This document shows, piece after piece, positions 1-64,000 of a stretch of DNA of 64,000 nt. The notes below the pieces were generated by a model. That model saw only the letters and a list, made by a program, of their open reading frames with translations. It did not search any database and was not told where the DNA came from. The first letter of the stretch is position 1; each line of letters opens with the position of its first letter. Position numbers and translations under genes: made by a program. Origin of the DNA: Streptomyces sp. NBC_01233 (GTDB lineage Bacteria > Actinomycetota > Actinomycetes > Streptomycetales > Streptomycetaceae); contig NZ_CP108514.1 of the NCBI RefSeq assembly GCF_035989305.1, forward strand, positions 3,720,501-3,784,500, in the 5' to 3' direction.

Positions 1-1
1 C

Positions 2-1348
2 TCGGAGATCGCTCGGGAGACCGGTCTGAACTGGCGTACGGTCAAGAAGTATCTGGAGAGCGACGGTCCTCCGGTTCCGCCGGCTCCGGCGCCGCGCTCG
101 GATCTCGGCAACCAGGTGATCAAGCCGTGGGCGCATGTGATTGATGCGTGGCTACGGGCTGAGGTGCTGCTGAAGGCCGCGGTCATCCATGAGCGTCTGG
201 TCGAGCAGTATGCCTTCCCGCACCACTACCAGCGCGTCAAGATGTACGTGCAGCAGGCCCGACCCCGCATCGCCGAGGAGTTGGGATATACCCCGCGCGA
301 GCTGGCGAAGTTGCACCGCCGCTTCGAGGTGGTGCCCGGCGCCCAGGCCCAGGTCGACTGGGGCGACGAGGGCAACATCCTGGCCCATGTCGGCATCCCG
401 AAGGTCTACTCCTTCCACATGACCTTGTCCTACTCCCGAGATCCGTTCTGCTGCTTCACCACCAGCCAGAATCTGGCATCGTTCTTCGAGTGCCACCGGC
501 GGGCGTTCGCGCACTTCGGCGGGGCGCCCGGGGTGATCGTCTACGACCGGACCAAGACTGTCGTGCGCCGTCACGTCGCCCCGGGCGAGGCGGTCCCGTT
601 GCATCCGGAGGCCGTGGCGTTCGCCGGGCACTACGACTTCGACATCGACGTCTTGGCCGCCTACCGGCCGACGGGGAAGGGCCGCGTCGAGCGCCAGGTC
701 CTCATCGTCCGCGATCATGTGCTCGCGGGGCGGTCCTTCTCCAGCCTGGATGACATGGACGGGGCGTTCATGGCCTGGGTGCCCCAGCGCCGGGCGCGTA
801 CGCACCGCACCCACGGCGAGGTGATCGGCGTGCGGGCCAAGCGGGATCACGCCGCGCTGCGGGCGCTGCCCGCCAAGCCCTACATCGTGGCCGATCGGCA
901 CCTGCGACACGTGGCCAAGGACTGCCTGGTCGCCTTCGACGCCAACCTCTACTCGGTGCCCGCCACCAAGGTCCGCCACCGCCAGCTCGTCGAGGTCAGA
1001 GCCTCCGCAGGCACCGTGGCCCTGCATTCCACCGTGCCCGACGCGCAGGGCATCACGCTGCTGGCCGTGCACTCCCGCGCGGTCGGACGCAGCGCGAGGA
1101 TCGTGGATGAGGCCCACTGGAAGGCCCTGCCCGACGGACACACCCGCGCCACCACCACCGACCTTCCGCCACCCGTGAGCAGGCCGGCCCGCTCCGGCGC
1201 CGAGGAACCGGGCGGTCTGATCTCGCTGCTGACCCGGGCCAGAGCCGCGCAAGTCCACGTCGGCACCCGCCCGCTGGCCCTCTACGACCAGATCGCCGGC
1301 ACCCGCCCGTTCAACCCCGCCCCCATCGACCCCAAGGACATGCGTTGA
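2..1348 (+). CDS. istA: IS21-family transposase IstA (5' partial)
   Basis: DDE-type transposase that acts with IstB to move the element. The frame is open from the window start. The visible N-terminus is a helix-turn-helix (SEIARETGLNWRTVKKYL), so only a few codons are missing. The catalytic domain shows QAQVDWGDEG (first Asp), VIVYDRTKT (second Asp) and KGRVERQ (Glu). The C-terminal beta-barrel region follows (NLYSVPATKVRHRQLVEV). The stop overlaps the istB start in the sequence TTGA. The catalytic triad looks intact, so the gene could be functional if its missing start is intact. Confidence 0.9.
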   Translation, partial: SEIARETGLNWRTVKKYLESDGPPVPPAPAPRSDLGNQVIKPWAHVIDAWLRAEVLLKAAVIHERLVEQYAFPHHYQRVKMYVQQARPRIAEELGYTPRELAKLHRRFEVVPGAQAQVDWGDEGNILAHVGIPKVYSFHMTLSYSRDPFCCFTTSQNLASFFECHRRAFAHFGGAPGVIVYDRTKTVVRRHVAPGEAVPLHPEAVAFAGHYDFDIDVLAAYRPTGKGRVERQVLIVRDHVLAGRSFSSLDDMDGAFMAWVPQRRARTHRTHGEVIGVRAKRDHAALRALPAKPYIVADRHLRHVAKDCLVAFDANLYSVPATKVRHRQLVEVRASAGTVALHSTVPDAQGITLLAVHSRAVGRSARIVDEAHWKALPDGHTRATTTDLPPPVSRPARSGAEEPGGLISLLTRARAAQVHVGTRPLALYDQIAGTRPFNPAPIDPKDMR

Positions 1349-2118
1349 GCGAGCTGGTCACCGCCCGGATCCGCACCACCGCCACCAAACTCGGCCTGCC
1401 CCACCTCACCGAGGCCCTGGCCGAGCACGTCGGCCGGGCCGACGCCGCGTCGATGGCCTACCTCGACTTCCTCGACCTGGTCTTGGAAGAAGAACTTGCC
1501 GTCCGTGAAGAACGCCGCTTCCGCCACGCGCTACGGGTCTCCCGCCTGCCACACCACAAGACGATTGAGGAGTACGACTTCTCCTACCAGCCCGAACTCG
1601 ACCCCAGGAAGGTCAAGGACCTGGCCACCCTCGCGTTCGTCGAGGCCAAGTCCAACGTCGCGCTGCTGGGCCCGCCCGGGGTCGGCAAGACACATATCGC
1701 CGTCGCGCTGGCTGTCGCCGCCTGCCGGGCCGGCTACTCGATCTACTTCACCACCCTCGACGACATGGTCCGCCAGCTCAAGGCCGCCGACTCCATCGGC
1801 CGCCTGGCCAGCAAACTCCGCACCTACCTGCGGCCTCACGTTCTCGTGGTGGACGAGGTCGGCTACCTCCCGCTGGAGCGTGACGAGGCAAACCTCGTCT
1901 TCCAGATGCTCTCCAAGCGCTACGAGAAGGGCTCCACCCTGCTGACCTCGAACAAGAGTTTCAGTGAGTGGGGTCAGGTCTTCGGCGACGACGTCCTGGC
2001 CACTGCCATCATCGACCGCCTACTCCACCACTGCGAGATCCTCGCCATCAACGGCGCCAGCTACCGCCTGAAGAACCGCCTCACAGCCATCGAAGGCGGC
2101 ATCACTGCGGCCAGCTGA
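1345..2118 (+). CDS. istB: IS21-family helper ATPase IstB
   Basis: AAA+ ATPase of 257 residues that assists IstA in target choice. Walker A GPPGVGKTH lies near residue 109 and Walker B VVDEVGYLPL near 167, followed by the IstB-typical LLTSNKSFSEWGQVFGD. The length is normal. Translation starts at a TTG that overlaps the istA stop, the usual translational coupling in this family. The gene is intact and very likely part of the same element as the upstream istA. Confidence 0.92.
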   Translation: MSELVTARIRTTATKLGLPHLTEALAEHVGRADAASMAYLDFLDLVLEEELAVREERRFRHALRVSRLPHHKTIEEYDFSYQPELDPRKVKDLATLAFVEAKSNVALLGPPGVGKTHIAVALAVAACRAGYSIYFTTLDDMVRQLKAADSIGRLASKLRTYLRPHVLVVDEVGYLPLERDEANLVFQMLSKRYEKGSTLLTSNKSFSEWGQVFGDDVLATAIIDRLLHHCEILAINGASYRLKNRLTAIEGGITAAS

Positions 2119-2130
2119 CACAGGATCAAG

Positions 2131-2174
2131 CTCTGCACATCAGCCCGTACACACCTCTGCACTACAGCCCGTAC
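2131..2174 (+). repeat. Two 20-bp direct repeats at IS21 right end
   Basis: The 20-bp unit at 2131-2150 (ctctgcacatcagcccgtac) recurs at 2155-2174 with only two adjacent bases swapped (at to ta), start-to-start distance 24 bp. Repeated transposase-binding units inside the ends are typical of IS21. They lie between the istB stop and the start of the second element. Confidence 0.8.
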
Positions 2175-2181
2175 GCCGACA

Positions 2182-4030
2182 GATCATCCTGATCTTCATT
2201 GAGGGTCAGGAGGAGAGGGTGATTTCCGTGGAGGACTGGGCTGAGATCCGGCGACTGCACCGGGCCGAGCACATGCCGATCCGGGCGATCGCCCGGCATC
2301 TGGGCATCTCGAAGAACACGGTGAAACGCGCCCTGGCCACCGACCGGCCGCCCGTCTACCAGCGTCCGCTGAAGGGCTCGGCGGTGGACGCGTTCGAGCC
2401 CGCCATCCGCGAGCTGCTGAAACAGACCCCGACGATGCCCGCCACCGTCATCGCCGAGCGGATCGGCTGGGAGCGCGGGCTGACGATCCTCAAGGAGCGC
2501 GTGCGCGAGCTCCGGCCGTCCTGCCTGCCGGTCGACCCGGTCTCGCGGACGGTCTACCAGCCCGGCGAGCTCGCCCAGTGCGACCTGTGGTTCCCACCGG
2601 TGGACATCCCGCTCGGCTACGGTCAGTCCGGCCGGCCTCCGGTCCTGGTCATCGTCTCGGGGTATTCGCGGGTGATCACGGCCCGGATGCTGCCCTCCCG
2701 GCAGACCGGCGACCTGATCGATGGACACTGGCGCCTGCTGGCCGACGGCTGGGGAGCCGTCCCGAAGATGCTGGTCTGGGACAACGAAGCCGGGATCGGC
2801 AAGGGCAGGCTGACCAGCGAGTTCGCCGCGTTCGCCGGACTTCTCGCCGTGAAGGTTCACCTCTGCCGGCCCCGCGACCCGGAGGCGAAGGGCCTGGTCG
2901 AGCGGGCGAACGGCTACCTGGAGACCAGCTTTCTGCCCGGGCGGACCTTCACCGGCCCGGACGGCTTCAACACCCAGTTGACCGCCTGGCTGCAGATCGC
3001 CAACCGGCGCCAGCACCGCGTCATCGCCGCCCGGCCGGTGGACCGCTGGGAGGCCGACCGCGCGGCGATGCTCGCCATCCCGCCGGTCACCCCGCCGCAC
3101 TGGTGGCGTTTCCACACCCGTATCGGCCGAGACCACTACATCCGCGTCGACACCAACGACTACTCCGTCCACCCCGGCGCCATCGGCAAGAGGGTCATGG
3201 TCCGCGCCGACAACGAGGAGGTCACCGTCATCGCCGGCAGCGACATCGTGGCCCGACACGCCCGCTGCTGGGCCAAACACCAGTCGATCACCGACCCCGA
3301 CCACGCCGCCGCGGCCCAAGTTCTGCGCGGCGAAGTGATCCACCAGCGGGCGGCCCGCGCGGCCGCCGCCCGGGCCGCGGTCCTGGCCCCGGACAGCCTC
3401 GGCATCGAGGTCGAGCAACGCGAACTGGGCACCTACGACCGCATGTTCACCCTCATCGAGGGCGGCGCCGGAAAGGAGGACACCTGATGACCCGCACCGC
3501 CACGAAGACCACGGCCGACAGGGCGAGGACGGACGGCCAGGCGACCCGAACCGGCCGGCAGACCGCCGCCGACCTCGCCTTCCTCGCCCGCGCCCTGAAG
3601 GCACCCGCCCTCCTGGACGCCGCCGAGCGCCTGGCCGAACGTGCCCAGGCCGAGTCCTGGACCCACACCGAGTACCTGGTCGCCTGCCTGCAACGCGAGG
3701 TCTCGGCCCGCGACAGCCACGGCGGCGAGGGCCGCATCCGCGCCGCCCGCTTCCCCGCCATCAAGACCATCGAGGAACTCGATCTCACCCATCTGCGCGG
3801 CCTGACGCGCCAACAACTCGCCCACCTGGGAACATTGGACTTCATAGCGGCCAAGGAGAACGCCGTCTTCCTCGGCCCGCCGGGCACCGGCAAGACCCAC
3901 CTCGCCACCGGCCTCGCGGTCCGGGCCTGCCAGGCCGGCCACCGCGTCGCGTTCGCCACCGCCGCCCAGTGGGTCGACCGCCTCGCCGCCGCCCACCAGA
4001 CCGGCCGCCTCCAGGACGAGCTGGTCAAGC
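2182..4030 (+). mobile_element. IS21-family element 2, right part lost
   Basis: A second, divergent istA/istB pair immediately follows the first element. IstB is cut after its Walker A segment and no istB remainder is found on the far side of the following integrase gene. The right part was therefore deleted or replaced, not merely split by an insertion. Both boundaries are approximate. Confidence 0.7.
2219..3487 (+). CDS. istA: IS21-family transposase IstA (second copy)
   Basis: 422-residue DDE transposase, only distantly similar to the upstream IstA. The N-terminal helix-turn-helix is AIARHLGISKNTVKRAL (about residues 22-38). Catalytic motifs are LAQCDLWFPP (Asp), VWDNEAG (Asp) and EAKGLVERANGYLE (Glu). 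The C-terminal part contains NDYSVHPGAIGKRVMV. A GTG start follows a good ribosome-binding site (ggaggag). The stop overlaps the istB start by one base. The gene looks complete, but its helper ATPase is broken. Confidence 0.92.
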   Translation: MISVEDWAEIRRLHRAEHMPIRAIARHLGISKNTVKRALATDRPPVYQRPLKGSAVDAFEPAIRELLKQTPTMPATVIAERIGWERGLTILKERVRELRPSCLPVDPVSRTVYQPGELAQCDLWFPPVDIPLGYGQSGRPPVLVIVSGYSRVITARMLPSRQTGDLIDGHWRLLADGWGAVPKMLVWDNEAGIGKGRLTSEFAAFAGLLAVKVHLCRPRDPEAKGLVERANGYLETSFLPGRTFTGPDGFNTQLTAWLQIANRRQHRVIAARPVDRWEADRAAMLAIPPVTPPHWWRFHTRIGRDHYIRVDTNDYSVHPGAIGKRVMVRADNEEVTVIAGSDIVARHARCWAKHQSITDPDHAAAAQVLRGEVIHQRAARAAAARAAVLAPDSLGIEVEQRELGTYDRMFTLIEGGAGKEDT

Positions 4031-4053
4031 GGGCACCCTTTCGGGAGCCATGA
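3487..4053 (+). pseudogene. istB: Truncated IstB ATPase
   Basis: The first 180 or so residues match IstB, with an N-terminal helical domain and Walker A GPPGTGKTH at about residues 130-138. After LQDELVK the sequence departs from the family (RAPFREP, then stop) before Walker B and the arginine-finger region, so no active ATPase can be made. Family members run to about 250-260 residues. The break, near base 4030, marks the junction with different DNA to the right. Confidence 0.88.
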
Positions 4054-4220
4054 CTTGAAGGCCGGTTCTCGCCTTGGCCGTTGCAAGATCTCGTAGGCTT
4101 CCTAGCCGAAGAGATCCTGTTGTCTCGCTTCGCTCGCTTCGCAGCTGCGCTTTCTGCCTTCGCTGTAGTCAGGCCCCGTTAGGGAGCCTGACTGTCCGGA
4201 CCTGTTGACCGGCCAGGGGA

Positions 4221-4264
4221 TAGCTACGAGCTTGCGAGTAGCTAACAGACCCCGAAGGGGTCTG
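4221..4264. terminator. Paired hairpins, likely bidirectional terminator
   Basis: Two adjacent inverted repeats. TAGCTAC (4221-4227) pairs with GTAGCTA (4238-4244). CAGACCCC (4246-4253) pairs with GGGGTCTG (4257-4264) around a gaa loop. They lie between the truncated istB and the end of the leftward winged-helix gene, a suitable place to stop transcription from either side. Confidence 0.5.
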
Positions 4265-4305
4265 TAGTTCTTAGTTACTAGTTACGTCTTAGAAAGCCCA
4301 GGAAT

Positions 4306-4371
4306 GTGAAACAGCCAAGGCGTAGCTGTGAGACAGCAGCACCGCTGTTATGACACAGCGGCACTATTCCT
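4306..4371 (+). repeat. Three iteron-like 22-bp repeats
   Basis: The 10-bp core gtgaaacagc / gtgagacagc / atgacacagc begins at 4306, 4328 and 4350, an exact 22-bp period (two helical turns). Units 2 and 3 also share gcac a few bases on. Within units 2-3, CCGCTGT (4342-4348) and ACAGCGG (4355-4361) form a small inverted repeat. Phased ~22-bp repeats are the signature of replication-initiator or other cooperative binding sites. They lie about 40 bp from the end of a winged-helix gene. Confidence 0.6.
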
Positions 4372-4413
4372 CTATCCCATGTGGCACCCCCTGCGATCCA
4401 GGGGGGCAGGGAG

Positions 4414-5112
4414 TTACACGGGCAGGTAGGGGTTTTGGGCCATGGCCGCCTTAAGGGCGGCGTCGTAGCAGCCGTATTCCGGCTTCCAAAGCTGCTCCCG
4501 CTCGGCGGGAGGCCAGAAGAACACACCCTGAGCGTCCACACTCAGGTCATCCCAACCGAGCGTGCGGGTCTCACTCGGAGCAGCCACGCTAGGCGGATCT
4601 GGAATGGCCGCAGAACGCCTTTCGGGCTCCTCAGCCGGCCTCGATGCCCGAGGGGTCCCATAAGGGCCCTGAGGGGCTTTCTCTGCCTTCTCACCAGGGA
4701 TGGCGATTCGGTAGGTCGTGGCAACCCCTCGGGAGCCTTGACGGGCCACGGAGAGGTAGCCGAGGTCTACAGCTGCGTTCAGCCATCGATGGGACTTCGA
4801 CCGGTCGATACCGGTCGCCTCCTGGATTCGGTCGAGGGACGGCCGTACTTCCTCGCCCCAGGTCCCCCACCGCGTACCAACCGCTATGAGAAAGCGAGTG
4901 AAGTTGGGCCACGCGTCTTTGCGCGTGAGCCTGTGGGTCTTGAGAGCGTCGGCCCCGGGAGCCTCGGCCGTGGCCAGGGTGAAGACCCATGTGCCGTGTC
5001 GTGCCTTAGCGGCATCGGAGCGGTTAGCCATGCGGGTCGGGCGTGTCCTCTCCTGATTGGGTGATGGCTGAGTTGTACCGCCGGTGGGGTGGCGGTTTCC
5101 AGCGGAGGTCAT
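4414..5112 (-). CDS. Winged-helix protein of the integrated element
   Basis: Up to 232 residues, no recognised family. A central segment (roughly residues 90-145: RIQEATGIDRSKSHRWLNAAVDLGYLSV...TTYRIA) reads as a winged helix. The C-terminal third is Pro/Ala-rich and ends in an acidic/aromatic segment. The ATG at 5112 lacks a good Shine-Dalgarno and sits directly behind a strong hairpin; the in-frame ATG at 5031 (MANRSDAAKARHG) is an alternative start giving 205 residues. It is the nearest gene to the iteron-like repeats, so a replication-initiator or regulatory role is possible, but this is inference. Confidence 0.6.
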   Translation of the reverse strand: MTSAGNRHPTGGTTQPSPNQERTRPTRMANRSDAAKARHGTWVFTLATAEAPGADALKTHRLTRKDAWPNFTRFLIAVGTRWGTWGEEVRPSLDRIQEATGIDRSKSHRWLNAAVDLGYLSVARQGSRGVATTYRIAIPGEKAEKAPQGPYGTPRASRPAEEPERRSAAIPDPPSVAAPSETRTLGWDDLSVDAQGVFFWPPAEREQLWKPEYGCYDAALKAAMAQNPYLPV

Positions 5113-5117
5113 GAAGA

Positions 5118-5149
5118 GGCCCCCAAAGCGTTTACACGCAATGGGGGCC
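5118..5149 (-). terminator. Hairpin between excisionase and winged-helix genes
   Basis: GGCCCCCA (5118-5125) pairs with TGGGGGCC (5142-5149), and inside it GCGT (5128-5131) pairs with ACGC (5136-5139). The structure lies just upstream of the winged-helix ATG and just downstream of the excisionase gene. It may stop or attenuate readthrough. Confidence 0.5.
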
Positions 5150-5177
5150 GGAGACTGGCCCTAGCAGCCGCAGTAGC

Positions 5178-5351
5178 TCACTCAGCCCACTGAGCGTCCA
5201 GCCACTTGTCCAAGTCACTCGGACGGCACCGAAGGGATTGACCAACCCGGCGAAACGGGATCTGTTCTTCACGCCAGTTTTCATATACCCAGCTTCGGGA
5301 CTTGCTCAGGAACTCGGCCACCTCGACAACCGTCAACAACTTCACCAACAT
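5178..5351 (-). CDS. Excisionase-like helix-turn-helix protein
   Basis: 57-residue protein with the MerR/Xis-type fold: LLTVVEVAEFLSKSRSWVYENWREEQIPFRRVGQSLRCRPSDLDKWL, by motif the excisionase/HTH_17 family. Such proteins bend attachment-site DNA and steer the integrase towards excision. GGAGG lies only two bases from the ATG at 5351, so the TTG (5348) or GTG (5345) just inside, at spacings of 5 and 8, may be the real start. The partner is probably the integrase encoded 0.7 kb away. Confidence 0.78.
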   Translation of the reverse strand: MLVKLLTVVEVAEFLSKSRSWVYENWREEQIPFRRVGQSLRCRPSDLDKWLDAQWAE

Positions 5352-5370
5352 GACCTCCGAATATGAGAAA

Positions 5371-5390
5371 GCCCCGAGTCGCCTCGGGGC
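5371..5390 (-). terminator. Hairpin after hypothetical gene
   Basis: GCCCCGAG (5371-5378) and CTCGGGGC (5383-5390) form an 8-bp perfect stem with a tcgc loop, 36 bases past the stop of the leftward hypothetical gene and just upstream of the excisionase start. Probably an intrinsic terminator. Confidence 0.55.
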
Positions 5391-5425
5391 CATCGAGATA
5401 TGAATTTCTGAAACTGGGGACCGGG

Positions 5426-5965
5426 CTACTGGGCGCTCGCCATGGATTTCAGCGCTGCCCTGGCCTTATCGGTAACCTCTCCCCCGGCTTTGCCAGCCAC
5501 GGTGCCGAGGTAGCCGTCCCGGCGCGCCTTCTTCAAGTGGTCCTTAATCGTCTCTGGGCGACGCTCGATCAGTCTCGCGAGCCACGGGACCGGCGCAGGG
5601 GCGCCACTCTCGGCCATGGCGGCGTACGTCGCCGCCAGCAGTGCCAGGTATCGGTCCGAGACGCCTTCAGTCGCCAGGAGGCGGCCAGCGGCCTCCCCTC
5701 CGGCATCCAGTTCTCGCGTGGCGTTCTCCAGGGTCTGCTGGGCCTTCGGCGCCATCTTGGCCAAGTTCACCGCCGCCGCGAGGTCGAGCCTTCGGAGCAC
5801 GGTCGTGGAGATACCGCGCACGACGTCGCGCGGCTCGGCGCCCTCGGCTGGCTCCACGGTCATGCGTTGCGGTCCCCCCGTAATCGGGCCTTCCGGCCAC
5901 CACATCCGGATCACCCAGCCCCCCTGCTGCTGAGTGACCTCGAATCCGCTCTCGTCTTCTCGCAT
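5426..5965 (-). CDS. Hypothetical protein divergent from integrase
   Basis: 179 residues, not recognised. The N-terminal part (MREDESGFEVTQQQGGWVIRMWW) is strand-rich. The middle is alpha-helical and Ala/Leu-rich. The C-terminal segment RRPETIKDHLKKARRDGYLG resembles a recognition helix with a following wing, so DNA binding is possible. A longer frame to 6025 would run through the palindrome; the ATG at 5965 is preferred because it keeps that site non-coding. Divergent transcription from the integrase makes it a candidate repressor, without direct evidence. Confidence 0.65.
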   Translation of the reverse strand: MREDESGFEVTQQQGGWVIRMWWPEGPITGGPQRMTVEPAEGAEPRDVVRGISTTVLRRLDLAAAVNLAKMAPKAQQTLENATRELDAGGEAAGRLLATEGVSDRYLALLAATYAAMAESGAPAPVPWLARLIERRPETIKDHLKKARRDGYLGTVAGKAGGEVTDKARAALKSMASAQ

Positions 5966-5989
5966 ACCCCGACCATACACCACCGGGTG

Positions 5990-6024
5990 TGGTCCACCCT
6001 GTGTTGACAACCCAGGGTGGACCA
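5990..6024. promoter_or_regulatory. 35-bp near-perfect palindrome, candidate operator
   Basis: TGGTCCACCCTG (5990-6001) is the exact inverse of 6013-6024. The inner GTTG-a-CAAC (6003-6011) continues the symmetry about base 6007, leaving a single mismatched pair over 35 bp. It lies between the divergent hypothetical gene and the integrase. A possible -35 hexamer TTGACA (6004-6009) sits at its centre. Confidence 0.7.
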
Positions 6025-6091
6025 TGCGAAAACTGTGGCCGAGGGCGAGCCACGGCAGGTGGGGCCCACGACGGGAAAGGCCGGCTCAGAC

Positions 6092-7267
6092 GTGGCGAGA
6101 GCATGGGTAGCGCGCTCCAAGGACGACGCGAAGAAGTGGACAGCCTTCTGGTACAACCCGGACGGGAAGCAGCGCCAGAAGTCGTTTGAGACCAAGAAGC
6201 GCGCCGACGACCACCGGAAGCGGAAGGAGCAGGAGCTAGACGCCGGGACCTACCTGGACGACAAGCTCGGGAAGCAGCCCGTGACGGCCGTGTGGGAGCA
6301 GTGGACGACTCAAAGGAAGCTGACGAACAGCACCAGGAAGCAGTACCGCTCCATCCAGAACACGACGCTGGAACCGTTCTTCAAGGCTCGCTCCATCGTG
6401 TCGTTGAAGGTCGCGGACATTGAGCAGTGGCTCTTGTGGATGGAGCAGGACCGCAAGCTTTCTGCCCGCACACGTCGTCAGCGGTTCTCGTTCTTCTCCG
6501 GGATGATGGATTGGGCCGTCGTCAACGAGATCATCGGGCGCAATCCATGCAAGAAGATCCGGCACGCAGGCAGCCGCGCCAAGGAGATACGCGAGCACAA
6601 GAGCAATGCCCGGCGGCTGACCACCCGGGAAGTCCTGGCAATGCTGAACGGGGCCCCGCCCCGGTACCGGGCGATGCTCTGGCTCATGGCGGGATGCGGT
6701 CTCCGCATCGGTGAGGCCATGGCGGTCTCGCGCGATCAGATCGACTTTCAGGCCGAGGTCCTGCGCGTCGATTTCCAGATGGCGGAGGACGGCGAATCCG
6801 AGTCGGGGAAGAACAGCGCGCTACAGCGGCGGCACGTCAAGGCCCGGGATGAAGAGGAGCCGGGGCGCGTTGTGCCCCTTCCGCCGAACGTGGCGTTCGA
6901 GCTGCGCAGGCACATCAAGAACCACGGCGTGTGGGGCCCTGAGCGTCTGCTGTTCCCGAACGTAACCCGGACCGGGTACCTGTACGCGTCGTACTTCTAC
7001 CGGCAAATCTGGCTGGTCGCCCTGACGAAGGGCGAGGTGACCTACTGCAAGCCGCACTCCATGCGGCACTACTACGGGTCCCGGTTGCTCTATGCGGGCG
7101 TGCCTGAGAACGACGTGGCCGACTGGATGGGACACAGCAGCACGGACGTGCTCCGCGAGCACTACCACTACATCTTCGAAGGGGCCGAGCAGCGCGGGCG
7201 CGCAGCCATCGCGAGCATGCTGACCCCCGGCGCGGACGACCCCACCGAGCGGGATGAAGTCGCCTGA
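6092..7267 (+). CDS. int: Tyrosine recombinase (site-specific integrase)
   Basis: About 391 residues. An N-terminal arm-binding region (KWTAFWYNPDGKQRQKSF) is followed by a SAM-like core-binding domain and a catalytic domain with LMAGCGLRIGEA (Arg), PHSMRHYYGS (His-x-x-Arg), WMGHSS (His) and YHYIF (nucleophile Tyr). All catalytic residues are present. GTG 6092 is chosen as start because GGGAAAGG lies upstream and the alternative GTG at 6017 falls inside the palindrome. A strong terminator follows, then the 3' end of the acyl-CoA dehydrogenase gene on the other strand. Confidence 0.93.
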   Translation: MARAWVARSKDDAKKWTAFWYNPDGKQRQKSFETKKRADDHRKRKEQELDAGTYLDDKLGKQPVTAVWEQWTTQRKLTNSTRKQYRSIQNTTLEPFFKARSIVSLKVADIEQWLLWMEQDRKLSARTRRQRFSFFSGMMDWAVVNEIIGRNPCKKIRHAGSRAKEIREHKSNARRLTTREVLAMLNGAPPRYRAMLWLMAGCGLRIGEAMAVSRDQIDFQAEVLRVDFQMAEDGESESGKNSALQRRHVKARDEEEPGRVVPLPPNVAFELRRHIKNHGVWGPERLLFPNVTRTGYLYASYFYRQIWLVALTKGEVTYCKPHSMRHYYGSRLLYAGVPENDVADWMGHSSTDVLREHYHYIFEGAEQRGRAAIASMLTPGADDPTERDEVA

Positions 7268-7281
7268 TCCGACCCACACGA

Positions 7282-7310
7282 AAGGCCCCCGGCATCATGC
7301 CGGGGGCCTT
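7282..7310 (+). terminator. Integrase terminator
   Basis: Perfect 13-bp stem (7282-7294 with 7298-7310) and a tca loop, followed by gtcgttt. It starts 15 bases after the integrase stop. Confidence 0.85.
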
Positions 7311-7467
7311 GTCGTTTGTGCAGGTCAGCACATGTTTCCAACCCAGTGTCAGCCCAGGATTTCCCCAGCATGACGCCCAGGAACACCCCGGAACGGACCC
7401 GAACGGACCGGAAGCCGATCAGGGCTGCCGGATCGGCCGAGTGGGCCGCTGACCTGCGAAAACCTTG

Positions 7468-8640
7468 CTACGGAAGGTTCCTCGCCATCACGATCCGCTG
7501 AACCTGATTCGTACCTTCATAAATCTGGGTGATCTTCGCGTCGCGCATCATGCGCTCCACCGGGTAGTCACGGGTGTAGCCGTAACCGCCGAGGAGCTGG
7601 ACGGCGTCCGTGGTGACCTCCATGGCCACGTCGGAGGCGAAGCACTTGGCCGCGGCGCCGAAGAACGTGAGGTCCTCGTGGGCGCCTCCGGCGGAGACGC
7701 GCTCCGAGCGGGCGGCAGCCGAGTACGTCAGCTGGCGGGCGGCCTCGATCTTCATGGCCATGTCCGCGAGCATGAACTGCACGCCCTGGAAGTCGCCGAT
7801 CGGCTTGCCGAACTGCTTGCGCTCCTGGACGTAGCCCTTGGCGTAGTCCAGGGCGCCCTGCGCGATGCCGAGCGCCTGGGCCGCGATCGTGATGCGGGTG
7901 TGGTCCAGGGTCTTCATCGCGGTGGCGAAGCCGGTGCCCTCGGCGCCGATCATGCGGTCGGCGGGGATCCGGACGTTGTCGAGGTAGACCTCGCGCGTCG
8001 GGGAGCCCTTGATGCCGAGCTTCTTCTCCGGGGCGCCGAAGGACACGCCCTCGTCGCCCTTCTCCACGACGAAGGCGCTGATGCCCTTGGAGCGCTTCTC
8101 CGGGTCGGTGACGGCCATGACCGTGTAGTACTCGGAGACGCCCGCGTTGGTGATCCAGCGCTTGACGCCGTTGAGGACCCAGAAGTCCCCGTCGCGCACG
8201 GCGCGGGTCTTCATGCCGGCGGCGTCGGAGCCCGCGTCCGGCTCGGAGAGCGCGTACGAGAACATCGCGTCGCCCTTGGCGAGCGGGCCGAGGTACTTGG
8301 CCTTGAGCTCCTCGGAACCGGAGAGGATCACCGGGAGCGAGCCGAGCTTGTTGACGGCCGGGATGAGGGAGGAGGACGCGCAGACGCGGGCCACCTCCTC
8401 GATCACGATCACGGTGGCGAGGGCGTCGGCGCCCGCGCCGCCGTAGGTCTCGGGCACGTGGACGGCGTGCAGGTCGCTGGCGACCAGGGCGTCGAGGGCC
8501 TCCTGCGGGAAGCGGGACTCCTCGTCGACCGCGGCGGCGAACGGCAGGATCTTCGCCTCGGCGAGCGAGCGGACCGACTCGCGGAGCATGTCGTGCTCCT
8601 CGGCCGGGCGGTACAGGTCGAAGTCGGCAGAACCCGCCAA
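7468..8640 (-). CDS. Acyl-CoA dehydrogenase
   Basis: 390-residue FAD flavoenzyme that introduces an alpha-beta double bond into acyl-CoA thioesters, as in beta-oxidation or branched-chain amino-acid breakdown. Family signatures include ALSEPDAGSDAAGMKT, NGVKRWITNAG and the C-terminal IYEGTNQVQRIVMARNL, in which Glu375 is the expected catalytic base. The length matches short-chain members. The start is a TTG at 8640 with GGGGAG upstream. The 3' end is the boundary of the integrated element, but the protein ends normally (RNLP), so function should be kept. Substrate chain length cannot be read from sequence. Confidence 0.93.
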   Translation of the reverse strand: MAGSADFDLYRPAEEHDMLRESVRSLAEAKILPFAAAVDEESRFPQEALDALVASDLHAVHVPETYGGAGADALATVIVIEEVARVCASSSLIPAVNKLGSLPVILSGSEELKAKYLGPLAKGDAMFSYALSEPDAGSDAAGMKTRAVRDGDFWVLNGVKRWITNAGVSEYYTVMAVTDPEKRSKGISAFVVEKGDEGVSFGAPEKKLGIKGSPTREVYLDNVRIPADRMIGAEGTGFATAMKTLDHTRITIAAQALGIAQGALDYAKGYVQERKQFGKPIGDFQGVQFMLADMAMKIEAARQLTYSAAARSERVSAGGAHEDLTFFGAAAKCFASDVAMEVTTDAVQLLGGYGYTRDYPVERMMRDAKITQIYEGTNQVQRIVMARNLP

Positions 8641-8672
8641 GATCTCTCACTCCCCAGGGTGATGCGTGATGC

Positions 8673-8690
8673 TAACTACCGTTAAGTAAC
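8673..8690. promoter_or_regulatory. Overlapping TAAC/GTTA inverted repeats upstream of acyl-CoA dehydrogenase
   Basis: TAAC (8673-8676), GTTA (8681-8684) and TAAC (8687-8690) form two overlapping short palindromes about 35 bp upstream of the dehydrogenase start. TetR-type regulators of fatty-acid genes often use such sites. The regulator is unknown and the call is tentative. Confidence 0.35.
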
Positions 8691-8846
8691 CCAAGCTTAG
8701 TGGCCCGGTCACGGATGGCGATATGGACGGCCTACGTGAGTTGCATGACAGCGGCGTCGACAGCGGTGGGCTCCTGGGGAACGTCCCCGCTGGTGGGCCC
8801 GACTATGCTCAGTGGCCGCAAACGGCCCCGCACCTCTGGAGCACCC

Positions 8847-10190
8847 ATGGCCCCCCTCAGGATCACAGTGATCGGCACCGGATACCTCGGCGCGACCCAC
8901 GCCGCGGCGATGGCGGAGCTGGGGTTCGAAGTGCTGGGGCTGGACGTGGTGCCCGAGAAGATCGAGATGCTGGCGTCGGGCCGGGTGCCGATGTACGAGC
9001 CCGGGCTGGAGGAACTGCTGGCCCAGCACGTGGCCGGGCTGCCGGGCTCGACCGGGCGGCTGCGGTTCACCACCTCCTGGGAGGAGGTCGGGGAGTTCGG
9101 CGACGTCCACTTCGTGTGCGTGAACACCCCGCAGAAGCACGGTGAGTACGCGTGCGACATGTCCTACGTCGACTCCGCGATGGCCTCGCTGGCCCCGCAC
9201 CTGACCCGGCCCGTCCTGGTGGTCGGCAAGTCCACGGTGCCGGTGGGCTCGGCGCAGCGGCTGGCCGCGAAGCTGGCCGAGCTGTCCCCCGCGGGCGAGG
9301 ACGTGGAGCTCGCCTGGAACCCGGAGTTCCTGCGGGAGGGCTTCGCGGTCCAGGACACCCTGCACCCCGACCGGATCGTGATCGGCGTCCAGGGCGAGCG
9401 CGGCGAGAAGCTCCTGCGCGAGGTGTACGAGACGCCGATGTCCGAGGGCACCCCGCTGGTCGTCACGGACTTCCCGACCGCCGAGCTCGTCAAGACCGCC
9501 GCCAACTCCTTCCTCGCGACGAAGATCTCCTTCATCAACGCGATGGCGGAGGTCTGCGAGGCCGCCGGCGGCGACGTGGTGAAGCTGGCGGAGGCCATCG
9601 GCTACGACGAGCGGATCGGCGCGAAGTTCCTGCGCGCCGGGATCGGCTTCGGCGGCGGCTGCCTGCCCAAGGACATCCGGGCCTTCATGGCGCGCGCCGG
9701 TGAGCTGGGCGCAGACCAGGCGCTGACCTTCCTGCGCGAGGTCGACTCCATCAACATGCGCCGGCGCGGGCACATGGTCGAGCTGGCGCGGGACGCCGTG
9801 GGCGGGTCGTTCCTCGGCAAGCGGGTCGCGGTGCTCGGCGCCACCTTCAAGCCGGACTCGGACGACGTACGGGACTCGCCCGCGCTGAACGTGGCCGGAC
9901 AGATCCACCTCCAGGGCGGGCAGGTCACCGTCTACGACCCCAAGGGCATGGACAACGCCCGGCGCGTCTTCCCGACCCTGGGGTACGCGGACTCCGCGCT
10001 GGCGGCGGCCCGGGGGGCGGAGGTCGTCCTCCACCTCACCGAGTGGCGCGAGTTCCGGGAGCTGGACCCGGCGGAGCTCGCGGGCGTCGTGACGGACCGG
10101 CTGGTGCTGGACGGTCGCAACGCGCTGGATCCCGTGCGGTGGCGCGCCGCCGGGTGGACGTACCGGGCCATGGGGCGGCCCCGCGCCTGA
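8847..10190 (+). CDS. UDP-glucose 6-dehydrogenase family protein
   Basis: 447 residues. Oxidises a nucleotide sugar (UDP-glucose to UDP-glucuronate in the main family; GDP-mannose in a sister family) with NAD+, feeding cell-surface glycan synthesis. The N-terminal Rossmann motif is ITVIGTGYLGATHA. The catalytic thiol is Cys272 in GIGFGGGCLPKD. The middle helix holds ELVKTAANSFLATKISFINAMAE. The start is ATG 8847 with GGAG five bases upstream; the frame continues further upstream without a better start. Confidence 0.9.
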   Translation: MAPLRITVIGTGYLGATHAAAMAELGFEVLGLDVVPEKIEMLASGRVPMYEPGLEELLAQHVAGLPGSTGRLRFTTSWEEVGEFGDVHFVCVNTPQKHGEYACDMSYVDSAMASLAPHLTRPVLVVGKSTVPVGSAQRLAAKLAELSPAGEDVELAWNPEFLREGFAVQDTLHPDRIVIGVQGERGEKLLREVYETPMSEGTPLVVTDFPTAELVKTAANSFLATKISFINAMAEVCEAAGGDVVKLAEAIGYDERIGAKFLRAGIGFGGGCLPKDIRAFMARAGELGADQALTFLREVDSINMRRRGHMVELARDAVGGSFLGKRVAVLGATFKPDSDDVRDSPALNVAGQIHLQGGQVTVYDPKGMDNARRVFPTLGYADSALAAARGAEVVLHLTEWREFRELDPAELAGVVTDRLVLDGRNALDPVRWRAAGWTYRAMGRPRA

Positions 10191-10199
10191 TCGCCGTGG

Positions 10200-10262
10200 G
10201 CGCGTGCGGCTCCGCTGCTGGGGGCGCAGCCCCCAGCCCCCCGCGCCTCAAGCGCCGGCGGG
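10200..10262. repeat. Streptomyces-type intergenic G+C-rich repeat
   Basis: Carries GCGCCTCAAGCGCCGGCGGGG near 10244-10264 and a small hairpin GGGGGC-GCA-GCCCCC just before. The same motif appears inverted at about 38012-38035. It is a recurrent intergenic unit in Streptomyces genomes (recall), of unknown function, here between convergent genes. Confidence 0.6.
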
Positions 10263-11318
10263 GCCGGCCTTCGCGCGGCGGGCCGTGAATTCTGTGTCGC
10301 GGACCACGCGGAGGGCGTTGCCCCAGGTCAAGAGGGCCAGGTCGGATTCCGGCCAGCCTCGTTCCAGGAGTTCCGCGATCAGTCGCGGGTAGCCCGAGGG
10401 GTCGGTCAGACCGGCCGGGTGGGGGCCCTGCGGTTCGGTGCCGAAGGCGGCGCCGAGGCCGACGCTGTGCGGGCCCGCGACGGCCCGTACGTGGTCGAGG
10501 TGGTCCGCGACCGCGTGCAGGGAGTCCCCGGTGCGCGCGGCGTCGAAGGTGACCATCGCGAGCCCGTTCGCCTCGCCCAGTGCGAGCAGCACCTCGTCGG
10601 GCACGTTCGCCGGATGCGGGTTCAGCGCGGCCGCCGCCGTGTTCGAGATGATCGTCGGGGACTTGGACGCCCCCGCGATCTGGCAGGCGACCGCCGGCGG
10701 GCAGCCGGTGAGGTCCAGCATCATCGCCAGCCGGTTCGCCTCCCGGACCACCTCGTGGCCGAAGGCCGTCAGGTCGTCCTGCGCCCAGGACGCTCCCGCG
10801 GGCGCGAGGATCCGTACGCCCAGCGTGTGGAAGGCGCGCAGCGCGCCCAGCGAGTCGGTCAGCGTGCGGCCGGACACGGGGCCCAGGAACGAGGCGATCC
10901 GGCCGCGGTTGCGGGCGTCCGCCATGTCGTCGGCGCTGAGTGCCAGGCGCAGGCTGTCGGGGTAGCGGCGCACGAAGGCCAGCGCCACGTCGATCTGTTC
11001 CAGGGTGTCGGAGACCGCCTGGTCACCGGTCGTGTCCCCGCGCGGCCGGCCCGGCGGTACGAGCAGGGACCAGAACTGGGCCCCCACTCCCCCGGCACGC
11101 AGCCGCGGGATGTCGGTGTCGACACCGGTGTCGGGGGTGTCGATGTCGTGGTACGGGCTCTGGCGCAGGGTCCAGACGAAGGTGTTGCACCCGTCCGCCA
11201 CGGGATGGACGGACAGCAGCGCGACGGCCCGGTCGAGGGCGCCCGCCGCCATGTCGGGTGCGGGGAGGTCTTCGGCTCCGATGCCCACGGAGTGGGGTTC
11301 GTCCTGCAGGTCGGCCAT
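10248..11318 (-). CDS. Membrane-dipeptidase family protein lacking zinc ligands
   Basis: 356 residues, clearly a paralogue of the next gene (shared [33 protein letters not shown]-like ends). Active members bind two zinc ions through His-x-Asp, Glu, His and His. Here each is changed: DGHND becomes DGCNT, GAEGGHS becomes GPVSGRT, DLSHVA becomes DLTGCP, and FSHSSAR becomes ISNTAAA. The fold is kept while all five ligands are lost, so a non-catalytic or differently acting protein is expected. The ATG at 11318 has GGAG upstream and is preferred over the longer frame. No role is known to me. Confidence 0.85.
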   Translation of the reverse strand: MADLQDEPHSVGIGAEDLPAPDMAAGALDRAVALLSVHPVADGCNTFVWTLRQSPYHDIDTPDTGVDTDIPRLRAGGVGAQFWSLLVPPGRPRGDTTGDQAVSDTLEQIDVALAFVRRYPDSLRLALSADDMADARNRGRIASFLGPVSGRTLTDSLGALRAFHTLGVRILAPAGASWAQDDLTAFGHEVVREANRLAMMLDLTGCPPAVACQIAGASKSPTIISNTAAAALNPHPANVPDEVLLALGEANGLAMVTFDAARTGDSLHAVADHLDHVRAVAGPHSVGLGAAFGTEPQGPHPAGLTDPSGYPRLIAELLERGWPESDLALLTWGNALRVVRDTEFTARRAKAGPAGA

Positions 11319-11460
11319 GGCGTTCGCTCCGGTCTCGGCGGCAGCAGGGAGAGATGGGATGGTGCCACCGTGACATGGGGGACGGCAGGGACGCCCGGCG
11401 GATGTGGCGTTCGGGTGAACACGCAGGTCACACCCGGTCACCACATCCGCCGTGCCCCTG

Positions 11461-12639
11461 CTAGATCACCGCGTTCGACGGGCCCCGGGACGCCGAGAGG
11501 TCACGCGACACCGCTTCCGCGTCGCGCAGCACCCGTACCGCGTTGGACCAGGTCAGCTTCGCCAGGTCGGCCCTGGACCAGCCGCGCGCCAGCAGCTCGG
11601 CGACCAGGTTCGGGTAGCCGGCCACGTCGTCCAGCCCGGACGGGGTGAAGGCCGTGCCGTCGTAGTCGCCGCCGATGCCGATGTGGTCGACCCCGGCCAC
11701 CTCGCGCATGTGGTCCAGGTGGTCGGCCACCGTGGCGGCCGTGGCCACCGGGCGCGGGCGCTCCGCCTCGAAGGCCCGGTGCAGGGCCATCGCCTCGGGG
11801 GTGGTGTCCAGGTGGTGGAAACCGTGCGCCCGCAGGTTCTCGTCCGCGGCCAGGGTCCATTCGACCGCCGCCGGGAGGATGAACTTCGGGACGAAGGTGG
11901 CCATCGCCACCCCGCCGTTGGCCGGCAGCAGCGCCAGCACGTCGTCGGGGATGTTGCGCGGGTGGTCGCAGACCGCCCGCGCCGAGGAGTGCGAGAAGAC
12001 CACCGGCGCGGCCGAGACCGCGAGGGCGTCCCGCATCGTCGTCGCGGCGACGTGCGAGAGGTCCACCAGCATGCCGACGCGGTTCATCTCCCGGACGACC
12101 TCGCGGCCGAAGTCGCTCAGGCCGCCGTGCCGGGGCTCGTCGGTCGCCGAGTCCGCCCAGTCGATCGTGTCGTTGTGCGTGAGCGTCATGTACCGCACGC
12201 CCAGCCGGTGCAGGGCGCGCAGCGTGGCGAGCGAGTTGTTGATGGAGTGGCCGCCCTCGGCGCCCATCAGCGAGGCGATCCGGCCGTCGGCGCGGGCCGC
12301 CTCCATGTCGTCCGCCGTCAGCGCCCGCACGAGGTCGCCGGGGTAACGGTCGATCAGCTGGGCGACCACGTCGATCTGCTCCAGCGTCGCGCTCACGGCC
12401 TCGTCACCGGCGTAGTCGGAGCGGACGTACACGGACCAGAACTGCGCGCCGACCCCGCCGGCGCGCAGCCGCGGGATGTCGGTGTGCAGGTGGGCGGACT
12501 GGTCGCCCGCGATGTCCCGTTGCGCCAGGTCGTAGCGCACCTGCTCGCGCAGCGCCCAGGGCAGGTCGTTGTGGCCGTCCACGACGGGGTGCTCGGCCAG
12601 CAGTTCGCGCGCCTCGTCCAGACGCTGCGCGGCGCTCAC
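11461..12639 (-). CDS. Membrane dipeptidase (renal dipeptidase family)
   Basis: 392-residue binuclear zinc peptidase of family M19, hydrolysing dipeptides, including some with D-residues at the C-terminal position. Ligands visible: VDGHND (His, Asp), MGAEGGHS (Glu), LVDLSHVA (His) and VVFSHSSAR (His). No signal peptide is seen, so it is probably cytoplasmic. The GTG start overlaps the purE stop (GTGA), so it is translationally coupled to purE. The degenerate paralogue lies 140 bp downstream. Confidence 0.93.
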
Positions 12640-13175
12640 TTGCCGAACCCGAAGGACTCCGCGTTCGCGACCTTCGTACGCAGCCGCTTGCCCTTCTCGG
12701 TGGCCTGGTCATTGAGCTCCTGCTGGAAGTCGCGCATCCGGGCGAGGAGGTCCTTGTCGTGGGCGGCCAGCATCCGGACGGCCAGCAGACCCGCGTTGCG
12801 CGCCCCGGCGACCGAGACGGTGGCGACGGGAACCCCCGCGGGCATCTGGACGATCGACATCAGCGAGTCCATGCCGTCGAGGTACTTCAGCGGCACCGGC
12901 ACGCCGATGACGGGCAGCGGGGTGACCGAGGCGAGCATGCCCGGCAGGTGGGCGGCTCCGCCCGCGCCCGCGATGATCGCCTTCAGGCCTCGGTCGGCGG
13001 CCTGCTCCCCGTACGCGATCATCTCGCGCGGCATCCGGTGCGCGGAGACGACGTCCACCTCGTAGGGGATCTCGAACTCGTCGAGGGCCTGGGCGGCGGC
13101 CTCCATGACGGGCCAGTCCGAGTCGGAGCCCATGACGATGCCGATGACGGGGCTGAGGGTACTCGCGGTGCTCAT
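12636..13175 (-). CDS. purE: N5-carboxyaminoimidazole ribonucleotide mutase PurE
   Basis: 179 residues. Converts N5-CAIR to CAIR in purine synthesis, acting on the PurK product. Motifs are [13 protein letters not shown] (residues 11-23), SAHRMP and the [11 protein letters not shown] loop, all typical of class I PurE. ATG 13175 has AAGGAG seven bases upstream. It normally follows purK closely; here a TnpB element separates the two, with the purE ribosome-binding site still intact. Confidence 0.95.
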
Positions 13176-13187
13176 CTATCACTCCTT

Positions 13188-14550
13188 GCTTGGAAACCCC
13201 AGCCTGCGGGCTGGAGAAGAAACGCGTTGCCACCCCACGGTGCTGCCGTGACGGCATGTCGCTGCGCGATGCCTTGGCCTGGGCTTGTGTTCGGATCGTC
13301 ACGGCCCCTAGCGTCCGCGTCGTGGGGGCTACTTCTGTGAAGCGGGCGTTTAAATACCGCTTCTGTCCGACTGACGCGCAGGCATTGGAGCTGTCCCGGA
13401 CGTTCGGGTGCGTGCGGAAGGTCTGCAACCTGGCCCTCAGTGCCCGCAGCGAGGCGTGGACAACCCGCAGGGAGCGGGTGGGCTACGGCCAGACGTCGGT
13501 GATGCTCACCGGCTGGAAGAAGACCGAGGAGCTGGCTTACCTGGCCGAGGTGTCCTCGGTTCCGCTCCAGCAGGCGCTGCGCCACTTGCAGAGCGCGTTC
13601 ACAGAGTTCTGGGGAAAGCGGTCGCAATACCCCCGGTTCAAGTCGAAGCGGAAGTCGCGCGCCTCGGCCGAGTACACGCGCAGTGCGTTTCGCTACGCCG
13701 ACGGCCGACTGACGCTGGCGAAGATGGCCGAGCCGTTGGATGTGGTGTGGTCCCGTCCTCTGGCGGAGGGCGTGGAGCCGTCGACGGTCACTGTTTCTCG
13801 GGACGGCTCCGGACGCTGGTTCGTTTCCCTGCTGTGCGTGGACACCCCCGAGCCCATGCCCGCAACCACCACCGCTGTCGGCATCGACGTGGGTCTGACG
13901 GCCCTGGTGACCCTGTCCAGCGGGGAGAAGATCCCACACCCGAAGCGTGAGCGCCGCGACAGGGCACGCCTGGTCAAGGCCCAACGGGCGCTGGCCCGGA
14001 AAGAGAAAGGAAGTAGCAACCGGGCAAAGGCCCGCACCCGGGTGGCCCGTATCCATGCCCGGATCGCAGACCGCCGCAGCGATCACCTGCACAAGCTGAC
14101 AACTCGACTCGTGCGCGAAAACCAAACGCTCGTGATTGAGGACCTCACCGTCCGCAACATGCTGAAAAACCACAAGCTCGCCCGTGCCATCGCCGATGCG
14201 GCCTGGCGCGAGATGCGGTCGATGCTGGAGTACAAAACGGCCTGGTACGGACGCGAGCTGATCATCGTCGATCGATGGTTCCCCAGCTCGAAGCTGTGCT
14301 CGGCCTGCGGGGCGATCGCCACGACGATGCCCCTGAACGTCCGTGAATGGACGTGCGGGAATTGCGGGACGACCCACGACCGGGACGAGAACGCAGCCGT
14401 GAACCTTCTGACCGCCGGGCTGGCGGTGACAGTCTGTGGAGACGGTGGAAGACCTCAACGGAACACCCCTGAGAGGCAGCGGTCAGTGAAGCAGAAAACC
14501 CGACCCGCGAGGGAAGGAGTTCCCCCCTCCGCCAGGAGAGGGGAACGAGG
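13188..14550 (+). mobile_element. TnpB-only IS200/IS605-type element
   Basis: A TnpB gene without TnpA sits exactly between purE and purK. Limits are set by the purE Shine-Dalgarno (13183-13187) and the purK stop (14551-14553). The left end has a hairpin (CCAGCC 13199-13204, GGCTGG 13209-13214). The right end has GTTCCCC (14519-14525) pairing with GGGGAAC (14540-14546), followed by gaggtcaag, a typical end of a TnpB guide-RNA scaffold. Exact ends are inferred. Confidence 0.8.
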
Positions 14551-14578
14551 TCAAGCGGTGACCGTTCCTCTGAGGTAG
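13337..14578 (+). CDS. tnpB: TnpB RNA-guided endonuclease
   Basis: 413 residues from GTG 13337 (VKRAFKYRFCPTDAQ, the usual TnpB N-terminus; upstream starts would add a non-homologous leader). RuvC residues are Asp184 (GIDVGL), Glu268 (VIEDLTV) and Asp350 (DRDENAAVN). The zinc ribbon is Cys321, Cys324, Cys340 and Cys343. All nuclease residues are present. The last ~55 codons overlap the element's right end and run 28 bases past the purK stop. TnpB proteins cut DNA with a guide RNA made from the element's right end (family knowledge). Confidence 0.93.
   Translation: MKRAFKYRFCPTDAQALELSRTFGCVRKVCNLALSARSEAWTTRRERVGYGQTSVMLTGWKKTEELAYLAEVSSVPLQQALRHLQSAFTEFWGKRSQYPRFKSKRKSRASAEYTRSAFRYADGRLTLAKMAEPLDVVWSRPLAEGVEPSTVTVSRDGSGRWFVSLLCVDTPEPMPATTTAVGIDVGLTALVTLSSGEKIPHPKRERRDRARLVKAQRALARKEKGSSNRAKARTRVARIHARIADRRSDHLHKLTTRLVRENQTLVIEDLTVRNMLKNHKLARAIADAAWREMRSMLEYKTAWYGRELIIVDRWFPSSKLCSACGAIATTMPLNVREWTCGNCGTTHDRDENAAVNLLTAGLAVTVCGDGGRPQRNTPERQRSVKQKTRPAREGVPPSARRGERGQAVTVPLR
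14400..14550 (+). ncRNA. Predicted omegaRNA (TnpB guide RNA) scaffold
   Basis: In this family the guide RNA is encoded by the tnpB 3' region and right end, and its guide comes from the flanking DNA. Here the right end folds (14519-14546) and ends in gaggtcaag; the guide would begin at about 14551 and read the 3' end of purK in antisense. Extent and 5' end are inferred. Confidence 0.5.
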
Positions 14579-15690
14579 TCGGCTGCGTGGCGTGCGCGCT
14601 CCAGCACATCGTCCAGATCGTCGCCGTAGGTGTTGACGTGGCCGACCTTGCGGCCGTGCTTCACGTCCTTGCCGTACATGTGGATCTTCAGCTGCGGGTC
14701 GTGCGCCATGCAGTGCAGGTACGCGGCGTACATGTCGGGGTAGTCCCCGCCCAGCACGTTCGCCATGACCGTCCAGCGGGCCCGGGGGCGGGGGTCGCCC
14801 AGGGGGAGGTCCAGGACCGCGCGGACGTGGTTGGCGAACTGGGAGGTGACGGCACCGTCCTGGGTCCAGTGGCCGCTGTTGTGCGGGCGCATCGCCAGTT
14901 CGTTGACCAGGATCCGGCCGTCGGTGGTCTCGAACAGTTCCACGGCCAGGTGGCCGGTCACGCCGAGTTCCTTGGCGATGCGCAGGGCGAGGGCCTGGGC
15001 CTCGCCCGCCAGGGTCTCCGAGAGGTCCGGGGCGGGGGCGATCACCGTGTCGCAGACCCCGTCCACCTGGCGGGACTCGACGACGGGGTAGGCCACCGCC
15101 TGGCCGTGCGGGGAGCGGACGATGTTCGCCGCGAGCTCGCGGACGAAATCGACCTTCTCCTCCGCGAGGACCGGGACGCCCGCCTTGAAGGGGGCCTCCG
15201 CGTCCTCGGGGGTGCGGACGAACCACACGCCCTTGCCGTCGTACCCGCCCCGCACGGTCTTGAGGATGACGGGAAACCCGCCCACCTCGTCCGCGAAGGC
15301 CGCCACGTCCGCCGGATCGCTCACGATCCGGTGGCGGGGGCTGGGCGCACCGATCTCGTCGAGCTTGGCGCGCATCACCCCCTTGTCCTGGGCGTGCACC
15401 AATGCGTCGGACCCCGGGCGGACGGGGATGCCGTCCGCCTCCAGGGCCCGTAGGTGCTCCATGGGTACGTGCTCGTGGTCGAAGGTGATCACGTCACAGC
15501 CGCGCGCGAAGGCACGCAGCGTCTCCAGGTCGCGATAGTCGCCGATGACGACGTCGCTCACGACCTGGGCCGCCGAGTCCTGCGGGGTGTCACTGAGGAG
15601 CTTGAATCTGATGCCGAGGGGGATGCCCGCCTCGTGGGTCATGCGGGCGAGCTGACCGCCGCCGACCATGCCGACTACCGGGAACGTCAC
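14551..15690 (-). CDS. purK: N5-carboxyaminoimidazole ribonucleotide synthase PurK
   Basis: 379-residue ATP-grasp enzyme joining AIR and bicarbonate with ATP to give N5-CAIR, the PurE substrate. Motifs are VGMVGGGQLARM at the N-terminus, FPVILKTVRGGYDGKGV (ATP-grasp) and NELAMRPHNSGHWT. The length is normal. The TnpB element begins right at its stop codon, so the C-terminus (RGTVTA) may be native or set by the insertion. Transcription from purK must now cross the element to reach purE. Confidence 0.95.
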   Translation of the reverse strand: MTFPVVGMVGGGQLARMTHEAGIPLGIRFKLLSDTPQDSAAQVVSDVVIGDYRDLETLRAFARGCDVITFDHEHVPMEHLRALEADGIPVRPGSDALVHAQDKGVMRAKLDEIGAPSPRHRIVSDPADVAAFADEVGGFPVILKTVRGGYDGKGVWFVRTPEDAEAPFKAGVPVLAEEKVDFVRELAANIVRSPHGQAVAYPVVESRQVDGVCDTVIAPAPDLSETLAGEAQALALRIAKELGVTGHLAVELFETTDGRILVNELAMRPHNSGHWTQDGAVTSQFANHVRAVLDLPLGDPRPRARWTVMANVLGGDYPDMYAAYLHCMAHDPQLKIHMYGKDVKHGRKVGHVNTYGDDLDDVLERARHAADYLRGTVTA

Positions 15691-15886
15691 TCCTCCAGGG
15701 TATCCGCCGGTATTCGGCCATCAGGACCCGCATGGACACGGCCCGCCCGGACCTGCCGGTGTGCCGTGCGTCGCACGGTGTCCGAAGGCACAGACGGGGC
15801 TGTGGGGGGACACTTACGATGGGCGGGTTGACGGAGAACACCGGACGCCCTTAGCGGGGCGGTGACCGACAGGAACTGACCTTCTG

Positions 15887-16417
15887 ATGAGCACGCCGGG
15901 GAACGGATCTGCTCTCGAACGCGTACGCGCTCTCGTGCGAGAGGTCGCCAAGTTCGGGGCGGTCGGTGGTCTGGGTGTACTGGTCAACCTGGGTGTCTTC
16001 AACCTGATCCGGCACACGACCGACCTGCAGGTGGTGCGCGCGAGCGTGATAGCCACCGTCGTGGCCATCGCCACGAACTACCTGGGCTTCCGCTACTTCG
16101 CCTACCGGGACCGTGCCCAGAGCGGCCGCACCCGTGAGCTGGTCCTCTTCGCCGCGTTCAGCGGCATCGGCCTGGTCATCGAGAACGGCGTGCTCTACAC
16201 CGCCACCTACGGCTTCGGCTGGGACGGCTCGGTGGCCAGCAACGTCTTCAAGTTCATCGGCATCGGCACCGCCACCGTGTTCCGCTTCTGGTCGTACCGG
16301 ACCTGGGTCTTCAAGGCCCTGCCCGAGGCCGCCGAGCCGGTGCCGGGGCCCGCGCCGCTGCCCAGGCCGGAGCGCCGGCCGGAGCCGCTGCCCGCGCCGG
16401 AGCCGGCGAACAACTAG
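15887..16417 (+). CDS. GtrA-family membrane protein
   Basis: 176 residues. Four predicted membrane segments (around residues 24-45, 50-72, 88-106 and 112-135) with the GtrA pattern FGAVGGLGVLVNLGVFNLI and FRYFAYRDR. Family members help move lipid-linked sugars across the membrane or act in cell-wall glycan assembly. The C-terminal tail is a Pro/Glu-rich stretch of about 35 residues. It starts divergently from purK. Confidence 0.85.
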   Translation: MSTPGNGSALERVRALVREVAKFGAVGGLGVLVNLGVFNLIRHTTDLQVVRASVIATVVAIATNYLGFRYFAYRDRAQSGRTRELVLFAAFSGIGLVIENGVLYTATYGFGWDGSVASNVFKFIGIGTATVFRFWSYRTWVFKALPEAAEPVPGPAPLPRPERRPEPLPAPEPANN

Positions 16418-16426
16418 TACGCACTC

Positions 16427-17692
16427 CTAGCGCACGGTCGTCTCCTGCTCGGCCCGTTCCGGCGCCGTCCGGCTGAGGAACAGCGCGAACACCGGCGGCT
16501 GCGTCTGGAGCAGCTCGAGGCGTCCCCCGTCCGCCTCCGCGAGGTCCCGGGCGACCGCGAGGCCGATCCCGGTGGAGTTGCGGCCGCTGATGGCCCGCTC
16601 GAAGATCCGGTTGCCCAGGTCCGGCGGGACCCCCGGCCCCTCGTCCGTGACCTCCAGGACCGCCTGGTTGCCGACGACGCGGGTACGCAGGGCGACCGTG
16701 CCGCCACCGTGCATCAGGGCGTTCTCCACCAGCGTGGCCAGCACCTGCGAGACCGCGCCCGGGGTGCCGACGGCGCGCACGCCCTGCTTCCCGGAGCGCA
16801 CGATGGCCCGGCCCGCGCTGCGGTAGGCGGGCCGCCACTCCTCCACCTGCTGCTTGACGACCTCGTCCAGGTCGAAGGGGACCGCGGAGCCCGTCCGCGG
16901 GTCCCGCGAGTTCGTGAGCAGCCGCTGCACGACGTCCGTGAGCCGCTCCACCTGGGTGAGGGCGATCGTCGCCTCCTCCCGCACGGTCTCCAGGTCGTCG
17001 GTGACCGTGATCTCCTCCAGCCGCATGGACAGTGCGGTGAGGGGGGTCCGCAGCTGGTGCGAGGCGTCCGCGGCGAGGCGCCGCTCGGCGGTCAGCATCC
17101 GGCCGATCCGCTCGGCGCTGGAGTCCAGGACGTCGGCGACGCGGTCGAGCTCGGGGACCCCGTACCGCTTGTGCCGGGGGCGCGGGTCGCCCGATCCGAG
17201 CCGCTCCGCCGTCTCGGCGAGGTCGGTGAGCGGGGAGGCCAGCCGGTTCGCCTGGCGGACGGCGAGCAGTACGGCCGCCACGACGGCCAGCAGCGCCACC
17301 GCGCCGACCACCGCGAGGGTCCGCCCGACCTCCTTGGTCACCGTGGAGCGGGACTCCTCGACCGTCACGACCTCGCCCTGTTCGCCGCGCGCGGTGCCGC
17401 GGATGACGCTGTCGGGGATCGGGGCGCCCACCTCCACGGCCGGCTGGCCGGGGATGGTGATGCGGGCGTAGTGGCCGGCGTCCAGCTGCTCGGCGAGGGC
17501 GACCGGATCGACCGGCTTGTGCTCCAGGACGTTCGCCTCGACGATGCCCACCAGTCGCAGCGCCTCGGACTCGATGCGGTCCTGGGCGCTGCTGGTGATG
17601 GTCCGGGTCTCCACGATCACGAGGGAGACGCCGAAGACGGCGATCACGACGAGCACCACGGCGAGCGTGGAGTTGATGAGGCGGCGGCGCAT
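16427..17692 (-). CDS. Two-component sensor histidine kinase
   Basis: 421 residues. N-terminal membrane helix (about 7-27), extracytoplasmic sensor of about 95 residues, second helix (about 125-146), HAMP-like linker, then the dimerisation/phospho-acceptor motif ADASHQLRTPL with His212 and the ATPase boxes LVENALMHG, DEGPGV and STGIGLAVA. It partners the response regulator encoded 64 bp upstream on the same strand. The signal is unknown. Confidence 0.93.
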   Translation of the reverse strand: MRRRLINSTLAVVLVVIAVFGVSLVIVETRTITSSAQDRIESEALRLVGIVEANVLEHKPVDPVALAEQLDAGHYARITIPGQPAVEVGAPIPDSVIRGTARGEQGEVVTVEESRSTVTKEVGRTLAVVGAVALLAVVAAVLLAVRQANRLASPLTDLAETAERLGSGDPRPRHKRYGVPELDRVADVLDSSAERIGRMLTAERRLAADASHQLRTPLTALSMRLEEITVTDDLETVREEATIALTQVERLTDVVQRLLTNSRDPRTGSAVPFDLDEVVKQQVEEWRPAYRSAGRAIVRSGKQGVRAVGTPGAVSQVLATLVENALMHGGGTVALRTRVVGNQAVLEVTDEGPGVPPDLGNRIFERAISGRNSTGIGLAVARDLAEADGGRLELLQTQPPVFALFLSRTAPERAEQETTVR

Positions 17693-17756
17693 GCCTTAGA
17701 GCATGCCCTAGCGCCGGTCCGGGGCGGGCCGGGGCCGGGGCTCTTGCGGGTGGGGG

Positions 17757-18434
17757 TCAGCTCTTCTCGAAGCGGAAGCCGACGCCGCGGACGGTGGCGA
17801 TATAGCGGGGGTTCGCGGCGTCGTCGCCCAGCTTCTTGCGCAGCCAGGAGATGTGCATGTCGAGGGTCTTGGTGGAGGACCACCAGGTGGTGTCCCAGAC
17901 CTCGCGCATGAGCTGGTCGCGGGTGACGACCCGGCCGGCGTCGCGGACCAGGACGCGCAGCAGGTCGAACTCCTTCGCCGTGAGCTGCAGCTCGTCCTCC
18001 CCCATCCAGGCGCGGTGCGATTCGACGTCGATCCGCACGCCGTGGGTGGCGGGGGGCTGGGCGGCCTCGTTGGCGCCGCGGCGGAGCAGGGCCCGGACCC
18101 GGGCCAGCAGTTCGGCCAGGCGGAAGGGCTTGGTCACGTAGTCGTCGGCGCCGGCGTCCAGGCCGACGACCGTGTCGACCTCGTCCGCGCGGGCGGTGAG
18201 GACCAGGATCGGGAAGCCGTGCCCCTCCGCCCGCAGCCGGCGGGCGACTTCCAGCCCGTCCATGCCCGGCAGGCCCAGGTCCAGGACGACGAGGTCGACG
18301 CCGCCCTGCATTCCCGCGTCCAGGGCGGTGGGGCCGTCCTCCCGGACCTCGACCTCGTACCCCTCCCGGCGCAGGGCGCGGGCCAGGGGCTCCGAGATGG
18401 ATGCGTCGTCCTCGGCGAGCAGTACACGCGTCAT
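17757..18434 (-). CDS. OmpR-family response regulator
   Basis: 225 residues. Receiver domain with acidic pair EDD (8-10), phospho-acceptor Asp52 (VVLDLGLPGMDG) and the conserved KPF. The C-terminal winged helix is of OmpR type (LTAKEFDLLRVL ... KTLDMHISWLRKKLGDD ... TVRGVGFRFE). ATG 18434 gives the canonical MTRVLLAEDD start; the longer frame adds an unlikely leader. It is transcribed before the kinase gene. Confidence 0.94.
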   Translation of the reverse strand: MTRVLLAEDDASISEPLARALRREGYEVEVREDGPTALDAGMQGGVDLVVLDLGLPGMDGLEVARRLRAEGHGFPILVLTARADEVDTVVGLDAGADDYVTKPFRLAELLARVRALLRRGANEAAQPPATHGVRIDVESHRAWMGEDELQLTAKEFDLLRVLVRDAGRVVTRDQLMREVWDTTWWSSTKTLDMHISWLRKKLGDDAANPRYIATVRGVGFRFEKS

Positions 18435-18933
18435 GTGGGTGATGGTAGTCCGCGGCGACTGAATCGAGGGGCCTGCCTGCACACCCCTTCCGAACTGGGC
18501 TTATGAACTACTAAGCGCCTTCGAATATGGCCGGACGGTTCCCGACTCGCCTTGTGATCCATCTCTCAAGTCCTTTCATATGCCACAGTGTCGTGTCGTA
18601 TGGTGGCGAGACGCCTGATGCATTACCTCAGGGACCTTTGTGCCGAAAAGCGAGCCGAGGGTCTCTATTGCTGTCCTGACCGGACAGGCAGTCTTGTTGG
18701 GACTCACCTGTTCCGGGCTCGACGACAGTGAATGACCTCTGGGCCGGGCCCCTCGCGCGATGGATGCGCGGGCGGGCGTGGATCCCGGTTACGGATGTTC
18801 CCTTCGCCCCCAACCCCATGGGGGGCGAGACCCTGAGGCGTGGGTGGGAGATCCGTCCGCCGGTGCCGGCCACCCCCCACCGGGCGCGGATGAGCTCACG
18901 AAGCCAAGCGTCCCGAGCAAGCAAGGATCGACC
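18435..18933. other. Intergenic region upstream of POT transporter
   Basis: About 500 bp with no convincing gene. It holds the divergent promoters of the response regulator and the transporter. The only structure I noted is CTGTCC (18671-18676) pairing with GGACAG (18682-18687). No riboswitch was recognised. Confidence 0.5.
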
Positions 18934-20454
18934 ATGGCTTCCAGCCTGACGACGGCTTCTCCGAGCCCCGCTCACGAGAAGACCCTCCTCGGCCACCCGA
19001 TCGGCCTGGCCACGCTGTTCATGACCGAGATGTGGGAGCGCTTCTCCTACTACGGCATGCGTGCGCTTCTCGTCCTGTACTTGGTCTCCGGCGGCGTCGA
19101 CGCCGCGACCGGCAGCCAGGGCGGCGGCCTCGGCTTCACTGCTGCGACGGCTACGGCGATCTACTCCGTCTACGTGGCCATGGTCTACCTCATGGCCATG
19201 CCCGGCGGCTGGTTCGGTGACCGCGTCTGGGGCGCCCGCAAGACGGTCGCCATCGCCGGTGGCGTGATCATGGCCGGCCACGTGTCGCTCGCGCTGCCCG
19301 GCCAGATGGCGTTCTTCGGCGGTCTGCTGCTGGTCGCGGTCGGCTCCGGTCTGCTGAAGGCCAACATCTCCACGATGGTCGGTCACCTGTACCGCGGTGT
19401 GGACGACCCTCGCCGCGACAGCGGCTTCACGATCTTCTACATCGGCATCAACGTGGGTGCCCTCCTCGCCCCGATCGGCATCGGCATGGTCGGCGAGCTC
19501 GTGAACTGGCACCTCGGCTTCGCGCTCGCCGCCGTCGGCATGGGCATCGGCCTCGTGGTCTACCTGCTCGCCGGCCGCACCCTGAGCCCGCAGAGCAGCA
19601 TCGTCCCGAACCCGCTGAGCCCGGCCGAGCGCAAGGCCGTGATCGTCAAGGCCCTCGCCGTCCTGGCCGCCATCGCCGTCTTCTACGGCGCCGTCGTCGC
19701 CGCGGACATGTTCACCATCAAGTGGGCGCTGTACCCGATCACCATCGCCGGTCTGCTCATCCCGGTCGCCGTCCTCGTGCGCATCAAGCGGGACAAGGAC
19801 CTGTCCACCGTCGAGCAGACCCGGATGAGCGCCTACATCTGGTTCTTCGTGGCCGCCGCCGTCTTCTGGATGATCTACGACCAGGGCGGTTCGACGCTCT
19901 CGCTCTTCGGTGACAAGAACTCCGAGCGCGCCCTGTTCGGCTGGGAAGTCCCGACCACCATCTTCCAGTCGCTGAACCCGCTCTTCGTGGTGGCCCTGGC
20001 CCCGGTCTTCGCCGCCGCGTGGGTGGCTATGGCCCGCCGCAACCGCGAGCCCAGCACCATCGTGAAGTTCTCGGTGGCCCTGATCATCGTCGGTGCCTCG
20101 TTCTTCGTCTTCGCGCTGCCGCTGGGCCAGACCGCCGGCAACGACACCAAGGTCACCATGTGGTGGCTGGTGCTCATCTTCCTGATGCACACGCTCGCCG
20201 AGCTGTGCCTGTCGCCGGTCGGCCTGTCGGTGACCACGAAGATGGCGCCGCAGAAGTACGGCTCCCAGATGATGGGCGTCTGGTTCCTGGCCGTCACCGC
20301 AGGTGACTGCGTCACCGGTCTGCTGGGTCTGGCCGACGTGCAGCTGAACGGCGTCGGAGTGATCCTCTTCCAGGCGACCGCCGCCGTACTCGCCGGCCTC
20401 GCGATCTTCATGTACCGCAAGAAGGTCAACCAGCTGATGGACGGCATGGGCTGA
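18934..20454 (+). CDS. Proton-dependent oligopeptide transporter (POT/PTR2)
   Basis: 506 residues, major-facilitator fold with about 12-14 membrane helices. The family signature ExxERFxYYG is present in EMWERFSYYGM (about residues 33-43), and GGWFGDRVWGARKT matches the A-loop between helices 2 and 3. It imports di- and tripeptides with protons. ATG 18934 follows AAGGA at 8 bases. Single gene followed by a terminator. Confidence 0.93.
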   Translation: MASSLTTASPSPAHEKTLLGHPIGLATLFMTEMWERFSYYGMRALLVLYLVSGGVDAATGSQGGGLGFTAATATAIYSVYVAMVYLMAMPGGWFGDRVWGARKTVAIAGGVIMAGHVSLALPGQMAFFGGLLLVAVGSGLLKANISTMVGHLYRGVDDPRRDSGFTIFYIGINVGALLAPIGIGMVGELVNWHLGFALAAVGMGIGLVVYLLAGRTLSPQSSIVPNPLSPAERKAVIVKALAVLAAIAVFYGAVVAADMFTIKWALYPITIAGLLIPVAVLVRIKRDKDLSTVEQTRMSAYIWFFVAAAVFWMIYDQGGSTLSLFGDKNSERALFGWEVPTTIFQSLNPLFVVALAPVFAAAWVAMARRNREPSTIVKFSVALIIVGASFFVFALPLGQTAGNDTKVTMWWLVLIFLMHTLAELCLSPVGLSVTTKMAPQKYGSQMMGVWFLAVTAGDCVTGLLGLADVQLNGVGVILFQATAAVLAGLAIFMYRKKVNQLMDGMG

Positions 20455-20474
20455 CGCGTTCGCGCTCCGTACGA

Positions 20475-20519
20475 CGGAACGGCCCGGCACACCGAAAAAA
20501 GGGGTGCCGGGCCGTTCCG
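20475..20519. terminator. Shared terminator of convergent genes
   Basis: 16-bp perfect stem (20475-20490 with 20504-20519) around an A-rich loop, placed between the transporter stop and the end of the leftward surface-protein operon. Confidence 0.85.
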
Positions 20520-20534
20520 CTGTCTCCGGGCGGG

Positions 20535-21803
20535 TTACCGGGTGCCGCGCAGGCGGCGCCACGGGGTGAAGGTGAACACCGCGCCGCCGAGCAGGATCAC
20601 GGTGCCGGCGACCAGGGCCAGGGCCTTGATGCCGCCCTCGTCCTCGGCGCCGGTCTCGGCGAGGCCGCCCGAGGTGGTGCTGCCGGTGGTGCTGGTCGAG
20701 GAGCCGGAGCCGCCCGCCTGGGCGGTGGTGTCCAGCTCCAGCGAGACGCCGCTGCTGGCCGCCTTGCAGGGCACGTTGATCGGCGTGGCGCCCGGGGCCA
20801 TCGTGACGTCGATCGTCAGCTGGTCCGGGCTCAGCGTCACCTTGCCGGTCTTCCCGGGCTTGTAGGTGCCGGTCATGTCGCTGAGGCTGACCGGGGCCTT
20901 GTCCGGGATCGGGTCCGCGTTGGCCGGGCCGGAGACCTTGACCGTGCCGCTGTCGGCCCCGCCCAGCTTCACGTTCATCGAGGGCTTGAGGGCTCCCGCG
21001 GGCAGGGCCATGGGCGCGGCCATCGCGCCCTTCGCGGTCTTGACCGTCAGGTCGTAGCTGCCGCCGTTCTTCTTCGCGTTGATCGTGACCGGGGTCTTGA
21101 TGCCGCCGGGGACGACCGGGCCGCAGTCGAAGGCCACCTCGACCGGCTTGCCCGGGAAGTCGGTCTGGCCGCCGCCTCCCGCTGTGGTCCCGCCATCGGC
21201 CCCGCCGTTGGCGGCGCCACCGTTCGTGGCCCCGCCGTTGGTCGCCCCGCCGCTGGTGCCGGCCGACACGTCGATGGTGGCCCCGCCCTTGACCTCACCG
21301 GTCGGCGCGCACTTGGTGACGAACGTGCCGAAGGAGAAGGTGACGGCGACGTCGTACTTGCCGGGGGTCAGGGTGACCTTGCCGGCCTTGGTGAGCTTCA
21401 GCTTGCCCTTCATGGTGGACATGACCATGGGGGCCTTCTTGGGGATCGGCGGGTTCTTCTTCTCCCCGACGACCTTCAGCTCGCCCGCCCCGCCGCCACC
21501 CACGGTGATCCAGCCGGTGGGCTGGACCGCGTCCTTCGGGATGTCCATCAGGTCTGTGTTGTTCGAGGCCGGTTTGACGGTCTCCCAGGCCACGTCCACC
21601 TCGTCGCCCACCTTGGCCGTGGCCGGGGCGGTGATCTTGGCGGTGGTCTCGCCCTCCACCGGGTCCCCGCCACCGGCCGGCGGCACGCATTTGACCTTGA
21701 ACGTGGCCTCGGCGGCCTGGGCGGGAGAAGCCGTGATGGCGATGCCCGCGCCGCCGAGCAGCAGCGCGACCACGGCCGCGCTCACCCTCCGTTGGGTCTT
21801 CAC
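20535..21803 (-). CDS. Sortase-anchored surface protein (LAETG), two-domain
   Basis: 422 residues. Signal peptide (about 1-31, ending ASPAQA). Two related beta-rich domains (about 32-180 and 215-355), each with a paired-Cys pattern, separated by a Gly/Thr/Asn-rich linker of repeated GGATN units. C-terminal sorting signal LAETG, hydrophobic helix and RRLRGTR tail. LAxTG signals are recognised by class E sortases in Streptomyces (family knowledge). The domains resemble the single domain of the operon's first gene. The GTG start overlaps the stop of the preceding gene. Function beyond wall anchoring is unknown. Confidence 0.8.
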   Translation of the reverse strand: MKTQRRVSAAVVALLLGGAGIAITASPAQAAEATFKVKCVPPAGGGDPVEGETTAKITAPATAKVGDEVDVAWETVKPASNNTDLMDIPKDAVQPTGWITVGGGGAGELKVVGEKKNPPIPKKAPMVMSTMKGKLKLTKAGKVTLTPGKYDVAVTFSFGTFVTKCAPTGEVKGGATIDVSAGTSGGATNGGATNGGAANGGADGGTTAGGGGQTDFPGKPVEVAFDCGPVVPGGIKTPVTINAKKNGGSYDLTVKTAKGAMAAPMALPAGALKPSMNVKLGGADSGTVKVSGPANADPIPDKAPVSLSDMTGTYKPGKTGKVTLSPDQLTIDVTMAPGATPINVPCKAASSGVSLELDTTAQAGGSGSSTSTTGSTTSGGLAETGAEDEGGIKALALVAGTVILLGGAVFTFTPWRRLRGTR

Positions 21804-22942
21804 AATGGTCCCTTCGTCGTCGAACGGTTCTCAGACGGTGCGGACGTCTGTGGTGCTGTCTCCGGCGCGCTGTCCGGGGTGAACCACGGCAGGACCGCCG
21901 TGGTGGTCGAAGGGGGCTCCACCGGCTGCGCGGAGCGGGCCGTCGCGGCCGGGCGCAGGGCGGGCAGCCGGGGCAGCCGGGCCGTCACGGCCGATGCCGC
22001 TTCCGCGGGCCGGGCCCCCCGGTGGCGGCCGGCCGCGGGCACGGCGCGCGGCCGGACCTTGTCGACGACGGCCATGCCGATGCGGAAGACCGCGGCCGGG
22101 ATCACGAGCAGGAGCAGGCCCCAGAAGAGCAGCACCCCGTACGGACGGTCCACGCCCCAGGGCTGGCTGGCCACGACGGTCTCGCCGTACTTGAGGGAGA
22201 TCGTGTAATCGCCGTGGGCGCCTGCGGTGAGGGCGACGTCGAGTGCGATCTCCGCCTTGCCGCCCGGCGGGATGGTGCCCTTCCACCGGACCTCCTCCCA
22301 CAGCGGGGCGAACACCCCGTGGGCGGTGCCGAGCTGGAAGACCGGGTCCTTGACCGGGGCCGAGCCGAGATTGCCGACGGTGACCTTGAACTTCCGGCTC
22401 GGCGGGGCGCCGAACCAGGTCAACACCCCGTCCTCGCCCTCCAGCCGGACCCCGGTGAGCATCGCGAGGCGGGCCGTCCCGGATTCGGCGGGCAGTTCGG
22501 CCACCGGGTGGTCGGTGATCTTCAGGGGGGCCGCGACGGTGGACTGGTCGCCGTTGACGGAGGTGACGTTGACGACGCAGGGGCAGGGCTTGGGCGGCGC
22601 GACCACGGCCAGCTGGGCGGCGAAGCGTCCGTCGTCGGCGACGGAGACGGCGGCGCCGTCGGCGTTGGCGCAGCTGTTGGTGCCGCCGATCATGTTCTGC
22701 CCGCAGACCAGCAGCATCACCAGCGTCTTGGCCCGCCAGCCGGTGCCGGTGACGGTGATCTCGGTGCCCTTGGCGGCCTCCTGGAGCGAGAGGGCGACGG
22801 TGGGCTTGCCCTCGTCGGCCGCGGCCGGGGCCGCGGGGAACAGCGCGAGGGCGCACACCGCCAGCCCCGCCAGCCCCGCCAGGAGGAACCGGACCGTGGG
22901 GCCGGCCTTGCCGCGGACCTTGCCGCCGACCATGGCGCTCAC
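21800..22942 (-). CDS. Secreted membrane-anchored Ig-like protein
   Basis: 380 residues. Signal peptide (about 10-35), a domain with VTGTGWRAKTLVMLLVCGQ and PCPCVVNVTS that recalls neocarzinostatin-like Ig folds, then a second strand-rich domain (FKVTVGNLGSAPVKDPVFQL), a membrane helix (YGVLLFWGLLLLVIPAAVF) and a basic then Pro/Thr-rich cytoplasmic tail. GTG 22942 overlaps the upstream stop (GTGA) and the stop overlaps the next start, so translation is coupled both ways. The family is not firmly recognised. Confidence 0.75.
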   Translation of the reverse strand: MSAMVGGKVRGKAGPTVRFLLAGLAGLAVCALALFPAAPAAADEGKPTVALSLQEAAKGTEITVTGTGWRAKTLVMLLVCGQNMIGGTNSCANADGAAVSVADDGRFAAQLAVVAPPKPCPCVVNVTSVNGDQSTVAAPLKITDHPVAELPAESGTARLAMLTGVRLEGEDGVLTWFGAPPSRKFKVTVGNLGSAPVKDPVFQLGTAHGVFAPLWEEVRWKGTIPPGGKAEIALDVALTAGAHGDYTISLKYGETVVASQPWGVDRPYGVLLFWGLLLLVIPAAVFRIGMAVVDKVRPRAVPAAGRHRGARPAEAASAVTARLPRLPALRPAATARSAQPVEPPSTTTAVLPWFTPDSAPETAPQTSAPSENRSTTKGPL

Positions 22943-23979
22943 CTGGACGCTCCCGTCAGTTCGTGTTCCGGTGCAGGGGTCGGGTCGGGCCGCACGGAGG
23001 TCCCTCCGGTCTCCTCGCCGCCGGGCGGGTCCTGCCGGGTGCGCCGGCCCCGTACGAGGAACAGCGCGGCCAGCGTGGACCCGCCGAGGCCGAGCAGGCC
23101 GAGGCCCGTCCAGCCGGCGGCCCGCCACGGCACGAACGAGGCGGCCGCGCTCCCCTCGGCCCGGGCGCCGCCGGGGGCGGTTACGGTGACGCTCACGCGG
23201 ACCCGGTCGAGCACCGGGGCCCCGGGCCAGGGTTCGGTCAGCTCGACCCGCTGGCCCGGGAGCAGTTCGACGGGCAGGGCCCGGGCGCCACGGCCCGGCA
23301 CCTCGCCGAAGAGGCCCTCGGCGCGCAGGGACAGCTCGGGGGCGAGGGCGACGTTGCCGCGGTTGACCAGGGTGTACGCCACGACCGCGGCCGCGCCCCG
23401 GCCCCGTACGGCGACGTCCTCGACGGTGAGGGCGGCCAGGGCGGGGCCGCCGACCCGCAGGTGGACCCGTACGCCCACCTCCCGGCCGGCCTCGGTGGCG
23501 ACCACGGCGGCGGGGTGGTCGCCGGTCGGGGACGAGGGCGGCACGGTGACGGTGAAGGGGACCACCGCGCGGGTGTGGGGCGGGATCTTCACGGTGGCCC
23601 CGGCGCCGAAGGTGATCCAGGCGCCGGCACCGGTGGACCCGGCGGCGGAGCGCACCGCGAAGGCCCCGTCGGCGGTGTTGTAGGCGTCGGCCCCGCGCAG
23701 GGTGACGGTGTGCTCCTGGTCGGTGGTGTTGGCCAGGGCGAGGCGGTCCTCCAGCACGGTGCCGGCGGTGCCCGCCATGTAGAAGTACGGGCGCGTGGAG
23801 TACGGGCGGGCGCCGCCGGTGCGGGGGACGGCCTGACCGGCGGCGGGTTCGGCGGTCCAGCCCGGTTCGTCGGCGGCCGCGCCGTACGCGGGCTGAGCGG
23901 GACCCGAGTACAGCGCGGTGGCGGCGAGCAGGATCAGGCCGGCGCGCTGGAGGCGGTGGGGGGCGTGGAGCACGGGCAT
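22939..23979 (-). CDS. WxL-interacting (DUF916-like) membrane protein
   Basis: 346 residues. Signal peptide (about 1-33), then a DUF916-like domain with FYMAGTAGTVLEDRLALANTT and VPFTVTVPPSSPTGDHPAAVV, a second beta domain and one C-terminal membrane helix (GLGLLGLGGSTLAALFLV) with an Arg-rich stop. In Firmicutes, DUF916 proteins sit beside WxL surface proteins and help tether them to peptidoglycan. No WxL domain is evident here; the sortase-signal proteins of the same operon could take that place (inference). ATG 23979 lies 17 bp after the previous stop. Confidence 0.75.
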   Translation of the reverse strand: MPVLHAPHRLQRAGLILLAATALYSGPAQPAYGAAADEPGWTAEPAAGQAVPRTGGARPYSTRPYFYMAGTAGTVLEDRLALANTTDQEHTVTLRGADAYNTADGAFAVRSAAGSTGAGAWITFGAGATVKIPPHTRAVVPFTVTVPPSSPTGDHPAAVVATEAGREVGVRVHLRVGGPALAALTVEDVAVRGRGAAAVVAYTLVNRGNVALAPELSLRAEGLFGEVPGRGARALPVELLPGQRVELTEPWPGAPVLDRVRVSVTVTAPGGARAEGSAAASFVPWRAAGWTGLGLLGLGGSTLAALFLVRGRRTRQDPPGGEETGGTSVRPDPTPAPEHELTGASR

Positions 23980-23996
23980 GGCCGGGGGCGCTCCGT

Positions 23997-24674
23997 TCAG
24001 GACCGGGCCCGCCGGCCGCGCCGGGTCAGCCAGAGCACGCCGGCGACGCCGGAGAGCAGCACGGTGGCGCCGAGGGTGCCGAGGGCGAGGGCGGAGTCGG
24101 TGGGCCCGGTCTGCGGGAGGGTGTCCTCGCCCGAGCCGCCGCCGGACTGGGCGGTGGCGCCGCCGGCGGCCGTGACGTCGAGCTCCAGGGACGGGCCGGG
24201 GCTGTTGCCCGGGGTGCAGGTGGTCGTGGTGCCCATCGCCTTGATGGTGAGCACGCCGGCGGTGAAGGTGACCTTGCCGCTCTTCTTGGGCGTGTAGGTG
24301 CCCGAGAGGTCCGTGATCTTGATGGGTGTGTCGGCGGGCGCGGCCTCGGGGTTGGGCGGGCCGGAGACCGGTACGGACACCTTCTCGGCGCCGTCGACGA
24401 GGATGACGGCGCTGGGGCTCATCGCGCCCTTGCCCAGTTCGATGGGGCTGGACGAGACGCCCTTCTGGAAGGACATCGTCAGCTTGTACGCCTCGCCGTC
24501 CTTGACGGCCTTGATGTCGATGGGCGAGATCGCCGACTTGTCCCCGATCGGGGTCTTGCAGTCGTACGCCACGTCGACGACGGCGGCGTGGGCTGCGGGG
24601 GCGGCCAGCAGGACCGCCGATCCGGCCAGCGCGGAGGCCAGCGCGAGCGCGGTGGAGCGTTTGCGGTCGGACAC
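23997..24674 (-). CDS. Sortase-anchored surface protein (LPQTG)
   Basis: 225 residues. Signal peptide (about 1-31, ending AAHA), one beta-rich domain with DCKTPIGDKSAISPIDI, GAMSPSAVILVDGA and LSGTYTPKKSGKVTFTAG, which is repeated twice in the last gene of the operon. Sorting signal LPQTG, hydrophobic helix and RRGRRARS tail. GTG 24674 with GGGGA upstream is preferred over the ATG 24 bases earlier. First gene of the four-gene operon. Confidence 0.8.
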   Translation of the reverse strand: MSDRKRSTALALASALAGSAVLLAAPAAHAAVVDVAYDCKTPIGDKSAISPIDIKAVKDGEAYKLTMSFQKGVSSSPIELGKGAMSPSAVILVDGAEKVSVPVSGPPNPEAAPADTPIKITDLSGTYTPKKSGKVTFTAGVLTIKAMGTTTTCTPGNSPGPSLELDVTAAGGATAQSGGGSGEDTLPQTGPTDSALALGTLGATVLLSGVAGVLWLTRRGRRARS

Positions 24675-24787
24675 CTTCGTCTTCCCCTCGGGCCACAAAT
24701 AGCTGACGACACATCAGATTGGTGGCTCAAGGTACGCCCGGGGTCTTACGGAGGGAAGACAAAGGACAGCCCCGGATTGACCGTTCG

Positions 24788-25966
24788 TCAGTGCACCCTG
24801 CGGCCCCGCTGCCAGACGGCCGAGACGAGCGGGACGCCCGGGCGGTAGGCGAGGTGGACGTGGCTCGGGGCGTCCAGCAGGGCCAGGTCGGCGCGGGCTC
24901 CGGGGGTCACGACGCCGATGTCCTCGCGGCGCAGGGCGCGGGCGCCGCCGGCGGTGGCCGACCACAGGGCCTCGTCCGGGGTCATCCGCATGTCGCGCAC
25001 GGCGAGGGCGATGCAGAACGGCATGGAACTCGTGTAGGAGGAGCCGGGGTTGCAGTCCGTGGACAGCGCGACGGTGGCGCCCGCGTCGATCAGGCGGCGG
25101 GCGTCGGGCCACACCGCGCGGGTGGAGAACTCGGCGCCGGGCAGCAGGGTGGCGACCGTGGTCCCCGCGGCCTGGGCGAGGGCGTCCACGTCGGCGTCGG
25201 TGAGGTGGGTGCAGTGGTCGGCGGAGGCGGCCTCCAGCTCCACGGCGAGCTGGACGCCGGGGCCGTAGGACAGCTGGTTGGCGTGCACGCGCGGGATCAG
25301 GCCGGCGGCGGCGCCCGCGGTGAGGATCGCACGGGCCTGGTCGCCGTCGAAGGCGCCCTTCTCGCAGAAGACGTCCACCCAGCGGGCGTACGGGGCGCAG
25401 GCCGCCAGCATCTCGCCGGTGACGAGCTCCACGTACGCCGCCGGGTCCTCGGCGTAGTCCGGGGAGACGATGTGCGCGCCGAGGTAGGTGACCTCCTCGG
25501 TGTGCGCGGCGGCGATCCGCAGGGCACGGGCCTCGTCGGCGACGGTGAGGCCGTAGCCGGACTTGGTCTCGAAGGTGGTGGTGCCCTGGCGGCGGGCCTC
25601 GTCGAGGTGGCGCACCAGGTTGGCTTCGAGCTCGGCGTCGGTGGCGGAGCGGGTGGCGGCGACGGTCGTGCGGATGCCTCCGGCGGAGTAGCTGCGGCCG
25701 GACATGCGGGCGTTGAACTCGGCGGTGCGGTCGCCGGCGAAGACGAGGTGCGAGTGGGAGTCCACGAAGCCGGGGATCAGGGCGCGGCCGGTCGCGTCGA
25801 ACGCGGTGTCGGCGGCCGGAGCTTGTGCCGCGGGGCCGACCCACGCGACCTTGTCGCCGTCGATGACGATGGTGGCGTTCTCGATCAGGCCGAGGGGCGA
25901 GCCGTCGCCGACGGACGGGTCGTTGGTGACGAGGCTGCCGATGTTGGTGATGGCAGTTGTGGTCAT
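24788..25966 (-). CDS. hutI: Imidazolonepropionase HutI
   Basis: 392-residue amidohydrolase that opens imidazolone-5-propionate to N-formimino-glutamate, step 3 of histidine breakdown. Metal ligands [11 protein letters not shown] (His71, His73), the ETKSGYGL segment, HANQLS, DHCTHL and STDCNPGSS all match the family. ATG 25966 with AGAGGA seven bases upstream; the frame remains open upstream but lacks homology there. Last gene of the hut operon, about 165 bp after hutF. Confidence 0.95.
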
Positions 25967-25984
25967 GGGGGTTCCTCTCAGAGG

Positions 25985-26110
25985 GTTCGTTCCCCCACCC
26001 GCCCTTGCGCCGTTTCCTGGGGCTCCGCCCCAGACCCCGGGCAGAGCCCTGGGGACACCGCCCAGCGGTAGCTGGGGGAGAAACGGTGAAAGGGCGGGGT
26101 GGGGGAGAAG
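25985..26110. repeat. G+C-rich inverted repeats between hutF and hutI
   Basis: Contains TGGGGCTCCGCCCCA (26020-26034), a self-complementary unit common between Streptomyces genes, and longer complementary blocks near the two ends (cacccgcccttgcgccgtttc and its near-inverse gaaacggtgaaagggcggggtg). The whole spacer can fold into one large hairpin. It may separate hutI expression from hutF. Confidence 0.55.
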
Positions 26111-26130
26111 GCCCGCCGCAGGCGGCACGG

Positions 26131-27471
26131 TCAGGAGCGGAGGGCGGCGATGGCGTCGGACAGGGCGGTCGGGACGTCCTCGACCAGGGTGTGGGCGCCG
26201 TCGCGGACGATGTGGCGGCCGGCCACGACCGTGTGGCGGATGTCCGACGCCGTGGCGGCGAACACCGCCGTCTCCGCGCCGAGGCGCGCCGGCGCCCCCG
26301 CCGTCCGGACGGAGTCCAGCGCGATCGTGGTGAAGTCCGCGAGCGCGCCCGCCTCCAGGCGGCCCGCGTCGCCCAGGCCCAGTGCCGCATGGCCGTCGGC
26401 GGTGGCGGCGGCGAGCAGGGCGTTCGCCGTCCAATGCCCCCGGGTACGGCTGCGCAGGCGCTCGTTCAGCTCCATCGCGCGGGCCTCCTCCAGCAGGTCG
26501 ATCACGGCGTGGCTGTCGCTGCCGAGCGAGAGCGGGCTGCCCGCGTGCTGGAGGCGGGTCGCCGGGCCGATGCCGTCGGCGAGGTCGCGTTCCGTGGTGG
26601 GGCACATGCAGGTGCCGGTGGTGGTCCCGCCGAGGAGGGCGATGTCCGCGTCGGTGAGGTGGGTGTTGTGGACGCCGGTGGTGCGCGGGCCGAGCACCCC
26701 GTGGTCGGCGAGGAGCTGGGTCGGGGTGCGGCCGTGGGCGGCCTGGCAGGCGTCGTTCTCGGCGGTCTGCTCGGAGAGGTGGACGTGCAGCGGCGCCCCG
26801 CGCTCCTCGGCCCAGCGGGCGACGGTGGCCAGCTGGTCGGCGGGCACGGCGCGGACCGAGTGGATCGCGGCGCCGATCAGGGCGTGCTCGCGGGGCTTGA
26901 GGGCACTCGCGCGTTCGGCCCAGGCCTCGGCGGTGCCGTCGGAGAAGCGCAGCTGGTGGGTGTTGGGGGCCTCGCCGAAGCCCGAGGACAGGTAGGCGGT
27001 GTCCAGGAGGGTGATCCGGATGCCGGCCGCGGCGGCGGCCTCGATCAGGGCCTCGCCCATGGCGTTCGGGTCGGCGTAGGCGGCGCCGCCGGGCGCGTGG
27101 TGGACGTAGTGGAACTCGCCGACGTTGGTGATGCCGGCCAGCGCCATCTCGGCGTACACGGCGCGGGCGAGCGCGAAGTAGCTGTCGGGAGTGAGGTTCT
27201 GGGCGACCTTGTACATGAGGTCGCGCCAGGTCCAGAAGGTGCCGGAGCCGACCTGGACCGTGGAGCGCAGGGCCCGGTGGAAGGCGTGGCTGTGGGCGTT
27301 GGCCAGGCCCGGCAGCGTCAGGCCGCGCAGGACCTCCGCGCCGGGCGGCGGGGTCCCGACCCCGGTGCGCAGGGCGCCGATCCGCCCCTCTTCGGTGACC
27401 TCCAGGGCCACGCCTGGCTCGACACGGGTGCCGAGCCAGGCGTGCTCCAGCCAGTACGTCGTCAACGACAT
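26131..27471 (-). CDS. hutF: Formimidoylglutamate deiminase HutF
   Basis: 446-residue amidohydrolase converting N-formimino-L-glutamate to N-formyl-L-glutamate and ammonia. Metal site [14 protein letters not shown] (His60, His62), [11 protein letters not shown] and [17 protein letters not shown] are family hallmarks. Its start overlaps the upstream M20 hydrolase stop by 10 bases. Presence of HutF implies the five-step pathway that needs an N-formylglutamate deformylase rather than direct formiminoglutamase. Confidence 0.93.
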
Positions 27472-28667
27472 GCCAGGCCTTCCAGTACGTCGGCGAGGGC
27501 GAGGACGCCGGCCACGCAGTCGTCCTCGGCGGCGAACTCCTTCGGGGAGTGGGAGACGCCGGTGGGGTTCCGTACGAACAGCATGGCGGTCGGGACGTCC
27601 GCGGAGAGGATTCCCGCGTCGTGTCCCGCCCCGGTGCCGAGGACGGGGACGGCCCCGCCCAGGATCCGGTTCATCTCGTCGCGCAGGGCGTGCTCGAACT
27701 CGACGACCGGGGTGAAGGACTCCCGGACGATGCCGAGGTCGATGCCGTCCTGGTCGGCGCGCTCGCGGGCGGCCTTCTCGATGGCGGTGACGACCGTGTC
27801 GAGGGTGGCCTGGTCGGCGGCCCGGGAGTCGAGCCAGCCACGCACGAGGGAGGGGATGGCGTTGACCCCGTTGGGCTCGACCGAGATCTTCCCGAAGGTG
27901 GCCACGGCCCCGGCGAGGGCCGCCTCGGTGCGGGCCGCGAGGACGGTCGCCGCGTACGTGAGCATCGGGTCGCGGCGGTCGACCAGCCGGGTGGTGCCGG
28001 CGTGGTTGGCCTCGCCGCGGAAGTCGAACCGCCAGCGGCCGTGCGGCCAGATCGCGGAGGCGATGCCGACGCGGTCACCGGACAGGTCCAGGGCGCGGCC
28101 CTGTTCCACGTGGAGTTCGACGAAGGCGCCGATGCGGGCGAGCCGTTCGGGGTCGGCCCCGATGGCCTCGGGGTCGTATCCGGCGGCCTCCATGGCCTGC
28201 GGCAGGCCGATGCCGTCGGCGTCGCGGAGCTCGTACGCCTTCTCCTTGGTCAGCTGCCCGGCGGCGAGCCGGGAGCCGACGCAGGCGAGCCCGAAGCGGG
28301 CGCCCTCCTCGTCACCGAAGTTGGTGATGGCCAGCGGCCTGGAGAACTCCGCGCCCTTCCTGCGGAGTTCGTCCAGGGCCGCGAAGGAGGACACCACCCC
28401 GAGGGGGCCGTCGAAGGCCCCGCCGTCGGGGACGGAGTCCAGGTGCGAGCCGGTGACCACGGCGTCCCCCGCGAGGGGGTCGCCGAGCCAGGCCCACTGG
28501 TTGCCGTTGCGGTCGGTCTCGTACGTGAGCCCGCGCGCCTCGGCCTGCTCCTGGAACCAGGTCCGGCAGTCGGCGTCGGCCCCGCTCCAGGCGTAGCGGC
28601 GGTACCCGCCGCTGTCGGCGTTGCGGCCGATCGGCGCGAGCTCGGCCCACATCTCGTGGAAGGTCAC
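27462..28667 (-). CDS. M20-family amidohydrolase (allantoate amidohydrolase-like)
   Basis: 401-residue binuclear metal hydrolase of the allantoate amidohydrolase / N-carbamoyl-L-amino-acid hydrolase group. Ligands appear in [18 protein letters not shown] (His75, Asp86), [12 protein letters not shown] (Glu) and GAGHDAG (His); the dimerisation loop [10 protein letters not shown] is present. The GTG start overlaps the hutU stop (GTGA), and its stop overlaps hutF. That position between hutU and hutF suggests a hut role, perhaps hydrolysis of N-formylglutamate, rather than purine breakdown (inference). Confidence 0.88.
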
Positions 28668-30349
28668 GCGTCGTCGCCCTCGCGCATGGGGACGCGGACG
28701 CCGCGCTCGTCGGCGACCGTCTCGGCGATGTCGTAGCCGGCGTCGACGTGGCGGATGACGCCCATGCCCGGGTCGTTGGTGAGGACGCGGCGGATCTTCT
28801 CGCCGGCCAGCGGGGTGCCGTCGGCGACGGTGACCTGGCCCGCGTGGATGGAGCGGCCCATGCCGACGCCGCCACCGTGGTGGATGGAGACCCAGGAGGC
28901 GCCGGAGGCCACGTTGACCATGGCGTTGAGCAGCGGCCAGTCGGCGATGGCGTCGGAGCCGTCGAGCATGGCCTCGGTCTCGCGGTACGGGGAGGCGACG
29001 GAGCCGCAGTCGAGGTGGTCGCGGCCGATGACGAGCGGCGCGGCGAGGGTGCCGTCGGCGACCATCTCGTTGAAGCGCTCGCCGGCCTTGTCGCGCTCGC
29101 CGTAGCCGAGCCAGCAGATGCGCGCGGGCAGTCCCTGGAAGTGGACGCGCTCGCCGGCCATCTTGATCCAGCGGTGCAGGGACTCGTTCTCGGGGAAGAG
29201 CTCCAGCATCGCCTTGTCGGTCTTGTGGATGTCCGAGGCCTCGCCGGACAGGGCCGCCCAGCGGAAGGGGCCCTTGCCCTCGCAGAACAGCGGGCGGATG
29301 TAGGCGGGGACGAAGCCGGGGAAGGCGAAGGCGCGGTCGTAGCCGGCCAGCTGGGCCTCGCCGCGGATGGAGTTGCCGTAGTCGAAGACCTCGGCTCCGG
29401 CGTCCATGAAGCCGACCATGGCCTCGACGTGCTTGGCCATGGACTCGCGGGCCCGGGTGGTGAAGCCGGCCGGGTCCTTGGCGGCGTAGGCGGCCATGTC
29501 GTCGAAGTCGACGCCGGTCGGCAGGTAGGCGAGCGGGTCGTGCGCGGAGGTCTGGTCCGTCACGATGTCGATCGGGGCGCCCTCGGCCAGCATCTGCGGG
29601 AGCAGGTCGGCGGCGTTGCCGAGCAGGCCGATGGAGAGCGGCTTGCGGGCGTCGCGGGCCTCGACGGCCAGCTGGAGGGCGTGGCGCAGGTTGTCGGCCT
29701 TGACGTCCAGGTAGCGGTGCTCGATGCGGCGGTCGATGGCGCGCGGGTCGACGTCGATGCAGATCGCGACGCCGTCGTTCATCGTCACGGCCAGCGGCTG
29801 GGCGCCGCCCATGCCGCCGAGGCCGGCGGTGAGGGTGATGGTGCCGGCCAGGGTGCCGTTGACCCCTCCCTTACCGATTGAATGCAGCTTCGCGGCGACG
29901 GCGGCGAAGGTCTCGTAGGTGCCCTGGAGGATGCCCTGCGTGCCGATGTAGATCCAGGACCCGGCGGTCATCTGGCCGTACATGGTCAGGCCCAGGTGCT
30001 CCAGGCGGCGGAACTCCTCCCAGTTGGCCCAGTCGCCGACGAGGTTGGAGTTGGCGAGCAGGACGCGCGGCGCCCACTCGTGCGTCTGCATCACGCCGAC
30101 CGGGCGGCCGGACTGAACGAGCATCGTCTCGTCCTGCTTGAGGGTCTGGAGGGTGCGGACCATCGCGTCGTACGAGCGCCAGTCGCGGGCGGCCTTGCCG
30201 GTGCCGCCGTAGACGACGAGCTTGTCGGGGTGCTCGGCGACCTCGGGGTCGAGGTTGTTCTGGAGCATCCGCAGCGCGGCCTCCTGCTGCCATCCCAGGG
30301 TGCTGAGCTCGGTGCCTCGCGCGGCACGTACGGGGCGGGGTCCTGACAT
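28664..30349 (-). CDS. hutU: Urocanate hydratase HutU
   Basis: 561-residue NAD+-dependent enzyme adding water to urocanate, step 2 of histidine breakdown. Motifs: [38 protein letters not shown] (NAD+ binding) and [15 protein letters not shown] with the conserved Cys. ATG 30349 with GGAGG seven bases upstream is preferred over the ATG at 30385. First gene of the hut operon; no histidine ammonia-lyase (hutH) gene is visible in the window. Confidence 0.96.
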
Positions 30350-30396
30350 GGCGGTGCCTCCTCCGATGTTGGTATTTCCATTCACATCCTGACGCG

Positions 30397-30410
30397 CTGA
30401 ATAGATTCAG
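30397..30410. promoter_or_regulatory. 14-bp palindrome in the hutU / decarboxylase divergent promoter
   Basis: CTGAAT (30397-30402), ag, ATTCAG (30405-30410). It is centred in the 95-bp space between the two divergent starts. The 9-mer ATTCAGTCA at its right edge recurs at 33168-33176 upstream of the RpiR-type gene. Candidate operator for that regulator. Confidence 0.45.
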
Positions 30411-30444
30411 TCAACAGCTGCGGCCGGCCCTGTCGAATGATGGG

Positions 30445-31809
30445 ATGGCGGACATGGCTGCAAACACGGATGTGGGCGAGGACGCCGCCGCGCGCCGGGA
30501 TCTTGCCGTACGGGCCGCCGTCGAACAGGGACTCGTGGGCGGGGCCGACTCCGCGGAGCCGCTGACCTGCCTGCTCGACACCGCCGGGATCCGCTCCTCC
30601 GCCGCCGCCCTGACCGGCGCCTTCGCGGCCGCCCTGGCCCCCGGCACCCCGGTCCTGCACGCCTTCGCCGTCAAGGCCGCCCCGCTCGTCCCGGTGCTGC
30701 GGCTGCTCGCGGACGCCGGGCTCGGCTGCGAGGTGGCCAGCCCCGGCGAGCTGGCGCTGGCCCGGGCGGCCGGGGTGCCCGCCGGGCGGACCGTCCTGGA
30801 CTCCCCCGCCAAGACCGCCGCCGAACTGCGCGAGGCCCTGGCCCTCGGCATCGCCGTCAACGCCGACAACCCGCAGGAGCTGGCACGCCTCGACGCGCTC
30901 GTCGCGCAGGCACCCACCACGGCGCCGATCGGCCTGCGGATCAACCCGCAGACCGGCGCCGGCACCATCGACGCGCTGTCCACCGCCACGGCGACCTCGA
31001 AGTTCGGGGTCGCCCTGCGCGATCCCGGCGCGCGCGAGTGGCTCGTGAGGGCATATCTGGACCGGCCGTGGCTCACCCGCCTGCACGTCCACTCGGGCTC
31101 GCAGGGCGTCCCCCTGGCCCTGATCGCGGAAGGCGTACGGGAACTGCACGCGCTGGCCGAGGAGATCAACGCGGCCGCCGGGCGCCGCCAGGTCGACACG
31201 CTCGACATCGGCGGCGGCCTGCCGGTGAACTTCGCCTCGGACGAGGAGACGCCCCGGTTCGCCGCGTACGTGACCGCACTGCGCGAGGCGGTCCCCGCGC
31301 TCTTCTCCGGCGCGTACGGCCTGGTCACGGAGTTCGGCCGGTCCCTGCTGGCCAAGCACGGCCTCGTCCTGGCCCGGGTCGAGTACACCAAGACCAGCGG
31401 CTCCCGGCCGATCGCGCTCACCCACGCCGGGGTGCAGCTGGCGACGCGCACCGCGTACGCGCCGGCGGCCTGGCCGGTGCGGATCCTGCCGTACGACGCC
31501 AAGGGGGCGCCGAAGACCGGCGACCCGGTCGCCCAGGACGTCGCGGGGCCGGCCTGCTTCGCGGGGGACCTGCTCGCGACGGGCCGGGAACTCCCGCTGC
31601 TCGCCCCCGGCGATCTGATCGGCGTCCCGGACACCGGCGCGTACTTCTTCACCGCGCACTACGGCTACAACAGCCTGCCCCGCCCGGCGGTCCACGGCTT
31701 CACCGTGGACCCGGGAGGCCAGGTCCGCTTCAGCCTTGCCAGGCCGGCGCAGTCCGTCGAGGCCATCGTGGCCGAGGCGGGCGGCGCGCTCGGCGACGCC
31801 CTGCTCTAG
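30445..31809 (+). CDS. PLP fold-type III decarboxylase (diaminopimelate/ornithine type)
   Basis: 454 residues. Alanine-racemase-like barrel with PLP lysine Lys77 in HAFAVKAAP, HVHSGSQG, the phosphate loop DIGGGLP and ALTHAGVQ, then a C-terminal beta domain. The second-subunit active-site segment, usually CESxD, reads CFAGD, so specificity for meso-diaminopimelate is doubtful. Biosynthetic lysA is expected elsewhere in the genome. It starts divergently from hutU, which may mean a shared regulator. Confidence 0.8.
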   Translation: MADMAANTDVGEDAAARRDLAVRAAVEQGLVGGADSAEPLTCLLDTAGIRSSAAALTGAFAAALAPGTPVLHAFAVKAAPLVPVLRLLADAGLGCEVASPGELALARAAGVPAGRTVLDSPAKTAAELREALALGIAVNADNPQELARLDALVAQAPTTAPIGLRINPQTGAGTIDALSTATATSKFGVALRDPGAREWLVRAYLDRPWLTRLHVHSGSQGVPLALIAEGVRELHALAEEINAAAGRRQVDTLDIGGGLPVNFASDEETPRFAAYVTALREAVPALFSGAYGLVTEFGRSLLAKHGLVLARVEYTKTSGSRPIALTHAGVQLATRTAYAPAAWPVRILPYDAKGAPKTGDPVAQDVAGPACFAGDLLATGRELPLLAPGDLIGVPDTGAYFFTAHYGYNSLPRPAVHGFTVDPGGQVRFSLARPAQSVEAIVAEAGGALGDALL

Positions 31810-31842
31810 CCCCGCCGCCGCGCGGGACCTCCCCGGGCCCGC

Positions 31843-32295
31843 ATGACCCGCACCGCCGCACTCCCGCTCCCCGCCCGCACCGAGGTCGCCGTCGTCGGCG
31901 CCGGCCCCACCGGCCTCGCCCTGGCCGTGACCCTGGCCGAGGCCGGTATCGACTTCGTGCTCCTCGACAGGCAGGCCGAGGGCGCCAACACCTCCCGCAC
32001 CGCCGTCGTGCACGCCCGCACCCTGGAGGTCCTCGACGAGCTCGACCGAAGCGGCGCCCTCACCGCCGACCTCGTCGGCCGCGCCCTGGCCACCGGGAAC
32101 CTCGACGGCTACGAGGCCCGCCGCCGCCCCGTCGCCCGGCGGGTGGTGGCCCTCACCGGCCGGATGACCCGGGTCGCGACCACCCGGAACCCGGCCCTGC
32201 TCGCCGTGCGCAACACCCTGCTGCCGCTGCTCGCCCGCATCCCGGCGCTGCGCGACCGCCTCGCCACCGAGCTGGCGGAGCTCGACCACCGCTGA
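31843..32295 (+). pseudogene. Flavin monooxygenase with internal deletion
   Basis: 150 residues in one open frame. Residues 1-75 are the start of an aromatic-ring FAD monooxygenase (EVAVVGAGPTGLALAVTLAEAG, the ADP-binding motif, then SRTAVVHARTLEVL). From about residue 86 (NLDGYEARRRPVARRVVALTGRMT) the sequence matches the region that follows the second FAD motif near the C-terminus. The ~250 residues between, including the GDAAH motif and the substrate domain, are missing. An in-frame deletion is the simplest explanation; activity is unlikely. Confidence 0.8.
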
Positions 32296-32298
32296 GGC

Positions 32299-33141
32299 TC
32301 ACTCCACGAACAGGCCTCGGGCGGCGGCTCGGGCGTCGAAGGCCTCCAGGCGGGCCTGCGCGTCCGGGAGGGCGTCCGCCATCGCCTCCAGCAGCACCCG
32401 GCCCAGCAACATCGGCGCGCACGCGGTGTCGAAGGCCAGCCCGGTCCCGACCGGCGCCGGGATCAGCAGGTCCGAGTGGCGGGCCACGGGCGCGAAGGCC
32501 GAGTCGGCGACCGTCACCACGGTCAGCCCGGCCGCCCGCCCGTGCTCCAGCGCCTCCGCCACCTCCCGCGGATGCCGCGGCAGCGCGAAGCACAGCAACG
32601 CCGAGGCCCCCGCGCCGACGGCCGCGTCGATCCGGTCGGCGAGCATCGAACCGCCCTCGTCGAGGAGGCGTACGTCCGGGTGCACCTTGGCCGCGAAGTA
32701 CGCGAACCCGCGCGCCTGCGAGGAGGCCGCCCGCAGCCCGAGCACCGGCAGCGGGGTCGAGGCGGCGAGCAGCCGCCCCGCCTCCTCGACGGGCGCGGGA
32801 TCGGCGAGCATCCCGGCCAGCTGCCGCAGGTTCTCGATCTCGCCGAGCACTGCCTGCTGGTACTCGTTGTACGAGTCCTCCTGCGCGGCCTCGGCCCGCT
32901 CGGCGGGAGCCACCTCGCGCAGGTGCCGGCGCAGCGCGGGATACCCGTCGAAGCCCAGCGCCACCGCGAACCGCGTCACCGACGGCTGGCTCACCCCGGC
33001 CAGCTCGGCGAGCTCGACGCTCGACAGGAAGGGCACCTCCGCCGCTCCGCGGACCATGCAGTGCGCGATCCGCCGCTGGGTCGGCGTCAGCCGGTGCCCC
33101 TCGAACAGCTTCTGCAGCCGCATGGCCGGGCTGTCACTCAT
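32299..33141 (-). CDS. RpiR/MurR-family transcriptional regulator
   Basis: 280 residues. N-terminal helix-turn-helix (about residues 43-63: ELAELAGVSQPSVTRFAVALGF) and a C-terminal SIS sugar-phosphate isomerase domain (about 120-260). ATG 33141 has GGAGGGG upstream. Family members respond to phosphorylated sugars or other small anions. It sits three genes from hutU, and its promoter shares a 9-mer with the hutU promoter, so hut control is possible but unproven. Confidence 0.9.
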   Translation of the reverse strand: MSDSPAMRLQKLFEGHRLTPTQRRIAHCMVRGAAEVPFLSSVELAELAGVSQPSVTRFAVALGFDGYPALRRHLREVAPAERAEAAQEDSYNEYQQAVLGEIENLRQLAGMLADPAPVEEAGRLLAASTPLPVLGLRAASSQARGFAYFAAKVHPDVRLLDEGGSMLADRIDAAVGAGASALLCFALPRHPREVAEALEHGRAAGLTVVTVADSAFAPVARHSDLLIPAPVGTGLAFDTACAPMLLGRVLLEAMADALPDAQARLEAFDARAAARGLFVE

Positions 33142-33185
33142 GCCGTCCCCTCCGTCCCCGGTGAGCCATTCAGTCACGGAGCACT

Positions 33186-33203
33186 CTGCATGCGGTTATG
33201 CAG
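33186..33203. promoter_or_regulatory. Inverted repeat upstream of RpiR-family gene
   Basis: CTGCAT (33186-33191), six bases, ATGCAG (33198-33203), 45-60 bp upstream of the regulator's start. Possible autoregulatory operator. Confidence 0.35.
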
Positions 33204-33238
33204 CGGGGCAAGCCGTGCCCGCGATCCGGATAGGGGGG

Positions 33239-34633
33239 CTAGTACTGCAACCGCATGTGTGGGTCGTGGCCTCGGCGTTGGTAATGGCAGCGGCGGGCTC
33301 GGGCCTGGCTGCGGCGCCGGAAGCGTGACCAGTGCAGACGGTGCTCGTTGCTGTGGCAGCGGGGCGTGACGACGACGTGCCCGATCATCCGGCGGATCTC
33401 CGGGACGCTGAGGGGTATGAGGTCTTGCTCGTCATCTCCGCTGCCCCTTTTGCGGCTTCTGCGGCACGGATGGCCGTGAGGTAGGCCAGGACGGCCATGG
33501 CCAGGGTGATGTGCCGGTACCAGGCCCGGTAGAGCCGCACCTGGTAGTGATCGAGCCCGCATTCACCCTTCGCGGTCTGGAAGCATTCCTCCACCGCCCA
33601 CCTGGCTCCGGCGGTCCTGACCAGGTCTTTCAGCCGGGAAGTGACGGGGCCATAGCAGACGTAGTAGGCGATGTCGGTGGGGTCGGACAGATTGCGGCGG
33701 GCGAGCACCCAGTGCCCGGATCCGCCCTCCCAGGCGGGCCGGATCGCGACGCGGGCCCAGTGGTAGATCCGCTGGCCGTGGGCGCCTGCTCCGGCGGAGA
33801 TCCGCTTCCATGCCTGCTTCGGCAGGGCCGCGATCAGCTCGTCGACGCGGGCGTCCCGGCCGTCGGCGGTGATCACGGTGTCGTTGACCTTGGTGGCCAG
33901 CACATACGCGGCCTGGCGTTCTTCCAGCCAGGCGCGGAAGTGCTTGACCTGCCCGTATGCCTCGTCCGCGGTCACCCAGGCGAAGGGAACAGCCGCGTCG
34001 ATGGCGCGTTGCAGCATCCACTTGAGGTGCTCGATCTTCGTGGCGAACGGCACGGTGTCGTCGATCCCGGCTGCCCGGCAGCGGTCGCGGTCGTCCGTCC
34101 AGGACTTCGGGACGTAGAGTTCCCGGTCGATCAGCGCCCGCCCTTTGGCGGATGCGTAGGCGAGGAAGGTGCCGATCTGGCAGTTCTCGGTGCGGCCAGC
34201 GGTGCCGGAATACTGCCGCTGGACCCCTGCTGACCTGGTGCCCTTCTTCAGGAACCCGGTGTCGTCCCCGATGAGCACGCCATCCTTGGCGCCGATGGTC
34301 TCCACGACGAAGTCCCGGACATCGTCGCGGACCGCGTTCTCGTCCCATTCGGAGTGGTTGAGCAGGCGTTGCACACCGTCCGGGCGGAGCTGGCCGACCT
34401 GCTCGGCCAGCGTCCACCCGTTCTTCTTCTCTAGCGGCGCAAGCAGGCCCGTCATGTAGTCCAGAGCCCGATCACGTGGCTCCGACCTGCCAAAACGATG
34501 CCCGAACCGGGCATGCAACCCCGCTACACCCTCGGACCACGACTCGATCTGCTCAACCGTCAGCGATTCATCACACAGTCACAACAACGAGCAACCTCAC
34601 CGACCGTCACGCCACATGCGGTTGCAGTACTAG
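33239..34633 (-). mobile_element. IS701-family insertion sequence, complete
   Basis: Inverted ends tactgcaaccgcatgtg (33243-33259) and its exact complement (34613-34629) are flanked on both sides by CTAG (33239-33242, 34630-34633). A 4-bp CTAG target duplication is typical of IS701. The element is 1,387 bp between the target copies. One transposase gene on the minus strand. Confidence 0.9.
33385..34518 (-). CDS. IS701-family transposase
   Basis: 377 residues from a TTG start. DDE residues appear in LIGDDTGFLKKGT, WVTADEAYG and RWAVEECFQTAKGECGLDHYQ. The homologous frame continues about 20 codons further upstream (ESLTVEQIESWSEGVAGL) to a stop, so the true start may be a rare codon near 34578. 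With perfect ends and an intact catalytic core the element could still be active. Confidence 0.88.
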   Translation of the reverse strand: MHARFGHRFGRSEPRDRALDYMTGLLAPLEKKNGWTLAEQVGQLRPDGVQRLLNHSEWDENAVRDDVRDFVVETIGAKDGVLIGDDTGFLKKGTRSAGVQRQYSGTAGRTENCQIGTFLAYASAKGRALIDRELYVPKSWTDDRDRCRAAGIDDTVPFATKIEHLKWMLQRAIDAAVPFAWVTADEAYGQVKHFRAWLEERQAAYVLATKVNDTVITADGRDARVDELIAALPKQAWKRISAGAGAHGQRIYHWARVAIRPAWEGGSGHWVLARRNLSDPTDIAYYVCYGPVTSRLKDLVRTAGARWAVEECFQTAKGECGLDHYQVRLYRAWYRHITLAMAVLAYLTAIRAAEAAKGAAEMTSKTSYPSASRRSAG

Positions 34634-34718
34634 CCCCAGTGCCGGGGCCCGCGGCGGTTCCTACCGTGGGGGCACGGACGCCCACGCCCAAGAGCTGAAG
34701 AAGGAACTCGACGCCACG

Positions 34719-35054
34719 ATGGACGCCCGGCGGGAGCTGGGGCCGGAGTACGAGGCCGCACTGGTGGACTCGTTCGTCGAGAAGGTCGACACGCAGGTCC
34801 GGCGGCGCCTCGCGGAGGAACGCCTGGCCGCGGCCCGCGGAGACATCCGCCCCTCCGCCCCGCCGGCGGACGGCAACTTCGGCGAACGCTTCGGCTTCGC
34901 GATCATCACCCTGGTGCTGGCGGTCCCGCTGTCGGCCATCGCCGTCGCGGAGGCCCACCTGAGCGGCCTCCTGGTCACCTGGGCCGGGATCGTGGGCGTG
35001 AACTTCATCCACGCCGGCAAGCGGTTCCGGCGGGGGTCCGGCGACCGGGCCTAG
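34719..35054 (+). CDS. Small membrane protein, start unclear next to IS701
   Basis: 111 residues from ATG 34719. Acidic/basic helical N-terminus (ELGPEYEAALVDSFVEKVDTQVRRRLAEERL), then two membrane helices (FAIITLVLAVPLSAIAV and LLVTWAGIVGVNFIH). Upstream in frame the likely conserved ELKKELDAT continues with no ATG, GTG or TTG before the IS701 end. With the IS removed, the frame would run back to an ATG at 33190. The insertion therefore may have cut the native 5' end. Conserved actinobacterial type, function unknown. Confidence 0.6.
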   Translation: MDARRELGPEYEAALVDSFVEKVDTQVRRRLAEERLAAARGDIRPSAPPADGNFGERFGFAIITLVLAVPLSAIAVAEAHLSGLLVTWAGIVGVNFIHAGKRFRRGSGDRA

Positions 35055-35392
35055 CCCGAGCGCCCGCGCCTCGGACGCCGACGGGGGCGGAGGCGGAGGC
35101 GGGAAGAGTTGCGCGGGGACCGCCGCACCCTCGGTCGCCCGAGGGGCGGGACGACGGCGGTCCCCGCGAAGGACACGGCCGGGTCAGGGCCGTCCGCGTC
35201 CGTGGCGTCCGCGCGGTCCGGGAGCCGCTCCGGAGGTACGCGTACGCCGTTCGGTGGTGCCGGCCGGGATCCGGTCTCCCGGACTTCCCTGCCGACAACC
35301 ACCACTGTGCCGGAGCCGTGTTAAGCCGGTGCTGCCGTCACGTGTCATGCCCGTACCGTTTGCGCGAAGGCCACGCGCGGCCCCGTAACCGG
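35055..35392. other. Intergenic region with large two-tier hairpin
   Basis: No gene seen. A 14-bp stem (35112-35125 with 35155-35168) encloses a 6-bp inner stem (CCTCGG 35129-35134, CCGAGG 35139-35144). It lies between convergent genes and is probably a terminator. Confidence 0.6.
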
Positions 35393-36781
35393 CTACTTGG
35401 AGGACTTGGCGAGGAACGCCAGCAGGTCCTGACGGCTCACCACACCGGTGGGCTTGCCCTCGACCAGCACGATCGCCGCGTCGGCCTCGCCGAGCACCGC
35501 CATCAGTTCGGACACCGGCTCGCCCGAGCCGACCTGCGGCAGCGGCGAGCTCATGTGCTTCTCCAACGGGTCGCTCAGCGAGGCCCGCTGCGCGAACAGC
35601 GCCGCCAGCAGCTCCTTCTCGACGACCGAGCCGATGACCTCGGCGGCCATCACGTCCGGGTGACCGGCGCCCGGCTTGACGATGGGCATCTGCGAGACGC
35701 CGTACTCCCGCAGGACCTCGATCGCCTGGCCGACCGTCTCCTCGGGGTGCATGTGGACGAGGGAGGGGATGCCGCCCTCCTTGTCGTCCAGCACGTCGCC
35801 GATGCGGGCGGCCGGTCCGGCCTCCTCCAGGAAGCCGTGGCCCGCCATCCACTCGTCGCTGAAGATCTTGCTCATGTAGCCGCGGCCGCTGTCCGGCAGC
35901 AGGACGACGACCACGTCGTCCGGGCCGAGGCCCTCGGCGACGCGCAGGGCGGCCACGACCGCCATGCCACAGGAGCCGCCGACGAGCAGGCCCTCCTCCT
36001 TCGCCAGGCGGCGGGTCATCTGGAAGGAGTCCTTGTCGGACACCGCGATGATCTCGTCGGTGACGTCGGGGTCGTACGCGGTCGGCCAGAAGTCCTCGCC
36101 GACGCCCTCGACGAGGTACGGGCGGCCGGAGCCGCCGGAGTAGACCGAACCCTCGGGGTCGGCGCCGATGACCTTGACCTTCCCGCCGCTGACCTCCTTC
36201 AGGTAGTTGCCGGTACCGGAAATGGTGCCGCCGGTGCCGACGCCCGCGACGAAGTGGGTGATCTTCCCGTCCGTCTGGTCCCACAGCTCGGGGCCGGTGG
36301 TCTCGTAGTGCGAACGGGGGTTGTTCGGGTTGCTGTACTGGTCGGGCTTCCAGGCGCCCGGGGTCTCGCGCACGAGGCGGTCGGACACGTTGTAGTACGA
36401 GTCCGGGTGCTCGGGGTCGACGGCGGTCGGGCAGACCACGACGTCGGCGCCGTAGGCGCGCAGCACGTTGATCTTGTCCATGGACACCTTGTCAGGGCAG
36501 ACGAAGATGCACTTGTAGCCCTTCTGCTGGGCCACGATGGCGAGTCCTACACCCGTGTTGCCGCTGGTCGGCTCCACGATGGTGCCGCCGGGCTTGAGGG
36601 CTCCGCTCTGCTCGGCGGCCTCGATCATCCGTACGGCGATCCGGTCCTTCACGGATCCGCCGGGATTGAAGTACTCGACCTTCGCAAGGACGGTGGCCTG
36701 CAGGCCTTCGGTCACACGGTTGAGCTTCACCAGCGGGGTGTTGCCGACGAGGCTGATCATCGAGTCGTGGAATTGCACCAT
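35393..36781 (-). CDS. Cystathionine beta-synthase
   Basis: 462 residues. PLP enzyme joining homocysteine and serine (reverse transsulfuration). N-terminal fold-type II domain with PLP lysine Lys45 in PGGSVKDRIAVRM, TSGNTGVGLA, the phosphate loop GVGTGGTISGTG and GGSCGMA. The C-terminus carries two CBS repeats (from about residue 335), which cysteine synthases lack. ATG 36781 lies just after TTGGAG; the longer frame adds an unrelated 33 residues. Confidence 0.92.
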   Translation of the reverse strand: MVQFHDSMISLVGNTPLVKLNRVTEGLQATVLAKVEYFNPGGSVKDRIAVRMIEAAEQSGALKPGGTIVEPTSGNTGVGLAIVAQQKGYKCIFVCPDKVSMDKINVLRAYGADVVVCPTAVDPEHPDSYYNVSDRLVRETPGAWKPDQYSNPNNPRSHYETTGPELWDQTDGKITHFVAGVGTGGTISGTGNYLKEVSGGKVKVIGADPEGSVYSGGSGRPYLVEGVGEDFWPTAYDPDVTDEIIAVSDKDSFQMTRRLAKEEGLLVGGSCGMAVVAALRVAEGLGPDDVVVVLLPDSGRGYMSKIFSDEWMAGHGFLEEAGPAARIGDVLDDKEGGIPSLVHMHPEETVGQAIEVLREYGVSQMPIVKPGAGHPDVMAAEVIGSVVEKELLAALFAQRASLSDPLEKHMSSPLPQVGSGEPVSELMAVLGEADAAIVLVEGKPTGVVSRQDLLAFLAKSSK

Positions 36782-36906
36782 GTTCTCCAAGGAGGGGACT
36801 CCACGGGTTCTCCGGGAGGCACGGCCAGAGTATGCGTAAAGGGATTGGCCGACCGTGCGTACGGGGCAGGTAGGGGTCAATGAGGACCGAGGAGGTGGCC
36901 TGAAGG

Positions 36907-37941
36907 GTGTCCAGGGCGAGAACGGCCCGCCGGATCGCGGCGGGGGCAGCGTACGGCGGGGGCGGACTCGGACTGGTCGGGGCCGCCGCGGTGGGGCTGG
37001 TACTGGCCGAGGTGCAGTTCGCCAAGCGGACGGTGGGCACCGGGCTGGGCGAGCCGCCGCGCGCCGACGGGCTCTACGGGAGCGAGTTCGGCGGCCCCGA
37101 GCAGAGCCCGGGCCCGCTGCGCCTGGGCATGCTGGGCGATTCCACGGCCGCGGGACTCGGCGTACGGCGCGCCCGGCAGACTCCGGCGGCCCTGCTGGCG
37201 TCCGGGCTGGCAGCGGTGGCCGAGCGGCCGGTGGAGCTGCGCAATGTGGCCCTGTCGGGGGCCATGTCGGACGACCTGGACCGGCAGGTGGGGCTGCTGC
37301 TGAACGACGCGGGACGCGCCCCGGACGTGTGCGTGATCATGATCGGCGCGAACGACGTGACGCGCCGGATGCCGCCGACCCAGTCCGTGCGCTGCCTGAC
37401 CTCGGCCGTGCGGCGGCTGCGGATGGCGGGGGCCGAGGTCGTCGTGGGCACCTGCCCGGACCTGGGCACGATCGAGCCGGTGTACCAGCCGCTGCGCTGG
37501 ATGGCCCGGCGGGTCTCGCGCCAGCTGGCCGCCGCGCAGACCATAGGAGTGGTCGCGCTGGGCGCCCGTACCGTCTCCATGGGTGACCTGCTGGGCCCGG
37601 AGTTCGCCGCGAACCCGCGCGAGATGTTCGGCCCGGACTCCTACCACCCGTCGGCGGAGGGGTACGCGACCGCCGCCATGGCCGTGCTGCCGACGCTGTG
37701 CGCGGTCCTCGGCCTGTGGCCGGAGTCGGACCGGCTGGACGTGTCCCGGGACGAGGACATGCTTCCGGTGGCGAAGGCCGCGTCCGCCGCCGCGGGCCAG
37801 GCGGGTACGGAGGTCACGGCCGCCCGCGGCCCGTGGGTCCTGCTCAAGCACCGCCGCCGGCGCCGGGTGGCGGGCGAGGACCCGACCCCCGCGGCCGGCT
37901 CCGGCACGGGGACCGCCGCAGGCGTCTCCGGCCCGGCCTGA
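36907..37941 (+). CDS. SGNH/GDSL-type hydrolase, membrane-tethered
   Basis: 344 residues. One N-terminal membrane helix (about 10-33) followed by an SGNH esterase domain: LGDSTAAG (nucleophile Ser), an oxyanion Gly region, IGANDVT (Asn) and DSYHPSAEGY (Asp-x-x-His). The C-terminal tail is basic then Ala/Gly-rich. Probably an extracytoplasmic lipase/esterase; the substrate is unknown. Start at GTG 36907 with GGAGG about 13 bases upstream. Confidence 0.87.
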   Translation: MSRARTARRIAAGAAYGGGGLGLVGAAAVGLVLAEVQFAKRTVGTGLGEPPRADGLYGSEFGGPEQSPGPLRLGMLGDSTAAGLGVRRARQTPAALLASGLAAVAERPVELRNVALSGAMSDDLDRQVGLLLNDAGRAPDVCVIMIGANDVTRRMPPTQSVRCLTSAVRRLRMAGAEVVVGTCPDLGTIEPVYQPLRWMARRVSRQLAAAQTIGVVALGARTVSMGDLLGPEFAANPREMFGPDSYHPSAEGYATAAMAVLPTLCAVLGLWPESDRLDVSRDEDMLPVAKAASAAAGQAGTEVTAARGPWVLLKHRRRRRVAGEDPTPAAGSGTGTAAGVSGPA

Positions 37942-37964
37942 CCGCTGCGCCCCGTCCCGCCCCG

Positions 37965-38050
37965 CCGGCGTCTCCGATCCAGCCCCGCCGGCGTCTCCGA
38001 TCCAGCCCCGCCGGCGTTTGAGGCGCGGGGTCTGGGGCAGGGCCCCAGCA
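37965..38050 (+). repeat. Triplicated intergenic repeat
   Basis: The unit ccccgccggcgt recurs at about 21-bp spacing near 37970, 37991 and 38012, the first two followed by ctccgatccag. The last copy runs into ccggcgtttgaggcgcgggg and ctggggcagggccccag, the same unit as at 10240 in inverse. Typical Streptomyces intergenic repeat; function unknown. Confidence 0.6.
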
Positions 38051-38203
38051 GCGGCGCCGCGCCGGTCGATACGCAGCGACCCCGGCCCGTGACCGCATAC
38101 CCCGCGGGAGCGACCGGCATCACACCCCCCAGCCGGTGACCTCGACCGTACGGGGCGGTAACTTCGCATGCGGTCCCGCAACGACGCACCCCTTGGAGTC
38201 CCG

Positions 38204-39424
38204 ATGCCCGAAGCCGTCATCGTTTCCACCGCCCGCTCCCCCATCGGGCGCGCCGGCAAGGGGTCCCTCAAGGACGTCCGCCCGGACGACCTGACCGCGA
38301 CGATCATCCAGGCCGCCCTCGCCAAGATCCCCGAGCTGGACCCGCGCCAGATCGACGACCTGATGCTCGGCTGCGGCCTTCCCGGCGGCGAGCAGGGTCA
38401 CAACCTGGCCCGCATCGTGGCCGTGCAGATGGGCATGGACTACCTGCCGGGCACCACGATCACCCGCTACTGCTCCTCCTCCCTGCAGACCTCCCGCATG
38501 GCGCTGCACGCCATCAAGGCGGGCGAGGGCGACGTCTTCATCTCCGCGGGCGTCGAGACGGTCTCCCGGTTCGCGAAGGGCTCCTCGGACGGCCTGCCGG
38601 ACACGCACAACCCGCTCTTCGGCGATGCGGAGACCCGTACGGCCGCCGTCGCGCAGAGCGAAGGCTCCTCCTGGCGCGACCCGCGCGAGGACGGTCTGAT
38701 CCCCGACGCGTACATCTCGATGGGGCAGACCGCCGAGAACCTGGCCCGCCTCAAGGGCGTGACCCGCCAGGACATGGACGAGTTCGGCGTGCGCTCGCAG
38801 AACCTCGCCGAAGAGGCCATCAAGAACGGCTTCTGGGCCCGCGAGATCACCCCGGTCACCACCCCGGACGGCACGGTCGTCTCGACCGACGACGGTCCGC
38901 GTGCCGGCGTGACCCTGGAGGGCGTGCAGGGCCTCAAGCCCGTCTTCCGCCCCGACGGCCTGGTCACGGCCGCCAACTGCTGCCCGCTCAACGACGGCGC
39001 CGCGGCGCTGGTCATCATGAGCGACACCAAGGCCCGTGAGCTGGGTCTGACCCCGCTGGCCCGGATCGTCTCCACCGGCGTCACCGCCCTCTCCCCCGAG
39101 ATCATGGGCCTGGGCCCGGTCGAGGCGTCGAAGCAGGCCCTGAAGCGGGCCGGCCTGACGGTCGGCGACATCGACCTCTTCGAGATCAACGAGGCCTTCG
39201 CGGCCCAGGTCATCCCGTCGTACCGCGACCTGGAGATCCCCCTCGACAAGCTGAACGTCAACGGCGGGGCCATCGCCGTCGGTCACCCCTTCGGGATGAC
39301 CGGTGCCCGGATCACCGGCACTCTGATCAACGGCCTGCAGTTCCACGACAAGCAGTTCGGCCTCGAGACGATGTGCGTCGGCGGCGGGCAGGGCATGGCC
39401 CTGGTCATCGAGCGCCTGAGCTAA
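38204..39424 (+). CDS. Acetyl-CoA C-acyltransferase (thiolase)
   Basis: 406 residues. Cleaves 3-ketoacyl-CoA or condenses acetyl-CoA. Nucleophile Cys90 (TRYCSSSLQTSR), His361 (VGHPFGMTGAR) and second Cys391 (MCVGGGQGMA) are all in place, as is NEAFAAQV. ATG 38204 with GGAG six bases upstream. Biosynthetic or degradative use cannot be told from sequence. A strong terminator follows. Confidence 0.94.
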   Translation: MPEAVIVSTARSPIGRAGKGSLKDVRPDDLTATIIQAALAKIPELDPRQIDDLMLGCGLPGGEQGHNLARIVAVQMGMDYLPGTTITRYCSSSLQTSRMALHAIKAGEGDVFISAGVETVSRFAKGSSDGLPDTHNPLFGDAETRTAAVAQSEGSSWRDPREDGLIPDAYISMGQTAENLARLKGVTRQDMDEFGVRSQNLAEEAIKNGFWAREITPVTTPDGTVVSTDDGPRAGVTLEGVQGLKPVFRPDGLVTAANCCPLNDGAAALVIMSDTKARELGLTPLARIVSTGVTALSPEIMGLGPVEASKQALKRAGLTVGDIDLFEINEAFAAQVIPSYRDLEIPLDKLNVNGGAIAVGHPFGMTGARITGTLINGLQFHDKQFGLETMCVGGGQGMALVIERLS

Positions 39425-39476
39425 ACCTGCTGGTTCGAACCGATCCAGAGCGAACTGATCAAGAGTGGACCCCAGG

Positions 39477-39510
39477 CGCCGCAAGGGATCCGGCCGGATC
39501 CCTTGCGGCG
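39477..39510 (+). terminator. Thiolase gene terminator
   Basis: 16-bp perfect stem (39477-39492 with 39495-39510) with a two-base gc turn, 52 bases after the thiolase stop. Confidence 0.85.
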
Positions 39511-39557
39511 TACTGACACCGGATCTAATCCCTTCGCGGCCGACCCGTGACCGAATC

Positions 39558-39588
39558 TCCCCCAGGATGTGACCTATCTCCTGGGGGA
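39558..39588 (+). promoter_or_regulatory. 10-bp inverted repeat upstream of hypothetical gene
   Basis: TCCCCCAGGA (39558-39567) and TCCTGGGGGA (39579-39588) around 11 bases. It lies 150 bp before the next start, within the otherwise empty 39425-39739 spacer. May be an operator or leader hairpin. Confidence 0.4.
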
Positions 39589-39739
39589 TTGGCATGTGCG
39601 CAGGTCAGCGGCGGTACGAGTGGTGCGGATGTGACCAAAGCCCTGTCCAATTCGTGACGTAATGCACTGCACGCCATTCCCAGGTCGGGACACTCTGATG
39701 TAGGAAGTCGGGGGATCGAATCACCTCAGGAGTTAGTCA

Positions 39740-40564
39740 GTGAGCGCCATGTCTCTTGCCCTGCTGCTGACCACGGCCGCTGCCGCGGCCGTGGGCGCTG
39801 CTGCGCTGCACGCCGTCCACGGTCTGCGCAAGCAGGTCACCGCCCTGCGCACTGAGCTGGCTGCGCCGGTCCACCACCGCGGTGCGACCGTCCCGCACGC
39901 CCGCAGCGCCGTGGAGTCCCCCGCCGCGGAGATACGAGCCGCCGTGGCCGAAGCCCTCGCCGAGGAGCGCGAGCGCGAGCTGGCCGAGGCGCGCGCCTTC
40001 TGGGCCGCGCAGGAGGCCCGTGACGCCGCCGACGCCCCGTCGCTGCTGGGCGGCCTGGCCGGGCTCGGCGAGGACAGCCCCGTCTTCCTGCCCCGGCAGG
40101 CCGACATGGTGGGCCTGGAGCCCGTCCTGGGCGAGGACGCCCTCGACGAGCTCCCCGGCTACCCCGAGGATTCGGCCGAGCTGGCCGCCGCCCGCCGGCG
40201 CCACCCCTCGCACCCCGACTTCGTACCGGTCCAGGCCTCGCACCCCGGCGCGGACCACGAGCGCACCGTCAACCGCCTGGAGGAGCTCGCGGAGGCCCGT
40301 ACGGCCCTCGCGGACGTCCGCCCCGGCCCGCTGGGCACGCTCGACGTGTACGTCTTCACCGACGGCACGACGCTGTGCATGACCCCCGGGCACCGGGAGA
40401 CCGCGGAGCGCCTCGCCGAGGCCCTGCGTTCGGGCACCGCCCCGGTCCTGCTCGGCGGCTCGGGCATCTCCGGCGCCTACGCGCTGACCTTCTCCTGCGG
40501 TGACTCCGAGGACCCCGACAGCAACGTCTACATCCTCGCGGACCGCGTCATCGCATCGCTCTGA
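39740..40564 (+). CDS. Hypothetical membrane-anchored protein
   Basis: 274 residues. One N-terminal hydrophobic helix (about 4-24), an Ala/Glu-rich coiled-coil-like stretch (about 60-100), and a C-terminal globular part with LDVYVFTDGTTLCMTPGHRETAERL and GISGAYALTFSCGD. Not assigned to a named family; it looks like a conserved Streptomyces protein. GTG 39740 has AGGAG nine bases upstream. Its 3' end overlaps the next, opposite gene by 17 bp. Confidence 0.75.
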   Translation: MSAMSLALLLTTAAAAAVGAAALHAVHGLRKQVTALRTELAAPVHHRGATVPHARSAVESPAAEIRAAVAEALAEERERELAEARAFWAAQEARDAADAPSLLGGLAGLGEDSPVFLPRQADMVGLEPVLGEDALDELPGYPEDSAELAAARRRHPSHPDFVPVQASHPGADHERTVNRLEELAEARTALADVRPGPLGTLDVYVFTDGTTLCMTPGHRETAERLAEALRSGTAPVLLGGSGISGAYALTFSCGDSEDPDSNVYILADRVIASL

Positions 40565-40892
40565 TCTCCGCCTGCTCCACCAGCCCCACGGCCTCGTCCA
40601 GCATCTCGGACGGGGCCGTCGCGCCGTCCGGGGCGTCGGCGGCGGCGCGCAGCGCCTCGGCGAGGTCCAGGCCGGCCACCGCCACCTGGTCCCCGACGAC
40701 GAAGATGCCCGCGTCCGGCAGCTCCCGCGGCGGCTGCCCGGGCGTCTCCAGCTGCTGCGCCCGTACGGAGAGCTCGCGGGCCAGCTCCAGGGCCGCGGCG
40801 GCGGCTCCCTGCTGCAGGCGGCTCTGCGGCGCGGCCCGCAGCCGGTCGGCGAAACGTTCCACGACGGCGGTCAGGGGCGAAGTATCAAGCAC
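40548..40892 (-). CDS. Small hypothetical protein
   Basis: 114 residues from GTG 40892 (MLDTSPLTAVVERFADRL), helical and Ala/Leu/Glu-rich, no membrane segment or known motif apart from a short DAGIFVVGDQVAVAG strand pair. A longer frame to 41105 adds sequence that runs into the next promoter. Function unknown. Confidence 0.65.
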   Translation of the reverse strand: MLDTSPLTAVVERFADRLRAAPQSRLQQGAAAAALELARELSVRAQQLETPGQPPRELPDAGIFVVGDQVAVAGLDLAEALRAAADAPDGATAPSEMLDEAVGLVEQAEIRAMR

Positions 40893-40993
40893 CCGGCCGA
40901 CCTTACGCGCCGCCCGGGCACCATTGCCAACGGGCGAACTCTCCGGCACGGTGGCGTGAAGAGAACAGCACGGCGATACCTCCGGAGGCGCCC

Positions 40994-41224
40994 ATGTCCG
41001 TAGAGTTCTCCGAGCAGACACACCGCAACATGATCGACAGAATCCCCCAGACCACCGGTCGTGAGGTCTCCGACTGGCTCCGCGCCGTCGACGAAGGCCC
41101 CTCACTCGTCCGGTTCGAGGAGAAGGTCAGCTGGCTCCGCGGCGCGCACGAGCTGTCGTACGGCCAGGCCAAGGCGATCATCCACGAGTACGACCTGCGC
41201 AGAGCCGCGCGCCGGTTCGGCTGA
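40994..41224 (+). CDS. DUF4287-type small protein
   Basis: 76 residues. Helical protein with TTGREVSDWLRAVDE and HELSYGQAKAIIHEYD, which match what I recall of the DUF4287 pattern. GGAGG seven bases upstream of the ATG. Function unknown; a clear terminator follows. Confidence 0.8.
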   Translation: MSVEFSEQTHRNMIDRIPQTTGREVSDWLRAVDEGPSLVRFEEKVSWLRGAHELSYGQAKAIIHEYDLRRAARRFG

Positions 41225-41257
41225 ACCCCTCCCCCGACCCCCGTACCCCCTGAACGC

Positions 41258-41296
41258 GGGAAGGCCCCGCGAGCCGTGTGCTCGCAGGGCCTTCCC
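41258..41296 (+). terminator. Terminator after DUF4287 gene
   Basis: GGGAAGGCCC (41258-41267) and GGGCCTTCCC (41287-41296) enclose GCGAGC/GCTCGC (41269-41274, 41280-41285). Serves both convergent genes. Confidence 0.82.
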
Positions 41297-41342
41297 CGTG
41301 CTGCGGGTACCGCGCGCAGGCCGTGGCGGCCTGCGGGTCCTG

Positions 41343-42194
41343 CTAGTCGTCGCCCGAGAGGATCGAGAAGATGCGCAGCATCTCCACGTAGATCCACACC
41401 AGGGTCATGGTGAGGGCGAACGCCGCCAGCCAGGCTTCCTCGCGCGGGGCGCCGTAGGTGATGCCGTCCTCGACCTGCTTGAAGTCCAGGGCGAGGAAGC
41501 AGGCGCCGAGGATGACGCCGATGGCACCGAACAGCAGGCCGAGGCCGCCGCTGCGGAAGCCGAGGCCGTCACCGCCGCCGAACACCGCGAAGAGCGTGTT
41601 CGTGAGCATCAGGAGGATGAAGCCCAGGGCCGCAGCCATCACGAAGCCGTAGAAGCGGCGGGTGACGCGGATCCAGCCCATCTTGTACCCGAGGAGCACG
41701 GCGGCGAAGACGCACATCGTGCCCATCACGGCCTGGACGACCACACCGGCGCCCAGCCAGGTGCTGACGGCGGCGCTGATGACCCCGAGGAAGACGCCCT
41801 CGAAGGCCGCGTAGGCCAGGATCAGGCCCGGGGAGGGCTTGCGCTTGAAGGACTGGATCATCGCGAAGACGAACGCGACCAGCATCGCGCCGATGGCGAT
41901 GCCGTACGACTTGTTGACGTTGGCGGCGTCGACGGGCAGGAAGACCCAGGAGAGGGTCGCCGTCACGATGAGCGTGCCGAGCGTCATGGCCGTACGGCTC
42001 ACGACGTCGTCCATGGTCATCGCGTTGGCGCGCGCCGGCGCCTGCGGCATACCCGTGGCCGGGTCGGTCGCGTACGGGTTCGTCGCGTACGGGTTGGTCC
42101 CGGCCTGCTGGTGCTGCGGCGCTTCAACGCCCGCGTAGCCACCGTTGTCGCGGCTGAACCCCCGTCGCGAGAAGACCGGGTTACTGCTCCTCAT
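41343..42194 (-). CDS. Bax inhibitor-1/YccA family membrane protein
   Basis: 283 residues. Soluble N-terminal tail of about 60 residues with three NPYAT/DPAT-type repeats, then seven hydrophobic helices and the family ending (GACFLALDFKQVEDGITYGAPREEAWLAAFALTMTLVWIYVEMLRI). Homologues are pH-sensitive calcium-leak proteins or protease partners. ATG 42194 with GGAG seven bases upstream. Confidence 0.9.
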   Translation of the reverse strand: MRSSNPVFSRRGFSRDNGGYAGVEAPQHQQAGTNPYATNPYATDPATGMPQAPARANAMTMDDVVSRTAMTLGTLIVTATLSWVFLPVDAANVNKSYGIAIGAMLVAFVFAMIQSFKRKPSPGLILAYAAFEGVFLGVISAAVSTWLGAGVVVQAVMGTMCVFAAVLLGYKMGWIRVTRRFYGFVMAAALGFILLMLTNTLFAVFGGGDGLGFRSGGLGLLFGAIGVILGACFLALDFKQVEDGITYGAPREEAWLAAFALTMTLVWIYVEMLRIFSILSGDD

Positions 42195-42340
42195 CTCACT
42201 CCTCCGTGGCCGCCGAGCGCGGCCTTGCAACAAGAGTAATGTGCTCGCAAAGAAAGCACCCTACTGCTGGAGGAGGATCTTAGAAGAAGGCAGGGCGAAG
42301 CGCAGGGGATAAAGGCGCGAGCCTCGCGAGAGCTGCGGAG

Positions 42341-42422
42341 TGCCCGGAGCCGGACTTGAACCGGCACGGCCCGAAGGCCAGCGAGGTTTAAGCTCGCCGT
42401 GTCTGCATTCCACCATCCGGGC
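42341..42422 (-). tRNA. bldA: tRNA-Leu (UAA anticodon), bldA
   Basis: Cloverleaf on the minus strand. The acceptor stem GCCCGGA (5' end at 42422) pairs with TCCGGGC (42348-42342), discriminator A at 42341. Anticodon stem GCGAG/CTCGC encloses loop CTTAAAC, anticodon TAA. The T arm GCCGG-TTCAAGT-CCGGC is perfect. CCA is not encoded. The UUA-reading leucine tRNA is the bldA product that controls development and antibiotic synthesis in Streptomyces, because TTA codons are very rare there. Confidence 0.96.
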
Positions 42423-42826
42423 AGGGCGTGGCGGCCCCCGTGGAAAAAGCCTTTCGACGCTTGATCCGAGCCTATCCGGAACGCCGTCGCCGCTGACCGG
42501 CCGTCAATCCGATGTTGTCTGATTTTATTGGCGCTTGAGGGATCGTCAGGCCCGAGAATGCACGGTCGGCCCGTTCTGGGCGCCGATCACCACGTGTACG
42601 GGATTGACGGGATTTCGACGGCCCGCGCCACCCCGCGCGCCACCCTGCCCGCCACCCCGGGACACCGCCCCTCCGATCAGGGCTCCTGTCATACCAGAGG
42701 AGGAGGCGCACACCCCCTCCGTCAGACTCCAGTGGGCCGGGAAACAAGCTCGGCGGCTGATCCGGAGCGGGGGTACCCGCGGCGAGGATGGAACCGTCCC
42801 CGCACCGCAGATCGAGGAGCCGTCCC
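42423..42826. other. Intergenic region between bldA and ABC transporter
   Basis: No gene seen. Holds the divergent promoters for bldA and the ABC operon. A possible bldA -10 box TAGGCT reads leftward at 42474-42469, about 47 bp before the mature 5' end; no well-spaced -35 was found. Confidence 0.45.
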
Positions 42827-43600
42827 GTGACCACCATGAACTACGCCCCGCACACCGCCCAGGCCGTGGCCGCCCGCGCCACCGGCCTCTCCAAGGTGTA
42901 CGGCCAGGGCGAGACCCAGGTGGTCGCCCTGGACAACGTCTCCGTGGACTTCGCGCAGGGACAGTTCACCGCGATCATGGGCCCCTCGGGCTCCGGCAAG
43001 TCCACGCTGATGCACTGCGTCGCCGGCCTGGACACCTTCTCCGCCGGCTCCGTCCGGATCGGCGACACCGAGTTGGGCAGCCTCAAGGACAAGCAGCTCA
43101 CCCAGCTGCGCCGGGACAAGATCGGCTTCATCTTCCAGGCCTTCAACCTGCTCCCGACCCTGACGGCCCTGGAGAACATCACGCTCCCCATGGACATCGC
43201 CGGCCGCAAGGCCGACAAGCAGTGGCTGGACAACGTGATCAGCATGGTCGGCCTCTCCGAGCGCCTCTCCCACCGCCCCACCCAGCTCTCCGGCGGCCAG
43301 CAGCAGCGCGTGGCCGTCGCCCGCGCCCTGGCCTCCCGCCCCGAGATCATCTTCGGCGACGAGCCCACCGGAAACCTGGACTCCCGCTCCGGCGCCGAGG
43401 TACTCGGCTTCCTGCGCAACTCGGTGCGCGAGCTCGGCCAGACCGTCGTGATGGTCACCCACGACCCGGTCGCCGCCTCCTACGCGGACCGCGTCATCTT
43501 CCTGGCCGACGGCCGGATCGTCGACGAGATGTACGGGCCCACCGCCGACGGCGTGCTCGACCGCATGAAGGCCTTCGACGCCAAGGGCCGCACCAGCTGA
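42827..43600 (+). CDS. ABC transporter ATP-binding protein (MacB/LolD type)
   Basis: 257 residues. Walker A GPSGSGKST (52-60), signature LSGGQQQR (154-161) and Walker B IIFGDEP (174-180), with the GNLDSRSG segment of MacB/LolD-like ATPases. GTG 42827 with GAGGAG eight bases upstream. It drives the permease encoded 59 bp downstream. Such pairs move lipoproteins, peptides or other envelope substrates, usually without acting as importers. Confidence 0.93.
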   Translation: MTTMNYAPHTAQAVAARATGLSKVYGQGETQVVALDNVSVDFAQGQFTAIMGPSGSGKSTLMHCVAGLDTFSAGSVRIGDTELGSLKDKQLTQLRRDKIGFIFQAFNLLPTLTALENITLPMDIAGRKADKQWLDNVISMVGLSERLSHRPTQLSGGQQQRVAVARALASRPEIIFGDEPTGNLDSRSGAEVLGFLRNSVRELGQTVVMVTHDPVAASYADRVIFLADGRIVDEMYGPTADGVLDRMKAFDAKGRTS

Positions 43601-43659
43601 CCCGGGATCTCCCTCCCCGGCCCTCCTCCAGACTTCCAGCCCCAGGACTGAGATCCCCC

Positions 43660-46209
43660 ATGTTCCGTACCGCCCTGCGCAACGTCCTCGCGCACAAGGC
43701 CAGGCTGCTGATGACGGTGCTCGCCGTCACCCTCGGCGTCGCCTTCGTCTCCGGCACCCTCGTCTTCACCGACACCCTCAAGAAGTCCCTCTCCGGCCAG
43801 AGCGCCAAGGACTACGAGGGAGTCGCCGTCTCCGTCACCTCGTACGGCCAAGGCCGCGACGAGAACGGACAGAAGGAGGGCGAGCCCGGCCTCAGCCAGC
43901 AGACCCTCGACAAGGTCAAGGCGCTCCCGGGCGTCGACTCCGTCTCCGGCCGCGTCTCCGGCTTCGCCGGCGTGGGTGACGAGAACGGCAAGCTGATCGG
44001 CTCCGGCTGGTCCAACAAGGGCGGCAACTACACCCCCGTCAAGGACGGCAAGGACCCGCGCTACGCCTTCATACAGGGCGCGGGCCCGGCCAAGGCCGAC
44101 GAGGTCGCGCTCGACAAGGCCACCGCCGACGCGGGCAAGTACCAGGTCGGCGACAAGGTCCGCGTGGCCACCAACGGCCCGGTCAAGGAGTACTCCCTCG
44201 CCGGCGTCTTCACGACCGAGGACGGCGCCGTCCAGGCCGGCGGCAGCCTGGTGCTCTTCGACACCAAGGTCGCCCAGGAGCTCTACCTCAAGCCCGGCTA
44301 CTTCCAGGAGCTGTCGGTCGGCGCCAAGGACGGCACCTCCGCCGACAAGCTGCTCGCCGACATCAAGCCGCTCATCGACGAGCACACCAAGGCGCAGACC
44401 GGCGCGGCGCTCGCCGAGGAGCAGGCCAAGCAGATCGAGAAGGGCCTCGGCCAGATGGGCACCATGCTGCTCGTCTTCGCCGGCATCTCGCTCTTCGTCG
44501 GCATCTTCCTGATCTACAACACCTTCACCATGCTGGTCACCCAGCGCACCAAGGAGCTGGCCCTGCTGCGCGCCGTCGGCGCCAACCGCGGTCAGGTTAT
44601 GCGCTCGGTGCTGGCCGAGGCCCTGGTCGTCGGCGTCGTGTCCGCCGTCATCGGCCTGATCAGCGGTGTCGGCCTGGCGGTCGCCATGCGCTCCGCGATC
44701 GGTTCCTTCGGTGCCAAGCTGCCGGGCGGCGACCTCGTGATCGCCCCGGGCACCGTCATCGCGGCCCTGGTCATCGGCGTCCTCGTCACCACCCTCGCCG
44801 CCCTGCTGCCGGCCTGGCGCACCGGCCGGATCGCCCCGGTCGCCGCCATGGGCAGCGCCCACCTGCCGGCCACCGCGAAGTCCCTGGTCGTGCGCAACGT
44901 CCTCGGCTCGATCATCAGCGTCCTCGGCATCGGCCTCGTCCTGCTCGGCGTGTCCTCGGGCGGCGACTCCGGCCGCATGACCATCGGCGCGGGCGCCTTC
45001 TTCATGCTCATCGGCATGATCGTGCTGCTGCCGCTGCTCTCCAAGCCGGTCATCGGGGCCGTCCGCCCGCTGCTGCAGAAGGTGTTCGGGGTCCCCGGCA
45101 AGCTGGCCTCCCAGAACGCCGTCCGCAACCCGCGCCGCACCGCCGTCACCGCCGCCTCCCTCGCGATCGGCCTGACCCTGGTCACGACCCTGTCGGTGCT
45201 CGGCATCACGGTGGGCAAGGTCGTCGACCGCATGAGCACCGAGAAGCTCAAGGCGGACTACCGGGTCTCCATGGCCGGCGACGTGGGCGGCCTCGACAAG
45301 TCGGTGGCCGAGACCCTGGCCAAGGCCCCCGGGATCAAGGCCGTCTCCCCGCAGACCGCCGGCTACTTCATGGTCGGCGAGAGCTTCCGGTCGGCCTCCG
45401 GCGTCAACCCCGCCACCATCGGCCAGCTGCTCAACGTGGAGGTCCTCAGCGGTTCGCTCGACAGCCTAGGCAGGGGTGAGCTGGCGGTCGCCGAGAAGAC
45501 GGCCAAGGACCAGAAGCTCAGCGTCGGCTCCACGCTCCAGGTCCAGTACGAGGACGGGGAGAAGGGCTCCCTGAAGGTCGGCGCGGTCTACACGGACATG
45601 GAGGGCCTGCTCTCCCCGTACGTCATCGACGACAAGATCCTCAGCCCGCACAGCGAGGAGCCGTACATCCGCGAGGTGTACGTCAACGTCGACGGCGGGG
45701 CGTCCAAGGCCGGCCAGCAGAAGGTCGTCGACGCCCTGGGCAAGAACCCGGCCATCAACGTCGCCACCCGGCAGGACATGCGCAACGAGATGGGCGGCAT
45801 GATCAACACGATGCTGAACATCATGTACGGCCTGCTCGGCATGGCACTGATCATCTCGGTGCTCGGTGTCGTCAACACCCTGGCCATGTCCGTCTTCGAA
45901 CGGACCCAGGAGATCGGCATGCTGCGGGCGATCGGCCTCGACCGCAGCCGGGTCAAGAACATGATCCGCCTGGAGGCCGTGGTGATCTCCCTCTTCGGAG
46001 CGGTCCTGGGCGTCGCCATCGGCGTCTTCCTCGCCTGGGCGGTCGGCACCACGCTGGCCAAGGCCATGCCCAGCTACGAGCTGGTCCTCCCGTGGGACCG
46101 GATCGGCATCTTCCTCCTGCTGGCCGCCGTGGTCGGCGTGCTGGCCGCCATGTGGCCGGCCCGCAGCGCCGCCCGCCTGAACATGCTGACCGCCATCAAG
46201 ACCGAGTAA
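43660..46209 (+). CDS. ABC transporter permease (FtsX/MacB fold)
   Basis: 849 residues. Two FtsX-type modules, each with a large extracytoplasmic domain. A first helix (MTVLAVTLGVAFVSGTLVFT) and periplasmic-side domain of ~230 residues are followed by three helices; a second repeat starts near residue 490 (RRTAVTAASLAIGLTLVTTLSVLGITVG) and ends in three helices and AMWPARSAARLNMLTAIKTE. Pairs with the preceding ATPase. Substrate unknown. Confidence 0.92.
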   Translation: MFRTALRNVLAHKARLLMTVLAVTLGVAFVSGTLVFTDTLKKSLSGQSAKDYEGVAVSVTSYGQGRDENGQKEGEPGLSQQTLDKVKALPGVDSVSGRVSGFAGVGDENGKLIGSGWSNKGGNYTPVKDGKDPRYAFIQGAGPAKADEVALDKATADAGKYQVGDKVRVATNGPVKEYSLAGVFTTEDGAVQAGGSLVLFDTKVAQELYLKPGYFQELSVGAKDGTSADKLLADIKPLIDEHTKAQTGAALAEEQAKQIEKGLGQMGTMLLVFAGISLFVGIFLIYNTFTMLVTQRTKELALLRAVGANRGQVMRSVLAEALVVGVVSAVIGLISGVGLAVAMRSAIGSFGAKLPGGDLVIAPGTVIAALVIGVLVTTLAALLPAWRTGRIAPVAAMGSAHLPATAKSLVVRNVLGSIISVLGIGLVLLGVSSGGDSGRMTIGAGAFFMLIGMIVLLPLLSKPVIGAVRPLLQKVFGVPGKLASQNAVRNPRRTAVTAASLAIGLTLVTTLSVLGITVGKVVDRMSTEKLKADYRVSMAGDVGGLDKSVAETLAKAPGIKAVSPQTAGYFMVGESFRSASGVNPATIGQLLNVEVLSGSLDSLGRGELAVAEKTAKDQKLSVGSTLQVQYEDGEKGSLKVGAVYTDMEGLLSPYVIDDKILSPHSEEPYIREVYVNVDGGASKAGQQKVVDALGKNPAINVATRQDMRNEMGGMINTMLNIMYGLLGMALIISVLGVVNTLAMSVFERTQEIGMLRAIGLDRSRVKNMIRLEAVVISLFGAVLGVAIGVFLAWAVGTTLAKAMPSYELVLPWDRIGIFLLLAAVVGVLAAMWPARSAARLNMLTAIKTE

Positions 46210-46228
46210 CGGGACGCGGGACGGCGGG

Positions 46229-46269
46229 GGGACAGGGCCCCGGGGCGACAAGCCCCGGGGCCCTGTCCC
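46229..46269. terminator. Strong terminator between ABC permease and CFA synthase genes
   Basis: 18-bp perfect G+C-rich stem (46229-46246 with 46252-46269) and a five-base loop between convergent genes. Confidence 0.88.
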
Positions 46270-46289
46270 GTTGTGCGCATACGTTTCCG

Positions 46290-47687
46290 CTACGCCCTCT
46301 TGCCCTGCACCCCCCAGGTGCGCAGCCGCAGCGGCAGCCCGGACTTGCCGGCGGGCGAGGGCTTCACGGCGAGCACCTGGTTGACCCCGAGCCGGCCGTG
46401 CTCGAAGCCGAGCGCGCAGGCCGCCATGTAGAGCTGCCAGACCCGGGCCCGGCCCGGCGAGGTGAGCCGTACCGCCTCGTCCCAGTGCTCCTCCAGCCGC
46501 GCCACCCAGGCCCGCAGGGTCAGCGCGTAGTGCTCGCGCAGCCCCTCCACGTCGCGGACCTCGAAGCCGGCCCGCTCCAGCTCGCCCACGGTGGTGCCGA
46601 GCGGGGAGAGCTCGCCGTCGGGGAAGACGTAGGCGTCGATGAACTCGTCGATCCGGTACACCTCTTCGTCGGGCTCCGGCGGGCGGGCGATCTGGTGGTT
46701 CAGCAGCCGCCCGCCGGGGCGCAGCAGGGCGTGCAGGGTGCGGGCGTACTCCCGGTAGCGGTCGGCGCCGACGTGTTCGGCCATCCCGATGGAGGAAATC
46801 GCGTCGTACGGGCCGTCCTTGACGTCCCGGTAGTCCTGGATGCGCAGCTCGACGAGATCGGCCAGGCCCTCCTCGGCGACCCGCTTGCGGCCGTACGCGG
46901 CCTGCTCCCGCGAAAGGGTGACGCCGGTGACCCGGACCCCGTACTCGCGGGCGGCGTGCAGCGCCATGGAGCCCCAGCCGCAGCCGACGTCGAGGAGGCT
47001 GCCGCCGGGCTGCAGGGCGAGCTTGCGGCAGACCAGGTCGAGCTTGTCCCGCTGGGCCTGCTCCAGGGTGGAGCCGGGGCTCCAGTAGGCGCAGGAGTAC
47101 ACCATCGAGGGGCCGAGCACCCGCTCGTAGAAGTCGTTGCCGACGTCGTAGTGGTGACTGATGGCCTGGCGGTCGCGGCCCTTGCTGTGGCGCGGCCCGC
47201 CGCGCCGGGCCGCCTCCTCGGCGGGGGGCGGGGGCGGCGGCAGCGGTCCGGCGAGCGCGATCAGCTCCCGTATGGCGGCCCGCCGCGCCGGGTCCCGGAG
47301 CAGCCGGGCGGCTTCCGGCACGGCGAGCGGGCGGGCCGGTCCGACGCGCCGGGCGAGGCCCCCCAGGGCCGCGAGCGGCCCGCTGCGGCCGGCGGGGGGC
47401 GGCGGACCGTCCTGCGGGGGCCGTTCCCAAAGGACCCCCGCCACGTGGTCCAGCAGGGCGAACAGGTCGCCCTCGACGGTCAGTTCCCCCGCCACCCACG
47501 CGCGGGCCAGGCCCAGCTCGCCGGGCTTCCACAGCACCCGCCGCAGGGCGCGGCGGTCGTGGACGACGAGCACGGGGCCGGTGGGCGGACCGGCCTCGCT
47601 GCCGTCCCAGGCCCGGACGCGCACCGGCAGCGGGGCACCCAGCAGGGTCTCGGCAACAGCGGCCAGCCGCGGCGCGGCGTCGGTCAT
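46290..47687 (-). CDS. Cyclopropane-fatty-acyl-phospholipid synthase family methyltransferase
   Basis: 465 residues. SAM-dependent enzyme that methylates or cyclopropanates unsaturated phospholipid acyl chains. SAM motif LLDVGCGWGSMALHAA (about 230), preceded by SHHYDVGNDFYERVLGPSMVYSCAYW and followed by GMAEHVG and YVFPDGEL, all family hallmarks. The N-terminal ~150 residues are a lipid-binding domain with a Pro-rich linker. ATG 47687 has GGAGG six bases upstream. Confidence 0.92.
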   Translation of the reverse strand: MTDAAPRLAAVAETLLGAPLPVRVRAWDGSEAGPPTGPVLVVHDRRALRRVLWKPGELGLARAWVAGELTVEGDLFALLDHVAGVLWERPPQDGPPPPAGRSGPLAALGGLARRVGPARPLAVPEAARLLRDPARRAAIRELIALAGPLPPPPPPAEEAARRGGPRHSKGRDRQAISHHYDVGNDFYERVLGPSMVYSCAYWSPGSTLEQAQRDKLDLVCRKLALQPGGSLLDVGCGWGSMALHAAREYGVRVTGVTLSREQAAYGRKRVAEEGLADLVELRIQDYRDVKDGPYDAISSIGMAEHVGADRYREYARTLHALLRPGGRLLNHQIARPPEPDEEVYRIDEFIDAYVFPDGELSPLGTTVGELERAGFEVRDVEGLREHYALTLRAWVARLEEHWDEAVRLTSPGRARVWQLYMAACALGFEHGRLGVNQVLAVKPSPAGKSGLPLRLRTWGVQGKRA

Positions 47688-47746
47688 GGCGCACCTCCAC
47701 AAAAGCTCCGACCCCTCCGTCTACCCATCCCGGGGCCCGAGTACGC

Positions 47747-47788
47747 CGAAGGGGCCGCCCGCACCACGGATGGCGGGCGGCCCCTTCG
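47747..47788. terminator. Terminator downstream of ndh
   Basis: 16-bp perfect stem (47747-47762 with 47773-47788), loop of ten bases, 45 bases past the ndh stop. Confidence 0.82.
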
Positions 47789-47832
47789 GGGACGTGCAGG
47801 TACTGCTCAGGGTCCTGCCGGCTGGCGCCGGG

Positions 47833-49209
47833 TCAGGAAGCCTTGGCCTTCTGGGCCGTGGCGGCCGGAGCCGGGGCGGGCTTGGCGGCCTCGTAGAACT
47901 CCTCGCGCGGGGTCTCGAGAGCACCCAGCGAGACGACCTCGCGCTTGAGGAACATGGCGAGGGTCCAGTCGGCGAAGACGCGGATCTTGCGGTTCCAGGT
48001 CGGCATGGCCATGCCGTGGTAGCCACGGTGCATGTACCAGGCGAGCCGGCCCTTGAGCTTGATCTTCGTCTTGCCCATGACGATCATCGCGACGCCCTTG
48101 TGGAGGCCGAGGCCCGCCACCGCACCCTTGTTGGAGTGCGAGTACTCGGCCTGCGGGAAGCCCCGCATGCCCGAGATGACGTTGTCGCCGAGGACCTTGG
48201 CCTGGCGCAGCGCGTGCTGGGCGTTCGGCGGGCACCAGGCGTTCTCGACGCCGGCCTTGCGGGCGGCGACGTCCGGAACCTGGGCGTTGTCGCCGGCGGT
48301 CCAGATGTAGTCCGTGCCCGTGACCTGGAGGGTCGGCTGGGCGTCCACGTGGCCGCGGGGGCCCAGCGGCAGGCCGTAGCGGGCCAGCACCGGGTTCGGC
48401 TTGACGCCGGCGGTCCAGACGATGGTGTTGGAGTCGACCTCGAGGCCGTTCTTCAGCACCACGCGGCCGTCCACGCAGGAGTCCATGGAGGTGTTGAGGT
48501 AGATCTCGATGCCGCGGGACTCGAGGTGCTCCTTGCCCCAGGTGCCGAGCTTGGGCCCGACCTCGGGAAGGATCTTGTCGGCCGCGTCGACCAGGATGAA
48601 GCGCATGTCCTCGCGCTTGATCGTGGAGTAGTACTTCGCGGCGTCGCGGGCCATGTCCTCGACCTCGCCGATGGTCTCCGCACCGGCGAAGCCGCCGCCG
48701 ACGAAGACGAAGGTGAGGGCCTTGCGGCGGACGTTCTCGTCCGTCGTGGACTCGGCCTTGTCGAGCTGCTCGAGGACGTGGTTGCGCAGACCGATGCCCT
48801 CTTCGACGCCCTTCATGCCGATGCCCTGTTCGGCGAGGCCGGGGATCGGGAAGGTGCGGGAGACGGCGCCGAGCGCGATCACCAGGTAGTCGAAGGGCAG
48901 CTCGTACGCCTCGCCGACCAGCGGCGTGACGACGGCGACCTTGCGGTCCTGGTCGATGCTGGTGACCCGGCCGGTGAGAACCTCTGCCTTGGGCAGCACG
49001 CGTCGCAGCGGGACGACGACGTGCCGAGGCGAGATGCTGCCTGCGGCCACTTCAGGGAGGAAGGGCTGGTAGGTCATGTACGAGCGCGGGTCGACGACCG
49101 TGACGGTCGCCTCGCCGTAGCGCATCTTCTTCATGATGCGCTTGGCTGCGTACAGGCCTACATACCCACCTCCTACAACGAGGATCCTGGGACGCTCCGT
49201 GGTGCTCAT
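47833..49209 (-). CDS. ndh: Type II NADH dehydrogenase
   Basis: 458 residues. Single-subunit flavoprotein that passes electrons from NADH to menaquinone without pumping protons. FAD motif ILVVGGGYVGLYAA (about 9-22), NADH motif FVFVGGGFAGAE (about 165), WTAGDNAQ and a C-terminal amphipathic membrane-binding segment, then an Ala/Pro/Lys tail. ATG 49209. Two palindromes resembling Rex operators lie upstream, so expression is likely tuned to the NADH/NAD+ ratio. Confidence 0.92.
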   Translation of the reverse strand: MSTTERPRILVVGGGYVGLYAAKRIMKKMRYGEATVTVVDPRSYMTYQPFLPEVAAGSISPRHVVVPLRRVLPKAEVLTGRVTSIDQDRKVAVVTPLVGEAYELPFDYLVIALGAVSRTFPIPGLAEQGIGMKGVEEGIGLRNHVLEQLDKAESTTDENVRRKALTFVFVGGGFAGAETIGEVEDMARDAAKYYSTIKREDMRFILVDAADKILPEVGPKLGTWGKEHLESRGIEIYLNTSMDSCVDGRVVLKNGLEVDSNTIVWTAGVKPNPVLARYGLPLGPRGHVDAQPTLQVTGTDYIWTAGDNAQVPDVAARKAGVENAWCPPNAQHALRQAKVLGDNVISGMRGFPQAEYSHSNKGAVAGLGLHKGVAMIVMGKTKIKLKGRLAWYMHRGYHGMAMPTWNRKIRVFADWTLAMFLKREVVSLGALETPREEFYEAAKPAPAPAATAQKAKAS

Positions 49210-49241
49210 GGAACGAGTATCCAGCACCCAAAGGGGTGCCG

Positions 49242-49261
49242 CTCGTGAGCCCCTTCACAAG
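49242..49261. promoter_or_regulatory. Rex-like operator proximal to ndh
   Basis: Read on the minus strand: CTTGTGAAGGGGCTCACGAG, an imperfect palindrome of the Rex type (TTGTGAA-N4-TTCACAA), 33 bases before the ndh start. Two mismatches lie in the right half. Confidence 0.55.
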
Positions 49262-49297
49262 GAGTCGGGGGGCCTCTGCTACACTCCGCCGCCCACG

Positions 49298-49309
49298 TGA
49301 CGGACGTCA
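49298..49309. promoter_or_regulatory. TGACG-ga-CGTCA palindrome in ndh leader
   Basis: A 12-bp palindrome between the two Rex-like sites. No assigned regulator. Confidence 0.3.
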
Positions 49310-49527
49310 TGGCGCGCAACGGGAACCACCGTGTAACGGGAGTCGTTGTTCACCCGTCCTGAACTGGCCTCCAAGGCTTCAACCGGACTGGACCACCGGG
49401 GTTCGTCGGTACCTCTGACACGGAACCCGCAGCGTCCGCCGATCGCACGAACACACGCAGAAAAGGACCTGAGGGCCTCCGGAAGGACCCAAACGGCCCT
49501 TCCATCGACCCCGCAGACCCCTTTTCC

Positions 49528-49545
49528 TTGTGAAGAACTTCACGA
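49528..49545. promoter_or_regulatory. Rex-like operator distal to ndh
   Basis: TTGTGAA-gaac-TTCACGA differs from the Rex consensus at one base. It is 54 bp past the ppx stop and about 320 bp before ndh. ndh is a Rex target in S. coelicolor (established knowledge). The 390-bp spacer 49210-49599 holds no gene that I can support. Confidence 0.65.
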
Positions 49546-49599
49546 AGTTGATGTGGATCACGGGTCCGAAGACCCCTCAACCCCTGGTTCGAAGGTCGT

Positions 49600-50541
49600 T
49601 CAGGCGATGGACCAGGCGATTCCGTCGAGGATGTCGTGCTCGGACACGATGACCTCGGTGGCGCCGGTCCTTTCCATGATCGCCAGGAGGACCAGCACGC
49701 CGGCGCCGATCACGTCCACCCGGCCCGGATGCATCACGGGGATCGCCGCGCGCTCGGCGTGCGTCGCCGTCAGCATCCGTTCGCTGACCTCGCGGACCTG
49801 CTCGTAGGAGATCCGCGAGTGGTGGATCTCCGAGGAGAGGTACTCCGGCAGGCCGAGGACGATCCCGGCGACCGTGGTCACCGAGCCGGCCAGGCCCACC
49901 AGGGTGCGCGCCTCGGCCAGCGGGACCGTCTCGGCCGCCAGGTCGAGGGCGGTCTCGATGTCGGCCCGCATGGCGGCGATCTGTTCCGGGTCCGGCGGGT
50001 CGGTGACGACCCCGTCCACCACCAGGTGACGCTCGGTCATCCGGACGCAGCCCACGTCCACCGAGCGGGCGGCGCGCACGTGGTCCTCGCCGACCACGAA
50101 CTCGGTCGAGCCGCCGCCGATGTCCACCACCAGGAACGGCCGCTCCAGGTGGTCGTGCGCCACGAGTTCCCTGGTGGCGCCGGTGAAGGAGAACTCGGCC
50201 TCCTGGTCGCCGGAGATCACCTCGGGCTCGACGCCCAGGATGTCCAGGACCCCCTGGACGAACTCGTCGCGGTTCTCGGCGTCCCGGGAGGCGGAGGTGG
50301 CCACGAAGCGCACCCGCTCCGCGCCGAGTTCCTTGATGACCGCCGCGTACTCGCGGCAGGCCGCGAAGGTGCGCTCCAGCGCCTCCGGGGCGAGGCGCCC
50401 GGTCCGGTCCACGCCCTGGCCGAGGCGGACGATGGTCATCCGCCGGTCCAGCTCGACCAGCTCACCGGTGGCCGGGTCGCAGTCCGCGACGAGGAGCCGG
50501 ATGGAGTTCGTACCGCAGTCGATGCCGGCGACCCGGGTCAC
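49600..50541 (-). CDS. ppx: Ppx/GppA-family phosphatase
   Basis: 313 residues. Hydrolyses polyphosphate and/or pppGpp. ASKHA ATPase-fold motifs: VAGIDCGTNSIRLLVAD (about 3-19), ATSASRDAENRDEF, VVDIGGGSTEF (about 143) and GLAGSVTTVAG. This short form lacks the C-terminal HD-like domain of E. coli Ppx. GTG 50541 overlaps the DUF501 stop (GTGA). Conserved actinobacterial order eno-divIC-DUF501-ppx. Confidence 0.92.
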   Translation of the reverse strand: MTRVAGIDCGTNSIRLLVADCDPATGELVELDRRMTIVRLGQGVDRTGRLAPEALERTFAACREYAAVIKELGAERVRFVATSASRDAENRDEFVQGVLDILGVEPEVISGDQEAEFSFTGATRELVAHDHLERPFLVVDIGGGSTEFVVGEDHVRAARSVDVGCVRMTERHLVVDGVVTDPPDPEQIAAMRADIETALDLAAETVPLAEARTLVGLAGSVTTVAGIVLGLPEYLSSEIHHSRISYEQVREVSERMLTATHAERAAIPVMHPGRVDVIGAGVLVLLAIMERTGATEVIVSEHDILDGIAWSIA

Positions 50542-51080
50542 CGGGACTCCTCGTCCTTCTTCTCGCCGCACGGGGTGACGCACGCGCCCTTGGCCCACCA
50601 CTCCGGCAGCATCGCCAGGGCCTCGTCGCCGAACGGGTTCACGCCCGGGCCCGCGGCCAGGGAGTGCCCGACCAGCACGTGCAGGCACTTCACCCGGTCG
50701 GGCATCCCGCCGGCGCTCGGGAATCCCTGGAGCACCTCGATGGCGTCGCGGCGCCGGATGTAGTCCTCGTGCGCGGCCTGGTAGGCGGCGGCGAGTTCCG
50801 GGTCCTCGGCGAGCCGGGCCTGCATCTCCTTCATCACGCCGTTGGCCTCCAGCGTGCCGATCGCGGAGGCCGCGCGCGGGCACGTCAGGTAGTACAGCGT
50901 CGGGAAGGGGGTGCCGTCGGGGAGCCGCGGGGCGGTCTCCACCACGTCCGGCTGCCCGCAGGGGCAGCGGTGCGCGATGGCGCGCAGCCCGCGCGGCGGG
51001 CGGCCGAGCTGCTGCTCGAACGCCTCGATGTCCGCGTCGGTCGGCTCGGTCCGGTCGGTCTGGGGCGGGGGCGTCTGCAT
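50538..51080 (-). CDS. DUF501 family protein
   Basis: 180 residues. Conserved actinobacterial protein with AHRCPCGQPDVVETAPRL, TLYYLTCPRA and the C-terminal VKCLHVLVGHSLAAGPGVNPFGDEAL; several conserved Cys and His residues suggest a metal or structural role. ATG 51080 has no good Shine-Dalgarno. Always found between divIC and ppx (recall). Function unknown. Confidence 0.88.
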   Translation of the reverse strand: MQTPPPQTDRTEPTDADIEAFEQQLGRPPRGLRAIAHRCPCGQPDVVETAPRLPDGTPFPTLYYLTCPRAASAIGTLEANGVMKEMQARLAEDPELAAAYQAAHEDYIRRRDAIEVLQGFPSAGGMPDRVKCLHVLVGHSLAAGPGVNPFGDEALAMLPEWWAKGACVTPCGEKKDEESR

Positions 51081-51132
51081 GCCTGGAGGAAGTCTCTTCG
51101 TTCTCGTGGATGGGTGCTGCGGTGCTGGGGTG

Positions 51133-51152
51133 CCGGCGCGCCGGCGCGCCGG
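51133..51152. repeat. 20-bp self-complementary G+C palindrome
   Basis: ccggcgcgccggcgcgccgg, fully palindromic, between divIC and the DUF501 gene just past the divIC stop-proximal region. It may form a hairpin in the polycistronic RNA. Confidence 0.5.
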
Positions 51153-51160
51153 GGTGCGCT

Positions 51161-51649
51161 TCAGTCGCCGGGCCGGTCGGCCTTGTCGACGCCGTCCCAG
51201 ACGTTCGAGTACCACGGCCGGTCGGAGCCGGCCTGGCCCGTCCGGTGCGGTTCCGGGGGCTGGGCCCCGGGGTCGCTCATGATGTAGCCGATCTCCCCTG
51301 GGCGCAGGAAGTGCAGGTGCCTGCGCGCCTGCTGCTCCGCGTAGGCGTCGTCCTGCCAGCGGGCCTTCTCGTCGCGCAGCCGCTCCAGGCGGACCCGCGC
51401 GGTGGCGGCCGCCCGCTGCTGCTCCGCGATCTCCGTGCGCTGGGAGACGTACTGGCGCATCGGATACGCGAGGGCGACGACCAGGGTACAGAGGACGAGC
51501 ACCAGGAGCGCGGCCCGGCCGGTGAGCCGGCTGCGGCGGACCTGCCGGCGCGACTGCGAGCGGTAGACGTGGGCGGCGGTCCGCTCACCGAGCTGCTTGA
51601 GCCTGGTCGCGGTGGAGAAGGTGGAGAACCGATCCCGGTTCCCGGCCAT
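51161..51649 (-). CDS. divIC: FtsB/DivIC septum formation initiator
   Basis: 162 residues. Basic cytoplasmic N-terminus, one membrane helix (about 45-64: LTGRAALLVLVLCTLVVALAY), a periplasmic coiled coil (RTEIAEQQRAAATARVRLERLRDEKARW) and the RRHLHFLRPGEIGYIM motif of the family. Links the FtsL/FtsQ division complex. GGAGG seven bases before ATG 51649. Confidence 0.9.
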   Translation of the reverse strand: MAGNRDRFSTFSTATRLKQLGERTAAHVYRSQSRRQVRRSRLTGRAALLVLVLCTLVVALAYPMRQYVSQRTEIAEQQRAAATARVRLERLRDEKARWQDDAYAEQQARRHLHFLRPGEIGYIMSDPGAQPPEPHRTGQAGSDRPWYSNVWDGVDKADRPGD

Positions 51650-51682
51650 TGGTCCGCCTCCCCTGTGTACGCACTACGCAAA

Positions 51683-51723
51683 TACGTCCCCGCACACGGT
51701 ACGGGACCGAGTGCGGGGACGTA
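51683..51723 (-). terminator. eno terminator
   Basis: 13-bp perfect stem (51683-51695 with 51711-51723) 27 bases past the eno stop. Confidence 0.8.
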
Positions 51724-51749
51724 CGGAGGCCAGCCCCTCAGGGGGGTGA

Positions 51750-53099
<1,350 letters not shown>

Positions 53100-53227
53100 T
53101 TAGAGCCTAACCGGCCCGGAGCACTCGACCGCCCGACCGCCCGACCCCTGGGACGAAAAAGGGACCGAATACCCCTCTTCCGGGACATAGGTCTCGCGAT
53201 TTCGCCCGTCATCCGGCACACACACCG

Positions 53228-53261
53228 CCGCCCGGCGCGTGGGGGCAGACGCGCCGGGCGG
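53228..53261. terminator. Hairpin between rpfA and eno
   Basis: 13-bp stem (53228-53240 with 53249-53261), G-rich loop, in the 279-bp space upstream of eno. Confidence 0.7.
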
Positions 53262-53288
53262 GGGTGATGCTGTGCGTTGCGCACGCTC

Positions 53289-53306
53289 CTGCGGCTATTG
53301 CCGCAG
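53289..53306 (-). terminator. Short hairpin at rpfA stop
   Basis: CTGCGGC (53289-53295), tatt, GCCGCAG (53300-53306), four bases past the rpfA stop; probably works with the next hairpin as terminator. Confidence 0.6.
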
Positions 53307-53309
53307 TGT

Positions 53310-54196
<887 letters not shown>

Positions 54197-54272
54197 CCCC
54201 CGTCCGCCGGCAGGATTCGGCGATGCGGTCGAAGGAGCCCGCGGTGGCGGGCGATTCAGAAGGTAGACAGGT

Positions 54273-54308
54273 CTCTCCCCGATGTTCAACGAGGAACATC
54301 GGGGAGAG
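54273..54308. terminator. 15-bp hairpin between rpfC and the rpfA leader
   Basis: ctctccccgatgttc (54273-54287) and its perfect complement (54294-54308), loop aacgag. Lies about 160 bp past the rpfC stop and 75 bp before the riboswitch. May end rpfC transcripts; no T-run follows. Confidence 0.55.
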
Positions 54309-54466
54309 GGGGCCCCTACTTGCGCGCCCCGCAGGGGTGTTTGCGCAGGTGAGGGCGGGGTTTGCGGAAGCCCCGGGGTGGGACACGCCAGTTGACCGGA
54401 AGAGACACATGTCTCACTTACAGATAACCGACAATCAGCTCTTTCCGGGTGCCTGAAGTGTCCTTA

Positions 54467-55471
54467 TTACGTGGTTAGATCCAGGTTCTGTCCGGGCTTG
54501 ATCAGGTTGGCGTCCTCGCCGATGACCTGCTCGTTGGCCTCGTAGAGCCCGCTCCAGCCCCCCTTGACTCCCTTGGCAACCGCGATGGTCGCCAGGTTGT
54601 CGCCCTCCTGCACCGTGTACGTGGGCTTCGACGCGGCGTCAGACGGGACGGGGGCCTCGGCCGCGGGCGCGCCGCGGTGCTTGCCGACGCCTTCACCCGG
54701 AGTCGCACCCGGGGCGGCCGGGTCGGCCGGGGTCGCCCCCGGGGTGGCGGGCGGGGTCGTGGGCGACGAGGGGTCCACCGGGAGGGTCGGAGCCGTCGGG
54801 TCGACGGGCGGCAGCGGCGTGGTGCCCGGGGTGCCCGGGAGCACCGGCTGGGACGGGTCGACGGGAGGCGTCGTCGGGACGTCCGGCGCCGGCATGACGG
54901 GCAGTCCGACGGACGGCGCGTCGGGGATCAGGAAGGGGCTGCCGGTCGGGCTGGGCGCCGCGTGGGTCGGGGCGCCGAAGTCCTTGGCCGGCTCGCCGCC
55001 GGTGGTGGACGGCACGGCGTCGTCCGGGCGGGACGGCGAGGGGGCGATCGGGCCGGAGGTGCCGGGCAGACCGGGGTCCACCTTGGCGGCGGGGCCCTGC
55101 TGCTCCAGACCGGCCGAGGTGGCGCACAGCGGCCACGCCTGCGGCCCCCGAGAGGCCAGCACCCGCTCGCCCACGGCGATCTGCTGGGACCGGCTCGCGA
55201 GGTCGGCCCGCTCGGCGAAGTCGAGTCCGCCGGCGTCCTTCCACTCCTCCTGTGTGAACTGCAGCCCGCCGTACGCGCCGCTGCCGGAGTTGGCACTCCA
55301 GGAGCCGCCGCTCTCGCACTCGGCGACCTTGTCCCAGGTCGCGGTGTCGGCAGCGGTGGCATTGGTGGCGGCTAGCAGCGGCAGAGCCAGCGCGGAGCCA
55401 GTGACTCCGGCTGTGACTACCAGCGCGGGGACCTGGCGGGGGCGTCTGTGGCGGCCGTTCCCGGAACGCAT
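54467..55471 (-). CDS. rpfC: Resuscitation-promoting factor RpfC-like
   Basis: 334 residues. Signal peptide (about 1-41), Rpf domain (ATWDKVAECESGGSWSANSGSGAYGGLQFTQEEW, catalytic Glu in CESGGSW), a long Pro/Thr/Gly-rich wall-spanning linker (about 140-280) and a C-terminal LysM domain (YTVQEGDNLATIAVAKGV). ATG 55471 with AAAGG nine bases upstream is preferred over the longer frame. Only 70 bp separates it from the P450 gene, and no riboswitch is seen there. Name by position and domain order. Confidence 0.88.
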   Translation of the reverse strand: MRSGNGRHRRPRQVPALVVTAGVTGSALALPLLAATNATAADTATWDKVAECESGGSWSANSGSGAYGGLQFTQEEWKDAGGLDFAERADLASRSQQIAVGERVLASRGPQAWPLCATSAGLEQQGPAAKVDPGLPGTSGPIAPSPSRPDDAVPSTTGGEPAKDFGAPTHAAPSPTGSPFLIPDAPSVGLPVMPAPDVPTTPPVDPSQPVLPGTPGTTPLPPVDPTAPTLPVDPSSPTTPPATPGATPADPAAPGATPGEGVGKHRGAPAAEAPVPSDAASKPTYTVQEGDNLATIAVAKGVKGGWSGLYEANEQVIGEDANLIKPGQNLDLTT

Positions 55472-55541
55472 GAGGGTGCACCTTTCGCATAACAGCGGGG
55501 CAACGGCAGAACCTAGCGGCCCCGGAACGATTGTCACAAGT

Positions 55542-56849
55542 TCAAGCGGGATCTGACTTTTCATCAGAAGCCGTGCAAGTGTTTTGATCCGTGAACCGAA
55601 CGGGAAGAGTACGTAGCCCTCGCATGATCAACCCCCCGCGCCAGCGCAGGTCTTGGGGCGGAACAGCGAGTTCCAGATCGGGCAGACGCGTCAGCAGGGT
55701 CGCGAGTGCCGTCTGTCCTTCGAGTCGCGCGAGCGGAGCGCCCAGGCAGTAGTGGATGCCGTGCCCGTACCCGAGGTGCTGGTTGTCGGTCCGGGAGAGG
55801 TCGAGCGTATCCGGTTCCGCGAAGCGCTCGGGGTCGCGGTCGGCGGCCGCGAGGACGACCAGGACCGGGTCCCCGGCCTCGATCCGCTGCCCGCCGAGGG
55901 TCAGCGGCTCGGTGGCGAACCGCCACGTCGCCAGCTCCACGGGGCCGTCGTAGCGCAGGAGTTCCTCGACCCCGGTGGCCAGCAGCCCGGTCTCGCCGGC
56001 GGCGAGGGAGCGCTGGAGGCGCTCGCGCTGGCCGGGGTTCACGAAGAGGGAGTGGACCCCGTTTCCGATGAGGTTCACGGTCGTCTCGAAGCCGGCGAAG
56101 AGCAGGATGAAGGCCATGGCGGTGGCCTCGGCCTCCGTGAGGTGGTCGCCGTGGTCGCTCGCCCGGATCAGGTCGGAGATGAGGTCATTGCCCAGATCAT
56201 CCCTTTTGCGGTGGATGAGTTCGCCGAGATAGGTCCGCATCTGCTTCACCGACCGGGCGACCCCGCCGCGCGGACCGCCACCGTGGCGGATCATCATCCC
56301 GGCCCAGTCGCGGAAGTCGTCCTGGTCCTCGCGCGGTACGCCGAGCATCTCGCAGATGGCGTAGATGGGGAGCGGGAAGGCGAACTCGTGGATGAGGTCC
56401 GCCTCCCCCTTCGCGGCGAAGGCGTCGATCAGGTGGTCGGTGAGCTCCTGCACCCGCGGGGTGAACTCGGCGACGCGGCGCGGGGTGAAGGCCTTCGACA
56501 CCAGCCGGCGCAGCCGCGTGTGGTCCGGCGGGTCGATGTTGAGCAGGTGCGTCATCAGCTCCGCCTTGCGCTCACCCGGGATCCCGGTCTTGCCCTTGGC
56601 GTGCGCGGGCTCCGCGTGGTGCGCCGGATTCTTGCTCAGGCGCTGGTCGGCGAGGGCCTGGCGGGCGTCGGCGTACCGGGTGACCAGCCAGGCGTCGACC
56701 CCGCTGGGGAGTTTGGTGCGGTGCACCGGGGAGTGCTCGCGCAGCCAGGCGTAGGCCGGGTAGGGGTCGGTCGCGAACTCCCAGTCGAAGAGGGTCGGGC
56801 CCTCGGCGGAAGGGGTGTCGGCGGGATCTGCGGGGGTCTGCTCATGCAC
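55542..56849 (-). CDS. Cytochrome P450
   Basis: 435 residues, soluble bacterial class. I-helix LLFAGFETTVN, heme ligand Cys368 in GYGHGIHYCLGAPLARLEG. The middle shows NIDPPDHTRLRRLVSKAFTPRRV. The start is a GTG at 56849 with a weak ribosome-binding site. Substrate unknown. Transcribed divergently from a globin-reductase gene 115 bp away. Confidence 0.93.
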   Translation of the reverse strand: MHEQTPADPADTPSAEGPTLFDWEFATDPYPAYAWLREHSPVHRTKLPSGVDAWLVTRYADARQALADQRLSKNPAHHAEPAHAKGKTGIPGERKAELMTHLLNIDPPDHTRLRRLVSKAFTPRRVAEFTPRVQELTDHLIDAFAAKGEADLIHEFAFPLPIYAICEMLGVPREDQDDFRDWAGMMIRHGGGPRGGVARSVKQMRTYLGELIHRKRDDLGNDLISDLIRASDHGDHLTEAEATAMAFILLFAGFETTVNLIGNGVHSLFVNPGQRERLQRSLAAGETGLLATGVEELLRYDGPVELATWRFATEPLTLGGQRIEAGDPVLVVLAAADRDPERFAEPDTLDLSRTDNQHLGYGHGIHYCLGAPLARLEGQTALATLLTRLPDLELAVPPQDLRWRGGLIMRGLRTLPVRFTDQNTCTASDEKSDPA

Positions 56850-56964
56850 GGCACGACCGTATCCCGGCGCCGGACCGTCATCCCATATGGCCCGTTCGTC
56901 GCGACTGTCCGCAGATCACCCATCACTTGACCTCACCTCCTCCGACATTCCTACTTTCGGTTTT

Positions 56965-58191
56965 GTGGACGTGAGGATCTTGAAAAGCAGTTTCGCGGTG
57001 GTGGAGAGGCGGGCCGAGCACGCAGTCAAGTTCTTCTACTCCCACCTCTTCTGGCACAACCCCGGAATCCGTGACCTCTTCCCGGCCTCCTTCGAGGAGA
57101 TGGAGCGGCAGCGGGACCGTCTCTTCGCCGCGCTCACCCACGTGATCGCCCATCTCGACGACGAGAGCCTCCTCCCCTATCTACGCGACCTGGGGCGCGA
57201 CCACCGCAGGTTCCTGGCCCGCCCCGAGCACTACGCGGCCGTGGGCTGCAGCCTCCTCGCCGCCCTCGCCGAGACCTCCGGGGAGTCCTGGACCCCGCGG
57301 GTGGAGAAGGCCTGGGCCGAGGCCTACCAGGTGATCGCCGACGCGATGATCGCCGGCGCCGACGCGAGCGAGGACCCGCCGTGGTGGGATGCGGAGGTCG
57401 TGCGCCACCTCCGGTACGGGCCGGACATCGGCGTGCTGACGCTGCGGCCACACGCCCCCTTCCCCTATCTCCCGGGCCAGTACACGAGCGTGAGCAGCGA
57501 GCGGGTCCCGACGACGTGGCGCACCTACTCCATCGGCAACGCCCCACGCCCCGACGGCACCGTCGACCTCCACGTCAGCCGGATCGACCAGGGGCGCCTC
57601 AGCACCGCCCTGGTCCGCGAGACGCAGCCGGGCGACGTCCTGCGGCTCGGCGCCGCCGGCGGGCGGCTGACCTTCCGCCGCGCCGACCGCCCCGTCAGCT
57701 TCATCGCCGCCGGCACCGGCTGGGCGCCGATCCGGGCCATGCTGGAGGACCTCGCGGAACACCCTCCCGATCAGGACGCACGGCTCTTCGTGGTGGCGCG
57801 GGACGGCGCACACCTCTACGACCGCCCGCTCATCGACGCGTACGCCGCCTCCTGCCGCTGGCTCGGCGTCACCTACATCACGCCCGCCCCCGGGCAGCAC
57901 CGCAACCAGGCCACCGCCCGGCTCGCGACCGCGCTCGGCCACCGCGGCATGTGGCCGGACCAGGACGTCTACCTCAGCGGCCCGCCGCCGTTCATCGAGG
58001 AGACCGCCCACCTCCTCCAGGAGCTGGGCGCCCGCCCCGGCCGCCTCTTCCACGACTCCGTACCCGCCGCCGGCAAGGGCCAGGGGCCCGGAGGCCGCCC
58101 GCTGGGCTTCGGCGAGTGGTTCCTGAACCGTCCGTCGCCGCACTGGCACAACCCCGCGGGCCGCGCGCCCCGGGACCACGGGACCGGCTGA
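56965..58191 (+). CDS. Flavohemoglobin-like globin/FAD/NAD protein
   Basis: 408 residues. N-terminal globin (about 1-140) with B10 Tyr in FFYSHLF and a proximal His in the GRDHRRFLARPEHYAAVG segment; then a ferredoxin-reductase FAD domain (PYLPGQYTSV, RTYSIGN) and NAD domain (AAGTGWAPIRAML, YLSGPPPFIEE). By architecture a nitric-oxide dioxygenase, though it could also be an electron donor. The GTG start at 56965 is chosen because homology begins at once; no strong ribosome-binding site is visible. Confidence 0.85.
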   Translation: MDVRILKSSFAVVERRAEHAVKFFYSHLFWHNPGIRDLFPASFEEMERQRDRLFAALTHVIAHLDDESLLPYLRDLGRDHRRFLARPEHYAAVGCSLLAALAETSGESWTPRVEKAWAEAYQVIADAMIAGADASEDPPWWDAEVVRHLRYGPDIGVLTLRPHAPFPYLPGQYTSVSSERVPTTWRTYSIGNAPRPDGTVDLHVSRIDQGRLSTALVRETQPGDVLRLGAAGGRLTFRRADRPVSFIAAGTGWAPIRAMLEDLAEHPPDQDARLFVVARDGAHLYDRPLIDAYAASCRWLGVTYITPAPGQHRNQATARLATALGHRGMWPDQDVYLSGPPPFIEETAHLLQELGARPGRLFHDSVPAAGKGQGPGGRPLGFGEWFLNRPSPHWHNPAGRAPRDHGTG

Positions 58192-58203
58192 ACCCCGCCG
58201 GTT

Positions 58204-59220
58204 CTACTCGCCGACGCCCTCGGCGGCGCGGATCGCGTCCCGGTAGACGCGGGCCGCCGCGCGCAGTGCGGTCTCGGGGTCGGTCCCCGCCGCCTCGGCA
58301 CGTGCCGCCAGCGCCAGCAGTTCGTACCCGATCCCCTCGCCGCGGGGCAGCTCCACGGCCACACCGCCCGTACGGACCCGGCCCGCGAGTTTGGCCGCGA
58401 GCGCCAGTCCGGGCTGGCCCACCGGAATCCCGTCGGTGACCGACTCCCGCTGCTTCTCCACCGCCTTGGTGCGCTGCCAGTGCGCGTTCACGTCCTCCGG
58501 GGTCTCGGCCTCCGCGTCGCCGAAGACGTGCGGGTGGCGGCGGATCAGCTTCTCCACGAGGGTCCCGGCCACGTCGTCGATGGAGAAGGCCCCGGCGGCG
58601 TCCTCGCCGTCCTCGCCGTCCCCGCCGCCGCCCTCCTCCGCGATCCGGGCGTGGAAGACCACCTGGAGCAGGACGTCGCCGAGCTCCTCGCGCAGCTCCT
58701 CCCGGTCCCCGTCCTCGATGGCCTCGACGAGTTCGTACGCCTCCTCGATGGCGTACTTGGCCAGGCCCTTGTGGGTCTGCTGCGAGGTCCACGGGCACTC
58801 GCGCCGGACCCGGTCCATCACCTGGACCAGGTCGAGCAGGCGCGCGCCGGGCAGGTCGTACGAGCCGGGCAGGAGCTCCAGGTCGGGCATGGAGACGCGG
58901 CCGGAGCCGGCCAGCCGGGCCAGCCCGTCGGTGAGGCGCCGGTCGCCCTCCCCGCTCGGGAGCAGCACGACCGTACGGCCGCCCGCGCAGGCCTCGACCA
59001 GTTCGTGCGCGTCCGGGGTCCCGAACGCGACCTCGATGCCCGCCTCCCGCAGGTACGGCAGCTGCGGGTGGCCGGGGTCGGCGCACAGCACCCGGTCCGC
59101 GGCGTGCAGGGTCTGCCACGCCGGCCAGGACAGCACGCCGGGGGCGACCCGGTGGCTGGTGGTCAGCAGGACGATGCGGCCCGTGGGCTCGGCGGCGGTG
59201 GGCTCGGAGTGCTCGGTCAC
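58204..59220 (-). CDS. mazG: Nucleoside triphosphate pyrophosphohydrolase MazG
   Basis: 338 residues. Removes pyrophosphate from (often damaged) NTPs. N-terminal ~115 residues are a tetrapyrrole-methylase-like remnant; the MazG domain begins at ARLLDLVQVMDRVRRECPWTSQQTHKGL and has the metal motif EEAYELVEAIEDGDREELREELGDVL. An acidic Gly/Glu/Asp loop interrupts it. GTG start 59220. Confidence 0.93.
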   Translation of the reverse strand: MTEHSEPTAAEPTGRIVLLTTSHRVAPGVLSWPAWQTLHAADRVLCADPGHPQLPYLREAGIEVAFGTPDAHELVEACAGGRTVVLLPSGEGDRRLTDGLARLAGSGRVSMPDLELLPGSYDLPGARLLDLVQVMDRVRRECPWTSQQTHKGLAKYAIEEAYELVEAIEDGDREELREELGDVLLQVVFHARIAEEGGGGDGEDGEDAAGAFSIDDVAGTLVEKLIRRHPHVFGDAEAETPEDVNAHWQRTKAVEKQRESVTDGIPVGQPGLALAAKLAGRVRTGGVAVELPRGEGIGYELLALAARAEAAGTDPETALRAAARVYRDAIRAAEGVGE

Positions 59221-59248
59221 CCTCCGAACCTACCTCCGGCCGGGCGCG

Positions 59249-59872
59249 TCAGGCTCCGGCGGGTGCCTGCTCGGGCTGGGTCCGCTGGGCGATCCAGGGG
59301 GTCTCCCCGGCGCCGAGCTTGATCTGCTTGACGTCCCAGGCGCCGTAGCGCGGGTTGACCTCGATGTGCAGGTCGGTCGCGGCGGCCCGGGCGGGCTCCT
59401 CCAGCTTCCCCTGGCCGTACTTCGCGGTCAGCTTGGTCAGCAGGACCCGGTCCCGCAGGAAGCGGTCGACCTGGCCGGGGGCCATGGCGCCCTTCTGCAG
59501 GAGCAGTGCCTCGAACTGCTCGGTCCCCTTGTTCTCCTCCACGTACGCCTCGCGCTCGTCCTCGATCTCCTTGGCGGAGACGGAGATCCCGGCGGTCCCG
59601 GCCATCTTGTCGATGACGTGGCTCTGGAGCATCGAGTCGAGCTTCTGGCGCTCCAGGTTGGGGGTGCTCGCGATGAGTTCGGCGGCGGCCTGCCCGGTCC
59701 GGTTCTGCGCCGCGCGGACGTCGTTGACCTGGGCCTGGAGGGCGGAGGTGGTGATCCGTTCGCCGCCGACGACGGCCGCGGTGCCGGGCCGGGACTCGCC
59801 CGAGCAGGCGGACAGCAGGGGCGTCGCCAGGAGCAGGGCGGCTGAGACGGAGAGCGCTGTGCGACGGTGCAA
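59249..59872 (-). CDS. SurA N-terminal-domain lipoprotein
   Basis: 207 residues. Lipoprotein signal with lipobox LLSAC (Cys about 22). The chaperone-like SurA N-terminal fold follows (GERITTSALQAQVNDVRAAQNR ... LDSMLQSHVIDKMA). No peptidyl-prolyl isomerase domain is present. TTG 59872 with GGAGG five bases upstream. Likely an extracytoplasmic folding helper. Confidence 0.85.
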   Translation of the reverse strand: MHRRTALSVSAALLLATPLLSACSGESRPGTAAVVGGERITTSALQAQVNDVRAAQNRTGQAAAELIASTPNLERQKLDSMLQSHVIDKMAGTAGISVSAKEIEDEREAYVEENKGTEQFEALLLQKGAMAPGQVDRFLRDRVLLTKLTAKYGQGKLEEPARAAATDLHIEVNPRYGAWDVKQIKLGAGETPWIAQRTQPEQAPAGA

Positions 59873-60049
59873 AGGAGCCTCCAGGGCCGGGAGATTGTGC
59901 GTCGGTGCACAAGGGCCGTGCGGTGATCGATGGTATGCAGTCGGAGTGGTCGGAGCCACCGGTTCGACCAACGATTCCCGAGGTGTCGGGGTGCGCGTTC
60001 ATCTGGCGGCCATCCTTCGGTCCCCCGGTGGTGCCAGGGTCGGCCCACC

Positions 60050-62404
60050 ATGTCGACACCGCACCGCTCACAGCACCGCTCGCCGCGCCGCCTGAGCCTG
60101 TCCGGCTCGGCGCTCGCCGCCCTGCTCACGGCGGTGGCCGTGTGCGCCGGGGACGCCGCCGCCCGCGTCTTCCCGTACGGACCGCGCCACCGCAGCATCA
60201 ACGACCTCGGCAATCAGTTCGTGCCCTTCCACGCGCACCTGTGGGACCTCCTGCACGGCCGCGCGGAGGGCGGGCTGCTGTTCAACTGGCAGTCCGGGTA
60301 CGGCACCAGCTTCCTTCCCGACCTGGGCACGTATCTGACCAGCCCGCTCTCCGTCCTCGTCGGGCTCTTCCCGCGCGCGGACATAGACCTCGCGGTGTAC
60401 GTCGTCACCGTGCTCAAGATGACGGTCGCGGCGGCGGCGACGGCCTGGCTGCTGCGCACCCAGCGCCGCGGGCCGTGGTGGGCGGCGGGGCTGCTCGGAG
60501 CCTCGTACGCGCTGTGCGGCTGGTCGGTGATCGAGGCCTCCTACAACCCCATGTGGCTGGACGGGCTGATCGCCTTCCCCCTGCTGTGCCTGACCGGCGA
60601 ATGGGCCCTGCGCGGGCGCCGGCTCCTGCTCGCGCCGCTGGTCGTCGCCGTCTGCTGGACGGCGAACTTCTACACCGCCTACATGGCGACGCTGGGTGCG
60701 GCGCTGGTGCTGGTGGTACGGGTGGTGCTGACCCGGGAGGGCCTGGGGGCCCGGGCGGCGGTGATCGCGCGGGCGGCCGGGACGACCCTGCTGGGGATCG
60801 TGCTCGCGGCGCCGGTGCTCGTTCCCCTCTTCCTCAGCTCGGGCCGGGCCTACCCGGGGTGGGCCAAGGAGTTCCGGCCGGTGTCCTGGGCGGACCTCTT
60901 CGCGCGGCTGCTGCCCGCGACGTACTCCTTCTCCTCCCCCGCCGTCTTCGTGGGCACCGGGACCCTGCTGCTGGTGGCCGCGCTGCCGTTCCACCGGGCC
61001 GTGCCGGTGCGCACCCGGCTGTGGTGGGCGGGGCTGACGGTGGCCGTGGCGCTCTCGCTCCAGTGGGCCCCGACCCACCTGGCCTGGCACCTCTTCGCGA
61101 CCCCGAATGGCAGCCCGTACCGGCAGACCTTCGTGCTCGCCGGGATCGCCGTGATCGCCGCCTGGACCGGGCTGGCGGCGGGCCCGCCCCGGCTGCCGGC
61201 CCTGGCGACGGGCGCGGGCCTGCTCGCGGCCGCCGTGCTGTGGGCGCGCGGGAGCACGCTCGGGACGGACTGGGGGTACGCACTGTTCGCGGGCGGGCTC
61301 GCGCTGGCGGGCGCCGCCTGGTGGGCGCTGCGCCACCGCCGGCTGGCGCTCCCGGCGGCCGGGCTGCTGGCGGTGGTCCTGCTGGCCCAGGCGGCCGCGA
61401 CGACCGCCTACGGCCACAGGGGGAAGCTGGGCGGGCTCGACGACTACCCGTCCTGGGGGGCGGCCCACACCGCGCGCGCCGAGGCCCTGGCCGGCGCCGA
61501 GGGCTGGCCGGCGTACCGCACCGACCCGAGCCGGCCCGCCCTGTCGGGCAACGACCCGATGCTGCTGGGCGGGGAGGGCGGCTCGTACTACAGCAGCCAC
61601 ACCCCGGAGGTGTTCACGCACACGATGGTCGCCCTCGGGGCCGGGTGGACCTCCCGCGGGCGCAACGTCCAGAGCATCGACAACCCGGTGACGGACGCCC
61701 TGTTCGCGGTCGGCGCGCGCCTGCAGCCCGACGGCACGGTCCGCCGCGCCGAGGTGCCCCCGCTGGTGACCACCCGCCCGCCCGGCGCACCCGTCTCCTA
61801 CGGCGACTCCCCCTTCGCCAACCAGGAACTGCTGCTGGGCGCCCGGGTGTACGAGGACCCGCTCGCGCCCGGTGTCTGCCGCGCGGGCACGGAGGCCTAC
61901 CTGTGGGCCCCGGAGTACAACGCGACGGCCCGCCTCGCGGACGGGCCCGCCTTCCGCCTGAACGGCAGCGCCCCCCGCAACCGGGCCGCCCTGCAGCCGA
62001 TGGGCGTCTCCCGCGGGGCCTCCTCGGCCCTGGTCTTCGACGCGGCCCCGCCCCCGCGGTGGACCCTGTCCTGCCTGGACCGCGCCCGCCTCGACACCGC
62101 GGTGGCCGGCCTGCGCGCCACGGCGGCGACCTCCCTGCGGGTCGGCTCCTCGCAGATCCGGGCCGAGCTGCCGGCGGGGGCCACGGGCACAGCGGTCCTC
62201 TCCGTCCCCGCGATCGCCGGCTGGACCTGCAACGGCCGCCCGGCCGCGGCCCATCTGGGACTGGTCGCCCTGCCCCTGGACGGCCGCACCACCACGCTCA
62301 GCTGCTCGTTCCGCCCCCCGGGGCTGCTCCCGGGCGCCGCGGCGGCGGGACTGGCCCTGGTCGTTCTGGTGGGCCTGGCGATCGGGCGGCGTCAGCGCAC
62401 CTGA
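60050..62404 (+). CDS. YfhO-family multi-pass membrane protein
   Basis: 784 residues. About a dozen membrane helices; the first extracytoplasmic loop has NDLGNQFVPFHAHLWDLLHGRAEGGLLFNWQSGYGTSF, the family pattern. A large C-terminal extracytoplasmic domain (about 485-755) follows, ending in one helix. YfhO proteins are GT-C-like and glycosylate lipoteichoic acid or related polymers in Firmicutes; the substrate here is unknown. Its 3' end overlaps the opposite kinase gene by 13 bp. Confidence 0.85.
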   Translation: MSTPHRSQHRSPRRLSLSGSALAALLTAVAVCAGDAAARVFPYGPRHRSINDLGNQFVPFHAHLWDLLHGRAEGGLLFNWQSGYGTSFLPDLGTYLTSPLSVLVGLFPRADIDLAVYVVTVLKMTVAAAATAWLLRTQRRGPWWAAGLLGASYALCGWSVIEASYNPMWLDGLIAFPLLCLTGEWALRGRRLLLAPLVVAVCWTANFYTAYMATLGAALVLVVRVVLTREGLGARAAVIARAAGTTLLGIVLAAPVLVPLFLSSGRAYPGWAKEFRPVSWADLFARLLPATYSFSSPAVFVGTGTLLLVAALPFHRAVPVRTRLWWAGLTVAVALSLQWAPTHLAWHLFATPNGSPYRQTFVLAGIAVIAAWTGLAAGPPRLPALATGAGLLAAAVLWARGSTLGTDWGYALFAGGLALAGAAWWALRHRRLALPAAGLLAVVLLAQAAATTAYGHRGKLGGLDDYPSWGAAHTARAEALAGAEGWPAYRTDPSRPALSGNDPMLLGGEGGSYYSSHTPEVFTHTMVALGAGWTSRGRNVQSIDNPVTDALFAVGARLQPDGTVRRAEVPPLVTTRPPGAPVSYGDSPFANQELLLGARVYEDPLAPGVCRAGTEAYLWAPEYNATARLADGPAFRLNGSAPRNRAALQPMGVSRGASSALVFDAAPPPRWTLSCLDRARLDTAVAGLRATAATSLRVGSSQIRAELPAGATGTAVLSVPAIAGWTCNGRPAAAHLGLVALPLDGRTTTLSCSFRPPGLLPGAAAAGLALVVLVGLAIGRRQRT

Positions 62405-63912
62405 CCCAGCCACTGCAGGGTCCGGCGGATCTCGGCGGGGAAGGGGTGCGCCGGGCCGTGCAGGCGGTCCGCGTCGAACAGCAGCCGGGCCAGGGTCTCG
62501 TGGGCCGCCTGCCGGTCGCCGAGGGAGAGCAGCAGGTGGGCGATCCGGCGGCGGACCTCCAGGGGCAGGCCCGGGTCCGGGTTGGCGTAGTGGTTCTCGA
62601 AGAGCGGGAGCAGCGAGCGGTACTCCGCCAGGGCGGCGGCCGGTTCACCGAGCTGCTCCAGGCACTGGGCCGCGTCGTAGCGGAAGCGCAGGGACTGCGG
62701 GTCACCGGCCGGGAACTCGTCGGCGAGGCGGCGCAGTTCCGGCAGGGCGCGGCGGTACTGGCCGTCGTCCATCAGCGTGGCGGCGTACTGCTTGCGCAGG
62801 GAGCGGACCACCGGGGAGTGCTCCCCGTGCTCGGCGGCCGCCGCCGGCAGGATGCCGCCGAGGATGTCCCCGGCCTGGGTGAGCCGCCCCTGGTCCAGCA
62901 GCTTGCGGGCCTCGTCCACGGCGCCGGGGATGTCGGGCCGGGCGGGCGTCGGGACCGGGGTCGGCGGCGAGGTCGGCTGCGGCGGGATCACGGTGGACCG
63001 GTCCGGCCAGGGGGCGTGCGGGCGCAGGAAGGGGCGGGTCGGGTCGAGCGGGCCGGCGGGGGCCCGGCTGCCGCTGGCGGGCAGCAGCGGGGCGAGGGCC
63101 TCGTAGACGGCCTGCGCGGAGCCGGGGCGGTCCTGCGGGTCCTTGGCGAGCAGGCGCATCAGGAGCGTCTCCAGCTCCTGCGGGATCTCCGGGCGCCCCG
63201 GCCGGACCGGGGCCGGGGGCTCGTACAGGTGGCGGTGGAGCACGCCGAGGGCGGTGGATCCCGCGAAGGGGACGTTGCCGCTGAGGAGTTCGTAGAGCAG
63301 CACGCCCAGCGCGTACAGGTCGGTGTACGGGCCGACCGCGCCGCTCATGGCCTGCTCGGGCGCCATGTACGCGGGGCTGCCGATGGGTGTGCCGGTGCTG
63401 GTGAGACGGGTGGTGTCGGTGTCCATCACCGAGGCCACACCGAGGTCCAGGACGAGCACGGTGCCGTCCGGGCGGATCATCACGTTGCGGGGCTTCAGGT
63501 CGCGGTGCACGATCGGCACCGCGTGCACCGCGGAGAGCACGGAGCACAGCTGCGCGACGACGGCGACCGCCCACTGCCAGGGGTAGGGGCCGTGCTCGGC
63601 GAGGTGGTCGGCGAGGTCGGTGCCCTCGACGTAGCCCATGACGAGGAACAGTTCGTCGCCGTCGCTGCCGGCGTCGTGCACGGTGACCAGGCCGGGGTGG
63701 TCGACCTGCGCGGTCACCCGGCACTCGCGCACGAAGCGGCGGCGCAGCTCCTCGGCGACGGTGCCGGGGCCGGCGACCTTGTCGGGGCGCAGCAGCTTGA
63801 CGGCCACCCGGCGGTCCAGGCGCTTGTCGTACGCGGTCCAGACCTGGCCCATGCCGCCCTGTCCCAGGATGGAGGCCAGCTGGTAGCGGTCTCCGATGAG
63901 CCGGTCGGTCAC
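62392..63912 (-). CDS. Ser/Thr protein kinase with C-terminal helical repeats
   Basis: 506 residues. Kinase domain (about 1-275): glycine loop LGQGGMGQVW, Lys39, HRDLKPRNV, DLGVAS in place of DFG, and SPAYMAPEQ. Pro-rich linker, then a TPR-like helical region (about 325-506). No membrane helix, so cytosolic. The DLG variant keeps the metal-binding Asp. The GTG start overlaps the upstream stop (GTGA). Confidence 0.93.
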   Translation of the reverse strand: MTDRLIGDRYQLASILGQGGMGQVWTAYDKRLDRRVAVKLLRPDKVAGPGTVAEELRRRFVRECRVTAQVDHPGLVTVHDAGSDGDELFLVMGYVEGTDLADHLAEHGPYPWQWAVAVVAQLCSVLSAVHAVPIVHRDLKPRNVMIRPDGTVLVLDLGVASVMDTDTTRLTSTGTPIGSPAYMAPEQAMSGAVGPYTDLYALGVLLYELLSGNVPFAGSTALGVLHRHLYEPPAPVRPGRPEIPQELETLLMRLLAKDPQDRPGSAQAVYEALAPLLPASGSRAPAGPLDPTRPFLRPHAPWPDRSTVIPPQPTSPPTPVPTPARPDIPGAVDEARKLLDQGRLTQAGDILGGILPAAAAEHGEHSPVVRSLRKQYAATLMDDGQYRRALPELRRLADEFPAGDPQSLRFRYDAAQCLEQLGEPAAALAEYRSLLPLFENHYANPDPGLPLEVRRRIAHLLLSLGDRQAAHETLARLLFDADRLHGPAHPFPAEIRRTLQWLGQVR

Positions 63913-64000
63913 TGATTCGGGTCCTGGATCGCGGTCTGGTTCGGGTCCTGGTAAGGGCCGCCGGGCGGCGGGGTCTGCTTGCGCAGCAGCTCGCTGAGCT
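63909..64000 (-). CDS. C-terminal end of an upstream gene (partial)
   Basis: 29 codons before a TGA: ends LRKQTPPPGGPYQDPNQTAIQDPNQ, a Pro/Gln/Asn-rich tail with a repeated QDPNQ. The stop overlaps the kinase start, so the genes are coupled. Too little is visible to name it; a second kinase or a membrane protein is possible. Confidence 0.75.
   Translation of the reverse strand, partial: LSELLRKQTPPPGGPYQDPNQTAIQDPNQ

Follow-up and report, generated by a model that had tools for sequence, protein, structure and literature searches.

The four genes described here, on the minus strand of a 64,000-nucleotide stretch of Streptomyces sp. NBC_01233 (the window), probably form an operon for a single cell-envelope complex that arose from WxL-WxLIP modules by descent or recombination; the probability of this reading is put at roughly 0.6. 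Gene order, domains, sorting signals, synteny and the joint absence of the second and fourth genes are read directly from sequence, and from these we infer a physical complex, coupled anchoring of its parts and signalling through the third product. WxL systems are mainly known from Firmicutes, which supply more than 91% of WxL sequences (PMC9772566), and are linked to gut commensals; the operon would be a widespread Streptomyces relative. The word Streptomyces is absent from the text of PMC1534035 and PMC9772566, and no open-access title or abstract was found that describes such an operon (WxL or DUF916 in Streptomyces or actinobacteria, with sortase).

The order g1-g2-g3-g4 and the spacing of the genes in the window indicate one operon, framed, as the preliminary description had proposed, by an LPxTG-type and an LAxTG-type protein. 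g1 (23997..24674, minus strand) encodes 225 aa with a signal-like N-terminus, one domain and an LPQTG sorting signal, and matches TIGR01167 over its cut-off; g2 (22939..23979, minus) encodes a WxLIP homologue of 346 aa with a DUF916-like domain, a second Ig-like domain and a C-terminal membrane helix; g3 (21800..22942, minus) encodes 380 aa with a neocarzinostatin-fold domain, an Ig-like domain, a membrane helix and a cytoplasmic tail; and g4 (20535..21803, minus) encodes 422 aa with two copies of the g1 domain, a Gly/Thr-rich linker and an LAETG sorting signal. The domain common to the first and last genes, the two different sorting signals and the tight junctions were all claimed beforehand and all hold, the junctions being a 17 bp gap between g1 and g2 and a 4-bp GTGA overlap at both g2/g3 and g3/g4. 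The start of g1, previously placed at TTG 24698, is less likely there than at GTG 24674, as the latter is preceded by a GGGGAAGA stretch which on our own reading is a possible ribosome-binding site. Hydropathy gives a C-terminal hydrophobic segment in all four products and hydrophobic N-termini in g1, g3 and g4, with the N-terminus of g2 under the threshold used. On one side the operon is flanked by hutI and hutF (histidine utilisation; NCBIfam equivalogs over cut-off) and on the other by a convergent POT transporter gene (PF00854).

Relatives of g1, g2 and g4 were searched for in 101 Streptomyces genomes, and g1 was found in 77, g2-like genes in 75 and g4 in 78, the last count including cross-hits to g1. 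A further 119 genomes of the order were sampled, and the 72 in which g1 was present are all Streptomyces. Two sets of loci, overlapping by 8, were then compared. Set A comprises the loci of 76 other g1-bearing genomes, 6 near a contig end and 70 whole (L107 was assigned by hand), and set B is the best 80 of 485 related stretches from a g3-selected scan of named genomes, including 70 whole loci; by title, 79 of these best 80 are Streptomyces and one is Actinobacteria bacterium OV450. S. griseus and S. lavendulae are among the species listed by the scan. This neighbourhood survey found the genes to co-occur widely: all four stand at one hut-POT locus in 58/70 whole loci of set A and in 70/70 of set B (g3-selected, from the best 80 of 485). 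The other 12 whole loci of set A are seven with g1 and g3 only, two without g4, two without g2 and one, in genome G012, with g1 elsewhere. The 4-bp overlap is kept at g2/g3 in 67/67 (set A) and 77/77 (set B) loci, and at g3/g4 in 63/64 and 80/80.

The sorting signals are equally stable. The LPQTG motif of g1 (24105..24119, minus) is LPxTG in 146/146 loci examined (74/74 in set A and 72/72 in set B, with 8 loci common to both), and the LAETG motif of g4 (20649..20663, minus) is LAxTG in 142/142 uncut loci (63/63 and 79/79), with no switch between the two in any locus examined. The g1 motifs of set A are LPQTG (47), LPKTG (18), LPRTG (8) and LPETG (1), so the third position drifts and the second is fixed. 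Both C-termini consist of the pentapeptide, a hydrophobic stretch and a basic tail, in the window and across loci. In this they resemble class E sortase substrates (the chaplins ChpA-C and ScLPMO10D) and Actinoplanes CwpA/CwpB, which have a C-terminal LAxTG or LPxTG, hydrophobic stretch and basic tail; their ectodomains differ from those of g1 and g4, judging by descriptions only, and what sets g1-g4 apart is that the LPxTG/LAxTG split lies within one operon and is invariant in the loci examined.

The genome has 11 sortase matches: among the 10 sortases scanned, 4 score above cut-off with the class E model and 5 with the class F model; one class F match is below cut-off and one match is unclassified. 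It is plausible that housekeeping sortases among these act on g1 and g4. Two sortases are not required, since SrtE1 of S. coelicolor cuts both LPETG and LAETG with a preference of only about 2-fold (PMC5148588) and LPVTG seems to be the signal used by Actinoplanes SrtE (PMC13251363), and it is as a hypothesis that two might serve the one operon. The invariant split offers a natural way to test whether sorting by the Streptomyces sortase classes depends on the second residue, and it bears on what class F sortases do, the physiological roles of which are termed unknown in PMC13251363. Three of the class E sortase genes of this genome lie within 3 kb (C1:4665772-4668626; L054, L056 and L057).

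By profile comparison, g2 is a WxLIP relative. Its match to PF06030 has an E-value of 1.2e-4, under the Pfam cut-off; both of its Ig-like domains match the L035 WxLIP, a paralogue over that cut-off, at 99.9% and 100% (hhalign); and EfmWxLIP1 (9i25_C) is found at 4e-5 by a profile that combines 22 g2-type with 8 paralogous rows. The membrane helix of g2 spans residues 291-309. The middle of the cassette had been described as a DUF916-like and an Ig-like protein, both membrane-anchored; both helices and the DUF916 similarity of g2 were recovered, and the second protein, g3, is corrected to a neocarzinostatin-fold membrane protein. The first domain of g3 conforms to the neocarzinostatin-family sequence profile and to the apoprotein fold, and compared with the neocarzinostatin, macromomycin and C-1027 apoproteins, whose family binds enediyne chromophores, g3 adds a membrane anchor, an Ig-like domain and a cytoplasmic tail. 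The domain of g1 and g4 is a beta domain unknown to Pfam: no Pfam match to it, DUF6801 (PF20611) included, was found in 46 g4 proteins, and hhalign against DUF6801 gave 1.5% for g1, 20.1% for the first copy in g4 (g4N) and 29.3% for the second (g4C).

The relation to WxL systems emerges from two further WxLIP genes of the genome (L034 and L035), whose matches exceed the Pfam cut-off. In both cases the preceding gene encodes a protein with a signal-like start and a weak C-terminal WxL match (PF13731, E 6.1e-4 and 2.2e-4, below cut-off). The WxL protein of L136, also a WxLIP neighbour, finds 58 proteins, 12 with PF13731 and four named 'WxL domain-containing'; its C-terminal domain is common to 54 of the 58, and a profile of it matches the two paralogous proteins at their C-termini (100% and 99%). 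In a local comparison of 15 domain profiles, 11 of 105 pairs reached at least 30%, and due to the E-values of two-profile comparisons being uncalibrated, reliance was placed on the contrast with the other pairs. g4N matched the N-terminal domain of the L034 WxL protein at 99.9% and the neocarzinostatin domain of g3 matched the middle domain of the same protein at 95.6%; the N-terminal domain of the L035 WxL protein had no match of at least 30% to g1 or g4. These matches suggest that the modules of a WxL protein have been spread over g1, g3 and g4 and that its wall anchor has been exchanged for sortase signals. No PF13731 match was found in any of the four products, and the actinobacterial WxL profile gave 0.1-0.6% with g1, g4N, g4C, g2H, g3A and g3B and 21.5% with g2P; for the paralogous WxL domains the same profile gave 99-100%. 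As the WxL domain is the known partner of WxLIP (PMC10599100; title of PDB 9i25) and g1-g4 have none, g2 may bind WxL proteins made elsewhere.

The operon thus encodes the WxLIP of the WxL/Csc definition, with a DUF916-type domain, a second Ig-like domain and a membrane helix, and lacks the two or more WxL-domain proteins by which such clusters are defined (PMC10599100). Like the Firmicutes clusters (CscA being the WxLIP, CscB and CscC the WxL proteins and CscD the small LPxTG protein), it combines a WxLIP with co-encoded, putatively exported proteins, one of them with an LPxTG signal. In such clusters all products are exported through a signal peptide; here hydrophobic N-termini were seen in g1, g3 and g4. 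Unlike them, it is without a WxL domain, has two sorted proteins with different signals and adds the neocarzinostatin-fold membrane protein; g1 and g4 also share a folded domain and are longer, at 225 and 422 aa, than CscD (90-140 aa). The sortase part alone is not the novelty, because Firmicutes csc clusters often already include one small LPxTG protein (PMC1534035, PMC9772566). The nearest relatives found are actinobacterial WxL/WxLIP pairs (L034, L035 and relatives in L122-L141), which have WxLIP homologues as the operon does, and in which the L034 WxL protein and its close relatives carry a g4-like N-terminal and a g3-like middle domain. In these pairs a single secreted protein with a C-terminal WxL domain contains the modules that the operon distributes among g1, g3 and g4, each with a sortase or membrane anchor. 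This supports a WxL system rebuilt on sortase anchors, with parts that are probably actinobacterial. The earlier proposal of a Firmicutes WxL complex rebuilt with sortase-anchored parts therefore gains from the WxLIP, the wide co-occurrence and the WxL-protein homology, and loses its Firmicutes origin, which is unnecessary given these relatives.

Several observations concern the actinobacterial pairs themselves. A WxLIP gene lies in one frame with the GTPase Era at L034:7564-9498 (in this genome) and L135:4380-6866, and no Era was found in the long WxLIP frame of L131; a fusion of DUF916 to Era in certain Streptomyces is mentioned by an Era review (PMC10582724). Relatives of the L034 WxL protein (many of P0254-P0285; P0270 is 57% identical) are publicly named 'beta-xylosidase', a name that is probably misleading, as their listed Pfam domains include no glycosidase. 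L136:3634-5933 is a DUF6801-WxL protein adjoining a WxLIP, and the N-terminal domain of WxL proteins seems to be exchangeable between systems.

Upstream of g1 lies a conserved element, GGCGTACCTTGA...ATCTGATGTGTCGTCAG (24703..24738, minus), in which a -10-like TACCTT is followed by an imperfect palindrome, and which is the probable promoter/operator of the operon. The window contains a match to this element and 100 shuffles contained none. The palindrome, TCTGA[T/C/A]N3-5CGTCAG, precedes g1 in 73/74 loci of set A and 72/72 of set B, and GGCGTACCTTGA does so in 59/74 and 66/72; the conserved block extends slightly past 24703-24738. TACCTT could be a -10 box, with the palindrome just after it in an operator-like position.

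Among the 70 whole loci of set A, g2 and g4 are absent together from seven, g4 alone from two and g2 alone from two (Fisher p 1e-6 for joint absence, a value that ignores relatedness), and in five of the seven reduced genomes (G009, G014, G026, G093 and G099) no WxLIP match was listed with g2 as query. A tree of g1 and g3 was built from 69 loci, with 23/66 inner branches well supported. On the best tree, parsimony puts the seven g1+g3-only loci in five places, with 8 changes for the combined state; the loci lacking g4 only form one clade, and those lacking g2 only are two loci. Where pairs of lineages differ in g2, the difference in g4 is parallel in 3.5 of 4 and opposite in none; the sign test gives p 0.125-0.25, the independent events being few and the pairs too few for significance. 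By parsimony, joint absence of g2 and g4 appears in about five lineages. The LPWF motif in the g3 cytoplasmic tail (21881..21892, minus) is kept in 147/147 loci outside the reduced class (67/67 in set A and 80/80 in set B, 8 loci being counted in both) and is missing in five of the seven loci without g2 and g4 (L049, L079 and L120, which are one clade, L051 and L102), being retained in L068 and L107. The motif is thus lost only where both genes are gone, which ties the inside end of g3 to their presence and, with the conserved upstream DNA, suggests that the four genes are one functional unit.

These same losses bear on whether the products are instead co-expressed but independent surface proteins, with promoter, timing and domain ancestry in common and no complex. 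Persistence of g1 and g3 without the other two in 7/70 whole loci of set A would fit independence, as would G012, where g1 lies about 2 Mb from g2-g4 and its joint transcription with them is therefore dispensable; we regard it as unlikely, as g2 and g4 are jointly missing in several lineages, the g3 tail motif is missing only there, and the overlaps joining g2, g3 and g4 are near-universal. The relocated g1 of G012 still has the upstream palindrome, and in this rearrangement (L038, L039) g1 has stayed with the hut genes and upstream element and g2-g4 with POT.

In the preferred reading of one complex, a promoter just upstream of g1 would drive all four genes, and g2 would be a membrane-held WxLIP scaffold. 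g4, and probably g1, would replace the WxL protein and keep the domain with which a WxL protein of this genome begins, the wall-binding WxL module having given way to covalent anchoring by sortase, through LAxTG on g4 and LPxTG on g1. Such an exchange would allow the role of the WxL domain to be tested by comparison. g3 would show its neocarzinostatin-fold domain outside the membrane and the conserved LPWF inside, and this motif is a handle on a possible cytoplasmic partner. As to the role of the complex, our guess is that it recognises a ligand of the envelope or the environment and links membrane to wall structurally. A more specific version, which is speculative and doubtful as a whole, is a two-anchor envelope receptor: class E sortase, acting on LAxTG, and class F sortase, acting on LPxTG, would fix the related ectodomains of g4 and g1 at separate places in the wall, and the WxLIP, having given up the WxL domain for the g1/g4 domain as its partner, would hold both to the membrane. 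A small ligand bound by the neocarzinostatin-type domain of g3 would be reported inside via LPWF, a motif that decays in the absence of g2 and g4.

The flanking genes allow a nutritional reading, in which the complex would capture substrate for the adjacent POT peptide transporter or for histidine/allantoate genes, as Firmicutes csc clusters have been proposed to act in carbon acquisition (PMC1534035). The position between hutI/hutF and POT is widely kept (POT convergent in 69/76 loci of set A and 75/80 of set B; hut genes upstream, within the flank, in 56/76 and 63/80), but no enzyme or solute-binding domain was found in g1-g4, POT is convergent and outside the operon, and the synteny may be plain genome conservation, which makes this reading improbable. 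Developmental coat proteins that alter the hyphal surface, like chaplins or CwpA/CwpB, are suggested by the role of SrtE substrates in S. coelicolor and A. missouriensis, where they control aerial growth or exploration (PMC5148588, PMC13251363), and by the neocarzinostatin-like sorted protein CwpG of Actinoplanes, and are likewise improbable given that g1 and g4 have no Pfam chaplin match and that deletion of cwpG left Actinoplanes mycelial growth unchanged (PMC13251363).

Sites resembling the upstream palindrome also occur elsewhere in the genome. TCTGAYNNNNCGTCAG (window 24703-24718) has 25 genome matches against 1 for its reversed control, including G000:C1:2956361-2956392 (L262) and sites at 4.00-4.07 Mb (L266-L275). 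Several of the matches precede genes resembling acyl-CoA or steroid catabolism (the pathway was named by eye), and one precedes a cytochrome P450 gene, with TACCTT arranged as it is upstream of g1.
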